The position numbers and the translations under genes were made by a program. From contig OY754468.1 in NCBI GenBank assembly GCA_963575645.1, positions 13,268,001 through 13,332,000 of the forward strand: 64,000 nt of DNA, in the 5' to 3' direction. Below the pieces are notes generated by a model that was given only the letters and a program-made list of their open reading frames with translations, did no database searches and was not told where the DNA came from. Shown here piece after piece: positions 1-64,000 of this stretch (position 1 is the first letter of the stretch; each line of letters opens with the position of its first letter). Source of the stretch: Xanthostigma xanthostigma (Eukaryota; Arthropoda; Insecta; Raphidioptera; Raphidiidae).

Positions 1-433
1 ATGAAAAAATCTGCAACTTTTGTACAGGTTACAATATAACATAACCTCAAAACATCCGAAAAAAATGCAAAAAACCCTATTTTTTAGTATTTTTTACTTT
101 TTATTTTTAAATTTTCATTTTTGAGCATGTTTTTGAATTGTGAGTATAAATTTTCATTATTTTAGTCTAAAGTATATGTAACAATAAAAAAATAAGCACC
201 GACCGAACCGTGTACCATGATTTTTCACGTACATGGTTCAGTCTATGCTTATCTTTTTGTTTTGATATATACTTTTAGCTAAAATAATGAAAATTTATAA
301 TCACAACTCAAAAACATGCTCAAAAATGAAAATTTAAAAATAAAACGTAAAAAATAGGGTTTTTTGCATTTTTCTCGGAAGTTTTGAGGTTATGTTATAT
401 AGTAACCTGTACAAAAGTTGCAGATTTTTTCAT
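1..433. repeat. Near-perfect palindrome (foldback), arms about 205 bp
   Basis: The first bases (ATGAAAAAATCTGCAAC) are the exact reverse complement of those ending at 433, and pairing continues inward with few mismatches to a short centre near 200-240. The element may continue beyond the window edge. No coding potential is evident. A diverged copy follows at about 680-1,110. Confidence 0.85.
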
Positions 434-679
434 GATCTACAACTATTGTTTTGGATATATTTTTATTCTATGACAAAAAAAAAAGATTATTTTGCTTACT
501 TATGTGAAGCATTATTATTCTAATTTAATGTTTATAACATTACTGCGAAAAAATTAGGTTTCCGGTCAAACAATGAAAGACAGTTTCTTTTGTATATTTG
601 TCCATACAATTGTATGGTGTAATCCGTTTTTCAATTTTCTTAAAAATTTAAACAAATTATCAACAATTACTGAAAAATT

Positions 680-1110
680 CATAGTTACAAAAGTAATTTT
701 TTAGTTTTTCCAATTTTTGAGCGTGTTGTTAAATAGGCACTATTAACTTTTATTATTGTATCAGAAAGTACATCTAAAAACACAAAAAATAAGCATAGGA
801 AGAACTCTGTACGATGAATTTTCACCGTAGAATTTTCATTTGAAAAAAAATGGTTTTTGGCTGAAAGAACTGAATATCACAAAAACTTTTCGATTTTTTT
901 ATGTAAAAATATTTGTGCTTATTTAAGACATAAAGAGGCATGCTTTCACAAAATTTTATCAAAATTGAGTTATTTATGCGAAAATGAAAAATAAAAAACA
1001 AAAGAATCGTTTTCTTCGCACATTTTGCATTTTTCACGGACATTTTGAGATCACAGTAAAAAGTGACCTCTATGAAAGTTGTAGATCTTTTTATGTTCTA
1101 CAACTGTCCT
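680..1110. repeat. Diverged copy of the 1-433 foldback family
   Basis: The order of motifs matches the adjacent palindrome: a TTTTTGAGC-like arm, a segment with AAAAATAAGCAT, a central GTACGATGAATTTTCAC, then GAAAATGAAAAATAAAA and GTTGTAGATC. Identity is lower, so this is an older copy lying next to a younger one. Short reading frames here are low-complexity and not credible genes. Confidence 0.55.
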
Positions 1111-1320
1111 GTAGAACATTTTTTGATAGAACATTAAGTTTCGCTGGAAAACGCTATAAGATATTTTGCCCCCCTTTATGACCCCCCCGAATTAACCCTT
1201 TACTGCCCCTGGCCGGGCATTTTTATTTTTTACGTTCATTATAAGCCCCTTTACCGTTTGCAATGATAAAAGTTCTGTCTACAATTAATACACATTCTAA
1301 ATCTAATTTGCCTGCACTAT

Positions 1321-2003
1321 GGTACCTGTTCAAATAGTCAAAAAAAACTCAAAAATATTTTAAAATGCATTTTTCTCGAAAACTATATCCATTTTACAGA
1401 AAAATTTATTGAACAAAAAATGTAGAGGGCATCGTTATCTACAATTAATGTCATTGGTGTTATGTTGTACAACAAAAAATGTGAACAGTAGGTGGCGCTT
1501 AAGTGCCAAAAAAAGTGTTTTTCCACTTTTTTGCCCTGAAATTTTCATTTTTTAGTTACGATTCAAATGGAAAAATTGTTCCATTTTATTTTATAAACAA
1601 CTTTTATTTCAACATTTTTTTCATACAACTTACTTTTCATACAACTTACTTTCACTTCAACAAGCTGCAGCTCTGAAACGGTAAGTTGTATGAAAAAAAT
1701 GTTGAAATAAAAGTTGTTTATAAAATAAAATGGAACAATTTTTCCATTTGAATCGTAACTGAAAAATGAAAATTTCAGGGCAAAAAAGTGGAAAAACACT
1801 TTTTTTGGCACTTAAGCGCCACCTACTGTTCACATTTTTTGTTGTACAACATAGCACCAATGACATTAATTGTAGATAACGATGCCCTCTACATTTTTTG
1901 TTCAATAAATTTTTCTGTAAAATGGATAGTTTTCGAGAAAAATGTATTTCAAAATATTTTTGAGTTTTTTTTGACTATTTAAACAGGTATTTGAACAGGT
2001 ACC
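1321..2003. repeat. Foldback element with GGTACCTGTTCAAATAG termini
   Basis: Two arms of about 310 bp are nearly perfect reverse complements. The left end begins GGTACCTGTTCAAATAG; the right end finishes TTGAACAGGTACC with a small duplication of the terminal motif. The turn lies near 1,640-1,680 and contains TCATACAACTTACTTT repeated. Short frames spanning the arms are shadows of the palindrome. Confidence 0.85.
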
Positions 2004-2289
2004 AGGTGGCCATTGCCAGGTAACCTTTTTTTTCATCATTCTCTAACGACTCACCAAGTTTCACCTTTTTGGGTGGTTTTGTTGAGGTTTTTGCCAGATT
2101 GACTGTACTAATTGCACACTTTCAAGGTTTACACACATATAAAGAAAAGAAAGATTTGTAATAATAAAAAAGCTACTCTAAAAAGAAAAAAACCGTGTCA
2201 AATAAGAAAATCTAATAAAATAAATCAATATGCCCACGTTCCTACAAAAAGAAGTGAAATCCCATCAAAAATATTCTGTAAAAAACTAG

Positions 2290-2621
2290 CCAAGTCTCGA
2301 TGGAGCTGCTTGTTTATCTCTAAAAAGTAATGAAATCTAGACAAAGTCGTGCCAAGTCTAAGGTTCCTTACTGGGATTTCTTTAAAATTATAGTTAATGT
2401 TGTGTGACTTGGCCGGTTCTTCTACCGGTTCTGGCGACAGATTGGTGCAATGGTGTCATGGAGCACCTGGTTTCGTACCCTTGTGTACCCTTCAACGGCG
2501 AAGTCACACAACATTAACTATAATTTTAAAGAAATCCCAGTAAGGAACCTTAGACTTGGCACGACTTTGTCTAGATTTCATTACTTTTTAGAGATAAACA
2601 AGCAGCTCCATCGAGACTTGG
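2290..2621. repeat. Short foldback, arms about 120 bp
   Basis: CCAAGTCTCGATGGAGCTGC at the left end is mirrored by GCAGCTCCATCGAGACTTGG at the right, and pairing continues through a GTTAATGTTGTGTGACTT motif. The roughly 95-bp loop is GC-richer than its surroundings and contains CCGGTTCTTCTACCGG. No transposase is visible; this is a MITE-like element of unknown superfamily. Confidence 0.8.
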
Positions 2622-2819
2622 ACAGTTTTCACAACTTTCACTTCACAAAATGAGATTTTTCTACGCATATTGATAAAAATTTTGCTTGAAAAGCGATCTT
2701 TTCTCTGTAGATCAAGCATTTGTTTTTGTGTTCTGCAGGACAGTGAGTACAACGTCATTAAACTGTTCTTGTTTATATAAACACTGTAAAAATGCGATCA
2801 CATTCTAAGGTTATTATCA

Positions 2820-3378
2820 AATAAATTTTTTTGAAAATGCTTTCTGCATAGTTAGAGGACGGTGATAGAAATGGTCAAGGAGCACTTGGTGGCAGAAACT
2901 CTTTTTTTTGTTGGGTGAGAGGTGACACATGTAGACGCCTGGCGGGGATAACTGATCGATTAATAATTGATAAGTTATCGACCACATTATAACAATCGCA
3001 CTTTCTGTTTCCACTGGGTTAAATACATACAAATTTACCGTTATATTTCCATCTTGTAACCCTATTGCGCAGCTGTGGATGAAAGTAAAAATACTAATAT
3101 CGCTATTAAAAAATAGGGGTTAGAGGTAGAACGGTGAAAATTTAGGGTTATAAGTATTTTTTTATGGAAGATCATAAAAAATAAAAAAAAATTTGTCCAA
3201 AAAATAAAAAAAAATTCTAGAAGGCCACCCTTATCACCTAGAGGTATAAAAAATAGCATACGACCTATTCTCAGACCTACCAAGTATACACAAAACATTT
3301 CATAAAAATTGGTCAAGCCGTTTCGGAGGAGTTCGATAACAAACACTGTGACACGAGATTTTTATATATATAAATAGA
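2820..3378 (-). mobile_element. Non-autonomous Helitron-like element, 5' end on minus strand
   Basis: Read on the minus strand it begins with TATATATATAAAAATCTCG, then GTGTCACAG and a stretch containing CCTCCGAAACGGCTTGACC, the same 5' sequence as the plus-strand copy at 10,851. The interior GGGGATAACTGATCGAT also matches that copy. A short 5' TC/CTATATA start without terminal inverted repeats is typical of insect Helitrons; assignment is by this resemblance and no Rep/helicase is present. Confidence 0.5.
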
Positions 3379-3654
3379 GCTATTTAAAGTTTGCCCTAAT
3401 TTTCCGCTTGTTCTCTACCTGGGGTATCTCAACAACTTCGAAATTTTCGAACTTTTAGTTTTTTTGCGACTCACTTACTAACCGAGCATTATTTTTTTAA
3501 ATTTTAAATATTTTACATTTACTGATAAAATCTTAGCAGTACTGAAATGATGTAGGTCTGGCGGGTTTGGGATCTTGATATATAGGTTTGACAAGTCGAG
3601 TTCGATATTATTATATTGATGTTTACAAAATTATGGTTCGGCATTTTTTTAGGG

Positions 3655-3877
3655 AAATAATTTTCCAGGCGACTAATAACTTAGAGGGCGACTAACTATT
3701 TGAAATTAATAAAAAAATAACTTGACAGCGATTAAGTATTATATTAGATGAGCTTCAAACGCAAGGATATTATAGCAACTAAATAATGGCTGCTACTTTA
3801 AGTTAGCGATCATATTACAAAAGTCAATTGAAATCAAAGGCGAGGTACCTTAAATAATGACAAGGCGACTAATATTA
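3655..3877. repeat. Degenerate interspersed GCGACTAA motif cluster
   Basis: GGCGACTAATAAC, GGGCGACTAACTA, CAGCGATTAAG, TTAGCGATCA and AAGGCGACTAATA recur at irregular 25-60 bp spacing. A similar run (GGTGACTAA, GAGCGACTGAATTACT, GTGACTGAC) occurs at 15,440-15,500. It looks like an eroded minisatellite immediately before the intact 83-bp one. Confidence 0.45.
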
Positions 3878-4165
3878 ACAATTACGGGGTCGTGTCGATG
3901 CGAATTTGTTTTTTTTTGCACAGTGAAAAGGGGAAAGAGTTTCGAGGGAGTTCTTTAAAAAAAACAATTACGGGGTCGTGTCGATGCGATGGCGTTTTTT
4001 TGGCGCAGTGAAAAGGGGTGGGCGTTTGGGGGGTGTTCTTTAAAAACAATTTCGGAGTCGTGTCGATGCTATGGCGTATTTTTTGCGCAGTGAAAAGGGG
4101 AGGGCGTTTGGGGAGAGTTCTTTAAAAAACAATTACGGGGTCGTGTCGATGCGATGGCGTTTTTA
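3878..4165 (+). repeat. Minisatellite, about 83-bp unit, 3.4 copies
   Basis: Units start ACAATTACGGGGTCGTGTCG at 3,878, 3,964, 4,046 and 4,129, giving spacings of 86, 82 and 83 bp. Each full unit also contains GCAGTGAAAAGGGG and ends in GTTCTTTAAAAA. The fourth unit is truncated. The unit is G-rich on the plus strand and has no open frame. Confidence 0.9.
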
Positions 4166-4365
4166 TATTAAGGTTCTAAATATTGTTTCTTTGTTTATTA
4201 TTTGATTATAACTTTAAAGAAATGTCAGTAATTAGGAATGCCAATTTTCTATTTTTAATCCGCCGTCGAGTTTCCAGTTAATAATAAATTCAGTAAGTTA
4301 TCAAAACAAAAATTGGATGCCAGTTTAACTAATTATTATGCTGCTACTTTTTACTTAATACTATT

Positions 4366-4640
4366 AGGCTAGACGGCGAGGAGGTAAAATCATTAAAAAG
4401 TGTATTATTCGGGCACAGGCGAGATTATTGTTGGAATCGCTTCGTTTTAGGGTGTAGTTCAACCCCCTAAGTTTGCTTACACAATATTGTTGGTGTGCTT
4501 GATTTTATAATTAACAATTAGTGACGAAAATAGTGTTTTTTCTCTATTTCCTTTAATACCTCCGTTCCTCTTGACTTTTAGTATAGCATATGCATTGAGA
4601 AAGTTGTTCCTTATAAAATTTATATGAAGTTGGACTAAGT
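4366..4640 (+). mobile_element. Half copy of the GGCGAGGAG foldback family
   Basis: It starts AGGCTAGACGGCGAGGAG and runs through TTCGGGCACAGGCGAGATTA and GTTCCTCTTGACTTTTAGTA. It is homologous to one arm of the complete foldback at 51,288-52,504 and to the half copy at 26,826-27,372. Only one arm survives here. Confidence 0.7.
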
Positions 4641-4716
4641 CTAAACCAATTCTGAAAATTTTATGGGGTTTGCCCGACTATTTAAATAAATAAATGACTT
4701 CAAAAGTAGGCATATT

Positions 4717-5110
4717 TAACATTGGCTTTATGGTAAAACGGTAGATGGATGATATGTTTTCATTGATTTCTCCAAAACTAGTCGGTGAAAATTACAAAAA
4801 AGACTATTTAAATTAAAGTTGAAACCTTAATAAATTATTGAAAACAAAAAAAAAATTAAAAAGATATTTAATTAATTAAATATCTTTTTAATTAGTCGGG
4901 CGCAACGGGTTTTTTTTGTTAAAAAGATATTTAATTAAATAACTAAATATCTTTTTAATTAGTCAAGCACAACGGTTTTTTTTGTTTTCAATAATTTATT
5001 AAGGTTTTAACTTTAATTTAAATAGTTTTTTTTTAATTTCCATCGACTAGTTTTGAGAAATCAATGAAAACATATCATCCATCTACCGTTTTACCATCAT
5101 TCCAATGTTA
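4717..5110. repeat. Foldback with duplicated AT-rich core
   Basis: TTAACATTGGCTTTATGGTA at the left pairs with TACCATCATTCCAATGTTAA at the right. Arms include GGTAGATGGATGATATG and its complement. The core holds two copies of an AAAAAGATATTTAATTA hairpin followed by AGTCGGGCGCAACGG or AGTCAAGCACAACGG, i.e. a smaller palindrome duplicated inside the larger one. Confidence 0.8.
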
Positions 5111-5112
5111 AA

Positions 5113-5720
5113 TAAAAAAAAAATCCAGCCAATTAGGCGACGGGACCATTCCAACTTGAAAAATGTTGACATTTGATTATAATAAAGAAAATAAAATTTC
5201 TGATATGGCTAGTAGGTATTCAATAATATGAATTAACTATTAACTATTCGTTGCCATCGTTACCTACATAATATTATGTGAGGTGACGATTTAAGGAGGT
5301 TGAGCCGTTTTACGAAGATAATGAAAAAAATTTGAAATAAAGTTTTTTTAATAGATTTTTTTATGACAAAATTTTCTGTAAAAAATCCATAATCATTAGG
5401 AGATTTATAAAGTTAAAAATTAAAAAAAACTTTTACATATAGTAGCAGTTCCGAAAACTAACTATGTAAAGCATCGATGTCTTACGCATATTTTAATATT
5501 TTTTCCAATTTAATTAGGAGACTTTTAATCAATAAAAAAAAATTATTAAACCTTAGCACTTTTCGATTATGGACTTTTATTCTTGACAATTTTAACAATT
5601 TTAACTGAATTTTCAACTTTTTAATGGTTTAATTTATATTTTATTACTTCTAATTTCTTTTTTTAATTATTTACTGCAAGAAATATGTAAAATAGGTACA
5701 GATATTTACATAAATTTATT
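5113..5720. repeat. Copy of the GGGACCATTCCAACTT family, then AT-rich spacer
   Basis: The segment to about 5,292 begins CCAGCCAATTAGGCGACGGG and includes ATGTTGACATTTGATTATAA, GTTACCTACATAATATTATG and GAGGTGACG; the same order occurs at 18,353, and in reverse at 59,460 and 60,780. From about 5,293 to 5,720 I see only AT-rich sequence without a credible gene. Confidence 0.55.
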
Positions 5721-5721
5721 T

Positions 5722-6110
5722 TTGACGTGATAACGTCTTATAAATTGATAAAACACCGGCTGCATGCACGAAAAAGTGTAACGTTCCTAACGTTCGTAAC
5801 GCGTAACGCGTAACGTTCCGCCTGACCCTGTGTTTGCTAATTTCTCGCTCAATTTAAATCAGATCGGTTTGAAACCAGTCTTAAACGAAAGAGGAGAACA
5901 TTTTACATAGATTTCGTATAACAGAATTTGCCTAAACAGTTTTTTTATACAAATGTATATAGAAAAATAGCTGTATAAATGCAATGTTGTCTAATGCATG
6001 GCGCGACGCGGTCGGTCGTATTTGTTTGCCGTACATGGAAATTAGAAGATAACGTATGTCTTGTCTTAACATGAAAACGGCTGCATTTCTAATGTTTAAT
6101 TCAATTTTTT
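5722..6110 (+). mobile_element. GACGTGATAACGTCTTATAA repeat family, long copy
   Basis: It begins TTGACGTGATAACGTC, then carries CGGCTGCATGCACGAAAAAG, a run of AACGTTC/AACGCGT motifs and CCTGACCCTGTG, then TCAGATCGGTTTGAAACC. Related copies are at 36,401 (nested), 41,161, 58,290-58,470 and 59,245-59,335. The outer ACGTGATAACGT / ACGTTATCACGT ends in several copies suggest a short terminal inverted repeat. No transposase is visible. Confidence 0.6.
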
Positions 6111-6798
6111 TCTAACCTAACTTTGTACAAAAAATTCAAAAGTTAGTCTATTAAGTAAAATACTGAAATAATTAATTAATATTACAAAAAATATTTATTT
6201 ATGCCTCTATAATACAGTCATTTGGTAGTTTTACCTGGAAAGTTTTCCGGGAGTTTTGAAAATTATTGATTTTATAGATTTTGAGGTGCTCTTTCCGAAT
6301 TTCGACTTTGCCACCTCGTATTTTTGTCGCTCGCGCCGCCATATTGGAAAAATGGCGCCTAAAAGCAGTTTTTGGACAATATCTCCTTTCCGACTCATTT
6401 TACGATAAAAACAGTTATATACAAAATGAAACTAGAGACAATTTCCTACAATTCATGTATCTACCTTTTTTTCATAAAGTCAATAGTTTTGGCGTACGAG
6501 GGCCGCAAAGTGTACTCCAACGCGCATTTTGGCCAAAAAACTCATTTCCACACCACCTTGAGGTAGAGTAAGTGGCGCGTTTTTTTTAATCTGGTATCCC
6601 CAATAGGCCTAATCCACATGCAATTTAATGTGCTAAAATTTTGCGTATTCTCCTTCGCTTTATTGTTCTCGATGGACCAGGTGTTGCAAATTCATCGTCT
6701 GTAGTACCAATCGAAACGTCACAGACCGGTATTTCATCTACATCATAGTGTGTACTGTGGTGTGAAAGAATAAAATTAAATGCTGTGTATATATTTTA

Positions 6799-6854
6799 CA
6801 CCCGTTGGGCGAAGGGAATCCGGTTCCTATTCCGGAACCCGGCAGCGGAACCGT
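6799..6854 (+). rRNA. 28S rRNA fragment (sense) inside the foldback arm
   Basis: CACCCGTTGGGCGAAGGGAA is followed by TCCGGTTCCTATTCCGGAAC and a CCGGCAGCGG motif, a conserved eukaryotic large-subunit segment upstream of the R2 region. It is mirrored by the end of the antisense segment at 7,193-7,246, so it forms the innermost part of the palindrome stem. Confidence 0.8.
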
Positions 6855-6887
6855 AATTAAAACAAAGCATTGCGATAGCCCTAGCGG

Positions 6888-6941
6888 GTGTTGACGCAAT
6901 GTGATTTCTGCCCAGTGCTCTGAATGCCAACGTGAAAAAAA

Positions 6942-6985
<44 letters not shown>

Positions 6986-6988
6986 GAG
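6888..6988 (+). rRNA. 28S rRNA fragment ending at the R2 target site
   Basis: GTGTTGACGCAATGTGATTT, CTGCCCAGTGCTCTGAATG, GCGCGGGTAAACGGCGGGAG and TAACTATGACTCTCTT are the universally conserved 28S sequence immediately 5' of the R2 retrotransposon cleavage site. Homology stops at CTCTCTTGAG, within a few bases of where R2 cuts. Small changes (for example GTGAAAAAAATC) indicate a non-functional copy. Confidence 0.9.
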
Positions 6989-7246
6989 ATTTTCAAGGTC
7001 CGAGGGGAAGATTCGGACACCGCCGCAACTGCGGTGCTCTTCGCGTTCCAAACCATATCTCCCTGCTAGAGGATTCCATGGAACTCGAACGCTCATGCAG
7101 AAAAGAAAACTCTTCGCGGATCTCCCGACGGCGTCTCCAGGTCATTTTGGGTTGCCCTGACGAACTCTCTTGCGAGCGCCCGACTTATAAACGGTTCCGC
7201 TGTCGGGTTCCGGAATAGGAACCGGATTCCCTTCGCCCAACGGGTG
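6988..7246 (-). rRNA. 28S rRNA fragment (antisense), upstream domain
   Basis: On the minus strand this reads as a continuous arthropod 28S segment: CACCCGTTGGGCGAAGGGAA, then AATGACCTGGAGACGCCGTC, CTTTTCTGCATGAGCGTTCG, CCTCTAGCAGGGAG, GAGCACCGCAGTTGCGG and CCTCGGACCTTGAAAATC. It joins head to head with the sense R2-flank fragment at GAG/GATTTTC. The two pieces are normally several hundred bases apart in the same orientation. Confidence 0.85.
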
Positions 7247-7904
7247 TAAAATATATGCACACAGCATTTAATTTTATTCTTTCACACCACAGTACACACT
7301 ATGATGTAGATGAAATACCGGTCTGTGACGTTTCGATTGGTACTACAGACGATGAATTTGCAACACCTGGTCCATCGAAAACAATAAAGCGAAGGAGAAT
7401 ATGCAAAATTTTAGCACATTAAATTGCATGTGGATTAGGCCTATTAGAGATACCACATTAAAAAAAACGCGCCACTTACTCTATTTCAAGGTGGTGTGGA
7501 AATGAGTTTTTTGGCCAAAATGCGCGTTGTAGTACACTTTGCGGCGCTCGTACGCCAAAACTATTGACTTTAAGAAAAAAAGGTAGATACATGAATTGTA
7601 GGCAATTGTCTCTAGTTTCATTTTGTATATAACTGTTTTTATCGTAAAATGAGTCGGAAAGGAGATATTGTCAAAAAACTGCTTTTAGGCGCCATTTTTC
7701 CAATATGGCGGCGTAAGCGGCAAAAATACGAGGTGGCAAAGTCAAAACTCGGAAAGAGCACCTCAAAATCTATAAAATTACCAATTTTCAAAACTCCCGG
7801 AAAACTTTCCAGGTAACCACTATATTTGTCACCAAATGACTGTACTATCTATGGCAATAATTTATTGGTATTATCGACTTATAACCTTTTGTAAAAATTT
7901 ATTA

Positions 7905-8045
7905 TGGAAAAGTTCCCATTTAGAATTCGATTTACTTTTGATTGGGACTGTAACGCATCAACCTCCTTAATTGATAGTATTCAATATGATATTTGCTATT
8001 CGTTGTCATGGTTACCTACATAATATGTTCCACGTCAAGTAAAAA
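7905..8045. repeat. Partial copy of the GTTACCTACATAATATG family
   Basis: TATTCAATATGATATTTGCT, then GTTACCTACATAATATGTTC and CACGTCAAGTAAAAAT match the second half of the family seen at 18,430-18,545 and, in reverse, 59,395-59,470. The first half is missing or eroded. Confidence 0.5.
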
Positions 8046-8067
8046 TATGAGAAAAAACAACGTTATC

Positions 8068-8562
8068 TATATACAGATTGTATCAAATCAAAACGGTCCA
8101 TAGGACATTCTATGTGTAAGACAGAGACGATATATAAAGATCTAAAGCAGTAAGTAAGAATGAGATAAATGATCGCTAATATAGTTACTGTGGTTACGTA
8201 AATAAATAATTACGTACGCTGTAAATCTTTTTACCAATTTATCAATTAAAACAACTACAAATAAATTTATTATGTTGGCAGTTGAATTACCACCATAAAA
8301 CCATTTAATTATTTGGATTTTTCCCGAACAGTATAAATAGCCATTTTATCAATAATTTCACTAGTGAATACTGACATTTGATAAAATTGTGATTTTTACT
8401 GTAGAAAACAAAGACGATACTATCAGATTGTATAACCACAGTAACGATTAGCGATCATTTATCTCATTCTTACTTACTGCTTTAGTGCTTTATATAATAT
8501 CGTCTCTGTCTTACACACAGAATGTTCTATGGACTGTTTTGATTTGATACAATCTGTATATA
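8068..8562. repeat. Foldback, TATATACAGATTGTATC termini
   Basis: Left end TATATACAGATTGTATCAAA pairs with TTTGATACAATCTGTATATA at the right. Arms of about 150 bp include GACAGAGACGATATATAAAG and TTACTTACTGCTTTAG. The roughly 190-bp loop is AT-rich. No transposase is visible. Confidence 0.85.
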
Positions 8563-8567
8563 AAAAT

Positions 8568-9425
8568 CAATGCCACTTTTCGTTGTAATTTTATAACTCA
8601 AGAACGGGCTCACCTATCCAAACCAAATTTTGAGACTTTGTTCGGACTACTTAGTAGATGGTTTATGTGAAGTTTTCACAAAATCGGTCGAGCGGTTCTT
8701 CATTTATCTCATTTTTTGTAACAAATATCTATAAAAATCAATGCCAAGATATATAAAAAATGTGATAAATGAAGAACCGCTCGACCGATTTTGTGAAAAC
8801 TTCACATAAACCATCTACTAAATAGTCCGAACAAAGCCTAAAAATTTGGTTTGTATAGGTGGGCCCGTTCTTGAGTTATAAAATTACAACGAAAAGTGGC
8901 ATTGATTTTTATAGATATTTGTTACAAAAAATGTGATAAATGAAGAACCGCTCAACCGATTTTGTGCAAACTTCACATAAACCATCTACTAAATAGTCCG
9001 AACAAAGCCTACAAATTTGGTTTGGATAGGTGAGCTCGTTCTTGAGTTATAAAATTACAACGAAACGTGGCAATTTGATTTTTATACATATAGATGCCAC
9101 GTTTCGTTGTAATTTTATAACTCAAGAACGAGCTCACCTATCCAAACAAAATTTGTAGGCTTTGTTCGGACTATTTAGTAGATGGTTTATGTGAAGTTTG
9201 CACAAAATCGATCGAGCGGTTCTTCATTTATAACATTTTTTGTAACAAATATCTATAAAAATCAATGCCAAGATATATAAAAAATGTGATAAATGAAGAA
9301 CCGCTCGACCGATTTTGTGCAAACTTCACATAAACCATCTACTAAATAGTCCGAACAAAGCCTAAAAATTTGGTTTGGATAGGTGAGTCCGTTCTTGAGT
9401 TATAAAATTACAACGAAAGTGGCAT
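8568..9425. repeat. Five copies of a 145-bp unit in mixed orientation
   Basis: A unit running from TTTCGTTGTAATTTTATAAC to GAGCGGTTCTTCATTTAT occurs minus at 8,572-8,720, plus at 8,758-8,906 and 8,930-9,075, minus at 9,096-9,243 and plus at 9,283-9,425, where plus means reading from the AAATGAAGAACCGCTC end. Junctions carry CAATGCCAAGATATATAAAA or related spacers. Any two neighbours form a potential hairpin. Confidence 0.85.
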
Positions 9426-9720
9426 TTTTTAAAAATCAATTTTTTGACGTATGTAAATACTTAAATATTGTAAGTAGGTTTTGGAATTTTATACAAACAA
9501 TGAAACAGTTGTTTTCAAAATATTATGACAGTTAATCTTTAATTACTATCCAAGTGAGACTTAAAATAAATACGTATTTGAAAGAAAGTTAAAAACAATT
9601 ATTATTATAGGTGAGTAATTTTAATAAATAAATATAATAAATAAATTTTTAACCTAAATTTGAAGTGAAAGATGCAATATCATAGATCAAGATGACGGCG
9701 AATCAGTTTTCCAAGTACCA
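9423..9720 (-). mobile_element. Fragment of the CCGAGCTTTGCTCGG element (empty-site copy)
   Basis: The reverse complement matches 57,425-57,560 and both sides of the insertion in the copy at 19,134-20,975, including ATTAAAGATTAACTGTCATA and GATTCGCCGTCATCTTGATC. It is continuous where the 19-kb copy is interrupted by a 1-kb foldback, so it shows the uninterrupted site near 9,600-9,620. Confidence 0.6.
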
Positions 9721-9724
9721 GCAA

Positions 9725-10303
9725 GTGTTTTAAATACCAGTTATCCACGAATACTTTACGCTATTTTTTTTTTCGAGCACGACGGCGCAGCCGGAGTGAA
9801 CCCTCGAAATAGAGCAAGTGTTTTAAAGACCAGTTATCGACGAATACTTTACGCTATTTTTTTTCGAGCACGACGGCGTACCGGAGTGAACCCTCGAAAC
9901 AGAGCAAATGTTTTAAAGATCAGTTATCCACGAATACTTTACGCTATTTTTTTTCGAGCACGACGGCGCAGCCGGAGTGCTCGAAATAGAGCAAGTGTTT
10001 TAAAGACCAGTTATCCACAAATACTTTACGCTACTTTTTTTTTCGAGCACTACGGCGCAGCCGGAGTGCTTGAAATAGAGCAAGTGTTTTAAAGACCAGT
10101 TATCCACGAATACTTTACGCTATTTTTTTTCGAGCACGACGGCGCAGCCGGAGTGCTTGAAATAGAGCAAGTGTTTTAAAGACCAGTTATCCACGAATAC
10201 TTTACGTTATTTTTTTTCGAGCACTACGGTGCAGCCGGAGTGCTCGAAATAGAGCAAGTGTTTTAAAGACCAGTTATCCACGAATACTTTACGCTATTTT
10301 TTT
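9725..10303 (+). repeat. Tandem array, about 88-bp unit, 7 copies
   Basis: The motif GTGTTTTAAAGACCAGTTAT starts at 9,725, 9,818, 9,908, 9,995, 10,084, 10,171 and 10,258 (spacings 93, 90, 87, 89, 87, 87). Each unit holds a CGAGCACGACGGCGCAGCCG motif, so CGAGCAC...GTGCTCG forms a hairpin. The same motif occurs singly at 11,325 near the end of a Helitron-like element, which suggests amplification inside such an element. An open frame across the array is a by-product of the repeat. Confidence 0.9.
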
Positions 10304-10468
10304 ATTGACGTATGCAGTCATATATATATTTCCGTACACACATATACGCACATGTATATTTTAAAATAGCTAGCAATTAATAAAATAGATAGATAGATAG
10401 ATGTTCCAATTAAATTTTTTTATTATTTCACTTTATACGTAGCGAAGCACGTACAGGGCCGCTAGTAG
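10304..10468 (+). mobile_element. Helitron-like 3' end
   Basis: After the tandem array come CACACATATACGCACATG, GATAGATAGATAGATGTTCC and a terminal ACGTAGCGAAGCACGTACAG followed by GGCCGCTAG. The CGAAGCACGTACAGGGCCGCTA terminus is shared with the element ending at 11,460. A GC-rich end finishing CTAG-like, without inverted terminal repeats, fits a non-autonomous Helitron. Confidence 0.5.
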
Positions 10469-10730
10469 CATATATATCCTTTGCGCAAGCGCCGATTTTC
10501 CCCAAAAACAATAGGGCTCTTCATATTTGCATACCAAACATCCTCCCAAAATTTGGTTTCAATCCGCTCATCCGTTTGACCTGTATCATGTTCACAGACA
10601 ACAGAGTTTTTCCAAAAATATGTTTTTTGGATTCGGGGGACCTCAAAACGGAGAGATATTGTGAAATTTTTGAAAAATGATTTTTGACCTAAACTAGTAC
10701 CATTCCCCACTTGTGGGTTGGAATGGTAAA
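10465..10730 (-). mobile_element. CCATTCCAACCCACAAGTGG repeat family copy
   Basis: On the minus strand it starts TTTACCATTCCAACCCACAA with a short hairpin (CCATTCC...GGAATGG), followed by GAGGTCCCC, AACGGATGAGCGGATTG and GCAAATATGAAGAGCCC. The frame across it is not a gene: the same text recurs at 18,690, 57,851, 59,586 and elsewhere with stops. Its far end normally carries GGCGCATGCGCAGAAGAGAT; here GCGCAAGCGC. Confidence 0.65.
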
Positions 10731-10850
10731 ATCAGCAGCTTAGCGAAGAATTCAACAGGTAAGTAGCATTTATTTATTTAGCCTATCTTGTTATTTGTAT
10801 ACGTAAACTGCAGATACATGACGTCACGCCTTGTTCAGTAGCTGATCAAT

Positions 10851-11460
10851 CTAATATATAAAATTCTCGTGTCACAGTTTTCGTTGCCATACTCCTCAGA
10901 AACGGCTTGACCGATTTTGATGAAATTTTTTGTGCTTATCCGGTATCTATGAGAATCGACCAACATCTATTTTTCATCCCCCTAAATGTTAGGGGTAGTC
11001 CACCCCTAAATTTTTTTTTTTATTTTTTAGACAAAATTTTTAATTTCTATTTTTTTATGATACAACATACAAAAATACATACAATCCTCAATTTTCACCC
11101 TTCTACGATCAACCCTTATTTTTTAATAGCCGTTTTAGTAATTTAATCATTTTTCCTCTCCGGTCGAAAACTGATCAATCGTCATTTAATTAGTTATCCC
11201 CGCCAGATGTCTACAGTTGTCACTTCGCCAACATCTATTTTTCATCCCCCTAAATGTTAGGGGTAGTCCACCCCTAAATTTTTTTTCTTCCTTCCCCATT
11301 CGTTCTTTTGCACCGGGCACGACGGCGCAGCCGGAGTGCTCGACATACACACATATACGTCCATGTATATTTTAAAATAAATAAAATAGATAGATAGATG
11401 TTCCAATTAAATTGTTTCATTATTTCACTTTATACGTAACGAAGCACGTACAGGGCCGCT
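10851..11460 (+). mobile_element. Non-autonomous Helitron-like element, 0.6 kb
   Basis: It opens CTAATATATAAAATTCTCGT followed by GTCACAG and GAAACGGCTTGACCGATTTT, carries AATGTTAGGGGTAGTCCACC twice, and ends GAAGCACGTACAGGGCCGCT. It has no inverted repeats at the ends and no coding capacity. The duplicated CATCTATTTTTCATCCCCCT block (about 10,964 and 11,230) is an internal direct repeat. Confidence 0.6.
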
Positions 11461-11654
11461 ATATATATATTATATTATACTGTTAGGCGGTACGAAGTTC
11501 GCCGGGTCCGTTAGTTTTTATATATAACATTCGTATTTATTGATATTTTTATAAACGAAAAAACGTGGAAACCGGTTAACATGTAGGTCAATCCTAAAAC
11601 TTCCCTCTATGTGTTAAATACGTTACAAAAAATTGTTACTGTCATGTTTATATA

Positions 11655-11830
11655 CACTAGCCGCTACCCGCGGCTTCGCACGCAGTTGAGATGACACAAC
11701 GTTTTATATAGCAATAGTGGCTTCACTGCAAACCCGATCTCAATCGGTTGATTCGATCTAAAGATAATAATTTGTTTACAACCCCCCCCCCCCCCCACTC
11801 GCAGACACATATACAGAAATCCGTCAAAAA
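11655..11830 (+). repeat. CTAGCCGCTACCCGCGG retroposon-like fragment with C15 tract
   Basis: CTAGCCGCTACCCGCGGCTT followed by CGCACGCAGTTG is a motif found at the ends of many insect RTE/SINE-like or Helitron-like repeats. A run of 15 C occupies 11,782-11,796. From 11,830 to 12,480 no gene is evident; ACAGTGGACTCTCCGATAA near 12,184 resembles a pogo/Tigger-type inverted repeat end, weakly. Confidence 0.4.
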
Positions 11831-12486
11831 ATAGTCAGAATAGCTTCCTAGAACCTCAAAACATCAAGATCTAATAAAAACTTGATTTTCGAAAATCGAT
11901 CAGAAACCACTTTTTTTTTGAAAATTTTCAAAAGCAGAAAGTTAAAAATACAGATAAATTGTTTTTTCCCCATTAATCTATTCCAATAATCTGTAAAAAA
12001 TAGGATAATATCCAATTGAATACGTCGCACAATAGGAAACTTTAACACAGGGTTTTCCAAGAGATAAAAAAACAAAACACGCTCATAATAGTATTAGCAA
12101 ATTGTTCTCCCATATTTACCAATGTTTTTGCACATACTTTCCTCAATAATGTTTTCGTTTGTTGTTTACCAACATTTCGCTTACAGTGGACTCTCCGATA
12201 ATGTGATTGTACTCTATAGTCTAGCTGCAGCTCTCAACCGTTCAGCGGCCACGGCAAACATCTATTGTACTATATATCGAAGAATCTCGCTAGAGATTCT
12301 TTTCTGTGCTAAATGCCAACGAATCTCTAGCGTATTCTTATACATTGATTTTGCCTTTGTCCCATATAACGCCGTGTATATGAAGCAAGTTTCCAAGTTT
12401 TATAGTTCTGTGACCACGTGACTTTCATAGGACCGATTTTTCGTATCACCCATATATACTTCTGTACCATAATAACAGCTTATACT

Positions 12487-12600
12487 GTGTGAGTGCCCGT
12501 GGACGAGCGGGTTACGACGCGACGTAGGCTAGTAAAACTAATAACAGGGTCTGAGTTCGATTCCCGTCAGCATCATTGGAAATTTTTTTTTTTTTTTAAT
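12487..12600 (+). repeat. tRNA-like SINE head with T-rich tail
   Basis: CGTGGACGAGCGGGTTACG resembles an A box, and GAGTTCGATTCCCGTCAGC is a good B box about 50 bp downstream, the spacing of a tRNA with a variable arm. The acceptor stem does not pair convincingly, so I do not call a functional tRNA. A run of T follows at once, as in a tRNA-derived SINE or pseudogene. Confidence 0.45.
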
Positions 12601-13287
12601 TTTTAATTTTTTTATGTTTTTAATTGTTTTTTTTATTTCTAATTTATTTTCTCAATTTTTTTCTCATTATATTTTTATTTCCTTTTTAATTTTTATTATT
12701 TTCTTGTTTTTTGAAAAATTCACTTTCGTCAAATCTTTTATTAAAAAATAACAAAATATATGATTGAAGTTAGATTTAAATAAATTAATTTATTAAAAAA
12801 CATATTTATCATAAAAAGTGCAACAAAAATTAAAAACTGAAAAGATTACGAAGTGAAACTTCTTTTTTTAATGCAAAATAAGTATTTTACAAATGATATG
12901 AAAAAAAATTTGTATTTTTAATGGTGGGCCTTGTTCATTGATTTTTTTTTCATGCCTTCAAAATGTGCCTTCATGGAATCTTCAAGAATATCCATATTTC
13001 AAATGAATATAAATAAAAAAAAAAACTAAAAAAAAAAATATATACGCGTCGACTTGAGAACCTCCTCCGTTTTTGTTTTTCGTCGGTTAATAAAAAAGAA
13101 TCATGTATTACAGAGCATAGACTTGTTATAGCTCATTTTTATTTTTAATAGACTTCACATGGATTGTTTACAAATTGAATGTCATGGTATTCGCATGGAG
13201 GTGTGATGAGCCGATTGCACCACTAGGTGTTGCACCGCGGCAGCACTGGACTACGCGGCAAAATATAAATGCACTTTTGTAGTACGG
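12600..13287. other. AT-rich spacer without recognisable genes
   Basis: Poly-T/poly-A rich sequence with no sustained reading frame. A GC-richer patch at 13,195-13,260 (TTGCACCACTAGGTGTTGCA, CCGCGGCAGCACTGG) contains a short TGCA-rich inverted motif but no identifiable feature. Confidence 0.5.
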
Positions 13288-13372
13288 TTTGTTAAATGAG
13301 AAGTAAAAATCAAAAGTCGATTATTGCAATTTCTATAACCGACTTTTGATTGTTACTTCTTATTTAACAAAA
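13288..13372. repeat. Short hairpin, arms about 35 bp
   Basis: TTTGTTAAATGAGAAGTAAA and CAAAAGTCG pair with CGACTTTTG and the complement TTACTTCTTATTTAACAAA around a 20-base AT-rich loop. It has the size of a minimal MITE. Confidence 0.75.
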
Positions 13373-13585
13373 TACATGAGAGACGCGCTCGAAACCACAG
13401 TTGCATGGAGTAAGGATCGTGTTGTTTTTTACAATACATATTCTAATTTCAGAGATTCATTGCATTTAAATACAACAATATGAACACTTTTATTGCATTT
13501 AAATACAACAATATAAAAAATGCACATATGTTTATTTTGGAGGAAAAATAAAAATAATGTCTCACACTTTGGAAAAAGACGTGAA

Positions 13586-14146
13586 ATCTTAAAAAAAAAC
13601 TTCGGAGAAGTAAAAACTTCGTTCTGTGCTAAATTCAAAAACTTGAGGCGACTGAATCTTAAGATTATAACTTAATAAAAAAAAAGAATTTCGAGGCAGA
13701 CAAGAAATTGAAATCAAGCTCGAAATTCTGTGCGCAAGACGTCGAAAAAAAATGAATTTCGAGGCAGACAAGGAATTGAAATCCAACCTTGAAATTCTGT
13801 GCTTATAAAAGCTACAAGAGCAACAGCAAAAAAAAGTGCACAGACGGCGTTTTTTTAGTGATAACTAAAGGAGTTATGCGAACACCGTCTTTGCATTTTT
13901 TTTGCTGTTGCTCTTGTAGCTTTTATAAGCACAGAATTTCAAGGTTGGATTTCAATTCCTTGTCTGCCTCGAAATTCATTTTTTTTCGACGTCTTGCGCA
14001 CAGAATTTCGAGCTTGATTTCAATTTCTTGTCTGCCTCGAAATTCTTTTTTTTTTATTAAGTTATAATCTTAAGATTCAGTCGCCTCAAGTTTTTGAATT
14101 TAGCACAGAACGAAGTTTTTACTTCTCCGAAGTTTTTTTTTAAGAT
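13586..14146. repeat. Foldback, arms about 270 bp
   Basis: ATCTTAAAAAAAAACTTCGG at the left and CCGAAGTTTTTTTTTAAGAT at the right; pairing runs almost without mismatch to a 25-base turn near 13,866. Within each arm AATTTCGAGGCAGACAAG occurs twice as a direct repeat. All reading frames here occur in mirror-image pairs and are not genes. Confidence 0.9.
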
Positions 14147-14204
14147 AGCTTTATATATTATATGCAATATATAATATGCAATATATAATATGTAATAAGA
14201 GTTT

Positions 14205-14600
14205 GTTAGGCGCGAATAGCGTAAGCTAAAGCGCCTATATGTACTCGCTTTGTCTGTACGTCTGTGAATCTGTACGTCCCACTTTTTTGTGTCACGCGTA
14301 CAGCCCAAACGCCCTAACCGATTTTAAAAAACTTTTTTTTGATCGATTCGTCTCCGGGTAACTTAGATCCTAACGTCGCCCGATTTTTGAATTTTGGCCC
14401 CAGAGGGGAGAAATTTAGGAAAAACGAAGTTTTTTGCTTATAGCTCGCTCATTTTAAATCGGATCGGCTCGAAACCTGTCTTAAACGAAAGAGGAGAAAA
14501 TTTTACATAAGTTTCGTACAACAGAAAATGCCCAAACAGTTTTTTTATACACATTTATATAGAAATAAATTCAATTTGATATAACCGATGGCAAACATCT
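14205..14600 (+). repeat. GTTAGGCGCGAATAGCG interspersed repeat
   Basis: GTTAGGCGCGAATAGCGTAA, ACTCGCTTTGTCTGTACG and CCCTAACCGATTTTAAAAAA are followed by a segment (AAACCTGTCTTAAACGAAAG, AGAGGAGAAAATTTTACATA) shared with the GACGTGATAACG family at 5,830-5,950 and 36,600. It is a composite of two repeat families; type undetermined. Confidence 0.45.
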
Positions 14601-14841
14601 TTCGGTTATCTCTCTCTGTTGCACGGCTTAACATGGCAATTTAAAAATTGCGTATGTTCTGTCTTCAAATAAAATTGGTCGATAATATTATTTATTACAA
14701 TAATGAAATTAAAAGATAGCATTTGTTCAAAAACGGATGCCGTTTCGAATATTTGTGAATTGCAACGCCTTCTGAGTTAACAATTTGAATAACTAATTAT
14801 AATACTTTGACAGATGCAAACGTCACTTTTGACATTTCTTA

Positions 14842-15345
14842 CCATTCTGTCACCACGGATGATCGGATTGAAACCAAATTTTGGGAGGATGTTTGATATG
14901 CAAATATGAAGTGGCCTATTGTTTTTAGGGAACATCGGCGCATGCGTAAAAGAATATATCTCTTATAATGTTGTTTTATATAAAAATAATATAGTTTGTA
15001 AAACGGTTTACTCTTCTATCTATTTTTACTAGTCATTTTTGTAAATTTTTTGGGGAAAATCGGCGCATGCGCAAGAGATATATGCGGTCGTTGTTTTTTT
15101 TTTTTAATTATAGCGGTGTACTTTTAATAATAGTTTTTTATTCTATTTTACAAGAAAGTTTTGTAAAATGTTTTTTTTTGAGGGAAAGTCGGCGCATGCG
15201 CAGAAGAGGTATAAGTTATAAAGTTGTTTGTATATAAGAATGGTATACTTTTCATAACGGTTTTTTATTCGATCTATTTTTACAAGAGTTTTGTATAATT
15301 TTTGGGAAAAATCGGCGCATGCGCAAAAGAGATACATGTCATAGT
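14842..15345 (+). repeat. CCATTCC-family copy with four tandem ~125-bp tails
   Basis: After CATTCTGTCACCACGGATGA and GAAACCAAATTTTGGGAGGA, a unit containing CGGCGCATGCGCAAGAGATA and TTTTACAAGAAAGTTTTGTA repeats at 14,937, 15,063, 15,190 and 15,314. The 10-bp palindrome GCGCATGCGC is conserved in three of the four. A related array is at 20,990-21,490. Confidence 0.65.
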
Positions 15346-15499
15346 TATTTTTTATAGGGGAATTATAAAACGATCGAATAAAAAAAAACTTGGTGACTGA
15401 TGATGAGAGACTGTTTTAATAACTTGAGATATTAGAATAATAGTTGGGTGACTAAATTAATAAGTGAGCGACTGAATTACTAAGTGACTGACTAGAATG

Positions 15500-16245
15500 C
15501 CTTCGGTAATTTTGAAGCAGATATCTTCAACCGATTGAGATGAAAATTTGTATACACGTTTAGTTTGGATGACAATGCATGGTTAGCTGTGTGACGTCAC
15601 TCTAAATCCAATATGGCGGACTTCTAAATTGGCGGACTAAATTTATTATGCTTTCCTACAATATGGGTATCAAATGAAAGGGCTTGCTGAGAATAACTCG
15701 AAAAATAAAGTGACGTCACTCTAAATCCAATATGGCGGACTTCTAAAGATGGCGGACTAAGTTTATTATGCTTTCCTACAATATGGGTATCAAATGAAGG
15801 GGCTTGCTGAGAATAACTCGAAAAATAAAGTGACGTCACTCTAAAACCAATATGGCGGACTTCCAAAGATGGCGGACTAAGTTTTTTATGCTTTCCTACA
15901 ATATGGGTATCAAATGAAAGGGCTTACTGAAACTAACTCAAAAAATAAAGTGACGTCACTCTAAATCAAATATGGCGGATTTCTAAAGATGGCGGACTAA
16001 TTTTATTATGCTTTCCTACAATATGGGTATCAAATGAAAGGGCTTGCTGAGAATAACTCGAAAAATAAAGTGACGTCACTCTCAATCCAATATGGCGGGC
16101 TTCTAAAGATGGCGGACTAATTTTATTATGCTTTCCTACAATATGGGTATAAATGAAAGGCTTGCTGAGAATAACTCGAAAAATAAAGTGACGTCAGTCT
16201 AAATCCAATATGGCGGACTTCTAAAAATGGCGGACTGGTTTTTAC
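15500..16245 (-). repeat. 120-bp tandem array with TGACGTCA, about 5.5 copies
   Basis: GTGACGTCACTCTAAATCCA recurs at 15,591, 15,710, 15,830, 15,950, 16,070 and 16,188. Each unit also carries CAATATGGCGGACTTCTAAA and ATGGGTATCAAATGAAAGGG. The same array lies in the opposite orientation at 58,466-59,110, with the same flank (AACCGATTGAGATGAAAATT). The 120-bp period keeps a frame open on the minus strand; I regard that frame as repeat-derived. Confidence 0.9.
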
Positions 16246-16409
16246 AAGAAAGTTATGAATTTTTTTTTCTAAACTCATAATTTCAGAAATATTTTGAAAA
16301 AAAAATCTGTTGTTCTTTTGTTCTGAAGATGTTAGTTAGGTAGTTCTTTGTTTAATTTTTGCATGACATAATAACATAATATTACATAGAGAACCATGAA
16401 ATTATTAAA

Positions 16410-16915
16410 TTTATTTTTTTCCTTTCTGTGTTTCATTATTTCCAACTGTTATTTTTTTCTTAAATTAAGTAAATTAAGTTATATTATTAAGCTCCAAGTG
16501 TCGTTATAAATATATACACCGATTTTCAAACAAAACACCGGGGTATATGCTGTAAAATTTCGCGCCTTGTAATTCTTGAATTACTTGGGCATATACTCCC
16601 ACTGGTTTGTTTGTTTGAACTCGCTCATCTCAGGAACTACCTACTGGTTCGAATTTATTTTTTTTTTGTTGGATAGTTCATTTATCGAGGAAGTCTATAG
16701 GCTATATAATATCACGCTACGACCAATAGGAGCGGAGCATCAATAAAAAATGTTGCAAAATGTAACTCAAAATTTGTCCGTCGGACGGTAACTCCGATCA
16801 TCATGAAATTTGGACACAACATGCATCTCGGAAAACTAAGATGAATGTGCGTACTCATGATCCTCCCTCCATTCATTCTTTTGCAGCCGGGTGAAACCGG
16901 GCGGGACCGCTAGTA
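16410..16915 (+). mobile_element. Interspersed element ending in GGGCGGGACCGCTAGTA
   Basis: The 5' part (TTTCCTTTCTGTGTTTCA, AATTTCGCGCCTTGTAATTC) recurs at 26,660-26,820 and 52,940-53,010. The 3' part has AACTCGCTCATCTCAGGAAC, CGTCGGACGGTAACTCC and ends AGCCGGGTGAAACCGGGCGG then GACCGCTAG, with a GCCGGGTGAAACCGGGC hairpin just before a CTAG end. That structure is Helitron-like. Confidence 0.45.
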
Positions 16916-17217
16916 TTATTATAAAGGATTTTCCAATAGAAGCTGTAACTGTCCCACAATAAATCAAATGTATTGCACCGATGACTCACTAGTAAGCCGG
17001 GGGCATAGGGTGAATATTCCATATCTCCTGTGAGACGGAGGGCCCCTCTCAGAAAAAAAAATACATACAGTGCTTCAAAACTTCTTTTTAGACTTTTACA
17101 AGTGTTTCAAAAGTATCTTAAATGTAATGTTTCTTTCCCCAAAACTTGGCACTTGCTCCTTCTTGTAATCTTGAGTTCTTTATTTAAATTAAAAACATAA
17201 ATAAACATGATTTAAAG

Positions 17218-17468
17218 CAGGGGTGTCAGATCGATTTTTCTAAAGGGCCATTTTTAAGATTTAGGGTGTGTTAGCGGGCCAGACTTTAACATAAAAACTA
17301 AAACACGTATGTACTAAATTCAAATCTTTATTTATTTAGTTGATAAGCTCATTGATGTCAGGGGTCATATTTGAGGAAGTTATTTTCATAATAGATTCTG
17401 GTCGCGGGCCGTATTGAGATGGCTTGAGGACCAGATGCTGCCCACGGGCCGTATCTCTGACATCACTA
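17218..17468 (+). mobile_element. hAT MITE, 251 bp, with 8-bp target duplication
   Basis: It starts CAGGGGTGTCAGATC and ends TCTGACATCACTA, with imperfect terminal inverted repeats, and is flanked by ATTTAAAG (17,210-17,217) and ATCTAAAG (17,469-17,476), an 8-bp duplication with one change. GGGCCAGACTT and CGGGCCGTATTGAG lie inside. A partial minus-strand copy is at 47,780-47,862. It sits about 270 bp upstream of the knottin start codon. Confidence 0.75.
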
Positions 17469-17475
17469 ATCTAAA

Positions 17476-17485
17476 GGGAATACCC
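17476..17485. promoter_or_regulatory. kappaB-like site upstream of the knottin gene
   Basis: GGGAATACCC is a near-palindromic decamer one base away from the Rel/NF-kappaB consensus used by Toll and IMD pathway factors. It lies about 130 bp upstream of the TATA box and 257 bp upstream of the start codon, where immune peptide genes often carry such sites. One isolated match in AT-rich DNA is suggestive only. Confidence 0.35.
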
Positions 17486-17615
17486 AATATACACTTTGTT
17501 TTATTTCAAATTAGAGGTCCACTGTGATTAATGAAAAACCCAGTATGATAGCAACAACACCCGTTTATATCGAAAAGAGGTCACGATCTCTACCTGATAT
17601 CCTCAGAGCGGGTGA

Positions 17616-17622
17616 TATAAAA
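17616..17622 (+). promoter_or_regulatory. TATA box of the knottin gene
   Basis: TATAAAA within GGTGATATAAAACGGAG is 120 bp upstream of the ATG. A start site about 30 bp downstream would give a 5' leader near 95 nt with no upstream ATG in a strong context apart from AAGATGACAG at 17,641, which would lie at the expected start. Confidence 0.55.
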
Positions 17623-17741
17623 CGGAGTTAGAAGACAGCAAAGATGACAGAAAGTTCTTAAACGTACTACAGTGAACTTTACATTGTATAACAACGAAAT
17701 TAAACGCCAAGTGCAAGTTTCAAGTTTGAAAAAAAGCCAAA

Positions 17742-17921
17742 ATGAAGCTAAGTTTGATTATTATTGCCGTCGTCTTTGTGGTCGTCGCATTCGCTCTACC
17801 AGAAGGGGTAATGGCGTGCATCGCAAATGGAAACGGATGTCAACCTGATGGAAGTCAAGGAAACTGCTGTTCCAAATACTGTCACAAGGAACCTGGCTGG
17901 GCTGCCGGATACTGCCGTTAG
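17742..17921 (+). CDS. Secreted six-cysteine knottin, Alo-3-like antifungal peptide
   Basis: A 59-residue single-exon gene. Residues 1-25 ([20 protein letters not shown]...VMA) form a signal peptide with a likely cut after VMA. The mature peptide is 34 residues starting [18 protein letters not shown] and ending GWAAGYCR. Six cysteines fall in a C-x6-C-x8-CC-x3-C-x10-C pattern, the inhibitor cystine-knot spacing. It differs from the mature beetle peptide Alo-3 (Acrocinus longimanus) at only a few positions and lacks the final basic pair. Alo-3 acts extracellularly on fungal cells, so a haemolymph antifungal role is inferred. The start is the only ATG before the signal peptide, in an AAAATGA context. 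TATA box and kappaB-like motif upstream support an inducible immune gene. Nothing appears broken. Confidence 0.92.
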
Positions 17922-17961
17922 AAAATCGTAAACGCACATATATTTACTATATTGTAAAATT

Positions 17962-17967
17962 ATTAAA
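17962..17967 (+). terminator. Variant poly(A) signal of the knottin gene
   Basis: ATTAAA lies 41 bp after the stop codon, the commonest variant of AATAAA. No canonical AATAAA is seen in the next 80 bp, and a T-rich stretch follows near 18,005-18,030. The predicted transcript is thus about 330-350 nt. Confidence 0.45.
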
Positions 17968-18352
17968 TCGAATATAATTGTGTACTTAAAACATCAAATA
18001 TATAATCTTTTAACAAATTCATTTCGTCTTGTTAATTAAATCAGTGAAGTTCAGAAAGTGGGCACTGTGCATCATATGAGGAAAACTTTTATTTATGAAA
18101 TTATCGAAATTTTGATTTTTATCATTTATTAGTTTCGAATTGAAGACAAATTGATTTTTTTTACCTGTTTTTCGAAAAATGGGGTTACTTATTAACAGAG
18201 TTGCGCAAACCTAAGTGATTGAAACATTGAGCTCTTTTATAAATGATCGTTTTAAATCTTTGATTCACGTCTGAAATGATCGTTTTATTCAAGCGACAAG
18301 CACTTTCACTTTCAAAATCGCTTAAAAACATCAAGCGCTTACTAAAGCACTT

Positions 18353-18545
18353 AAAAAATTCCAGTCAATTGGGCGACGGGACCATTCCAACTTCAAAAAT
18401 GTTGACATTTGATTATAATAAAGGAAACAAAATTTCTGATATCGCGTGAGGTGACGCGGGTAATGGCTAGTATTCAATATGATATTAACTATTCGTTGCC
18501 ATGGTTACCTACATAGTATGTTCCACGTCATGTAAAAATTAATCA
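18353..18545 (+). repeat. GGGACCATTCCAACTT family copy
   Basis: CCAGTCAATTGGGCGACGGG, ATGTTGACATTTGATTATAA, GTGAGGTGACGCGGGTAATG, GCTAGTATTCAATATGATAT and GTTACCTACATAGTATG in this order define the family. It lies directly beside a minus-strand CCATTCC element, as other copies do (59,460/59,586), so the two may be parts of one longer element. Confidence 0.6.
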
Positions 18546-18689
18546 AAGCATGCTTTACTAGTTTATTTCTGACAGATCCATAAAACAAAATAGAGCGGAT
18601 GATTTTTTGTATTTTCAAAATATTTCCGAAACTATAAAGTTTAGAAAAATTTTTTTTAACAAAATTTTCTTGAAAAAATAAATAGAATA

Positions 18690-19008
18690 GCCGTTATGAA
18701 AAGTATACCATTATTAGGTATATAAAAAATACAGTTTTAGCATATATCTCTTCTGCGCATGCGCCGATTTTCCCCAAAAACAATAGGGCTCTTCATATTT
18801 GCATACCAAACATCCTCCCAAAATTTGGTTTCAATCCGTTCATCCGTTTGATCTGTATCGTGTTCACAGACAAACAGACTAACAGACGCACGGAGATTTT
18901 CCAAAAATATGTTATTGATTCGGGGGACCTCAAAACGGAAAGATATTGTAAAATTTTGAAAACCTAAACTAGTACCATTCCCTACTTGTGGGTTGGAATG
19001 GTAAAATC
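18690..19008 (-). mobile_element. CCATTCCAACCCACAAGTAG repeat copy
   Basis: The minus strand reads TTACCATTCCAACCCACAAG, GAGGTCCCCCGAATC, AACGGATGAACGGATTG, AATCGGCGCATGCGCAGAAG and TACCATTATTAGG... in the family order. Frames are interrupted. The terminal hairpin CCATTCC/GGAATGG lies at 18,970-19,002. Confidence 0.65.
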
Positions 19009-19546
19009 AAGCCTTTCATTTGAAATTGCCTTGGTGTACTAAAATAAAAAGTTTGCATTTGTTCAAAAACGAATGCCATTATAAATATTGGTGAAATGCA
19101 ACGCCTTCTGAGTTAACAATTTAAATAACTAAGTACCTGGGTGACCGAGCTTTGCTCGGAAAGTTAAATAAAATACTGATATGCTGATATCGCCAAAACT
19201 TTGAGAATCGTAGGTTCTCTGTCGCTTCCCTTTGTGGAGCCTACGTCTCCACCTTTGCTACAGTCTTACCTCGCGTGGCTGCGCCCCGCTCGGTTGTAAA
19301 CAACATTAGTCGAGCCTTCGGCTCTCCATATAAGAACCGTAGGTTCTCTGGGGAAGCTTCACTTCCTTTTGTGGAGCAATAAGATAATATTGCTGAAACA
19401 GTTTGACTCCTTTGTGGAGAGGATTGTCGGCCCTTATGGCAATCCGGTACTTGTAAAACTGATTCGCCGTCATCTTGATCTATGATATTGCATCTTTCGC
19501 TTCAAATTTAGGTTAAAAATTTATTTATTAAAATTACTCACCTATT

Positions 19547-20605
19547 GGGCTTTGACATGCTCACTCCTGACATCTGGTGGCTAACAAAAAAAATAAAATG
19601 TGACTGCATTTAGTCGATCTATCATCTGTGAACAGTACTCCATTCGTACTTTTAAATTCTTATAAAATGAAATAAATAAAAAGCTTTGAAAATAACTGAA
19701 CTTAAAAAATCAATGAACGTTTGCTTAAAAAGATGATTTTATGTTATCAAGTAAGTTTACAAGTGTAACGTTACTATTATACTATATAACCTCATAGTTT
19801 TAATATAATAATTTATTGTCTATAATTAATTTTTTTATCTACAGATACTGCTAAAAAACAGCATTTGAAAGAAAATGCTATACCTTCAGTCAATTTGTCT
19901 AGGAAAAAAACACAGCTACTGATCAGAACCATAGGATTCAATTATTGTATGAATTAGGCATTAAAGAAAATGATGATAGTCTTATTGTTGAAAACTAAGA
20001 TAATAATGAAGTTTATGATGATGATCATAACGACAATCAAAGTAATTATTTCACTAAAAAATTAGTTTTAGTTACAATTTATTATAATTTTCATTGATGT
20101 TTGATGTACTGAATCTTTATTTTCCAAATTAAATCTTTTGTTCTTCTTTTCTCTTGTTCCTCTTTATCCTACGGTTCTCATCAGTAGCTGTGTTTTTTTT
20201 TTCCAGGTAAAATGACTGGAGGTACTTATAGCATTTATTTTCTTTCAAATTCTGTTTTTTAGCAGTATCTGTAGATAAAAATATTAATAATAAACAAACT
20301 GTATATTATAACTATGAGGTTATAATATAATAGTAACGTCACAGTTGTATAGTAGGTACTTACTTGAAAACATAAAATCATCTTTTAAAATGTGCAGAGC
20401 AAACTTTCATTGATTTTTGATTTTTTAACTGCAGTTATTTTCAAAACTTTTTATTTATTTCATTTTTTAAGAATTTAAAAGTACGAATGGGAGTACTGTT
20501 CACAGATGATAGATCATCATCATCGACTAAATAGTAAATACATTCACATTTTATTTTTTATGTTAGCCACCAGATGTCAGGAGTGAGCATGTCAAAGCCC
20601 AATAA
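19547..20605. mobile_element. 1.06-kb foldback inserted in the preceding element
   Basis: Left TTGGGCTTTGACATGCTCAC pairs with GTGAGCATGTCAAAGCCCAA at the right, followed by CCTGACATCTGGTGGCTAAC and its complement. Arms of about 400 bp are diverged by indels. The empty site is preserved in the minus-strand copy near 9,610. A coding-like fragment occurs in the left arm and, more degraded, in the right. Confidence 0.85.
19858..19960 (+). pseudogene. Possible THAP-domain (P-element-like) transposase fragment
   Basis: After a TTTTTTTATCTACAG acceptor-like sequence the frame reads KKQHLKENAIPSVNLSRKKT. HLKxNAIPSV resembles the conserved end of THAP zinc fingers (LKPNAVPSIF). Stops follow within about 35 codons. 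The right arm (20,180-20,275, minus) has the same text with an internal insertion. The resemblance rests on a short motif, so this is tentative. Confidence 0.35.
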
Positions 20606-20989
20606 TAATAATTGTTTTTAACGTTCTTTCAAATACGTATTTATTTTGAATCTCACTTGGATAGTAATTAAAGATTAACTGTCATACTATTTTTAAAACA
20701 ATTGTTTCATTGTATAAAATTCCAAAACCTACTTATTACAATATTTAAGTATTTTCATACGTCAAAAAATTGATTTTTATAATGATAAAATTTGTAAGAA
20801 AACGATTTTTTCGAGAGATGAGACCTAGCTAAAACGATTTTTTGCCCCCCAAAATCCCTTTTCAGTAAATTTCATCTAAATCGTTAGGGCCGTTTTCGAG
20901 AAAATATTTAGGGACATAGGTAGGTACATAGGTAGTAGATACAAGATTAGCTCGTTTAATAATTTAGGGATTATTAGAACATAATACTT

Positions 20990-21490
20990 TGACAGTTGCA
21001 AACGTCATTTTTGACATTTCTTACCATTCCGACACCACGGATGGTCGAATTGAAACGAATTTTTGGGAGAATGATTGATATGCAAATATAAAGTGGTCTA
21101 TTGTTTTTTGGGGAACATCGGCGCATGCGCAAAAGAGTATATCTCTTATAATGCTGTTTTATAATAATATAGTTTTTATAACCGCTTATTATTCTATCTA
21201 TTTTTACTAGAAATTTTTGTAAATTTTTTTGGGGATAATCGGCGCATGCGCAAAAGATATTATATGCTTTGATGTTTTTTTATATAATATTAGTATACTT
21301 TTCATAACGGTTTATAATTCTATATGTTTTACAAGAAAGTTTTGTAATTTATTTTTCGGGAAATTCGGTGCCTGCGCAACAGATATATATTTGGAGAAAG
21401 ATGTACCTACCATTTATTGTTGTTTTTTTTTATAATAATGATATACATGTCATAACGGTTTATTAGCGTGTATATTTTTACAAGATAGTC
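20990..21490 (+). repeat. CCATTCC-family copy with tandem GCGCATGCGC units
   Basis: CATTCCGACACCACGGATGG and GAATTTTTGGGAGAATG are followed by units carrying CGGCGCATGCGCAAAAGA at 21,119 and 21,239 and a mutated CGGTGCCTGCGCAAC at 21,366, spaced about 120 bp. It parallels the array at 14,842-15,345. Frames across it are repeat-derived. Confidence 0.65.
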
Positions 21491-21639
21491 ATGAAAAAAA
21501 TGTGTTTGTCTAAATTTGTAGTTTCAGAAATATTTTGAAAATAAAAAAAATCTAATGTTAATTATTCTGTAGATGTTAGTTAGGTATTTGACAAGCATGC
21601 CTTGTTTAATTTTAACGTAACGTGATAACATATAGAAAA

Positions 21640-22100
21640 CCATGAAAACGAATAGCAAATTTGATAATGTTTAGTGGTAACCGTTACTCGCGTTACTGCA
21701 CGCGTTAACGGAAATTATATTTTCTTTGTTATTATATGTCAAATGACAATATTATAATTTATTAGTTGGAAAGGCCCCGTAGTCCAATTGCTGCAATTTG
21801 TTCGACTAGATTAAATTAACTAAAGCTTTGAAATTTCACAAACATGTATAAGTCTGGTGACAATGTATATATCCAATATGGCGGATGCCCCAAGATGACG
21901 GAATACCTTTTCCTTCTCAATCATCTTGAATAAAATAATAAAATAATTTTTATAAATTAATGTCATAATAGTTAAAATTTTGAAAGACTAAAAACAAGAA
22001 AAATAAAATACTAATAAAAAGAAACTTTTTATTGAAATGTACCAAAAAGGAAATATAATTTTTAATCATTTAGGGTCATAATTATATTAGGTATTATTAG
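21640..22100. other. Repeat fragments and AT-rich spacer
   Basis: 21,660-21,790 carries a degraded reverse-type copy of the GGGACCATTCC family (AGTTGGAAAGGCCCCGTAGT). TATCCAATATGGCGGATG at 21,870 echoes the 120-bp array unit. The remainder to 22,100 holds no gene that I can see. Confidence 0.4.
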
Positions 22101-22732
22101 TCCAGTCGGTGGAGACAATTTTAAACCAAAAGCTCCAGAAATTCGCAAACAGACTCAAATTTTTTTATGAGTAGTTTAAAGTGTACTGATTGAAATAGAA
22201 AAAAGTTCATTCGTCTATCGATTTCCCAAAGTCAAAAAAAATTTTGAAAAAAATTTTTATTTTCAAAATTCTTGAATATTTTAAGCTGGGATAAAGATAG
22301 AGATAAATAAAAAAAACTGCCTTGTAGTGGACATTTTTTTCTATAAAAAAGATATCTTGTACTTTTTTCGTCAGAGCTATAGTTTACCTGGAAAAAATTC
22401 GGAAAGTTAGTAAGTCATCTTGCGTCGGCAAACAAGCAAATAAATCACTTTGCAGAAGCAAGAATCATTAAATTTTACTAAAATGTTTATAACACTATTT
22501 GTCTAGAAATGCATATTCTAAATATTCCAAATAAAAAATTTAAAAAAAAAACAAAATTTTCAAAAAAAATTTCAAAATTTGCAAAAAATTTTCGAAAAAA
22601 AAATTTTTTTTTGTTTTTGGCGTCGGAACCAATTTTTTTAGGTTTTTTGGACAATTCTAAAGAAAAAAGGTCTCGTATGATTTTCCTATTAGTTCAGTTA
22701 ACGTAGACCCGAAATTGGCAAATAAATGCAAA

Positions 22733-23738
22733 AAATTGTGTAGTCTGGATTAATATTTTTTATAATAGGGTTGACCCCCAGGTATAACATACCAAAAGTC
22801 CCCAGACAGGGGCCCCTTGCTTTAGGCGGGGCTGGGGGGGATATGTCCCATATTTTAGTTTTTCTTAAATATTTCAAAAACTAAGCGTCGTAGGAAAAAA
22901 AACCTTAAAACGTAATGAAGCTTATTAAATTTCTTACAAAATGATATATTAATTGTATATTTATGACAAATACAAAAGGAATTGCAAGGGATATAAATGT
23001 GATACAAACTGAAAACAAAGTATTATTGCCTTAGAAAATTAATGTTTATTATTCCGTTGAGCTATAATTATAGATGAAGATTCTTCCTTACATTCAATCC
23101 AATATACCATTAGTTATCTTTTGGTTCATGTTGAAATTAGGGATGTTAAGGAGGTGGTCTTATCGGAACCGAAGTCGGAGTTTTTAAATTTGGTTTTTCG
23201 GAGTCCGAACCGGAATCGGAGTCGGAGATGGTGGCAGAAGAAAGATGTGTTAAGGGCAGGCAATAAAATAATATAGTACAAACACTACAAACATTAAGCA
23301 GTCAGCCTCTTTAATTTCAATTAAAAAATAATAAATATAGGTGTCACCAATAAAAATAATCACATTTTTATAACAGTTAGCAAATTAAATCAAATTAATT
23401 AACTCCAGAAGTAGCAAATTATTTTTAATAAACAATAGCTTTGCAAGTTTGTCTCCGTCCAATCTATTTCTTAACGGGTCCCGTATCGCCCTTATTAATA
23501 AATCTAAAAAAAAAAATTATACGGCTTTTTGTAGAAAATTTAATCAGCTTTATTTTTTATAAAAGGTTCTCTTTTCTAAAACGCATGGTTTTGTAGATAA
23601 TCACGAAGAAGCAAAAAATGGGACCTATTTGCTCCCCTACCGCCCAAAGCAAGTGCCCCCCCGCTGGGGACTTTTAATATGTTATACCTGGGTATTACCC
23701 CTATCATTTGAAATAATAACCCAGACTACACAATTTAT
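22733..23738. mobile_element. Nested foldback, AATTGTGTAGTCTGG termini
   Basis: AATTGTGTAGTCTGGATTA at the left and AATAACCCAGACTACACAATT at the right bracket arms of about 120 bp containing CAGGTATAACATA and GTCCCCAGACAGGGGCCCC, the latter a GC-rich mini-hairpin. The 760-bp interior is AT-rich except for a cluster of GGAGTCGGA/GGAACCGAAGTCGG motifs at 23,155-23,230. Confidence 0.75.
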
Positions 23739-24718
23739 TGTTTTTATTTTTCCTTCGTTGACTGGATTATATAAAATGCACCATTTTTGAGATATTAATT
23801 CTAATTAGCTTTTTATAAAATCTTTCAAAATTATTAATGATTATCAAAATAATGAAAAAATAATAACAAACAATTTTTTATTAAGTAGTCATGGAAAAAT
23901 TGGTCGATAATTTTATTTATTGAAGAGTTCTAATCAGACGTTAATCAAAGATTTGTTTACCTGTTTTAATTTCCATTGTATTTTTTACCTAGATACTTTC
24001 TTACCTAGCCACATAATATCACATTCTATTCCTTGAGTATTTATCTTCGTAATGTAATAGTATGAAATTTTATATTCAACGATATAAAAAGATACAAACG
24101 AAAAACCAGAAAAATGTCTGTTTTCTCTTTATGGATGAAAAATCAATAATATTAAAAAATTTTGAAAACCTAACAAATTTATACTTAGTGATTCTTAATA
24201 CACTTAATTATACCTACGATTTAAAAAAATATACATTGAAATCCGTTAAGTTTTCATCGTGTTACAGAGGTTTAAAAATATTTTTCCCAGTGAATTCAAG
24301 ATTCCGAAAAAATTGAAAATAGTAACAAGGGCCGTATTTAATAACGAGATAAGATTTATGGTCAGGAGTTTTTATTTATGAAAAAGAACATCTAAAGAAT
24401 AGTTTACCAGGTTAAAAAAAAATTTACGACTTTTCATGTTTAAAAAAAAATATTATTACAACGTTCGATTTTCGATTCAAATATATATCTATACTTGCAT
24501 TTTTATAGATGATATTTTTTTCAAAAAAAAAAAAATTAACTACACCATTGAAAAGTTCAGATTTTCTACTTGAAGATAGGCTATTTGAATTTTTATTTTA
24601 TTACTCTATAAGTATGTAAAATATTATAATTCAATACGCCGGACATGAAAAAGTAGGTTCTCGCATGGCTAGCCGAGCATCCTGCGCGTAAAATAGATAC
24701 ATAGTTTATCGAATTTTT

Positions 24719-26285
24719 TGCGGAAACTTGGCCAAGCTTGTTTATCTCAATTGCAGACGATTCAAGTGTTTTTATCAGAAAATTGAATCGGGGATAGGTC
24801 AAAAACATGTTTCTACACATTTTAAGGGGGTTATGAAAATTATTGAGTGATTGCTAACATTTGTTTTAAATTTTAGTCAAAGAATTGTTTTTATATGACA
24901 AACACGCATCAGTGAAACTTGCCATACAGAACGTTTACAATTTAATTTAACAAATCAAGTGTTTTAAAACTCGATAAATTAAGGACTAAACTCTCTGTTA
25001 AAACTGTTGTCATGCCGTTAACTTCAGAACAAGTTGCTTAAGCTGTAGCATTAGTTGCCGAAGGACTCACACACCGTGAAGTGGCTGCCATTCTCAATGT
25101 GCCTCATTCAACAATGCAATATGCTCTCAAGAGGCATCAGGAAACCGGCCGCCACACTCGGAGACCAGGAAGTGGAGGAGTACGGTGCACATCAGCTCGG
25201 GATGACCGCTTTATTACTCTGAAAGTGTTGAGAAATCGGTATCTCACTGCAGTCGAGATTCGCACACGGCTCCAAATGATGAGAGGGGTCAATGTGAGTG
25301 AACGTAAGGTGAGAAGAGGAATGGAGGAAAGAGATTTGCGGGCCTGCAGACCTGCACGAGGTCCTCAGCTCCTCAGGAAACATAGAGTAGCTAGACTGCG
25401 TTTTGCGCGAGAACATGTCGACTGGACCTTCGACCAATGGAGTAGAGTTTTGTTTAAGGACGAGTGCCGAATGGGCTTACGTGCTCCAGATGGACGTGTA
25501 CGTGTTTACAGAAGAAGAGGAGAACGGTATCTTCCCATTACTACCACTCAAACTGTTGGTTACCATGGAGGGTCCCATAATGGTATGGGGAGGTATAAGT
25601 TCCGAGGCGCGTACGGAGCTGGTTATGGTCGACAGGCGGCTAAATTCCGTACGATACATCGTGGATATCGTCCAGGAGCATGTTGTGCCATATGCAGGGT
25701 TCATCGGGCACGAGCATTTTCTTTTTATGCATGACAATGCACGAGCACACACCGCGCAAATCGTGAACCAGTACCTGTTGGAGACTGGGATACAGAAATT
25801 ACAATGGCCAGCTCGTAGCCCTGACATGAACCCTATAAAACATGTCTGGGACGTGTTAAAAAGACGAGTCAGGGCTTTGCCCAACCATCCGGAGAACCTA
25901 AGAGATCTTAGAACTGCGATGCTATTAGTTTGGAATAACATCGTCCAAGTGGACATCAATAACATCATACTGAGCATGCCAGATCGCATGCGAGCTGCAA
26001 TTAGAGCAAGAGGAGGCAATACGCGATATTAAAATTTAATTTTGTTCACTTTCTTTATCATAGATTTCTTTAATAATTATTTTAAAAATCAAACGAATTT
26101 TTCCTAAAAACATCAATTTTCTCACTTTTCTCTTTTTTAAAGAAAAAACCTACTGTTCAATTAAAAAAACTGTTTAATTATACTGCTCGATGATCGTTCA
26201 CACTAAATTTTGTCAAACATAAACATTGCTTTGCTACACAATCACATAACCGCATGTTTCATGCTTGGCCAAGATTCCGTGCCGG
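24719..26285 (+). mobile_element. Tc1-type transposon, about 1.57 kb, degenerate ends
   Basis: GCGGAAACTTGGCCAAGCTTG near 24,719 and the complement of GCTTGGCCAAGATTCCGTG near 26,262-26,282 form imperfect terminal inverted repeats with the palindrome CTTGGCCAAG. The interval is a usual Tc1 length and encloses one disabled transposase gene. The exact ends and TA duplication are not clear. Confidence 0.5.
25012..26032 (+). pseudogene. Tc1 family transposase, inactivated
   Basis: The conceptual product is a DD34E-type cut-and-paste transposase of about 340 residues. An N-terminal helix-turn-helix (EGLTHREVAAILNVPHSTMQ) and second DNA-binding helices are followed by the catalytic core: LFKDECRMGL with the first Asp, IMVWGG, MHDNARAHTA with the second Asp, and SPDMNPIKHVWD. 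Three lesions are visible. Codon 10 is TAA (25,039). One extra base near 25,575 shifts the frame between YHGGS and IMVWGG. The third catalytic residue, Glu in active relatives 34 residues after the second Asp, is Lys (AAA at 25,838). The rest is well preserved, so inactivation is fairly recent. It is the only coding content of the 4.5-kb foldback. Confidence 0.92.
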
Positions 26286-26599
26286 TGAGTGTATAAGTCG
26301 GACGAAAAAAGTATAAGATATCTTTTTTATAGAAAAAAACGTCTTCTACAGCGTGGTATTTTTTATTTCTTCCTATCTTTTTTAAATTTCAAAATATCAA
26401 AGAATTTTGAAAATCAAAATGATTTTCAATTTTTTTTTTTATTTTGGGAAATCGATAGACGAATGAACTTTTTTTTATTTCAATCAGTACACTTTAAACT
26501 ACTTATTAAAAAAAAATTCAGCCTGTTTGTTAATTTCTGGAGCTTTTTATCTCCACCGATTGGACTATATTGATTGTGACTAATAAACGATCATAGAGT

Positions 26600-27372
26600 T
26601 TACAGCTAACGCTTTTATATTATTTTATGAACCTAAATTAATTATTAATAAATTATTAAAATGATTTTTTCCTTTCTGTGTTTCAATACTTTCAACTGTG
26701 ATTTAATTAAATTATATTTTTAAGCTCAAAGTGTCGTTAAAAATATACACCAATTTTCGAACATAACGTTGGGGTATATTATGTAAAATTTCGCGCCTTG
26801 TAATTCTTAATTTACTTGTGTCTTCAGACAATATTTTTCTGGCTTGGTCCGACCAGCAAAACCCGTTTGTGAAAAAATGGCGCAATTTGCAAGTAAGGAA
26901 ACAAAAAAAGTGATCGTTAATTACTCGAGAAGTAATTGACCGATGACGCTAAAATTATTCATGCATGTTTGGGTCAACATAGACATCATTGTTGAGAATT
27001 TTCAGCCATCTATGTGCGGTCATTTTTTAGTAAAAAAATAGTGAAAAAAACGTGTTTTTTTAACTTTCGGGGCTATTTGCAAGTTAACAATTGCACTTAG
27101 CGACCTCTGTCAGTGCTCATTTTTTAGGAAATTTTATAAGGAACAAGTTTATCAATGCATATGCTATGATAAAAGTCAAGTGGAACGGAGATATTAAAGG
27201 AAATAGAGAAAAAAACACTATTTTCGTCAGTAATTGTTAATTATAAAATCAAGCACACCAACAATTTGTAAGCAAACTTAGTGGGTTAAACTACACCCTA
27301 AAATGAAGCGATTCCAACAATAATCTCGCCTGTGTCCGAAAAATACACCCAAAACTCCTCGCCGTCTAGCCT
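26600..27372 (-). mobile_element. Repeat fragment plus half copy of the GGCGAGGAG foldback
   Basis: 26,650-26,820 matches the 5' part of the element at 16,410. From about 26,826 (TTTTCTGGCTTGGTCCGACC) to 27,372 the sequence matches the right half of the foldback at 51,288-52,504 and ends ACTCCTCGCCGTCTAGCCTA. Only one arm is present. Confidence 0.65.
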
Positions 27373-27651
27373 ATATCCTCCTCAGCAGCTGCCAACTTAT
27401 TATTTGTGATACCCACTTTAATTTTTTTTTAAATACGTAATTCAAATTAAGTTGTCACCGATTTAAATACTAGCCTTTTTTATACCTTCGCACCTTAGTA
27501 TTGGAGTAGTTGATGTTGCAGAAGCTTTGAAACATGGAATATTAGGATACTTACATTTTTTATTAAGAAAAGATTTTTTTCATTCCTAAGAGGGTCAAAA
27601 GGAATAAAAGAGTCTTTAACAGATTTAATTCATTGTGTCTATACTCTATAG

Positions 27652-28172
27652 CAGAGGTGGGGAACCTTTTTACCATTAGAGGCCACGTTTAAATTAGGCA
27701 GCAATAAGAGAGGCCGCATAAGCTGATTGACCTAAGAAAGTGACTTTTGTGAAATTATTAATATAGTTTTTCTATAGATTTAACAATAATTGTATGAAGT
27801 TGCTCTGTTACATTTTGCGCTAATTCGTGCTGTCGATCTGTTACAGTTCTTCTTGAAAGAGGTAATTGTTTGTATTTGTCGACATTTCTTGGATCTAACA
27901 TACTCACTGCTTCAACAATACATTCTTTAATTATTTCAATGTCACTAAATGGTTTGCCCCTTTTTCCAAGTATATGTGAAACTAGACTAGTATTCTGACG
28001 TCATGTTACAATATGACTGTCTTTGGCGGGATTTTCCGCGCAACTATCATGGCGTTGATGTACAATAGTTGTTTGAAACGAACTCTACCATTTTGTACTA
28101 GGTGGCAAAGGGCCGCACAAGAACCTCGCGGAGGCCGCATGCGGCCTCGAGGCCGCAGGTTCCCCACCTCTG
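27652..28172 (-). mobile_element. hAT element, 521 bp, perfect 8-bp target duplication
   Basis: Terminal inverted repeats CAGAGGTGGGGAACC and GGTTCCCCACCTCTG are flanked by identical CTCTATAG on both sides (27,644-27,651 and 28,173-28,180). CCGCATGCGGCCTCGAGGCC near the right end forms a strong hairpin. An internal coding remnant is on the minus strand, so the element derives from an autonomous hAT by deletion. Confidence 0.92.
27785..27988 (-). pseudogene. hAT transposase fragment (N-terminal region)
   Basis: The minus strand holds an uninterrupted frame reading LVSHILGKRGKPFSDIEII, KECIVEAVSMLDPRN, YKQLPLSRRTVTDRQHEL and AQNVTEQLHTII. GKPFSD...KECI...LSRRTVTDR is the hallmark of ZBED/Buster-type hAT transposases downstream of the BED finger. 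No start, finger or catalytic core remains. Confidence 0.75.
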
Positions 28173-28453
28173 CTCTATAGTATTTGTCTTTGAATACGAA
28201 ATTTGGAAGATTGTTTTTCTCAGCGTTAAGTTGATCTTGGAAGAGAAATTAAATAGTCCCAGACTTTTCTCGCAATGATTTTTCTTATAAGGCTTTTATG
28301 AAATCAACAGTAGATATTTAGTGATGAATTGGAAAATATTGACCAACTTAAATTAAGTTTCTCGAATCTCTACCCCGCAGGTTATGTTTTAAATAATTTT
28401 TGTAACGGTTCAGGAGACTGTTTAGCCGATAACCTGTTGTAATTTTCGTCTTT

Positions 28454-29018
28454 AGGGTTCCGTACCTCAAAAGGAAAATGGGAACCTATATGATCACTTT
28501 GTTGTTCGTCTGTCAAGACTCTTGGGGATACTTTCCGTTGACCTAGAATCATGAAATTTGGTAAGAAGCAATGTCTTATAGCACAAGTGAAGGGAAAAAT
28601 CCGAAAATCGTAAATTTGTAGTTACATCACAAAAAATAACGTTTTTAAACCGCACGTATACGGTAACAGTTCTATTCTAATACAAAACAAACGTCCGCTA
28701 CCGGTGCGTTTATACATCACAATATGAGAAGTTTTGCATACAAGACGGTACGACATTTAGGCTATCAGATATAGCCACGATATACAATACAGTTCAGTAC
28801 TCTATCTGAGCTCATTGCAATTATTACATCGTTTAGTTGGCAAACTAGCCACGACCTTTGTCGATGTTTGAGGACAACAGTTTTTCAAAAGTTAAGCGGG
28901 AAAAATCTTCGAGACTCGTCACTAGATTCCCGCGATGGACGAACTATTTAAATACCTACAAGTTTGTACGGAACCCTCGGTTTGCGAGTCCGACTCGCAC
29001 TTAGTCGTTTTTTTTTTA
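28454..29018 (+). mobile_element. GGTTCCGTACCTCAAAAGG interspersed element
   Basis: It begins TAGGGTTCCGTACCTCAAAA, with TTGTTCGTCTGTCAAGACTC and CCTAGAATCATGAAATTTGG, and ends GTACGGAACCCTCGGTTTGC, GAGTCCGACTCGCACTTAGT then a T run. The GGTTCCGTAC/GTACGGAACC ends form inverted repeats. Families with this signature are widespread in Lepidoptera and occur in other insects. A diverged relative is at 55,115-56,125 and an end fragment at 53,080. Confidence 0.65.
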
Positions 29019-29677
29019 TTGAATTTTTATTTGTCACATAACTTTTCTGTATTAGAGATCTATCTATCTTATGAAACCAAAAATGAACATTATTCACTTT
29101 CAGTCCGTTAGTTAAGAGTTCATTTACGTATGCTGTAAAAATTCTGTTTTTATTTTTTAATTTTACTTTAATTATAAAAAAAACACTCACCGTTAATGTG
29201 CTTGGCTTAATATGTTTAGACGTTCTAGCTTTATGGATTTTAATATGACTAGTATGCCCAGGATCTGAAAGACATAAAAATAAAATAAAAGGCCATGAAT
29301 AATGCTAGAAGAAATTCTATGAATATGCAGAGCTGGGTAAAGCACCGAACTCAAGTGCTTGAAGGTCCAAGTATCGAGTATAAATAAATTCTCGATTTAT
29401 TCAAAATATCAGCGCTTTCTTTTACAAAAAAGCTTAAAAACATCGATCACTTTATAGTCAAGTTGAAATATTAGCTTTATAAAATCAATTAAATTTTTAA
29501 AAAAATTTTCATGCCTCTGACTGCCCCTAGCCTTTTAAACAATATAAATAATTTGTTCTCCTCCTCAAAATGTTTCTGATTTTCAATAATATAAAAAAAA
29601 CTAAGTAAAAAAAAAACAATCATCAAAATCGAAGTTGTTTTTGCAAAGTTCGAAGTAAAAGGCTTCATTGAAGCGAT

Positions 29678-30874
29678 AGTCCGGAGCCGGCAATCTTAAA
29701 AGTCCCGTGATCGCGGATTATAAAATTTTTATATAAATCGATAGCTTTTAGTTAGAGGAACAGAATGCACTTGCTAAGCGTCGATTTCGTTGGACGAAAA
29801 TATTAAAAAAAAAGAAAACATGTCTCCCCGTCATCGCGGATTTCGATAAAAAAAGGTGTATTCAATAGGAAATTTTGTTATTTAATAGAAAAAAATTAGC
29901 TTACCAATTTTATCCAGCCGAAAGGGCCCGGCTTACCTATTTACAGGGTGTGATTGGGGGATAAAATCAAACAATCGAAAAAAAGGGTTTTCCAGCGACT
30001 TTGAGGGGTTGTTTCTCCGAAACTGCCCATCAGAATCGGATGGAAATTTTTTCCCAACGTTTGGTGGTGTCAATAAGTATGCCCACTAATTTTGAAGCGG
30101 TTGCCTTTTCACTTGTTTTTTTATTCGCTAGAGCAAAAACGGCCCGCGTGTTTTGGCTGGCAAAAAAAAATTATTATATAATTAGGATATTTCTTTCAAT
30201 GCTATCCGGTTGCCTTTTCAAAAATTTTTCGATTTTGCCCCACCCCCATATCGCCGCCCCTGTCCATTAGGGGTCACTTTGGCCGCTACCAGGGGGCTCT
30301 GTACCACTCAAAGGCCCAGATTACCACTCGCCATCCGGTTGCCTGTCCAATATCGGCTTGACGTGCCACTGCTTTAACTATTTATTACAAAGTAAAATGA
30401 TTTAATTTAAGACTTATTATTATTGATATGAATCGAGCCCGTAGAGAATAAAACTGGTATGCTCGATATTTCCGGCCGTTTTTAGACACGCGTACCAAGT
30501 TTTTTTTGAAGTTCACATAAAAACGAACAAATTAAAAAAAAAAGTTTTCCGGAATCATGGGGAAATTTTATCCCCCAATCACACCCTTTAAATACGTAAG
30601 CCGGGCCCTTTCGGCTGGATAAAATTGGTAAGCTAATTTTTTTCTGTTAAATAACGAAATTTCCTATTGAATACACCTTTTTTTATCGAAATTCGCGATG
30701 AAGGGGAAACATTTTTGCTTTTTTTTTAATAATTAATTTTTTTAAAATATTTTCGGCCAACGAAATCGACGCTTACCAAGTGCATTCTGTTCCTCTAACT
30801 AAAAGCTATCGATTTATATAAAAATTTTGCAAATCCGCGATCACGGGACTTTTAAGATTGCCGCCTCCCGGACT
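29678..30874. mobile_element. 1.2-kb foldback, arms about 300 bp
   Basis: AGTCCGGAGCCGGCAATCTT at the left mirrors AAGATTGCCGCCTCCCGGAC at the right; inward pairs include GTGATCGCGGAT, GCTATCGATTTATATAAA and CCGAAAGGGCCCGGCTTACC. The 585-bp loop is GC-richer (CCCACCCCCATATCGCCG) and carries a frame with no recognisable product. Confidence 0.85.
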
Positions 30875-30877
30875 ACG

Positions 30878-31050
30878 ACTACAGCGTCGTATCGCAACGC
30901 GCTAGACCCCTTCACCACTAAACGGATTTGTAGAGGGGGACTCAGACTACACGAAAGAGAGCGTTTCTGCTACCAAGTTTTCCTTGACCATTTTTGTCCC
31001 CATCCTCTAACTATTACTAAAATGCTTAAAAAATGCATTTTAAAGTAACT
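30878..31050 (+). mobile_element. Fragment of the Helitron-like family
   Basis: CGTTTCTGCTACCAAGTTTT, CCTTGACCATTTTTGTCCCC and ATCCTCTAACTATTAC match, in reverse complement, 2,830-2,905 of the minus-strand element. It abuts the 30,874 foldback end. Confidence 0.45.
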
Positions 31051-31121
31051 TTCTAAATCTTATCTTCCGAGATTAAGTAATTATATAAATATTGGACATG
31101 AAGCGTAAATCCATATCTTCA

Positions 31122-31227
31122 TGACTTCCGGTCTCGTAGGCCGTGGTCCATTACCTGTGAGCAGTTTAGAAGGATACTTCGAGGTATAAATATCGATGGA
31201 CCACGGCCTACAAGACCGGAAACCAAG
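31122..31227. repeat. Hairpin with 26-bp arms, GGCCGTGGTCCAT
   Basis: TTCCGGTCTCGTAGGCCGTG then GTCCAT pairs with ATGGACCACGGCC and TACAAGACCGGAA around a loop of about 50 bases. The stem is GC-rich in an AT-rich setting. It could be a minimal MITE; no target duplication is clear. Confidence 0.7.
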
Positions 31228-31397
31228 AAGATTTGGAACAAAATCAGCCGTGAAAGCCTACACACTTGGATGAAACATAAATGATGGGAAAGTTTGAGCT
31301 TAAACAAACAAGAAATTAATCTCTATCATCAAACGAAATAAAAATTTAAAAGATAAACAAAATATGTTTTTTTATTAAAGCATTGAAAGTGCCTATT

Positions 31398-31988
31398 AGT
31401 GGTCAGTTCGACGCGAGGTCGTTTCGACGCGGGGTCAGTTCGACACCATACTTTTTTTCGTACTTTTTTTATTTTTAGAATAACTCTTTGGTCTGCCATT
31501 TTTGAATTTTGAATATTTTGAATATTCCGACTATCTGTTTATATTGACGAAAATGCAACTTTTCCACCGCACATTTGGGCAAGCTTTACTGCCAGTATGG
31601 ACATGACAACAAATTTTTGTGAATCGTTCCGCGTAAAGTTCAACGGGAATTTTTAATAGTAAAGTACAACGACAGGTTTTTCTTATCAACGAAGTAATTC
31701 CTGTTGAATTCTTTGTTATAGCTTTTTGGGTTTCACATTACCATTTATTATAATATATATCTATTATATCAGTCATATTACTTATTTATTTGAATCACGC
31801 TTCATATATATAACATATAAAATATATGTTACATTATATCAGGCATAATAGCGCATTTATTTGAATGATGATGCAAAGTTATTCTAAAAATAAAAAAAAG
31901 CACGAAAAAAGAGTATGGCGTCGAACTGACCTCGCGTCGAAACGTTGGCGTCGAACCGTCGGCGTCGAAACGACCTGCTTCGAAGTTA
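31398..31988. mobile_element. Foldback with GTTCGACGC-repeat ends
   Basis: The left end has GTCAGTTCGACGCGAGGTCG, TTTCGACGCGGGGTCAG and TTCGACACCATAC. The right end is the complement with one extra unit (GGCGTCGAACCGTC, GGCGTCGAAACGACC). Arms also pair through TTTTTTTCGTAC and TATTTTTAGAATAAC. The core has CTATTATATCAGTCATATTA motifs. Each end is itself a short tandem of TTCGACG. Confidence 0.8.
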
Positions 31989-32128
31989 TAATGCTTACGT
32001 GTTTAATATCGCAAGTTTTTACGCAGGTGCTAAGCACTTTACAAGGTGCTTTAAGCACTATAAGACGGTATCATTGCAAGCACTAAGCTCACAGCCCTGC
32101 CCAGCTTTGTTAATGTGTATATAGTATA

Positions 32129-33203
32129 GTTCACATGTCCCTTTTTTATGAATTCCAGTCCTCCTTCACCGAAAATTATGATCGTGCTGTCATTCGATTC
32201 AGAATGACATCTAGAAACTTTTTGAAAAAATTGAAGTGGGGGACGAAAAAGTTGCAAAAGTTATAAACATTTTAGGGTGCGTTCCGATATTCACTGCCAG
32301 TACTCTGAGCACTACGAATGCCGTTCCGATATATGCCACAGTAAACTCTCAGATCGTTTTCGTGATCATATGACGTCACTGTTTTTGTCGTCACTTCCTG
32401 CTGCGATTACTGCGGCTCGCGACGTGAGGCATCCACAGTACAAAGATGGCGACGTACGAGACCGTAGTGATGATAGATGCCGAAGACAACAATAAAAAAT
32501 ATGCAATTAAAAATTAAATGTCACTCGCAATTCTTGGCCCTCCAAAATGCTGCAGGAACTACTGTGGATTGCGTTCCGTTATAGCAGTGACATTGTACGA
32601 TGGAGGGGGTATAAGTAATATCGGAACGACTCTGCAGCTCTACCGCCTGACGTCACGTCGTCAGTACTCACAGTGAATATCGGAACGCACCCTTAATATG
32701 TAAGAGAAAAAAGAGGGATTGAGTTTTTTAAGAATATCTCAAAAACTATTGCAGATATCTGAAATCACAAAAATAATTCTGAAAGAGCAAGAAATTTCTT
32801 ACAGAAAAGTCCCATCTCCCAGAACTTACCATCAATATTTCTAATTTTAATTTAGATGTGAAAATAAAGCTAACATTTTTTTTCAATTTTTTATATAATT
32901 TTCAATATTTTCGTGTCTTTTAGCTTGCCATATAAAAAATAGAAAAAAAAATTCTTTTATACCTATTTTCACCTCTAAATTAAAATTAAAAATATTCATG
33001 GCAGAGTTCCGGATGTTGGGACTTTTTTGTAGGAATCTCTTTTGTGATTTCAGATGTCTGCAGTGATTATAACTTTTGCAATTTTTTGGTCTCCAACTTC
33101 AATTTTTCCAAAAAGTTTCTAGATGTCATTCCGAATCGAATGACCCATGATCATAATTTTCGGTGAAGGAGGACTAAAATTCATAAAAAATGGATATGTG
33201 AAC
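32129..33203. mobile_element. Intronic foldback ending beside a splice donor
   Basis: GTTCACATGTCC at the left mirrors GGATATGTGAAC at the right; arms of over 130 bp include CCTCCTTCACCGAAAATTAT, ATTCGATTCAGAATGACAT and CTAGAAACTTTTTGAAAAAA. A further inner palindrome occurs at 32,840-33,000 around AAATTAAAATTA. The right end is about 16 bp from the exon edge at 33,220. A PIF/Harbinger MITE is nested inside. Confidence 0.8.
32275..32692. mobile_element. PIF/Harbinger MITE, 418 bp, TTA target duplication
   Basis: Inverted termini GGGTGCGTTCCGATATTCAC and GTGAATATCGGAACGCACCC are flanked on both sides by TTA (32,272-32,274 and 32,693-32,695), the 3-bp duplication typical of PIF/Harbinger. Subterminal AGTACTC/GAGTACTG motifs and internal GATGACGTCA-like GC-rich sequence are present. 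No transposase. Confidence 0.9.
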
Positions 33204-33219
33204 GAAACTAATAATTTAC

Positions 33220-34460
33220 CAGTAGTAGACGATTTTTTCCCAAATAGTCGATTGAAAAATGATGATATTTTTGACGTTTTCTTCTTTGAATTAACAGATG
33301 CTGTATCCGTTTGATTTTTGGTATTATTGACAGTACTCTCCGCAGTTTTATTTTCGTGTAGCAAATTGTCTATTACACTTGAACCTGTTGCAGGATTTTC
33401 AAAGCTTTTTACTGCGCTATCATGAATACTGTCTATCTCATTCGTTCTTTTATCTTCGACTTTATAACCTGTTTCTATTTTTTTACTATCATTAGTTTTG
33501 AAATCGTCTTGGATTTTATTATAGTCCTCTGAACTAACATTGTCATCTTCAAAGTCAATTCCATCTTCAGTTTTAGTATCTGAAGTTTGGTCATTGTCTT
33601 CAACAATATCTTTTATTTTTGGGGAGTTCCATTTACCGATCGGTTCGATACTGAAAGTTTTGTATTCGTTATCCTTACGTTCAACAGATGTGTTTAATGC
33701 GTTTTTATAAAAAACGTTTTCTTTATGTTCTTTCTCTTGATTTTCGTCAGCTTTAACGACCTTGCTTGTTATCTCTTTTATATACACATTTAACGCATCA
33801 CTGCTTGCCTTTGTCACTGCATACAATCCTTGAGTATTTTTATCAATATTTTCGGAGACTTTTTCTTCACTTATTTTTTTTATCAATACCGAGGTTGAAA
33901 CTCGTTTAGTTATAAATGGATCTTCATCTTCAAGATCGATCAGTTCCGGTTCCAAATCTGGTGACACATTGTCGACTGCGAGATCTAATGCTTTATCAGC
34001 ATTGATAATTGAATCTAAAACAAATATATCCGCTGGTTTATCGATCGGCTTATTTGTGACTGACTTGTCCGGAAATTTATATATTAAAGTATTGTCCGAT
34101 GACGGATTGGGAAGTGTTTTATTCACGTGGGCATTTTTCAGAGGAGAAGATTTCGAGACGGCATTTTTCGTACCAGCTAACAACGTTCCAGACGATTTAG
34201 TCGGAGATTTTATTTCGATATGGGGATTATTTTCGACGATCGCGCTTGATTTGCTCTGAGTACCGGTCATAGTTGGCGTATGAACATTTATGTTGCTTTT
34301 GTTTGGAACTGAAGATTTGCTTTCTGTATTTGGTTTGCTTATGGTTCGAATCGGTAGATTTTGTTTGCTGTTATTTAGGGTTGGATTTTGTGTTAAAGTT
34401 GTTTTGGTTTTTATTCCCGGAATTGGTCTTTCAGTGTTACTTTTTGTTAAGGCTTTGTTT
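33220..34460 (-). CDS. Internal exon of an unrecognised acidic, low-complexity protein
   Basis: On the minus strand the frame is open from an acceptor (TTGTTATTTTCAG at 34,473-34,461) for 1,241 bp to a donor (ACTG/GTAAAT at 33,219). It encodes about 413 residues, rich in S, T, N, K, D and E and poor in aromatic residues, so probably disordered. It starts NKALTKSNTERPIPG and includes acidic runs (ELIDLEDEDPF, IDFEDDNVSSEDY). A basic/hydrophobic end, KISSFFNRLFGKK, looks like a short amphipathic helix. An internal ATG at 34,270 is not the likely start because the frame stays open upstream. Phase is 2 at the acceptor and 1 at the donor. I do not recognise the family. Both flanking introns contain foldback transposons close to the splice sites. 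Codon choice and the lack of stops in AT-rich DNA argue for a real exon. Confidence 0.75.
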
Positions 34461-34522
34461 CTGAAAATAACAAAATTTGTTACAGTAAATAAATTGTATG
34501 TTTAAAAAAGTTATGGGTACTA

Positions 34523-35432
34523 GTCCAGTCAATAAAGAAATAGTAGAATGCGTCAGCAGGGACCTAAGCAATTCCTTCACAAACTTGTTCAAGGCACTTA
34601 CGGAGTAAACCTACCAAAAGTCCTGACATTTAGGAGGTGAGCCCGAGGGAGGGAGGTACCAGGAAGGTATCACTTTTGGGGTTTTAGCTTAGGTTTCAAA
34701 AACGGTACGTCGCATGGGAAAAATTTCTTATGCCAAATTAAAGCTCATAATATTGTATACAGCTTTCTTTCTATATATTTTTTTAAATTCTCAACCGTTT
34801 TTGAGTTACACGCCCCACAAAAGTGAAAGTTTTACCGCATATTTTTCATCTTTGGGTGGATATTCCCTCTATATTCGTTAAATGGACCCATCAATTAACA
34901 ATAAATGTTCACCCATTAAGCTCTGTCAATTTTGATATTTGTTTTTTGTCTTTCTTCCCAAATGCAGGTTTTGGAACATAGGTCCCCGCTACGACGCAAC
35001 CCACTGAATATATTAAAGTATATATTATATTCTTAAAGGTAATTGAATTCTCTATAACTACCTCTTAATAAATTTCTTTCTCAGATAAACACGAAGGAAT
35101 GTTTGATGAAAAATATGAGGTAAAAGTCTTTTTTCGAAAACTTTCACTTTTCTGGGGTGTGTAGCTCAAAAACGGTTGAGTATTTAAAAAAGTGTATAGA
35201 ACAAAAGCTGTATAAAATTTTATGAGCTTTAATTTGGCATAAGAAATTTTTCCCATGCGACGTACCGGCTAAAACCCCAAAAGGAGTGCTCTCCTCCCGC
35301 CAGCTCACTTCCTAAACGTCAGGATTTTTGGTATGTTTACTCTCGGAGGACCCTGAATAAGTTTCTGAAGAAATCGTTTAGAACCCTGCTCACGCATTCT
35401 ACACCCCCTTTTGAGCTATTCATTTATTGGAC
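34523..35432. mobile_element. TA-flanked foldback, 0.91 kb, in the upstream intron
   Basis: GTCCAGTCAATAAAGAAATA at the left and TTTATTGGAC at the right are each bordered by TA. Arms of about 340 bp include GACCTAAGCAATTCCTTCAC, GGTACGTCGCATGGGAAAAA and TCAACCGTTTTTGAGTTACA with complements. A short deletion derivative is at 49,302-49,535. It lies 60 bp upstream of the acceptor of the exon. Confidence 0.85.
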
Positions 35433-35439
35433 TATACTG

Positions 35440-36150
35440 CCGACTAAAACCAAGCAGAAACAATAAGAATCGTTGAAACAATTTTAATAATGATAATTGC
35501 AATCAGTTTAAAAAAATGAATACAAGCATCAAAATTAAAAAAAAAAACCTTACCGCTTTTGTAAATTGTAAAATGAAAACTGAGATTTTGAGGTTTACCC
35601 CAGATAATCGCTTAAAAACACAATTTGAAGTTAATTGAAACAGGAATAGACAAAAATACAGAACTATTTTCATTAATACCTAGCGGTATGTGCTTCTTTA
35701 TCGCTTTGCGCGTCAGAGCTGACTTACGTTCATATAAGAAGTTATATCTAAGTTAATTTCACACGAAATTAATTCAAATTGAAGCTTTTTGAAAAGAAGA
35801 GATTTTGATCTATAAAACAGAACCTTTTTTAAAATCCATTCAATTTCATAAATACTACTAAAATTGTAATTGAAAATCACGATCAGTAGTTGTCGGTTGG
35901 TCTGTACGTCCTAGCTCTATAGATCGCAATTTTGCTCGAATTGTTTTGGGTTATACTTTATTCACATTGTTTACTATCGGAGCAAAACCCTATTTCAATT
36001 CACTAAAATATGTTCAGTAGTTCAATTTTTATAAACAGTTTTATTTTATTATTTTTGATAGCTAATAGAAAAAAACTAAAATTATTACTGTAAGTGTAGT
36101 ACTATATGACTGTAGAATAAGTACTAGTCTTCTATACGACGATAACAGCG
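35440..36150. other. AT-rich spacer, probably intronic
   Basis: No repeat family or reading frame can be supported. It follows the exon's upstream intron on the minus strand, so earlier exons of that gene could lie here or beyond, but I cannot identify one. Confidence 0.4.
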
Positions 36151-36370
36151 GCATACTGTAATAGACGGAGAGCTGGCTACGGAGAAAATGGGTGACTCGG
36201 TGCAGAGCTGAAAATTTGCAGAATAATAGGAGACAGTACAAGTAAGTAGGGAAAAAATTGCCAGAAGGCTAGGCGGAAGATAAAGAGCCGCCAGAAGGCG
36301 CTAATGTTGCGAAAAATCAGTGCACTTCTGGCAATTTCTATACTTATTCTGTAATTCAAAACTAGATTAT

Positions 36371-37520
36371 ACAGGATGAGTTTTAAGTTGATGCTTTTTT
36401 GACGTGATAACGTCTTATAAATTGATGAATCACCAATCTTATAAATTGATAAAACACCGGCTGCATGCACGAAAAAGTGTAACGGTCGTAACGTTCCTAA
36501 CGTTCCTAACGTTCGTAACGCGTAACGCGTAACGTTCCGCCTGACCCTGTGCGTGCTCTTGCTAATTTCTCGCTCAATTTAAATCAGATCGGTTTGAAAC
36601 CAGTCTTAAACGAAAGAGGAGAACATTTTACATAGATTTCGTATAACAGAATTTGCCTAAACAGTTTTTTTATACAAATTTATATAGAAAAATAGCTGTA
36701 TAAAATATAAATGCAATGTTGTCTAATGCATGGCGCAACGCGGTCGGTCGTCTTTGTTTGCCGTACATGGAAATTAGAATATAACGTATGTCTTGTCTTA
36801 ACATGAAAACGGCTGCATTTCTAATGTTTAATTCAATTTTTTGACATTAGTATTTTGTGAAATGCAACGCCTTCTAAGTTAAGTATTGGAATAACTAATT
36901 ATTATTAGAACATAATACTTTGACAGTTGCAAACGTCACTTTTGACATTTCTTATCATTCCGACACCAAGGATAAGCGGCTTGAAACCAAATTTTGGGAG
37001 GTTTAGGTTATGTATTACGGAATACGTTATCACGTAAAACTATATCCGTAAACCGACTTTACAGACAACCAATTTTTTTTTTAACAACGTGTAAAAATCA
37101 AATAGACGAGCAAATATTTCAAATAGTTTTTTTATCAACACTCAAAAATAAGAGAGAAACAGCCTTTCGAAGTTTAAATAAATTTTATTAAATTTTCTTT
37201 AATTTTGAGGTCGGTCCTGGGGTTATATTATGTCACTATGGAAATAAGTTGTTATTATCTCTCAAAAACAGAACAACACACATGTCAGTTTCAAATAAGC
37301 ACCAACATACTTGATAATAACAACTTATTTCCATAGTGACATAATATAACCCCAGGACCGACCTCAAAATTAAAGAAAATTTAATAAAATTTATTTAAAC
37401 TTCGAAACGCTGTTTCTCTCTTATTTTTGAGTTTTGATAAAAAAACTATTTGAAATATTTGCTCGTCTATTTGATTTTTACACGCTGTTAAAAAAAAGCA
37501 TCAACTTAAAACTCACTCTG
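36371..37520. mobile_element. TA-flanked foldback, CAGGATGAGTTTTAAGTTGATGC
   Basis: CAGGATGAGTTTTAAGTTGA and TCAACTTAAAACTCACTCTG termini are bordered by TA on both sides. Arms continue (after the insert) as AAAAATCAAATAGACGAGCA and GGTCGGTCCTGGGGTTATAT with a turn near 37,280. The left arm is split at about 36,400-37,070 by a copy of the GACGTGATAACG family, which ends CGTTATCACGTAAAACTATA. A partial copy is at 56,185-56,300. Confidence 0.85.
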
Positions 37521-37649
37521 TATATTATATATATTACACATTATATAGTTATAAGGGCATACTGAAAATTCAAACATGATATAATAATTACATTCGACAA
37601 AATATTCAAAACTAGATTATATATTATTATATATTATATTACACATTAT

Positions 37650-37906
37650 AAATAGTTATAAGGGCATACTGAAAATTCAAACATGATATAATAATTACAT
37701 TCGACAAAATATTCAAAATTATTAATGACTTTTTGATAGAAATAAAATTAATCATCATAATATATTTTCATTAATAAAATTACGTTGTTATAACAACGTA
37801 ATTTTATTAATTTATTTAATTTTATTTCTATCAAAATGTCAATTTTGAATATTTGTCGAATGTAGTTATTATATTATCATGTTTGAATTTTCAGTATGCC
37901 CTTATA
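37650..37906. repeat. Palindrome TTATAAGGGCATACTGAAAA
   Basis: TTATAAGGGCATACTGAAAA pairs with TTTTCAGTATGCCCTTATAA; the centre is ACGTTGTTATAACAACGT. An incomplete direct duplicate of the left arm precedes it (37,546-37,612). A second copy sits at the same relative place in composite foldback B (42,225-42,465), so it belongs to the shared ancestral core. Confidence 0.8.
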
Positions 37907-37926
37907 ACTATATAATGTATAATATA

Positions 37927-39542
37927 CAGGGTGTTTGGCACATGAACCGACACAATTTTTTGGGGGGTTCTCGTGGTCATTGTGATCATTTTAACCCCAA
38001 TGACTTTTGCCCTAAGTGTCATGGTTATCGAGATACGATTTTTTTTAGTTATTTTCGAAAATCGGCCTAAAAATTACCTTCAAAAAATCGTAACCTGTTT
38101 GTTTTTGGTACTAGAGACACGAAAATATATTTATTGAGTTCTCGAATGACTCCTTGTTCTAAATGAATCATAATTTTATGCAAATAGTATCAGGAAAAAG
38201 ACCCTATGGACTTTTAAAGTGCCTGTATTAATAGAAACCAGTAGAAAAAAATAATTTAAAAATCATTTTAAAAAAAATTAACGGGTATTTAGAAATTAGT
38301 TTTGTTTAGAAAAATACTCCACTTTATCCTCTTTTCAACGATATGCCATATGTCATATTTATCATTCAGAATGTAGCCAAATTAAACTTTACCAGTTTGC
38401 AAGAGTCAACTCGTGCGCCAAAAAATATCAAGTCAGGTAGTCAGCCGTTATGGATCTAGGATGTAAATAACAAAAATCTTATTGGGCCGTTTTATTTACC
38501 CCAACGCTTAAACGGAGATGCATATTTGGTATTTTTATAATAATCTCCCAGAGTTATTGGCAGAAGTGCCTGTGTACGAAGAAGACGTGCCGATAGTGTT
38601 TCAGAATGATGGTTGTCCGGCACATTACCAACGATCAGTACGCGAGTTTTTAAATTATTCTTTCATCAATTCGTGGATTGGAAGAATGGGCCCAATCCCG
38701 TGACCCGCGCGATCCCCAGACCTGACACCTATAGATTTTTATGTCTGGGGACGTGCTAAAGATCTAGTATACGCAACGGAGGAACCAAGCAGAGAAAATT
38801 TAATAGAAAGAATAGATGCTGCATTTGAAATAATGAAAAGGGAAATGCTTTTGAGAACAACAACTGTTGAAATTAGAAATAGGTGTCGTGCTTGTATCCG
38901 ATGTGGAGGGGCACAATTTGAGCAAATTTTGTAATCATTGTCTACCTGTTTGACACTTTGACAGTCAATATCATTTAATGAAAAGTGAAACAAGACTTGT
39001 TATTTACATCCAAGATCCATAACGGCTGACTACCTGACTTGATATTTTTTGGCGCACGAGTTGACTCTTGCAAACTGGTAATGTTTAATTTGGCTACATT
39101 CTGAATGATAAATATGACATGTGGCATATCGTTGAAAAGAGGATAAAGTGGAGTATTTTTCTAAACAAAACTAATTTCTAAATACCCGTTAATTTTTTTT
39201 TAAATGATTTTTAAATTATTTTTTCTACTGGTTTCTATTAATACAGGCACTTTAAAAGTCCATAGGGTCTTTTTCCTGATACTATTTGCATAAAATTATG
39301 ATTCATTTAGAACAAGGAGTCATTCGAGAACTCAATAAATGTATTTTCGTGTCTCTAGTACCAAAAACAAACAGGTTACGATTTTTTGAAGGTAATTTTT
39401 AGGCCGATTTTCGAAAATAACTAAAAAAAATCGTATCTCGATAACCATGACACTTAGGGCAAAAGTCATTGGGGTTAAAATGATCACAATGACCACGAGA
39501 ACCCCCCAAAAAATTGTGTCGGTTCATGTGCCAAACACCCTG
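37927..39542 (+). mobile_element. Mariner-type element with 545-bp inverted arms
   Basis: CAGGGTGTTTGGCACATGAA and TTCATGTGCCAAACACCCTG are bordered by TA. Arms run to about 38,472 and from 38,998, far longer than usual mariner ends, leaving only about 525 bp of unique core with the C-terminal third of a transposase. The arm includes the region where the N-terminal coding sequence should be, so a 5' rearrangement replaced it. Confidence 0.85.
38466..38934 (+). pseudogene. Mariner transposase C-terminal fragment, DD41D type
   Basis: Conceptual translation gives IGPFYLPQRLNGDAYLVFL, then, after a frameshift near 38,536, NNLPELLAEVP, VFQNDGCPAHYQRSVREFLN, WIGRMGPIP, a stop where relatives have Trp (TGA at 38,701), then PARSPDLTPIDFYVWG and EMLLRTTTVEIRNRCRACI. 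The Asp of QNDGCPAH and the Asp of PIDFYVWG are separated by 41 residues, matching DD41D mariners such as the rosa group. The first catalytic Asp and DNA-binding domain are absent. It ends naturally at TAA (38,932). Confidence 0.88.
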
Positions 39543-39765
39543 TATATATAATATTAATATATAATCTAGTTTTGAATTACAGAATAAGTATAGAAATTGC
39601 CAGAAGTGCACTGATTTTTCGCAACATTAGCGCCTTCTGGCGGCTCTTTATCTTCCACCTAGCCTTCTGGCAATTTTTTCCGTACTTACTTATACTATCT
39701 CCTATTATTCTGCAAATTTTCAGCTCTGCACCGAGTCACCCATTTTCTCCGTAGCCCGCTCTTAG

Positions 39766-40526
39766 TATAAGGTTGCCTATCCCCACCTTGCCGCGCACCC
39801 CGGCAGCCAGGCGTAAGGGGGTCGTTTTTTTATTAATAATAATTATCGTCATCAGGTGAACGCATAAATGAGGTATCAAATAAAAGGTCTCGACCTCCTC
39901 TACATATCGAACTAAGGTTGCCTGCTCAAAACCTGCCGAAAAACTAAGTTGCCTGGAAAAAACTCTCTCGGTGCGCGAGCCAGCTTTTCGCCAAGCGCGA
40001 GATGTATAATCGCGTTTAATTCGTCTAAAACAAGCCGAAACGAGTTTTTAGGGATAATTCATTTCACCTAGCAATATTGCAATGTCTCAATTGACAAAAA
40101 ACATCTATAGATTAACAGTTTCAGAGTAGATTTTATATAACAAAGTCGATAAACAATATAAAATATCAATAAAATGATTTTTTTGTCATTTTAATTTATA
40201 GAATTTGATTTTCGGTTAGATCCCGCTGAAAATCGGAGGAAAACGGGTACGGAACATTACATTAATACCTTCACTTATCGAAATATATCGATCGCCCATA
40301 AGCCACAATGTAATGTTTTTATCGAGAAAGTTTTTCCAGACAACTTAATTTTTCGGCAGGTTTTGGGCAGACAACCTTAGTTCGATATGTAGAGGAGGTC
40401 GAGACCTTTTATTTGATACCTCATTTATGCGTTCACCTGATGACGATAATTATTATTAATAAAAAAACGACCCCCTTACGCCTGGCTGCCGGGGTGCGCG
40501 GCAAGGTGGATATAAGCAACCTTATA
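39766..40526. mobile_element. Foldback, TATAAGGTTGCCTATCC termini
   Basis: TATAAGGTTGCCTATCCCCA and TGGATATAAGCAACCTTATA bracket arms of about 180 bp with CCGCGCACCCCGGCAGCCAG, CATCAGGTGAACGCATAAAT and GGTCTCGACCTCCTCTACAT. The 390-bp loop shows no gene. It interrupts the right tip of composite A. The frame crossing its right arm is a shadow. Confidence 0.85.
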
Positions 40527-41160
40527 CGGTTTTATTCGTCTCGCTCTCCCCTACAACATCATTATGTTATTTTCTGTCCACCTCTAAAAGATTGTTACTA
40601 CATTTATTTAACTGATAAACAAATTAAAAAAATATTGTTTCGGCAGGATTTTCGCGGGCAATCTTCGCGATCTTTCTTAATTATGGTCTTAACTATCATT
40701 TAGAATTTTTTCGTTCGTCCACCTTATGACGACATATTTTCTGCAGCCGTCTCTTGGACTATAAAATAATGTAAAAAAACAAATATAATTCAATTTTTTT
40801 GAATTTTCATATTTGATATTGAGTAGTCGTGGTAACGTTTTTTTTTAAGTCTGTTTCACAATTTTTAAAATCATAGATACTAATTCTTTACAATAATTCA
40901 CGACAATTAGACTCCAGTATCGTGCAAAAGGGGTAGATACCGTCTTTTTGTAATTTCTATAATATCCATTTATCGAAATAAATGCCAAGAGTATTTTCTT
41001 CTCAAAATGTCACAAAAAATCCGAATCTGCTGGGAAAAAATGATTTTCAATTTTTTCACATTTAGTGGCGGTTTACGGGTAAACTATTGCAGATAGGGGT
41101 AAGAGGGTAGAGCACTTGTTTGTAGCAAATATAAAAATCTACAAATTTTTATTGAAACCT

Positions 41161-41390
41161 TTTTGACGTGATAACGTCTTATAAATTGATGAAACACAGC
41201 TGCACGCACGAAAAAGTGTCACGTTCCGCCTGAGCCTGAGCGTGCAAGCGAGAGCGCGGTATAAGCGATAGAGAGGCACGATCGGCATAAGCGTCGGCTT
41301 GTACGCATTTCAATGTTTCTTTATGACGTTATCACGTAAAACTATCGTCCGTAAACCGACCTTACAGACAACCAATTTTTTTTCATATAT
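41161..41390 (+). mobile_element. GACGTGATAACG family, short complete-looking copy
   Basis: It starts TTGACGTGATAACGTCTTAT, contains CACGAAAAAGTGTCACGTTC and GAGAGGCACGATCGGCATAA, and ends GACGTTATCACGTAAAACTA then CGTCCGTAAACCGAC. ACGTGATAACGT/ACGTTATCACGT at about 180 bp spacing may be the terminal inverted repeats. 40,530-41,160 before it has no recognisable feature. Confidence 0.6.
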
Positions 41391-41627
41391 ATCTCATAGT
41401 TTGTGAGATAATTAGAAAACAAAGTTTAAAGGGGTGCTTTCTACCCTAACTGCAAATCGGAGCGCACTTTTTCATAGTCAGAATAGTTTCTTGTAACCTC
41501 TAAAACTTTTTAGCCGTATGAGATTTCAGGTATTTCACGAAGATCGTTCTTGGACTACAAATTTCAAATTTCATCAAATTCGATGGGTCAAGCCTAATCG
41601 GGATCTTGTACTAATACGAACCTCCCT

Positions 41628-41683
41628 TCCACATAAAATGCAACATAGACAGGTCACCGTCTACGTTGCATTTTATGTGGAAT
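41628..41683. repeat. Hairpin TTCCACATAAAATGCAAC
   Basis: TTCCACATAAAATGCAACAT pairs with GTTGCATTTTATGTGGAA; the 20-base turn contains AGACAGGTCACCGTCT, itself self-complementary (AGAC...GTCT). Nearly the whole 56-bp segment is stem. Confidence 0.75.
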
Positions 41684-41989
41684 GATTTTCTGTAATACAT
41701 TAATGATTTCCATAGCTACCATGTCAACAAATTTTATGTTTAAATAATATGTTAAATGAAATTCACTGTACACACACACACATACGGGACGTCTATTCAA
41801 AAATAGTCAGAATATCTTTTCAAAAACTCAAAATTAAAAATTTTCAATAGCGGGAAGTTAAAAATACTAATTAAAATTCGTAGTAGTGAAAAGTGCATTT
41901 GAAAAGATAATTATTTAAAATTTTGACTTTAAATTAGAGACTAATAGTCGGCTAAAAAGAATGTTATAGACGTTGATGATCTCAGCTGT

Positions 41990-43435
41990 GGCTAAGAGCT
42001 GGCTACGGAGAAAATGGGTGACTCGGTGCAGAGCTGAAAATTTGCAGAATAATAGGAGATAGTACAAGCAAGTAGGGAAAAAATTGCCAGAAGGCCAGGC
42101 GGAAGATAAAGAGCCGCCAGAAGGCGCTAATGTTGCGAAAAATCAATGCACTTCTGGCAATTTCTATACTTATTCTGTAATTCAAAACAAGATTATATAT
42201 TATATATATTATACATTATATACTGCAAATTCAAACATGATATAATAATTACATTCGACAAATATTAAAAATTATTATTAATGACATTTTGATAGAAATA
42301 AAATTAATCGTCATATATTTTCATTAATAAAATTGCGTTGTTATAACAACGTAATTTTATTAATTTATTTAATTTTATTTCTATCAAAATGACATTAATA
42401 ATTTTTAATATTTGACGAATGTAATTATTATATCATGTTTGAATTTTCAGTATGCCCTTATAACTATACAGCGTGTCCCATTTTAATGTCCCACCCCGGA
42501 TAACTTTTGTGTGTGACCTTGAATGAAAAATTGTTTGGTACAAAAGTTGTACAACTTGGAGGGGGACATTCGATGGCACTAATACTGTTGACCTTGGGTA
42601 TAAGGTTCAAGGTCATTCAAGGTCAACTTTGTTTTTTTTTAATGGAACGTCCTATTTTTGACATCGGCAATCGATTGCGCGTGAAAAAATATGAGACTTT
42701 TGTCTGAAACTTTTTTCGAGAACGGGCAAAACTCTGTGCGTCTGTTAGTCTGTTAGTCGGTTATTCGGTTAATCTGTGAACACTATACAGGTCAAACGGA
42801 TGAACGGATTGAAACAAAATTTTGGGAGGATGTTTGGTATGCAAATATGAAAAGCCCTATTATTTTTGAAGAAAATCTCACCATTCTCGAGTTGAAAATT
42901 CAAAAATTTTCAATTTTGAAAGCTAAATTAATTGAGAAAATTTGCCCGTTTTCGAAAAAAATTTTCAGACAAAAGGCTCATATTTTTTCACGCGCAATCG
43001 ATTGCCGATGTCAAAAATAGGACGTTCCATTAAAAAAAACAAAGTTGACCTTGAACCTTATACCCAAGGTCAACAGTATTAGTGCCATCGAATGTCCCCC
43101 TCCAAGTTGTACAACTTTTGTACCAAACAATTTTTCATTCAAGGTCACTGACAAAAGTTATCCGGGGTGGGACATTAAAATGGGACACGCTGTATAATGC
43201 ATAATATATATAATAATATAATCTAGTTTTGAATTACAGAATAAGTATAGAAATTGCCAGAAGTGCACTGATTTTTCGCAACATTAGCGCCGTCTGGCGG
43301 CTCTTTATCTTCCGCCTAGTCTTCTGGCAATTTTTTCCCTACTTACTTGTACTATCTCTTATTATTCTGCAAATTTTCAGCTCTGCACCGATTCACCCAT
43401 TTTCTCCGTAGCCAGCTCTCCGTCTACTGTAACAA
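41990..43435. mobile_element. Composite foldback B, 1.45 kb
   Basis: It has the same outer arms as composite A (GAGCTGGCTACGGAGAAAAT at 41,997, inverted at 43,215-43,425) and the same palindromic core, but a different mariner-type MITE at the inner TA site. The right tip (AGCTCTCCGTCTACTGTAA) is complete and matches the left tip of composite A. Confidence 0.8.
42469..43192. mobile_element. Mariner-type MITE, 724 bp, TA flanks
   Basis: CAGCGTGTCCCATTTTAATG and CATTAAAATGGGACACGCTG are bordered by TA. Arms of about 240 bp include GTTGTACAACTTGG and GACCTTGGGTATAAGGTTCA. The loop (about 42,720-42,890) is an internal piece of the CCATTCC family (AACGGATGAACGGATTGAAA), captured without its terminal hairpin. 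A related end, GGGACACCTTGTATA, is at 49,172. Confidence 0.85.
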
Positions 43436-43439
43436 TCTA

Positions 43440-44465
43440 CAATCTCTGTTTCTAAGCCGAATTTTTTAATATTCATTAGTCGGCAATTATTCAGTTGATT
43501 CTATAAATGTACTTTCACAGCAAAAATGTGAAGGAACTTTTGAAAAAATACTTTTTCAGATTTACGTATGTATTTTCATCTACAACAAACTTTTAAAATT
43601 CATTCTATTCATCCCGGTTGACGGTAAAAATTCCATTATTGAAGTTTATAGAAATAATCTAGATACCGACATGAGTGTAAAAACGATTATACTTGTATCT
43701 TTTGCAAATATTTTTTCATAAAATATAAACACTAAACTATTTTACTCACTGTTTGTCCATGGTTGAAAATTTGTAGTATATTTAAAATTTTAAATTCACT
43801 TAGAATTTTGATTTTTTTTCCAAATATCGTCGTTAAACACACACAACAAATTTTTTTATGACATATGTGATATATTATAAAACAATTTAAACAATATAAA
43901 TGCAACGCCTCCTGTTAACATTCAAAATTCCTACAAAATAATAAAATATTAACGTACTGCGGTGACCTCTCAACGATTATGTAGAAATCTGGCTTCTTCA
44001 AAAAAGATGCTTTCAGAGCATTTGAGGGGGTTGCATAAGATAAAAACTTTTTTTATCATCATATTCAGGCTCAGTATCGCCGAGAAAGGTGGTGGGATTT
44101 GATCCTGCAGCGTTAAGAATTTGTAATGATTTTGTGACAAAATTTCATCTACGTGTTGTATTGTGTTGATTATTATTGACAGCACCTTAAAAGTAAAGTG
44201 ATTCTTTAAACGCAATTTGATAGTTGCAGGAGACTAGCCGAAAGATCAAAAGTACCTTTTTGTTTTTTTTTTTAATACAAAACGCGCTCAGAAACAGAGG
44301 CTATATGGGCGGGTCTGAGTGCAAACGCATAAGCATACAGAACTGCATGAAATGTATATAGTATCGAATTTTATGGTACCTTTTTATGGTATTTAATAGT
44401 GACAAATTGATAAACTGCAACCTAAATACGCTTGAAGTGTTTTTGCAAAGAAAGGCGTTACGAAT
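43440..44465. other. Spacer without recognised genes
   Basis: Mainly AT-rich. Around 43,960-44,220 the minus strand has an 81-codon frame (VLSIIINTIQHVDEILSQ...) in GC-richer sequence, and another frame reads LNAAGSNPTTFLGDTEPEYD between stops. Either might be a decayed coding remnant, but I cannot assign a family. Confidence 0.3.
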
Positions 44466-44906
44466 CAAGGGCGTAGATATTTTTTTCTGAGGGCGGGAGG
44501 GGGTTTGGTAAAGCAAAAAAAGAAGATTTATTAGCCACAAGTGACCTTTTTTTACAACTTTACTTGGAAAATTTTGTCGTGTGCGCAATTGGAGAGCAAA
44601 AAAAAAACGGATGTCCTTTTTTAACAACCTAACTTCGAAAAAGAAAATCGAATGACCTTTTTTTAGCAGCCTAACTTGAAAATTTTATCGTGTGTCAGCA
44701 CAAAAAAAGGGTCCTTTCATTTCCGCAAAAAAAAGTGTTTTTTCGTTTGTTGTGGCTGGATGCCTGCGGTCCTAATGAATCCTGGCGGGGTAATTTCCCT
44801 TTTTTCGTTTATTGTAGTGGATGCCTGCAGTCCTGATTTGTTTGTTGTGGTGGCTACCTGCGGTCCTGATGAATCCTGGGGTGTACCCCTCATATCTACG
44901 CCCTTC
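44466..44906. mobile_element. hAT-type MITE, 441 bp, 8-bp target duplication
   Basis: It is bordered by identical TTACGAAT (44,458-44,465 and 44,907-44,914). Ends are CAAGGGCGTAGATAT and ATATCTACGCCCTTC, inverted repeats of about 14 bp. Inside, GGATGCCTGCGGTCCTAATG, GTGGATGCCTGCAGTCCTGA and TGGCTACCTGCGGTCCTGAT are three diverged direct repeats. The 108-codon plus-strand frame across it is repeat-derived. Confidence 0.85.
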
Positions 44907-44935
44907 TTACGAATCCGTGTTAACGAGTGCTTTCA

Positions 44936-45505
44936 CGTTATCCCAAGATCCCAGACCCGCCAGACTTACGTTATTTCAGTACTGCTAAGATTTTATCAGT
45001 AATTGTACAATATTAAGTTAAAAACATATGCCAATTTGCTAGCTAGTAGCTTAAAAGCGGCGGCGTTTTAGAGATAACAGATTCTAAAAGTACATAAAAC
45101 ACGTGCTTATCTACCCACGCAATGGTATTATGCATATTAATGCGAGTGAGAGCATTAGATGATTTTTTTTGACAGCTTCATGAAATTTATATTTTTTATT
45201 TGTTTACACACACACACACACACCCGCACATGAGTTTAAGAGAGAAAAACTCCATGGAAACAAAATATAAACAACCTATATTTCATGAAGCTGTCAAAAA
45301 ATCATCTAATGCTCTCACTCGCACTCATATACATGCACAATACCATTGCGTGGGTAGGTGAGCACGTGTGTTTTGTACCTTAAGAAACTGATATCTCTAA
45401 TAAGCCCCCGCTTTCAAGTTAGCAAATTGGCACACGTTTTTAACTTAATATTGTGCATTTACTGATAAAATCAGTACTGAAATAACGTAGGTCTGGGATC
45501 TTGGT
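44936..45505. mobile_element. Foldback with a CA microsatellite in its loop
   Basis: CCAAGATCCCAGACC at the left mirrors GGTCTGGGATCTTGG at the right; arms of about 260 bp include ATTTCAGTACTGCTAAGATT, GCCAATTTGCTAGC, CACGCAATGGTATTATGCA and TTTGACAGCTTCATGAAAT. The loop has CACACACACACACACAC at 45,206. A fragment of one arm end occurs at 3,520-3,585. Confidence 0.85.
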
Positions 45506-45509
45506 CTAT

Positions 45510-47779
45510 ATTATAATGGCGTGTCAGAGTTCATTCTGTCGATAATCTTTGGCAGGTCTAATTTTTCAATTTCCCGCAGGTAAAAATTATAATAATTTTA
45601 ATTCTCTATTTATCTGTCCCAATAATTGACACTGACGTCTGTGCATTCGACAAATAGGAAATTCGACGGCCAGCTCTGGGGTTATGTCTCGTTTTGTTTG
45701 TATACAGTCTGGTGGCCGACCAAGTGTCTACCGGTACACCGGTTCCTTCAACCATGGTAGTGGTTTAATTATTGGATTCAAATAATTCGTTTGCCATGCG
45801 CCAGCGCGGTTGTACGGGTAGTCTCTGAAGCACGTTGCTGCCGAGCACACACCGAATTCTTCTGCGCGGAATTGTTTCGTTTATATTCATTTTTTTTAAC
45901 TGCTGCTTCATTAAGTATTTTTAAGTAAAATTGTGATTACAAAATGTATTATTGCTAAAATGTGTTTTTTTTTTAATGATTTCATTTATTTTTGAAATAT
46001 TTGATAACCGTTTGATTACACTAGTCTAAATGTAATATGTGCTTAAAATTTCGTTGATAACATTGAAATTATAAAAAATATACTTCCTATATTGGCATCT
46101 CTTCACAAACATGGGTCGTGGAACGTATTTCCGTGCAAAAATTTACTCTATGCTTACCTTCCTCCACCCACTATTTCCCTCGTCATTTTTATGATTTACC
46201 TTTAAAATCACCATTTTAAAAAAAATTTCTTGAAAATAATAGTGATGACACAACTGTGGATTAAAAGCTTCAATTAAAATAAATTGTGTCAATCGGTTGA
46301 GTGGGGATCGCTGGTGGATTTTCTGAAGAAATAGGTCTTGTGTTTTAAATATATAGATAGTACAAATAATTTTAATCTGTGAGAGGTGTTAAAAATAAAA
46401 AATAGTGTGCAGTTGTTCCAGCCAAAAAGGTAATTTTCAAAATAATATGGACTATGACTAACACTGCAGGCTTAAATTGACGCTCTTGACCTCATTTGTT
46501 GAGCGTCTATAATTTGCAGTCAATAAATCAAAAGTAAAATATATATGTATAAAAAATACTCTTAGAAATGAAAGGAATTTTATAAAATGTATAACTTTAG
46601 AACTAGGAATGAGCATCGAAAGGAAAACATCGAATGATATATCGTAACTAACCATCGATGTCAAAAAAAGAGATGAGCATCAAAAGAAAAACAAAAACAT
46701 CGATGTTAACATCGGTTGTCGATGATTATCTATAAAAAATCAATTACCGTGCGTTAGTCTCGCAAAAAGTCGAAAATGGCTCGACCGATTTGAATAATTT
46801 TTGTTTTGTTTGGTTCGCCGCAATACCGGGGTGGTTTAGGAAAAAAAATAGGAAAAACCCAAAGGAACAGCTGAAGATTCGATTTTGTTTTGTATATTAT
46901 GTATAAGATAGAGTAACGTCAAAACATGCACCAAAACTTCTACTGTGTTATACACCAATACATATGAGTGCATACTGAATAATATTAATTATTATTAACA
47001 TAGAAGATGTCCTGACAGCACAGCATCAGAACTGCAATGAAATCTATCAATTTCATTGGTTAGTGGGCGGAAGTTATGTGAAAAATGTTTATATGAATGA
47101 GTGTGCTGTTGCGAAGACGTGTAATGCATTTCATATAATGTAGATATACCTACGCTGTTTGATACTTGTCAACAATAAAAACTTTTTTTCTCGCTATTAA
47201 ATCGATGACTATAGATAAAATTTTGAACAGAGTTTATTAGGTATGTAACTAGTACAAAATTTTAAAAATTACTATTTATATGTGTTTTACCGGTATAAAA
47301 CTATGAATGCGCGACTTTCTCATAAGACCCGATGCCAATTTCATAATTACAAATTTTTTAAACTATTTAGTAAACCGTTCTGAAATCTTGAATACTTACT
47401 TTTGCAAACTCTAATTCACTTATTGGTGAAAACTTCACACTACTTGAAGTGTCAAGTGCTCATAGCCGGAAGACTTTTGATTTTCACGAATACAGAGATA
47501 AAATATTTGGGAAGTCTCTCATTATGTTATCATAACAGAGGGCTGTTATTTTCGGACAATGCCCGGTAAATACGGCTGTATTCAAGCTATATCAATACGG
47601 TTCGTGAACATAATCTATCCAGTGAGGATTTTAGACGGAATTCGAAGCCACTTATTTCTGATTCCACTACGTATTTTTAAAATTGCTGGGTCCGCAATCT
47701 CAAGATAATTTACCCTTTTTATTACCTGTATATGAAAATAGATTTAAACTAAATAAATAAAGATTTTACTTTAGTATAT
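45510..47779. other. Long interval without recognised gene
   Basis: I see only minor features: TCTACCGGTACACCGGTTCC at 45,737, a cluster of ATCGATG motifs at 46,615-46,730 (AACATCGATGTTAACATCGG), and a short repeat starting CCGTGCGTTAGTCTCGCAAA at 46,747. No frame has convincing coding character. Confidence 0.4.
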
Positions 47780-48125
47780 TTATTTTAGGTTTATAGTCTG
47801 GCCCGCTAATACACCCTAAATCTTATAAATGGCTCTTTAGAAAAATCAGTCTGACAGTGACAATTCTGGTCTATACTATCTAGTATCTGTACTTGAATTA
47901 TAAAAAGAGAGAGAGAGAGTGCAAATTTTGTGAGTTTGTGTGTACGTGGAGGGTAATCTCCGGAACCAGTGCACCTTTTTGATTTTTTTTCACCATTATC
48001 TAGAATGAACCTTCAGGATGGTCATAGGCTATATATTATCGCGTTAAAATAAAAACACTTTTCGTGGAAATCAGTTTTGCAACGTATAGTCGACGAAAAA
48101 TCTATAAATTCGGGGAAGCGAGACA
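47780..48125. mobile_element. hAT MITE fragment (-) then SINE-like repeat (+)
   Basis: 47,780-47,862 is the reverse complement of the left half of the hAT MITE at 17,218 (GTCTGGCCCGCTAATACACC, AGAAAAATCAGTCTGACAG). From 47,900, GTGCAAATTTTGTGAGTTTG, GAGGGTAATCTCCGGAACCA and GGCTATATATTATCGCGTTA match in reverse the repeat at 54,885-55,105. Confidence 0.55.
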
Positions 48126-48680
48126 GAGCTGCTTGTACTTAATAAACAAGTGTATAATATAATAACATTTTCTTTAAACCACTGAAGCAGTTATTTTGAT
48201 TAAAATATTTAATTTTGTTGTTATTCTAATAAGGTGATTAATTATATTTTTATTATAATTTGAGTTGTATTTTTGGCCATTAAGTTAATTAATATACGTC
48301 AAAGTAACTTAAGACCTATAAAGATGAACAATTCTTCGTTAAATATTCATTTGTTCACTATGACCGGAAGCACAACAACTACAATTTTCATAATAAAAAT
48401 AAAGCGCTGTATGGATAGACACTACGGCGCGTTTACTGAATATTAAATTGAAAATAATATTTAATTTATGTATCTTCTGTTCAAATAAGCGGATCTTTTG
48501 AAACATAATATATACATTACACACTCCTGGTCTAAATTAATGCAGCACTCAGTTTTTATAATAAATTTGTAGACCTGCAGTCCGGAATCTTCAATGAGTT
48601 GATGGTTAAAGACGTATTCGAGTGGCGTAAGGATCAAAATAAAAACACAATAAGTACCATGAATGTTACGTTTTCCTATT

Positions 48681-48845
48681 ACCAATCCTACCCACAAGTG
48701 GGGAATGGTAATATTCAAATCTTTGATTAACGTCTGATTAGAACTCTTCAATAAATAAGTTTATTTATTGAAGGGAATGGTAATAGTTTAGGTTGAAATT
48801 CACTTTTCAAAATTTTACAGAAACCCTTCTCGAGATAAATGGCGA
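48681..48845 (+). mobile_element. CCATTCC family head interrupted by a 75-bp insertion
   Basis: CCCACAAGTGGGGAATGGTA is followed by ATTCAAATCTTTGATTAACG and TCTGATTAGAACTCTTCAAT, then AGGGAATGGTAATAGTTTAG resumes the family. The inserted motif also occurs at 23,920-23,960 (inverted), 55,875 and 61,295. 48,130-48,680 holds no recognised gene. Confidence 0.5.
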
Positions 48846-49301
48846 CATTCGAGTGCACAAATAAACAAACAAACAAACAACCTCTCGCCCTAAACATATA
48901 TAACTTTTTCGTTTCGTCGTGGGTAAAAAATGACCATTATTTAAAAAAATAGCGCTGGAGCATGAAATGGTTCGAACGTTACTGACAAGCAGTTCCTCTC
49001 ATCATTCTAAAAAAAAAATGTGGATTTTCATTTAAAAAAACAAAGTTTGTTGCTATCTTGACCGTAGCGCCAGCTGTGACTTGTTGCGTTTTGGCACTAC
49101 ATTGCCCCCTTGATAGAACTTTTTCTCTCACGCCTGTAAAATTTTGAGATATAAGGACGATCCGTTTAAAATGGGACACCTTGTATAGATGTCTAGCCCT
49201 TTCAGGTATCTTCAGTATACAATAATAAAGGTAAAATCGGTAATAACAAACACTCAGATTAATATTTTATAATTCTACTAATTGACTGATTAATCTTAAT
49301 A

Positions 49302-49535
49302 GTCCAATCGAATGGCTCAAAAAGGGGTGTAGAGTGCGTGAACAGGGACCTAAGCGATTCCTTCAGAAACTTGTTCAGAGTGTTTAGGGAAGAAACATAC
49401 CAAAAATCCTGACATTTCGGAGGTGAGCCGGAGGGAGGGAGGCACAAAGAAGGTACCACTCCTTAATCACCCTGAACAAGTTTCTGAAGGAATCGCTTAG
49501 GTTCACGCACTGTACAACTCCTTTATTGATTGGAC
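49302..49535. mobile_element. Deletion derivative of the GTCCAATC foldback, 234 bp
   Basis: GTCCAATCGAATGGCTCAAA at the left and TTGATTGGAC at the right are each bordered by TA. AGGGACCTAAGCGATTCCTT and GTTTCTGAAGGAATCGCTTA are the same arms as in the 0.91-kb element at 34,523, with the centre lost. Frames here are shadows of the arms. Confidence 0.8.
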
Positions 49536-49539
49536 TATA

Positions 49540-50880
49540 CATACCTATTGTAAATATGCCAGGGTAAGCTTTAGAGTCATTGAAATCACCAAATGCGCTC
49601 GAAAACCTTGAGATAATTCGTTCCAATATCTTTGCAAAGGGATCATATTATGTTGGTGTACGGGTAGGTACTGTGAAACAATTTGCTTCGACGCCTGCAT
49701 ACAGTTGCAAAGCTATTGCAGACAGAGCAAATCTTTCTTCAGGCCTTCGCTAAACTTATCTTAGCTTCATCAGGAAACTAAACATGTCTACGTAATTCCA
49801 TTATTCTAAATACCACTGAAAAATATGATAGAAAAGGACCCAGATGATTTCATTTGTGATAAATTAATGTTTTTGTAATTTTATTTAGAACAAACGGTGT
49901 TCTATGGCTCGGAGATAGAGCGCAAACGTGAAAAATCGTACCTATGGTAATTTTTACAATGTTTTTGGTTCTTAATTCAAGGTCACAAAATCGAGTTCAT
50001 TTAAAAAATTGGAGTTGCATAAATTGCAGCCTTGTATTTAGTTGGCCTATTTTGGTACTTAGTTTTGACTACGAAATACATCTATGCTATTCGTTTGTGT
50101 GAAATTTCTTGGGACCGCCTATTAGCCGGGTGCAGATTATACAATGAAGACAACTGAATCGATCGCAGCGTGAGCTGTGGACTAAATGAGCAATAAATCA
50201 TGCAACGGTTACAGAGTACGTTTTCATGTGGCTGTCAGATGTCGTTTTTGTCGAACTCCTTAGCTATATCGTTTATTAAGAAACTTCGCGGTTTAAAACA
50301 ACAATATAAAGGCAGTTCAATCTCGCTCTATTGCCCTCCAGAGGCGCTAGTAGTCTTCGTGGAAGTGAACGGCGAATAATATTTTTTTTACATTTTTCCA
50401 CATAATAATTATACTTAATATGATTTTTTTCAGTTCAACAACATTAACACTGTATCTCCTGAACTGGTTATACAAATTTCGATAATTAAAGGTTTCGTTT
50501 AATTATCATTACATTTATTTAAAAAAATGCTCATTTGACACAATTATAAGAGCATGTAAAATTGCGAACTGTATAGGCGGTGCTGCCTTCATGCACCCAG
50601 CGAATACACGTTTCAGAATAAAAGAACAGCTTGGCATATTTTTATCACATTGTATGTGTACCTACAAGAATTTATATTCTTGCCAATTTAAAACATGGCA
50701 AAAAACAGCGCTACAATATTTTATATTATAAATTTGAATATATAATTACCTGATATAATTAATACGGAAACATGTGACTTTTATATTCATTTATAACTGA
50801 TAATATCCTGTGCTATTGTTTTATTAAAAATGTAAATTAGACGAAAAAAACTTTAATTTTTTAAGATTACACATTTGTAT
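49540..50880. other. Spacer without recognised genes
   Basis: Mixed-composition DNA. ATGGCTCGGAGATAGAGCGC at 49,903 and a GC-richer patch at 50,325-50,365 are the only departures from AT-rich background. No repeat matches elsewhere in the window were noticed. Confidence 0.35.
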
Positions 50881-50884
50881 ATCT

Positions 50885-51247
50885 ATATATATAAAATTCC
50901 CGTGTCATAATTTTGGCCGTACTAATCTCCGAAATCACTGAACAGATATTATGAAATTTTGTTAATGTGTCTTGCTTGGTGAAGCTTACGCTATAGGATA
51001 GTTTTTATTAAATATTTTGTACAAAATTACGGTATTTTCTCAAAAAAAACTGTTACTCAAAGCTTTGAGTAAATTCTATCAGATGACGTTACGAGTTACT
51101 AAAACAGTTTTTTTTGAGAAAATACTGTAATTTACTCAAAGCTATTTAGCTTTGAGTAAATTCTATCAGAAATCAGTTTTGTTTGTTTGCTTCTGAACTA
51201 TTATTAGTTCAGAAGTAAACAAACAAAATTGTTTTAGTACCAAATAG
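50885..51247. mobile_element. Helitron-like 5' end fused to a small foldback
   Basis: CTATATATATAAAATTCCCG, GTGTCATAATTTTGGCCGTA and CTAATCTCCGAAATCACTGA resemble the 5' ends at 10,851 and 3,378. From about 50,990, repeated TCTCAAAAAAAACTG/CAGTTTTTTTTGAGA, AAAGCTTTGAGTAAATTC and TTCAGAAGTAAACAAACAAA motifs form overlapping hairpins to 51,247. Confidence 0.5.
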
Positions 51248-51287
51248 CGACATTTGTTAGAACTTGCAATTTGCTCAAAGCTATTGT

Positions 51288-52504
51288 AGCCCAGTCGGCG
51301 AGGAAGTAAAAACATTAAAAAGTGCATTATTCGGGCACAGGCGGGATTATTGTTGGAATCGCTTCGTTTTAGGGTGTAGCTCAACCCCCTAAGTTTGCTT
51401 ACGAATTGTTGTTGTGCTTGATTTTATAATTGACAATTAGTGACGAAAATGGTGTTTTTTTCTCTTTTTCCTTTAATATCTCCGTTCCTCTTGACTTTTA
51501 GTATAGCATATGCATTGAGAAAGTTGTTCCTTATGAAATTTCCTAAAAAATGAGCACTTTTTTACTAAAAAATGACCGCACATAGATGGCTGAAAATTCT
51601 CAAAAAAGATGTCTATGTTGACCCAAACATGCATGAATAATTTTAACGTCATCGGTCAATTATTTCTCGAGTAATTAACTATCACCTTTTTTTTGTTTCC
51701 TTAATATTGCAAATTGCGCCATTTTTACACAAACGGGTTTCGCTGGTCGGACCAAGCCAGAAAAATCACAAATCCATTCAACTTTAGTATCCTGTTGGAA
51801 TTTTTGGGAAAAATTAATTCTAACCGATTTTATAACGATTGAATTTTGGAAAAGTTATATGGTTTTATACGTTTGTACCGCTAAAGAAATCGTTATAAAA
51901 TCGGTTAGAATTAATTTTTCCCAAAAATTCCAACGGGATACTAAAGTTGAATGGATTTGTGATTTTTCTGGCTTGGTCCGACCAGCGAAACCCGTTTGTG
52001 TAAAAATGGCGCAATTTACAATTAAGGAAACAAAAAAAAAGGTGATAGTTAATTACTCAAGAAGTAATTGACCGATGACGCTAAAATTATTCATGCATGC
52101 TTGGGTCAACATAGACATCTTTTTTGAGAATTTTCAGCGATCTATGTGCGGTCATTTTTTAGTAAAAAAATAGTGAAAAAAACGTGTTTTTTTAACTTTC
52201 GGGGCTATTTGCAAGTTAACAATTGCACTTAGCGACCTCTGTCACTGCTCATTTTTTAGGAAATTTCATAAGGAACAACTTTCTCAATGCATATGCTATA
52301 CTAAAAGTCAAGAGGAACGGAGATATTAAAGGAAATAGAGAAAAAAGCACCATTTTCGTCACTAATTGTCAATTATAAAATCAAGCACACCAATAATTCG
52401 TAAGCAAACTTAGGGGGTTGAACTACACCCTAAAACGAAGCGATTCCAACAATAATCTCGCCTGTGCCCGAAAAATACACCCAAAACTCCTCGTCGTCTT
52501 GCCT
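51288..52504. mobile_element. 1.2-kb foldback, complete member of the GGCGAGGAG family
   Basis: AGCCCAGTCGGCGAGGAAGT at the left and CTCCTCGTCGTCTTGCCT at the right. Arms of about 540 bp include TTCGGGCACAGGCGGGATTA, GTTCCTCTTGACTTTTAGTA, GAAAATTCTCAAAAAAGATG and CTGGTCGGACCAAGCCAG. The 60-bp centre lies near 51,870. The right arm has about 100 bp absent from the left (TAACTTTCGGGGCTATTTGC). Half copies lie at 4,366 and 26,826. Confidence 0.9.
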
Positions 52505-52589
52505 ATTGGTTCAGACGCCGGGCCGCAAATGAAATACATTTTGCAGAATTATATCTAGTACACCTAGGTGAAACCGAAACGAACCGCTA

Positions 52590-53110
52590 TATTGTTATAT
52601 TGTTATAAAGAGGTAAAATTTGTAAGTTTGTATGTAGGAGGAAATCTCCGAAACTACTCATCCGATTTCAAAAATGTTTTCACCAATATTTAGAATGGAC
52701 CCTTAGTATGGATACATGCTATATAAAAGTTTTTAGGGGGAAAGGCGACGCATGCGCAGAAGAGATATGTGCTATTACATTGTTTTTATATAATAACGGT
52801 TTTGTAATTTTTTTGGGAGAAATCGGCGCATGCGCAACAAAGATATGTGTCATAACGTTGTTTTTTTAGATAATGGTATATTTTTCAAAACTTTATATTA
52901 TTTTATTCTACAAGAAATTTTTGTAAAAAAAGTGCTTATAATATAATAACGCCGGGGTGTATTATGTAAAATTTCACGCCTTGAAATTTTTGAATTACTT
53001 GCATACTCCCACGGTTACATATTGTTATAGCGCCTCTTTTGTTTCTTTTACAAAAGTATTTAAAAAGTACATAGTGTACGGAATTCTTCGTGCGCGAGTC
53101 TAACTCATAC
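52590..53110 (+). mobile_element. Patchwork of three repeat families
   Basis: 52,610-52,730 has AAAATTTGTAAGTTTGTATG and GAGGAAATCTCCGAAACTAC, the reverse of 55,020-55,095. 52,740-52,920 carries two GCATGCGCAGAAGAGATATG-type units. 52,940-53,040 matches the element at 16,550. 53,080-53,110 (TACGGAATTCTTCGTGCGCG) is the 3' end of the GGTTCCGTACC family. Confidence 0.5.
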
Positions 53111-53381
53111 TTGACCGGATTTTATATTATAATATTAGTTATATACGTACCACACTTCATTATATTATAGTTATATATCATAATTCATTATATCTCACTC
53201 AGAGCATCTCAAACGAAAAATTTTTGTAACATTCTGAAATGCGAAATTCAACCTAACTTAGTATCATTTCTTCATGTGAAGTTGGAACGGTATAAAATAA
53301 CAAAAACAATCTTGGGATAGGGTTTGAAAATGGGAATCAAATACTAAGTTTTACATCTGCAATATTTACGGTTTAAGTTAA

Positions 53382-54097
53382 GGGGTTAGGTGGGTTTCAA
53401 AATTTCAAAAAATCGATTTTTTTTGCTTATCTTATAATTCAATATGTTTAGAATATTCTCTTAAAGTTTTAAAACGATCTGAGTATTATTCTAAGAGATA
53501 TAGCCTTCGGATGTTCTACCCTTCAGGCTATGTTATTTGAATGTAAATCTTTAATCGCGTTTTTCTCGAAACTACGTTTTTGAAATCGGTGGTCACGATT
53601 TCTCGAAAAATTATGAACCGATCTCTTTGAAATTTTGCACACTTCTTCAAAATAACATTATCTCGTGCTTGAACGAAGGATTTTTTTTTTCTATTTTAAG
53701 TGATTTTTCAAGGCCATGAAGGGTGCAAATATTACTCAAAAAAGGGTTTTTTTGTTCTCAACGCCGCCAACAATGCAATTTTATTTATTTATTTTTTTCC
53801 TTCGTCCAAGCACAAGCTTTAAGCATCTACTAACAGAAAATTTTTGGTTTTTGCATTTCCGATGAATCTGTCATGAGTTATCCTGACCACGCCGATAGAA
53901 CTTTTTTTTGAGGGGTCACAGGAAACGACGTGCCCACGCCTTAATTTTCAATATTTTTTAATGAAAATTTCACAAACTACTTATGAAATATATACCTTTT
54001 ATATGGTAAATTGATGGAATGAAATATTTTGTTGGTTAAATAAAAAAAAATTCGTAAAAATGTACCTGTTTTGAGCCTTTGAAACCCACCTAACCCC
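53382..54097. mobile_element. piggyBac-like MITE, 716 bp, TTAA flanks
   Basis: GGGGTTAGGTGGGTTTCAAA and TTTGAAACCCACCTAACCCC are flanked on both sides by TTAA (53,378-53,381 and 54,098-54,101). Inside the short termini the arms pair only partly (CAAAAAATCGATTTTTTTTG). No transposase. TTAA targeting is the basis for the class. Confidence 0.7.
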
Positions 54098-54178
54098 TTA
54101 ATGTGAATACGACACGCACTTGGCCGTTATGTTATTTGATGTTCGAAAGTCACAGATTTATAGATTAACGAATGGGGC

Positions 54179-54192
54179 GGGGGGGGGGGGGG
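54179..54192 (+). repeat. G14 homopolymer
   Basis: AATGGGGC is followed by 14 consecutive G. The surrounding 54,100-54,880 is AT-rich; an 88-codon frame beginning just upstream has low-complexity composition and no recognisable domain, so I do not call a gene. Confidence 0.8.
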
Positions 54193-54884
54193 TATATTAA
54201 ATCGTATGTAGTTACTTGGAAAAATAATCTTATTGTTTGCTCGCAAACAAATCGCAGCATTTTTGTAATTACGTGTACAGTATCAAATTCCCCTGAACAA
54301 AAAACTTGTTTGTATTATGCTCCGCATGTATCTCATTTCATAAAAAATTTGCATAATATCGTACGTGTTTGTGTTATAAAAACAATTGCGGGCTTCTATT
54401 ACTTTTTCTGTAAAATAAAAAGTATACGCACTATTTAAATACATAATTTAATGAAAAAAGAAACAGTGGCGTGTCATATTTTTTACGTGGAATATAATTA
54501 GCTAATTTACTAAACATAGAATTTTGTAATGTTAACATTTTTTTTGTACATTGTACTAAACAAATTATTCAACAATGATTTCTTGTTTTTGAAAAGAAAC
54601 TTCTTATGCCAATGTAACAATTCGGTACATTTTATAATTATTAATTGCTGATTGCTCCCTTTAAATGTTTTTGTTTTTTTAATGGATTGATTTTAAATGT
54701 ATATGGGAAGTAATGATTTATGAATTTATTTTAGAAAATCAAAAAAATATATTTTTGAAAAATAAAGTGATAAATGCTCTTGTGTATCACTTTTAAAGGC
54801 ATCAATTAAGAACAGGTGTCAGCTTATTAGTTATCAAAAATGTCAGATTTCCAGGTCCAAATCTATAATAATATATCTATAGCG

Positions 54885-55105
54885 GCCCGTTTCGGCTTCG
54901 CCCGAATTTTTAGATTGGCACTGTTTATTCATCGAATTACGATGCAACTTCGGTCTCCACGAAAAGCGCTTTTATTTTAACGCGATAATATATAGCCTTT
55001 GTCTATCTTGGAGGTCCATTCTAAATATTGGTGAAAACATTTTTTCGGAAATTCCTTCCTACATCCAAACTTACAAACTTTACCTCTTTATAATATTAAT
55101 ATAGA
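54885..55105 (-). mobile_element. SINE/Helitron-like repeat starting TAGCGGCCCGTTTCGG
   Basis: TAGCGGCCCGTTTCGGCTTC, ACGCGATAATATATAGCC, CATTCTAAATATTGGTGAAA and CAAACTTACAAACTTTACC occur in this order, ending CTCTTTATAATATTAATATA. Relatives occur in reverse at 47,900 and 52,610. The (TAA)-rich end suggests that the minus strand is the element sense. Confidence 0.55.
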
Positions 55106-55114
55106 TATTACATA

Positions 55115-56125
55115 ATTGTTAGTGTTCCGTGCAAACGAAACACTTAGGTTTCAATCCGTCCGTCCATCTGTCACAGGAGATTTTCACAGAAACTATTTCA
55201 CTTAAAAAATTGAAGTTTGGCACAGAGGTAGAGTGTGGTGACCCAATTATAGACGTGAACTTTAAAAAGTTGAATTTTGATTCTCGGGGTGAAATGGGAA
55301 ATGAAAAAAACAACACTTTTCAAGGGCTTCGTGTGGAAGCTTATGGAAGTACGAATTCAACAATATATTTGTTGTATTTTTTAATATTTTTTGGGCAAAA
55401 ACCTTTAAAAATCTCTCTCCCCTATCTATATCATCTAAGCTAAACTCAGAAAAATCTTTAAAAAACTATGATCATTAAGAATAAGGTGTAGATGAACAAA
55501 CAATATTAAGATTGAAAAATTATAAATAATTATAAACAATTTAGTTAACACTAATTTTAAATTTATGAATTAATTCTAACTGCAGCGGACCTTCATACCA
55601 AATTGTGTACATTGCCGAAGTCTCGAGGTGCTTCTCCATCCTGAGTGAAAAATATATTTTTTTGAAATTTATTCTTTATTGCATTTAATATCTTTTCTTC
55701 AAACAAAAAATTCTTCAAACAAAAAATTATGCGCAGTCAATTGTTATAGACAAATTAATATTTTATTTTTTACATTTATTTATGAAAGCTTATTGAAACA
55801 CAAGTACAAGGATGTATGATATGGTGTGTTTTTTTATTTTTTTTTTCATTTATTCTTTATTGAATTAAATAATATCTTCAAATCTTTGATTAACGTCTGA
55901 ATAGAACTCTTCAAATCAATAAAATTGTCGACAATTTTATTTATTTAAATAATATATTCTTAATTAAAAAAATGAAGGCCTAAAGAGAACAAAAAAAAAA
56001 TCAATATTGAAAAACAATCTAACTTTTTTTTTTATAACTACATAACCATTTGACTATGGAACACAAAAATGGCGAGCTTTGGCACGGAACAGCTTGCACT
56101 TGACCGATTTTTTGGTTATGTCTTC
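55115..56125 (+). mobile_element. Diverged long copy of the GGTTCCGTACC-type family
   Basis: GTGTTCCGTGCAAACGAAAC, then CCGTCCGTCCATCTGTCACA at the left and GGCACGGAACAGCTTGCACT, TGACCGATTTTTTGG at the right resemble the ends of the 28,454 element. The interior frame near 55,130-55,440 is open by chance: it starts inside the repeat signature. 56,185-56,300 is a fragment of the 36,371 foldback. Confidence 0.45.
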
Positions 56126-56299
56126 ATTTGAATAATAATATTTTGAATAGTAATTTATAATAATACAGAAAATGATTTTTAAGTTGAGTCTTCTTTTTTA
56201 ACAGCGTGTAGAAATCAAATAGACGAAGTAACTTTTTTATCAAAACTCAAAAAGTTAAGAGAAACGGGCTTTCAAAATTTGATTAAATTTTGAGCAGCA

Positions 56300-57360
56300 A
56301 GTTTTAATTTTCACTAAATGGTTGTATTTAATTTCTTCAAAAATGGAGTTGTGAATTTCAATGATTGAAATAAAAGTCGTTTGAATGCAGAGCGATACTA
56401 AATGGCTATGTTTACTCTCATAAATCTTGTTTCCCCTTACACAAAATTCTGCGTACGTCCTTGGTTATAGAAGAAAAATAGAAGAAGTACCATTTGTATT
56501 TTATTTTTCTCAGCTCTACTGAGTAATCTGTATGTACAATGTAACCTGTATAACGGGGATCTCAAGGGACATAGGATTTTTTATCACTTAAAGAGGCTTT
56601 TCATTTATCCAGTTTCCCAAATGGGCAGGTTTAAAATGACAGTTGTCGTATTTACAGAGGTGAAAGTGTTAAAAAAAATACTTATACAATGATACATATT
56701 TTAACAACTCATTCCACACAAAAAATATACTTTTGCTCAAAAAACGTGCGATAAGAGCAATATGTAACATGGCTCCGACTTCTTCGTAATGTTGAATTTT
56801 TGACGGTGTACGAAGTATACATATTAGAATGTGCAATGTTCGTTAATAGGTCATATGCATGAGACTCCAAATTGGTTTAAATTTTTATTTTGAAATATAT
56901 TTTAGTTCCTGATCATATCGTAATGGTTATTTTATTAATCTACTCACTGAAAAAAATACAAATAATAAAATAGAAACGTAGAAAATACGCGCTATTTTCG
57001 AATTTTCAAAACGCAGCGTGACGTCAGAGTATATATCAATAACAGTTTCCATGGCGACTGGGTCGTCTCACAATAAGATTACGTCAGTATTTAGAGAAAA
57101 CAACAAATAAATTTCATTTAGAACATTGACAATTTGACATCAAAGTTGACATGCATCATATATCGTGACGTCACATAAGCCCGCCAACATGGCCGATTGT
57201 TTAAACTGTCTATTTTTGAATGTGAAATTTAATATTTTTTTTTCTTATGATAATATTACATTTTTAAATGATTATCAATTTTTTTTTCGTATTATGGTTG
57301 ACTAAATAATTTATTAAAAATATAAAAAAAAAATACATGCATATGACCTATTAATTAGTA
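56300..57360. other. Spacer without recognised genes
   Basis: AT-rich with a GC-richer patch at 57,000-57,200 containing GTGACGTCAGAG, TGACGTCACATAAGC and AACATGGCCGATTG, which echo motifs of the 120-bp array. No coding region is apparent. Confidence 0.35.
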
Positions 57361-57756
57361 AATACCTGGGTGACCGAGCTTTGCTCGGAAAGTTAAATAA
57401 AATACTGATATTCAAGTAACTATTTATTTTAAATCTCACTTGGATAGTAATTAAAGATTAACTGTCATAATATTTTGAAAACAATTGTTTCATTGTTTGT
57501 ATAAAATTCCAAAACCTACTTACAATATTTAAGTATTTTCATACGTCAAAAAATTGATTTTTATAATGATAAAATTTGTAAGAAAACGTTTTTTTCGGGA
57601 GATAAGACCTAGCTAAAACGATTTTTTGCCCCCCAAAGTCCCTTTCAGTAAATTTGATCCAAATCGTTAGGGTCGTTTTCGAGAAAATATTAAGGGACAT
57701 AGATAGGTACATAGAGAGATAGGTAGATACAAGATTAGCTCGTTTAATAATATAGG
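57361..57756 (+). mobile_element. CCGAGCTTTGCTCGG element, compact 0.4-kb copy
   Basis: It starts ACCTGGGTGACCGAGCTTTG and ends AAGATTAGCTCGTTTAATAA then TATAGGG, matching both ends of the 1.84-kb copy at 19,134. Before the end, ACATAGATAGGTACATAGAG is a short GATAGGTA-type repeat. The middle part of the longer copy is absent. Confidence 0.65.
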
Positions 57757-57850
57757 GATAAAAACAAATTAGTGCTAACCGTAACTAGTCTGTCTACAAT
57801 GAATAAATGGCCGCTAAACGCTTTAATAAAAATTTATAACCAATAATTTT

Positions 57851-58300
57851 TTACCATTCCAAGTTCCAACCCACAAGTGAAGAATGGTACTAGTTTAGGT
57901 CAAAAATCACTTTTCTAAAATTTTACAATATCTTTCCGTTTTGAGGTCCCCTGAATCCAAAAAACATAGGTATTTTTGGAAAATCTCTGTGCGTCTGTTT
58001 GTCTGTGGACACAATACAGGTCAAACGGATGAGCGGATCGAAACCAAATTTTGGAAGGATGCTTGGTATGCAAATATGAAGGGCCCTGTTGTTTGTGGGG
58101 ATAATTGGTGCATGCGCAGAAGAGATATTTGCTATAACGGTGTTTTTTTATATAATAATGGTATACTTTTCATAACGGCTTATGCTTTTATTTATTTTTT
58201 CAAGAAAGTTTCGTTAAACAATTTTTTTTCTAAACTTTATAGTTTCGGAAATATTTTGAAAATAAAAAAAAATTGGTTGTCTGTAAAGTCGGTTTACGGA
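57851..58300 (+). mobile_element. CCATTCC repeat family copy
   Basis: CCATTCCAAGTTCCAACCCA, AGTGAAGAATGGTACTAGTT, GAGGTCCCCTGAATCC, CAAACGGATGAGCGGATCG, GATAATTGGTGCATGCGCAG and TTTCGGAAATATTTTGAAAA give the full order of the family. The 121-codon open frame inside it occurs, with different breaks, in every other copy, so it is most likely not a gene. Confidence 0.7.
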
Positions 58301-58465
58301 CGATAGTTTTACGTGATAACGTATTCCGCTCGAATATCATATTTAATAATACATTACTGCGCTCTCGCTAGCACGCACAGGGTCAGGCGGAACGTTACGG
58401 AACGTTACACTTTTTCGTGCGTGCAGCTGGTGTTTCATCAATTTATAAGACGTTATCACGTCAAA
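58295..58465 (-). mobile_element. GACGTGATAACG family, short copy
   Basis: GTCGGTTTACGGACGATAGT, TTTACGTGATAACGTATTCC, GGGTCAGGCGGAACGTTACG, CTTTTTCGTGCGTGCAGCTG and ATAAGACGTTATCACGTCAA follow the reverse order of the copy at 41,161. It links a CCATTCC copy to the 120-bp array. Confidence 0.6.
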
Positions 58466-59240
58466 AACTTAGTCCGCCATCTTTAGAAGTTCGCCATATT
58501 GGTTTTAGACTGACGTCACTTTATTTTTCAAATTATTCTCAGCAAGTCCTTTCATTTGCTACCCATATTGTAGGAAAGCATAATAAAATTAGTCCGCCAT
58601 CTTTAGAAGTCCGCCATTTTCGATTTAGAGTGACGTCACTTTATTTTTCGAGTTATTCTCAGCAAACCCTTTCATTTGATACCCATATTGTAGGAAAGCA
58701 TAATAAAATTAGTCCGCCATCTTTAGAAGTCCGCCATATTGGATTTAGAGTGACGTCACTTTATTTTTCGAGTTATTTTCAGCAAGCCCTTTCATTTGAT
58801 ACCCATATTGTAGGAAAGCATAAAAAACTTAGGCCGCCATCTTTAGAAGTCCGCCATATTGGATTTAGAGTGACGTCACTTTATTTTTCGAGTTATTCTC
58901 AGCAAGCCCTTTCATTTGATACCCATATTGTAGGAAAGCATTATAAAATTAGTCCGCCGTCTTTAGAAGTCCGCCATATTGCATTTAGAGTGACGTCACA
59001 CAGCTAACCATGCATTGTCATTCAAACTAAACGTGTATACAAATTTTCATCTCAATCGGTTGATGATATCTGCTTCAAAATTACCGAAGGCATTTCCGCC
59101 ATCTTTAGAAGTCCGCCATATTGGATTTAGAGTGACGTCACACAGCTAACTATGCATTGTCATTCAAACTAAACGTGTATACAAATTTTCATCTCAATCG
59201 GTTGATGATATCTGCTTGAAAATTACCGAAGGCATTCTAG
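58466..59240 (+). repeat. 120-bp tandem array with TGACGTCA, inverted relative to 15.6 kb
   Basis: Units carrying TTAGAAGTCCGCCATATTGG and AGAGTGACGTCACTTTATTT recur every 120 bp five times from about 58,475, followed by a 110-bp terminal segment (ACCATGCATTGTCATTCAAA, ATCTCAATCGGTTGATGATA) present twice. Because 120 is a multiple of three, a 196-codon frame encodes a 40-residue repeat (SLEVRHIGFRVTSLYFSSYS). It has no start-site or splice support. Confidence 0.9.
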
Positions 59241-59244
59241 TCGC

Positions 59245-59480
59245 TCACTGAGTAACGTTATGAACGTTAGGAACGCTAGGAACGTTACACTTTTTCGTGA
59301 TTCATCAATTTATAAGACGTTATCACGTCAAAAAATAAGCCGCTCTTTTGTTTTATGGATCTGTCAGAAATAAACAAGTTCGACATGTTTTGATTAATAT
59401 TTACATGACGTGGAACATATTATGTAGGTAACCATGGCAACGATTAGCAAATATCATATTGAATACTAGCCATTACCCGC
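59245..59480 (-). mobile_element. GACGTGATAACG end plus GTTACCTACATAATATG family
   Basis: GGAACGTTACACTTTTTCGT and ATAAGACGTTATCACGTCAA are the end of the family at 5,722 in reverse. ATGACGTGGAACATATTATG and TAGGTAACCATGGC are the reverse of 18,480-18,540. Confidence 0.5.
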
Positions 59481-60010
59481 GTCACCTCACGCGATATAAG
59501 ATATTGTATTTTCTTTATTTTAATCAAATGTCAACATTTCTGAAGTTGGAATGGTCCCGTCGCCCAATTGGCTGGAATTTTTTTTACCATTCCAACCCAC
59601 AAGTGGGGGATGGTACTAGTTTAGGGAAAAATCAGTTTTTCTAAAATTTTACAATATCTTTCCGTTTTGAGGTCCCCTGAATCCAAAAAACATATTTTTG
59701 GAAATCTTTGTGCGTCTGTTTGTCTGTTAGCCTGTGAACACGATACAGGTCAAACGGATGAGCGGATCGAAACCAAATTTTGGGAGGATGCTTGGTATGC
59801 AAATATGAAGAGCCCTGTTGTTTTTGGGGAAATTTGGCGCATGCGCAGAAGAGATATTTGCTATAATGGTGTTTTTTATATAATAATGGTATACTTTTCA
59901 TAACGGCTTATGCTTTTATTTATTTTTTCAAGAAAGTTTTGTTAAAAAATTTTTTTTTTAAACTTTATAGTTTCGGAAATATTTTGAAAATAAAAAAAAT
60001 AAGCCGCTCT
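59480..60010 (+). mobile_element. GGGACCATTCC family (-) followed by CCATTCC copy (+)
   Basis: CACGCGATATAAGATATTGT to GTCGCCCAATTGGCTGG is the reverse of 18,360-18,470. At 59,586 TACCATTCCAACCCACAAGT starts a full CCATTCC copy ending near GGCGCATGCGCAGAAGAGAT and TTCGGAAATATTTTG. Frames on both strands are repeat-derived. Confidence 0.65.
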
Positions 60011-60063
60011 TTTGTTTTATGGATCTGTCAGAAATAAACTAGTTCGGCATGCTTTGATTATTA

Positions 60064-60193
60064 GTGTATTTGCCATAAGGCACTTACACTATTGGCGTCG
60101 GTCGGATGGCGGGACCTAGGGGTCGGACCAAAATTTCTCGACGTTTCATAACTTTCTAAGAAGTTTGGCACCATTTTTGGAAATGTTTATATA

Positions 60194-60254
<61 letters not shown>

Positions 60255-60731
60255 GTACGGGCTATAACTTTCGAAAGAGTTAATTGATTTTAACGAAATT
60301 TGGACCACATGTTGGAAACCATCACCGCACGAAGCCTATTTAAAATGGGCCCGGTCGGGCCATTTTAAGGGGGGTATTTAGGGGTTAAAAAGTGTTTTTG
60401 GGCCCAAAAATACCGAAAAAATTCTCAGAATAGTTTCAAATTTGAAATTTAACCCTTTAGTAATTATTGAAACGTGTTGCTAAAATTTTAATAAAATCGG
60501 CCCGACAGAACCGGACTTACAAATTTTATGAAAACACAAGTTTATTAATATGGATTTACATACTGAAGGGTGCATATAATTTGGTACAGATGTTAAATTG
60601 GTATATAGTATTGAAATTAAGTAAAAAATGTTGTTTTAAGAGGTGTATTAAGGGGTAATTTTTTTGATTTTGTCCAAAAACAAAGTTAAGTTCATACAAT
60701 AGAGCCACACTGCTTATAAAAGCAAATACAC
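60064..60731. mobile_element. TA-flanked element, GTGTATTTGC ends, with (AT)n
   Basis: GTGTATTTGC and GCAAATACAC inverted ends are each bordered by TA. The left side has GGCGTCGGTCGGATGGCGGG. A nearly pure AT/TA run occupies about 60,189-60,254. Short frames from 60,467 on have no recognisable product. Confidence 0.55.
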
Positions 60732-60774
60732 TATATTGTCGGCAGGGTTTCGCACTGCGACCCGAGTTTTTTTT

Positions 60775-60955
60775 ACATGGCGTGAACATATAATGTAGGT
60801 AACCATGGAAAGGAATAGCAAATATTATATTGAATACTAGCCATTACACGCGTCACCTCACACGATATCAGAAATTTTATTTTCTTTATTATAATCAAAT
60901 GTCAACATTTTTGAAGTTGGAATGGTCCCGTCGCCCAATTGGCTGGAATTTTTTT
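60775..60955 (-). repeat. GGGACCATTCC family copy
   Basis: TGGCGTGAACATATAATGTA, GTAACCATGG, ACGCGTCACCTCACACGATA, TTATAATCAAATGTCAACAT and GTCCCGTCGCCCAATTGGCT are the family motifs in reverse order. 60,955-61,335 is AT-rich spacer. Confidence 0.6.
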
Positions 60956-61338
60956 AAAATAATTTAATACCATAACAGTTTAATAGATGACAGATTACAA
61001 CCTCTGTTTTATTTGACCCTCTATCAATCAGAAAAAAAGTAAAATACTATTTGTTCGTATGGGTCTGAAGAGGACAAAATGAAAGAGTATTCTTTCACTA
61101 AAAGCAATTTTGTTTTGTAGCTTCTATTTTATTTCATTATATTAAAAAAAGCTAGTGTATTAATTATTTGTGATTTTTGAAATAAGGGAGGTGATAATAT
61201 TATGATATGATAAGTTAATGATTAGTTAAAACATCAGAGGTTGAATGATTAATATGTGAATGATTAAAAATAAAAAAAAAAAAATAAAGACTGATTATGA
61301 TAATCAAATCTTTGATTAGTCTGATAAGAAATCTTCAA

Positions 61339-62398
61339 TAATAGTATATTGTGCGACTAGTGAGAGAAGGAGAAGATTCCATGAGTGTGAAATTTGCCGC
61401 ACGAGCGTAGCGAGTGCGGTAACACGTGAGTGGAATATTCACCTCCAATCAATAGTCGCACATAATACTTTATTCAAATAACACGAGTAATATGTAAACG
61501 GGACCCTGTTAAAAAGGGGAGAAATAATAAATCACTTCATTGATTGACGTACCCATCGCCCTCGATGCACACAAGATGGCCCTGACAAATCGCTACCGGG
61601 TTCCTATTGGTCCAGAAACTAGGCAGTAATATATTACCGTACAGTTTCGGCTCATTAATCGCACTCTACGCGTCAACATGAAGTAATTTATTATTTTTCC
61701 CGAATTTAGCAGGGCCCCGAAATTATATATTACTCACGCGTGTTGAATAAATTATTATTTTTCCAATTTTTCGATATTAAAAAACTTCAGGCGAATTTTA
61801 TTAAAATCTAATTATTAATTAATTTTTATATTTTTTAGATCAGTTCTGAAGAATGTCCAAATCTGGACCCAAACCTTAATGTATTGAATTTATATATATT
61901 TTTTGTTAATATATTTGTCTGAAAAATTGGTCGATAATTTTATTTATTCAACACGCGTGAGTAATATGTAATTTCGGGGCCCTGCTAAACTCGGGAGAAA
62001 TAATAAATTACTTCATGTTGACGCGTAGAGTGTGATAATGAATTTTCTAGACCAATAGAAACTCAGTAGCAAGCCCAAGCGTGAAATAATGAAAAAAAAC
62101 TGCACGCAGCTTCTGGACCAATAGGAACGTGGTAGGCGGTATTGTATATATGAAAACAGCATCGCAATTCAGTGAAAGTCATGGCAATCTTGTGTGCATA
62201 CACTGACAGAGGGTACGTCAATCAATGAAGTGATTTATTATTTTTCCCTCTTTTATCAGGGCCCCGATTACATATTACTCCTGCTAGTTGAATAAAGTAT
62301 TATGTGCGACCATTGATCGAAGGAGAATATTCCACTCGCGTGCGTTTTACGCTCATGGAATCTTCTCCTTCTCTCACTAGTCGCACAATATACTATTA
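61339..62398. mobile_element. 1.06-kb foldback, AATAGTATATTGTGCGACTAG ends
   Basis: AATAGTATATTGTGCGACTA pairs with TAGTCGCACAATATACTATT. Arms of about 500 bp include GAGAAGGAGAAGATTCCATG, GACGTACC, ATTGATTGACG, CTCTACGCGTCAACATGAAG and GCAGGGCCCCGAAATTA, with a turn near 61,850. The outer arms differ by indels; the inner part is close to perfect, suggesting a younger core. Confidence 0.9.
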
Positions 62399-62404
62399 TT
62401 GATG

Positions 62405-62995
62405 ATTATGATAATGTTTATTTTCCCCACGAAAACATGAAATTTCGGTTTCGGCCGAAACTGAGTACTGAAGCCGAAATTCGGTTTCGGCCGTAAAAAC
62501 TACTAGTTTCGGTCGGACACTAGTGTCATTGCAATTAAATATCAATAGTAAAGGTTTTCCATACATATTCAGGTCCTAGTTAAGCGGGTTACACTGTAAG
62601 TAGATATAAAGCTAAATACAGTCACGTTATGATACAGTATAGGTACACAATGCGGTAGTCGCGAGTTCAAATTACCTGCAGTCTTCTAAAACACAAAGTA
62701 AACAAAACAAATTCGGCACGTATTCATGTTACATAATTGCAGCGACAGCGAAGTCTGGAGCTCACCAACAAAGAACGAAGTAGCTACTGTTGTGAATTAA
62801 ATACTCAAGGTCGCCAGTCAATAATTATATTTTCTGACAAGGCTGTTCGATAGCATTGCTCATCTTCTCGACCTTGCGTACCTGTTACACATATTTTTAT
62901 GTTAATCTGTACTCGCTATTAGATCACATTGCGCGCTGGTTTGTAAGGGGCGTCAAAATTCATAAAGCAATAGTAAAAGAACCAAAAAGAATTTA
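62405..62995. other. Spacer with degenerate GGTTTCGGCCG motifs
   Basis: 62,444-62,515 carries GAAATTTCGGTTTCGGCCGA and GAAATTCGGTTTCGGCCG as near-direct repeats. GGTAGTCGCGAGTTCAAATT at 62,652 resembles a tRNA B box, but no A box or stem pairs with it. No gene. Confidence 0.35.
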
Positions 62996-62997
62996 AA

Positions 62998-63245
62998 AAA
63001 AAATTCCTCAAAAACAATAGAGTTTTTCCAGTTTCCTTTTAACATGCCAAACATTTTATCAAAATTTGATTTTGATCAGCTCAGCCCATACGCAAATAAA
63101 CAGACTAACAGACGAACATACCTTTTTCAAAAATATGTTTTTTGGACTCGGGGAACCTCAAAACGAAAAAGTATTAAAAAACATTGAAAAGTTAATTTTG
63201 ATCTAAATGGTACCATTCCACTTGGGGAGCTGGAATGGTAAAATT
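62998..63245 (-). mobile_element. CCATTCC family, diverged copy
   Basis: The minus strand begins TTTACCATTCCAGCTCCCCA with AGTGGAATGGTACC, then GAGGTTCCCCGAGTCC, GTCTGTTAGTCTG and GATCAAAATCAAATTTTGA. It lacks the GCGCATGCGC tail. The remaining 63,250-64,000 has no recognised feature. Confidence 0.55.
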
Positions 63246-64000
63246 AGTGATTTTTAAAAATTGAAATTTTGATAGAACCTAGCCAGTAGTCAAATTTCAA
63301 ACTCCTGTTCCAAATATTTCAAAATATTAGCCTTCACAAAATTCTATCTTTTTATCACCAGCTCTTGTTCTAACAGGGTAATAATGTTTATAAAAGCTTG
63401 CTCGCTATTGAGTGAAATCATGAATAAAATCGGCCAAGAGCGTTGCTTGACAAATATCATATCCTAACCTAAAAATGCGTCATAGCAATATGTTGATACA
63501 GTTTTGTAGATTATTAATTAAAAAGAAGTCGAGTATCCATCCTTGAGTTATTATTTGTACTATTGAAATCATTTTCGGACCTTCCAAAAACCAAGTAATC
63601 TTAATAAATATTGACATGTTACATTGGTGACATCAGATGGCAATTTTGGAAAGTTGATGTAGTCGTGGTTCTTGTTTTCGCTTTATTAATTAAAGGCAGT
63701 AAAAAAATTACTGTAAGCATAGATCAGTTGAATTCTTACAACTTGTTAACATAATATCTTGTGCAAAATAATTTTCGTTGAAAGTATTTCTAAAGTGTTA
63801 CTTATCTGATTTTTTTTCAAGTTTTTTAATCCCATGTATAACCAGTTAGATTGGGGGGCAAATTGTTACAGCCATAAGGAGCTTATATCTCGGGAAATAT
63901 TCACCTAAAAAGTTACTTAAGAACTCTTATTGCATTTTTGAAGACATGTTCAATGAAGTCCTCGAATATTAAAATGTCCATCCTTCAGTTCTATGCACAC

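Follow-up and report, generated by a model that had tools for sequence, protein, structure and literature searches.

Three 28S rRNA fragments, one of them ending at the R2 insertion site, form the core of a multicopy foldback transposon in Xanthostigma xanthostigma

A foldback DNA transposon with a core of three 28S rRNA fragments was located at positions 6210–7847 of the window, the 64,000-nucleotide stretch of Xanthostigma xanthostigma contig OY754468.1 that was analysed. The full-length core is found at seven places on five contigs with 97–100% identity, and capture of the 28S sequence followed by transposition is secure. We interpret the element, with a probability of about 0.64, as a non-autonomous multicopy foldback that acquired 28S sequence once, in an event that would have stopped at an R2 cut, and that has since been moved by a transposase acting in trans. 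The first-pass annotation had proposed that 28S rDNA was captured in a foldback transposon, and this is borne out by LSU rRNA matches on both strands and by the same core at all seven places.

The ends of the element, TAATACAGTCATTTGG and CCAAATGACTGTACTA, were placed by alignment with the six other copies, by target duplications and by match lengths at unoccupied sites, which moves the boundaries outward from the 6215–7842 first proposed. Identical 4-bp duplications, TCTA, lie immediately outside at 6206–6209 and 7848–7851. The inverted arms at 6231–6797 and 7250–7816 are 567 nt long and 96% complementary; aligned over 658 columns, the arms of the window copy (L001) agree at 94.7% and measure ~0.65 kb each, and these long inverted arms, the mark of a foldback transposon, make up most of the element. 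Both arms derive from the 3' end of the parent transposon, as determined from matches to rDNA-less copies and from alignment columns diagnostic of left or right termini. The left arm (6210–6746, minus strand) runs from parent position 2069 back to roughly 1522 (an estimate), with its outermost ~35 alignment columns of the left type, and seven matches to rDNA-less copies stop exactly at query position 538, which corresponds to window 6746. The right arm (7301–7847, plus strand) includes the right terminus and, at 7303–7410 on the plus strand, a relic of the C-terminal codons of the parent gene, recognised from open reading frames in five relatives (L039, L040, L042, L043 and L045) and by eye in the window copy; the C-terminus of the family reads ..DVDEIPVCDVSIGTTDDEFATPGPSRTIKRRRIR before the stop, with variants. 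Elsewhere in the window, a 142-codon open stretch at 9664–10092 with an internal repeat (..TSYPRILYAIFFRARRR..) is probably a tandem repeat and not a gene.

The 28S identity of the core rests on an Rfam scan of 6700–7350 and on 95–97% matches to the genome's own rDNA, since a whole-window Rfam scan with fast filters reported no rRNA and missed both matches. In the scan of 6700–7350, LSU_rRNA_eukarya (gathering score 50, exceeded on both strands) matched the plus strand at 6850–7107 (model 2137–2327, 128.7 bits, E = 1.6e-32) and the minus strand at 6955–7350 (model 1534–1848, 89.1 bits, E = 1.3e-21). Fragment positions are given relative to L061, an rDNA locus on contig 11 with LSU_rRNA_eukarya across model 1–3401 and with an insertion containing endonuclease and reverse transcriptase (RT) domains, which we take to be of R1 type.

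Against this reference the core reads sense, a second sense piece after a 0.84-kb skip, then antisense. The first piece (6747–6854, plus strand, with GCGGAACCGT at its end) aligns to L061 2499–2633, gives a BLAST match over 6784–6860 at 94.9% and begins in what is presumably a variable D7a-like stretch. The second piece (6855–6988, plus strand, AATTAAAAC...CTCTCTTGAG) corresponds to L061 3477–3610 and ends at the R2 site, L061 2634–3476 being omitted at window 6854/6855. A head-to-head junction at 6988/6989 (TGACTCTCTTGAG followed by ATTTTC), shared by seven places, leads into the third piece (6989–7300, minus strand), which starts 775 bp upstream in 28S, the turn being from L061 3610 to 2835, and runs back to about 2499 with a BLAST match over 6988–7266 at 97.1%. 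The seven-copy majority equals L061 3477–3610 at 130 of 134 positions and differs from L061 2582–2835 at 2 of 254 columns. The joins show short overlaps: transposon and 28S share about 2 bp (AT), and a single base overlaps at the skip (T) and another at the inverted join (G). Because of the skip, the core consists of three 28S pieces and not the two described earlier; similarly, a GA microhomology at the inverted junction gives way to the single G, and a TTAAG reading to TTGAG, which is present in all seven copies. Ribosomal sequence had been assigned to 6799–7246. It is indeed present there, and its extent is greater, probably 6747–7300, of which the BLAST matches reach 6784 and 7266 and the ~35 bases at either edge (6747–6783 and 7267–7300) align weakly to rDNA.

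A 41-nt junction pattern, with up to three mismatches allowed, matched the genome seven times (six exactly, once with one mismatch), and its reversed control did not match. The 1.1-kb 28S region was found at no fewer than six places in the contig 11 rDNA and in the seven elements, and at no other place among the 13 candidates, all of which were scored; these search counts are lower bounds. Thus, the expectation that the same 28S junction would be found at several sites, with rDNA as transposon cargo, was confirmed. The seven copies share a common architecture with the same breakpoints, and their flanks are unrelated, with common stretches of 39–55 bp at most. No intermediate in which the transposon end is joined to 28S without a palindrome was found in the assembly.

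Both ends were located at 16 of 27 loci (7/7 with rDNA and 9/20 without). Directly outside TACTA/TAGTA-type ends, these complete elements carry a target duplication of 3 bp in 15 of 16 cases and of 4 bp in the window copy, a longer right end having been allowed for L041 and L046 when duplications were scored. The duplications of the seven rDNA copies are AAT, TTA, CAA, TAT, TTT, TTA and TCTA (six different). When the flanks of L003 and L006 were joined, they matched at least 39 and at least 1 other places, respectively, across the joins (40 scored of 1851 candidates). These matches were shorter than the query by 8 bases in 37/40, by 9 in two and by 2 in one, and a shortfall of 8 is expected if TACTA belongs to the element and 3 bp are duplicated. 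A 5-bp TACTA duplication is ruled out by these 8-base-short matches together with the 3-bp repeats outside TACTA. The TTAA target of Pokey and piggyBac does not fit the observed duplications.

Six of the seven copies (L002–L007) contain a short palindromic insertion nested within them, with ends TGTCRCCGGGATATTGTC and a TATG duplication, and the seven-copy alignment places its unfilled target, TATG, at 7254–7257 of the window copy, which is without it; the unit therefore most simply moved both before and after this insertion. Arms differ between copies at 6–30 of 516–599 sites, and the two arms within one copy at 0–21. Both arms of L006 carry the same 15-bp deletion together with two substitutions, as mirror images, and L007 differs from the six others in having its 28S core inverted with respect to the left and right termini. 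From these two copies, arms appear to exchange sequence after the birth of an element.

Relatives of roughly 2.07 kb (L039 and L040) have ~330-bp ends and broken frames of one protein, for which a six-frame search returned at least 150 matches (150 scored of 360 candidates, with palindromic copies able to count twice). Among these matches are open frames of 1449–1521 aa, e.g. at C4:19937556 and C5:19375010. Palindromes devoid of rDNA were also observed in this family. One of them, L046, measures 1.0 kb and is made of the same end, and five further elements (L051, L052, L053, L054 and L056) lead from the other end as far as parent 1818 and reverse at about 1232, as do L042–L044 over the sequence covered. 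These five, about 2.25–2.67 kb long, are probably one lineage, the second palindromic one. The loop at the turn is 0.59 kb in these five versus 0.78 kb in the rDNA element, with the same topology; since palindromes without rDNA exist in the family, an R2 break is not required for turning back. An indel of ~10 bp distinguishes the left terminus of the parent from the right one, and one left-type and one right-type terminus were present in each of five palindromic elements tested (L001, L002, L007, L046 and L053). Termini are thus mixed though both interiors come from one end, which implies either a switch inside the inverted ends each time or that only such products remain mobile.

AcademX transposons are linked to an XPG nuclease, and the parent protein displays an XPG-like pattern by eye (GEDVDLL..SGCDTTSAL). 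Its family also shares the 3–4-bp target duplications described for the AcademX lineage of Academ (PMC10045372), a likeness without a profile or fold match. Pfam revealed no XPG-type domain in 3 fragments or 10 family members and no Pfam family in the close members scanned, Pfam XPG_I was placed at six sites across the genome with none among the 150 parent-protein matches scored, and a PDB sequence search with the parent protein gave no match of note. A single-sequence fold model of the protein had a pLDDT of 39.8. Viral contigs yielded 14 pattern matches, none of which was confirmed, and a phage collection yielded no match. Given the blank Pfam, PDB and XPG_I searches, the parent family is possibly Academ-like, as an unproven lead.

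Uninterrupted 28S in L060 and L061 reads CTCTCTTAAG-GTAGCC. Four insertions in the contig 11 rDNA were called R2 from their site: the last 28S bases before foreign sequence are CTCTCTTAAG in L059 and CTCTCTTAA in both L062 and L063, and the L064 insertion begins after CTATGAC, 8–9 bases upstream of the L059 junction. In three of these four, the 5' junction lies 0–1 base from the sense end of the element, which upholds the earlier placement of this end at the R2 site. The L062 insertion contains an open reading frame with an RT domain, and 28S resumes after it at TAGCC, which we take to be the usual R2 3' boundary; L063 is 98.5% like L062 over 5.3 kb. On contig 11, at about 8.87 Mb (L062) and 9.05 Mb (L063), R2-like coding sequence, so named by eye, is succeeded by an rDNA fragment and then by the RT-bearing insertion at the R2 site, an instance of rearranged rDNA inside the array. 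The element itself is not an R2 retrotransposon: all seven copies are located away from the rDNA array, and transposon arm and 28S together account for 6210–7847. R2 cutting is rigid on the bottom strand and flexible on the top strand (PMC2718515), which makes this genome's own 5' junctions the relevant comparison. A random break would land this near the R2 junctions with a chance in the order of 0.001, a rough and post hoc figure based on the roughly 1.9 kb of 28S that follow the capture point, for a coincidence that is a single event spotted after the fact.

That chance speaks against ordinary template switching in a palindrome-prone family, in which the stop at the R2 site would be a coincidence or a weak point of 28S and no R2 cut would be needed. 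Such switching is consistent with the rDNA-less palindrome L046, with the lineage that turns with a 0.59-kb loop and with overlaps of about 1–2 bp at all three joins, and we regard it as possible, though distinctly less probable than a stop at an R2 cut. It was claimed earlier that an R2 break explains the palindrome, and this claim is weakened: R2 may account at most for the turn point of the rDNA element, and the fold-back itself is seen in the family without rDNA. R2 best explains where the rDNA element turned. An R2 cut as trigger is the most tentative step of the proposed history, because the family folds back without R2 and because L064 shows that junctions at the site vary. R2 could also have acted through RNA, its reverse transcriptase priming on the cut top strand and copying 28S rRNA into antisense cDNA. 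Antisense 28S does follow directly after the join, and the join lies at the top-strand end used by R2 for second-strand priming (PMC2718515), but in both arms 28S gives way to the same transposon sequence, at 6746/6747 and 7300/7301. An rRNA copy would carry no transposon sequence, and the common arm-28S joint therefore makes this RNA route very improbable.

Transposition itself is hardly in doubt. All seven rDNA copies (L001–L007) lie forward on their contigs, an arrangement with a chance of 2 in 128 that would suit an assembly artefact or segmental duplication. Against these stand the unrelated flanks, the individual duplications, the matches to unoccupied versions of two sites and the per-copy mutations, and we give such an origin almost no weight; the first-pass annotation had named a unique junction, absent from long reads, as the sign of an artefact, and seven junction copies were found. 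It had also suggested a Tc1/mariner-type insertion at TA, and TA does adjoin CAGT at both ends. This TA belongs to the element ends, however, and the duplications outside it are 3–4 bp long and varied in sequence, not TA, with which the match lengths at unoccupied sites agree, so that a Tc1/mariner foldback is discarded with next to no remaining probability.

The history that we favour, with 28S capture stopped at an R2 cut and followed by transposition, would begin with the miscopying of a ~2-kb transposon with ~330-bp inverted ends and 3–4-bp duplications. We infer that polymerase switching carried a 3'-end strand into 28S with ~2 bp of overlap. Copying or joining down 28S would then have halted at the R2 insertion start (CTCTCTTAAG), most simply because the rDNA unit was cut there. 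The free end would have turned back, through a 1-bp overlap, to a 28S position 775 bp upstream and exited via the same 28S and transposon sequence, generating the palindrome. A switch within the ~330-bp ends would have produced one left-type and one right-type terminus. The unit would subsequently have transposed with the aid of a transposase acting in trans, gained the nested insertion and transposed again, reaching at least seven loci.

The seven copies together document that rDNA left its array as part of a DNA transposon, and their breakpoint coincides with the insertion place of a known rDNA-specific element. In Lepidoptera, the spread of rDNA has been attributed to satellites and not to mobile elements (PMC10257491), which is not contradicted here since the rDNA foldback moves fragments and not units. 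We tentatively propose, at somewhat less than an even chance, that R2 cuts supply broken rDNA ends that are picked up by DNA transposons under faulty repair, R2 and an unrelated cut-and-paste family thereby jointly exporting pieces of ribosomal genes from the nucleolar array. Whether R2 damage seeds rDNA rearrangement elsewhere is a question for a comparison of breakpoints across species. Transcription of the resulting palindrome, should it occur, would yield a hairpin RNA with 28S sequence that could enter small-RNA pathways directed at rRNA or at the transposon. Additionally, a family with repeated palindromes yet one left and one right terminus offers a usable test case for the origin of foldback elements.

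Galileo and Tetris are foldback transposons. The element resembles them and FB4 (PMC8277862) in its long inverted arms and non-autonomous nature, a comparison made by description, and the excerpted descriptions of FB4, Galileo and Tetris contain no mention of rDNA cargo. A 28S-carrying foldback was likewise absent from the titles and abstract beginnings of the open-licence literature, which is weak evidence of novelty. Pokey, a piggyBac transposon of Daphnia (PMC3849761), is similar in being a DNA transposon with rDNA-derived IGS and ITS2 repeats outside rDNA. It differs, in the part of its description considered, by inserting into 28S, by its TTAA targets and by carrying spacer repeats upstream of the transposase gene instead of broken 28S. 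Closer still is Ssk-FB4 of Drosophila (Tan et al. 2021, PMC8277862), a multicopy Pack-TIR with host sequence inside transposon ends and one chimera at several loci with distinct duplications. As excerpted, that report also describes a short overlap at the capture breakpoint, a foldback-type carrier and a proposed template switch followed by transposition. The present element differs from Ssk-FB4 in its palindromic 28S cargo bounded by the R2 site and in its duplications of 3–4 bp versus 9–10 in FB4. With foreign host sequence between terminal inverted repeats and one chimera at several loci, each with its own duplication and with parent sequence elsewhere, the element works like a multicopy Pack-TIR, the nearest published kind, to which rDNA cargo would be a new addition.
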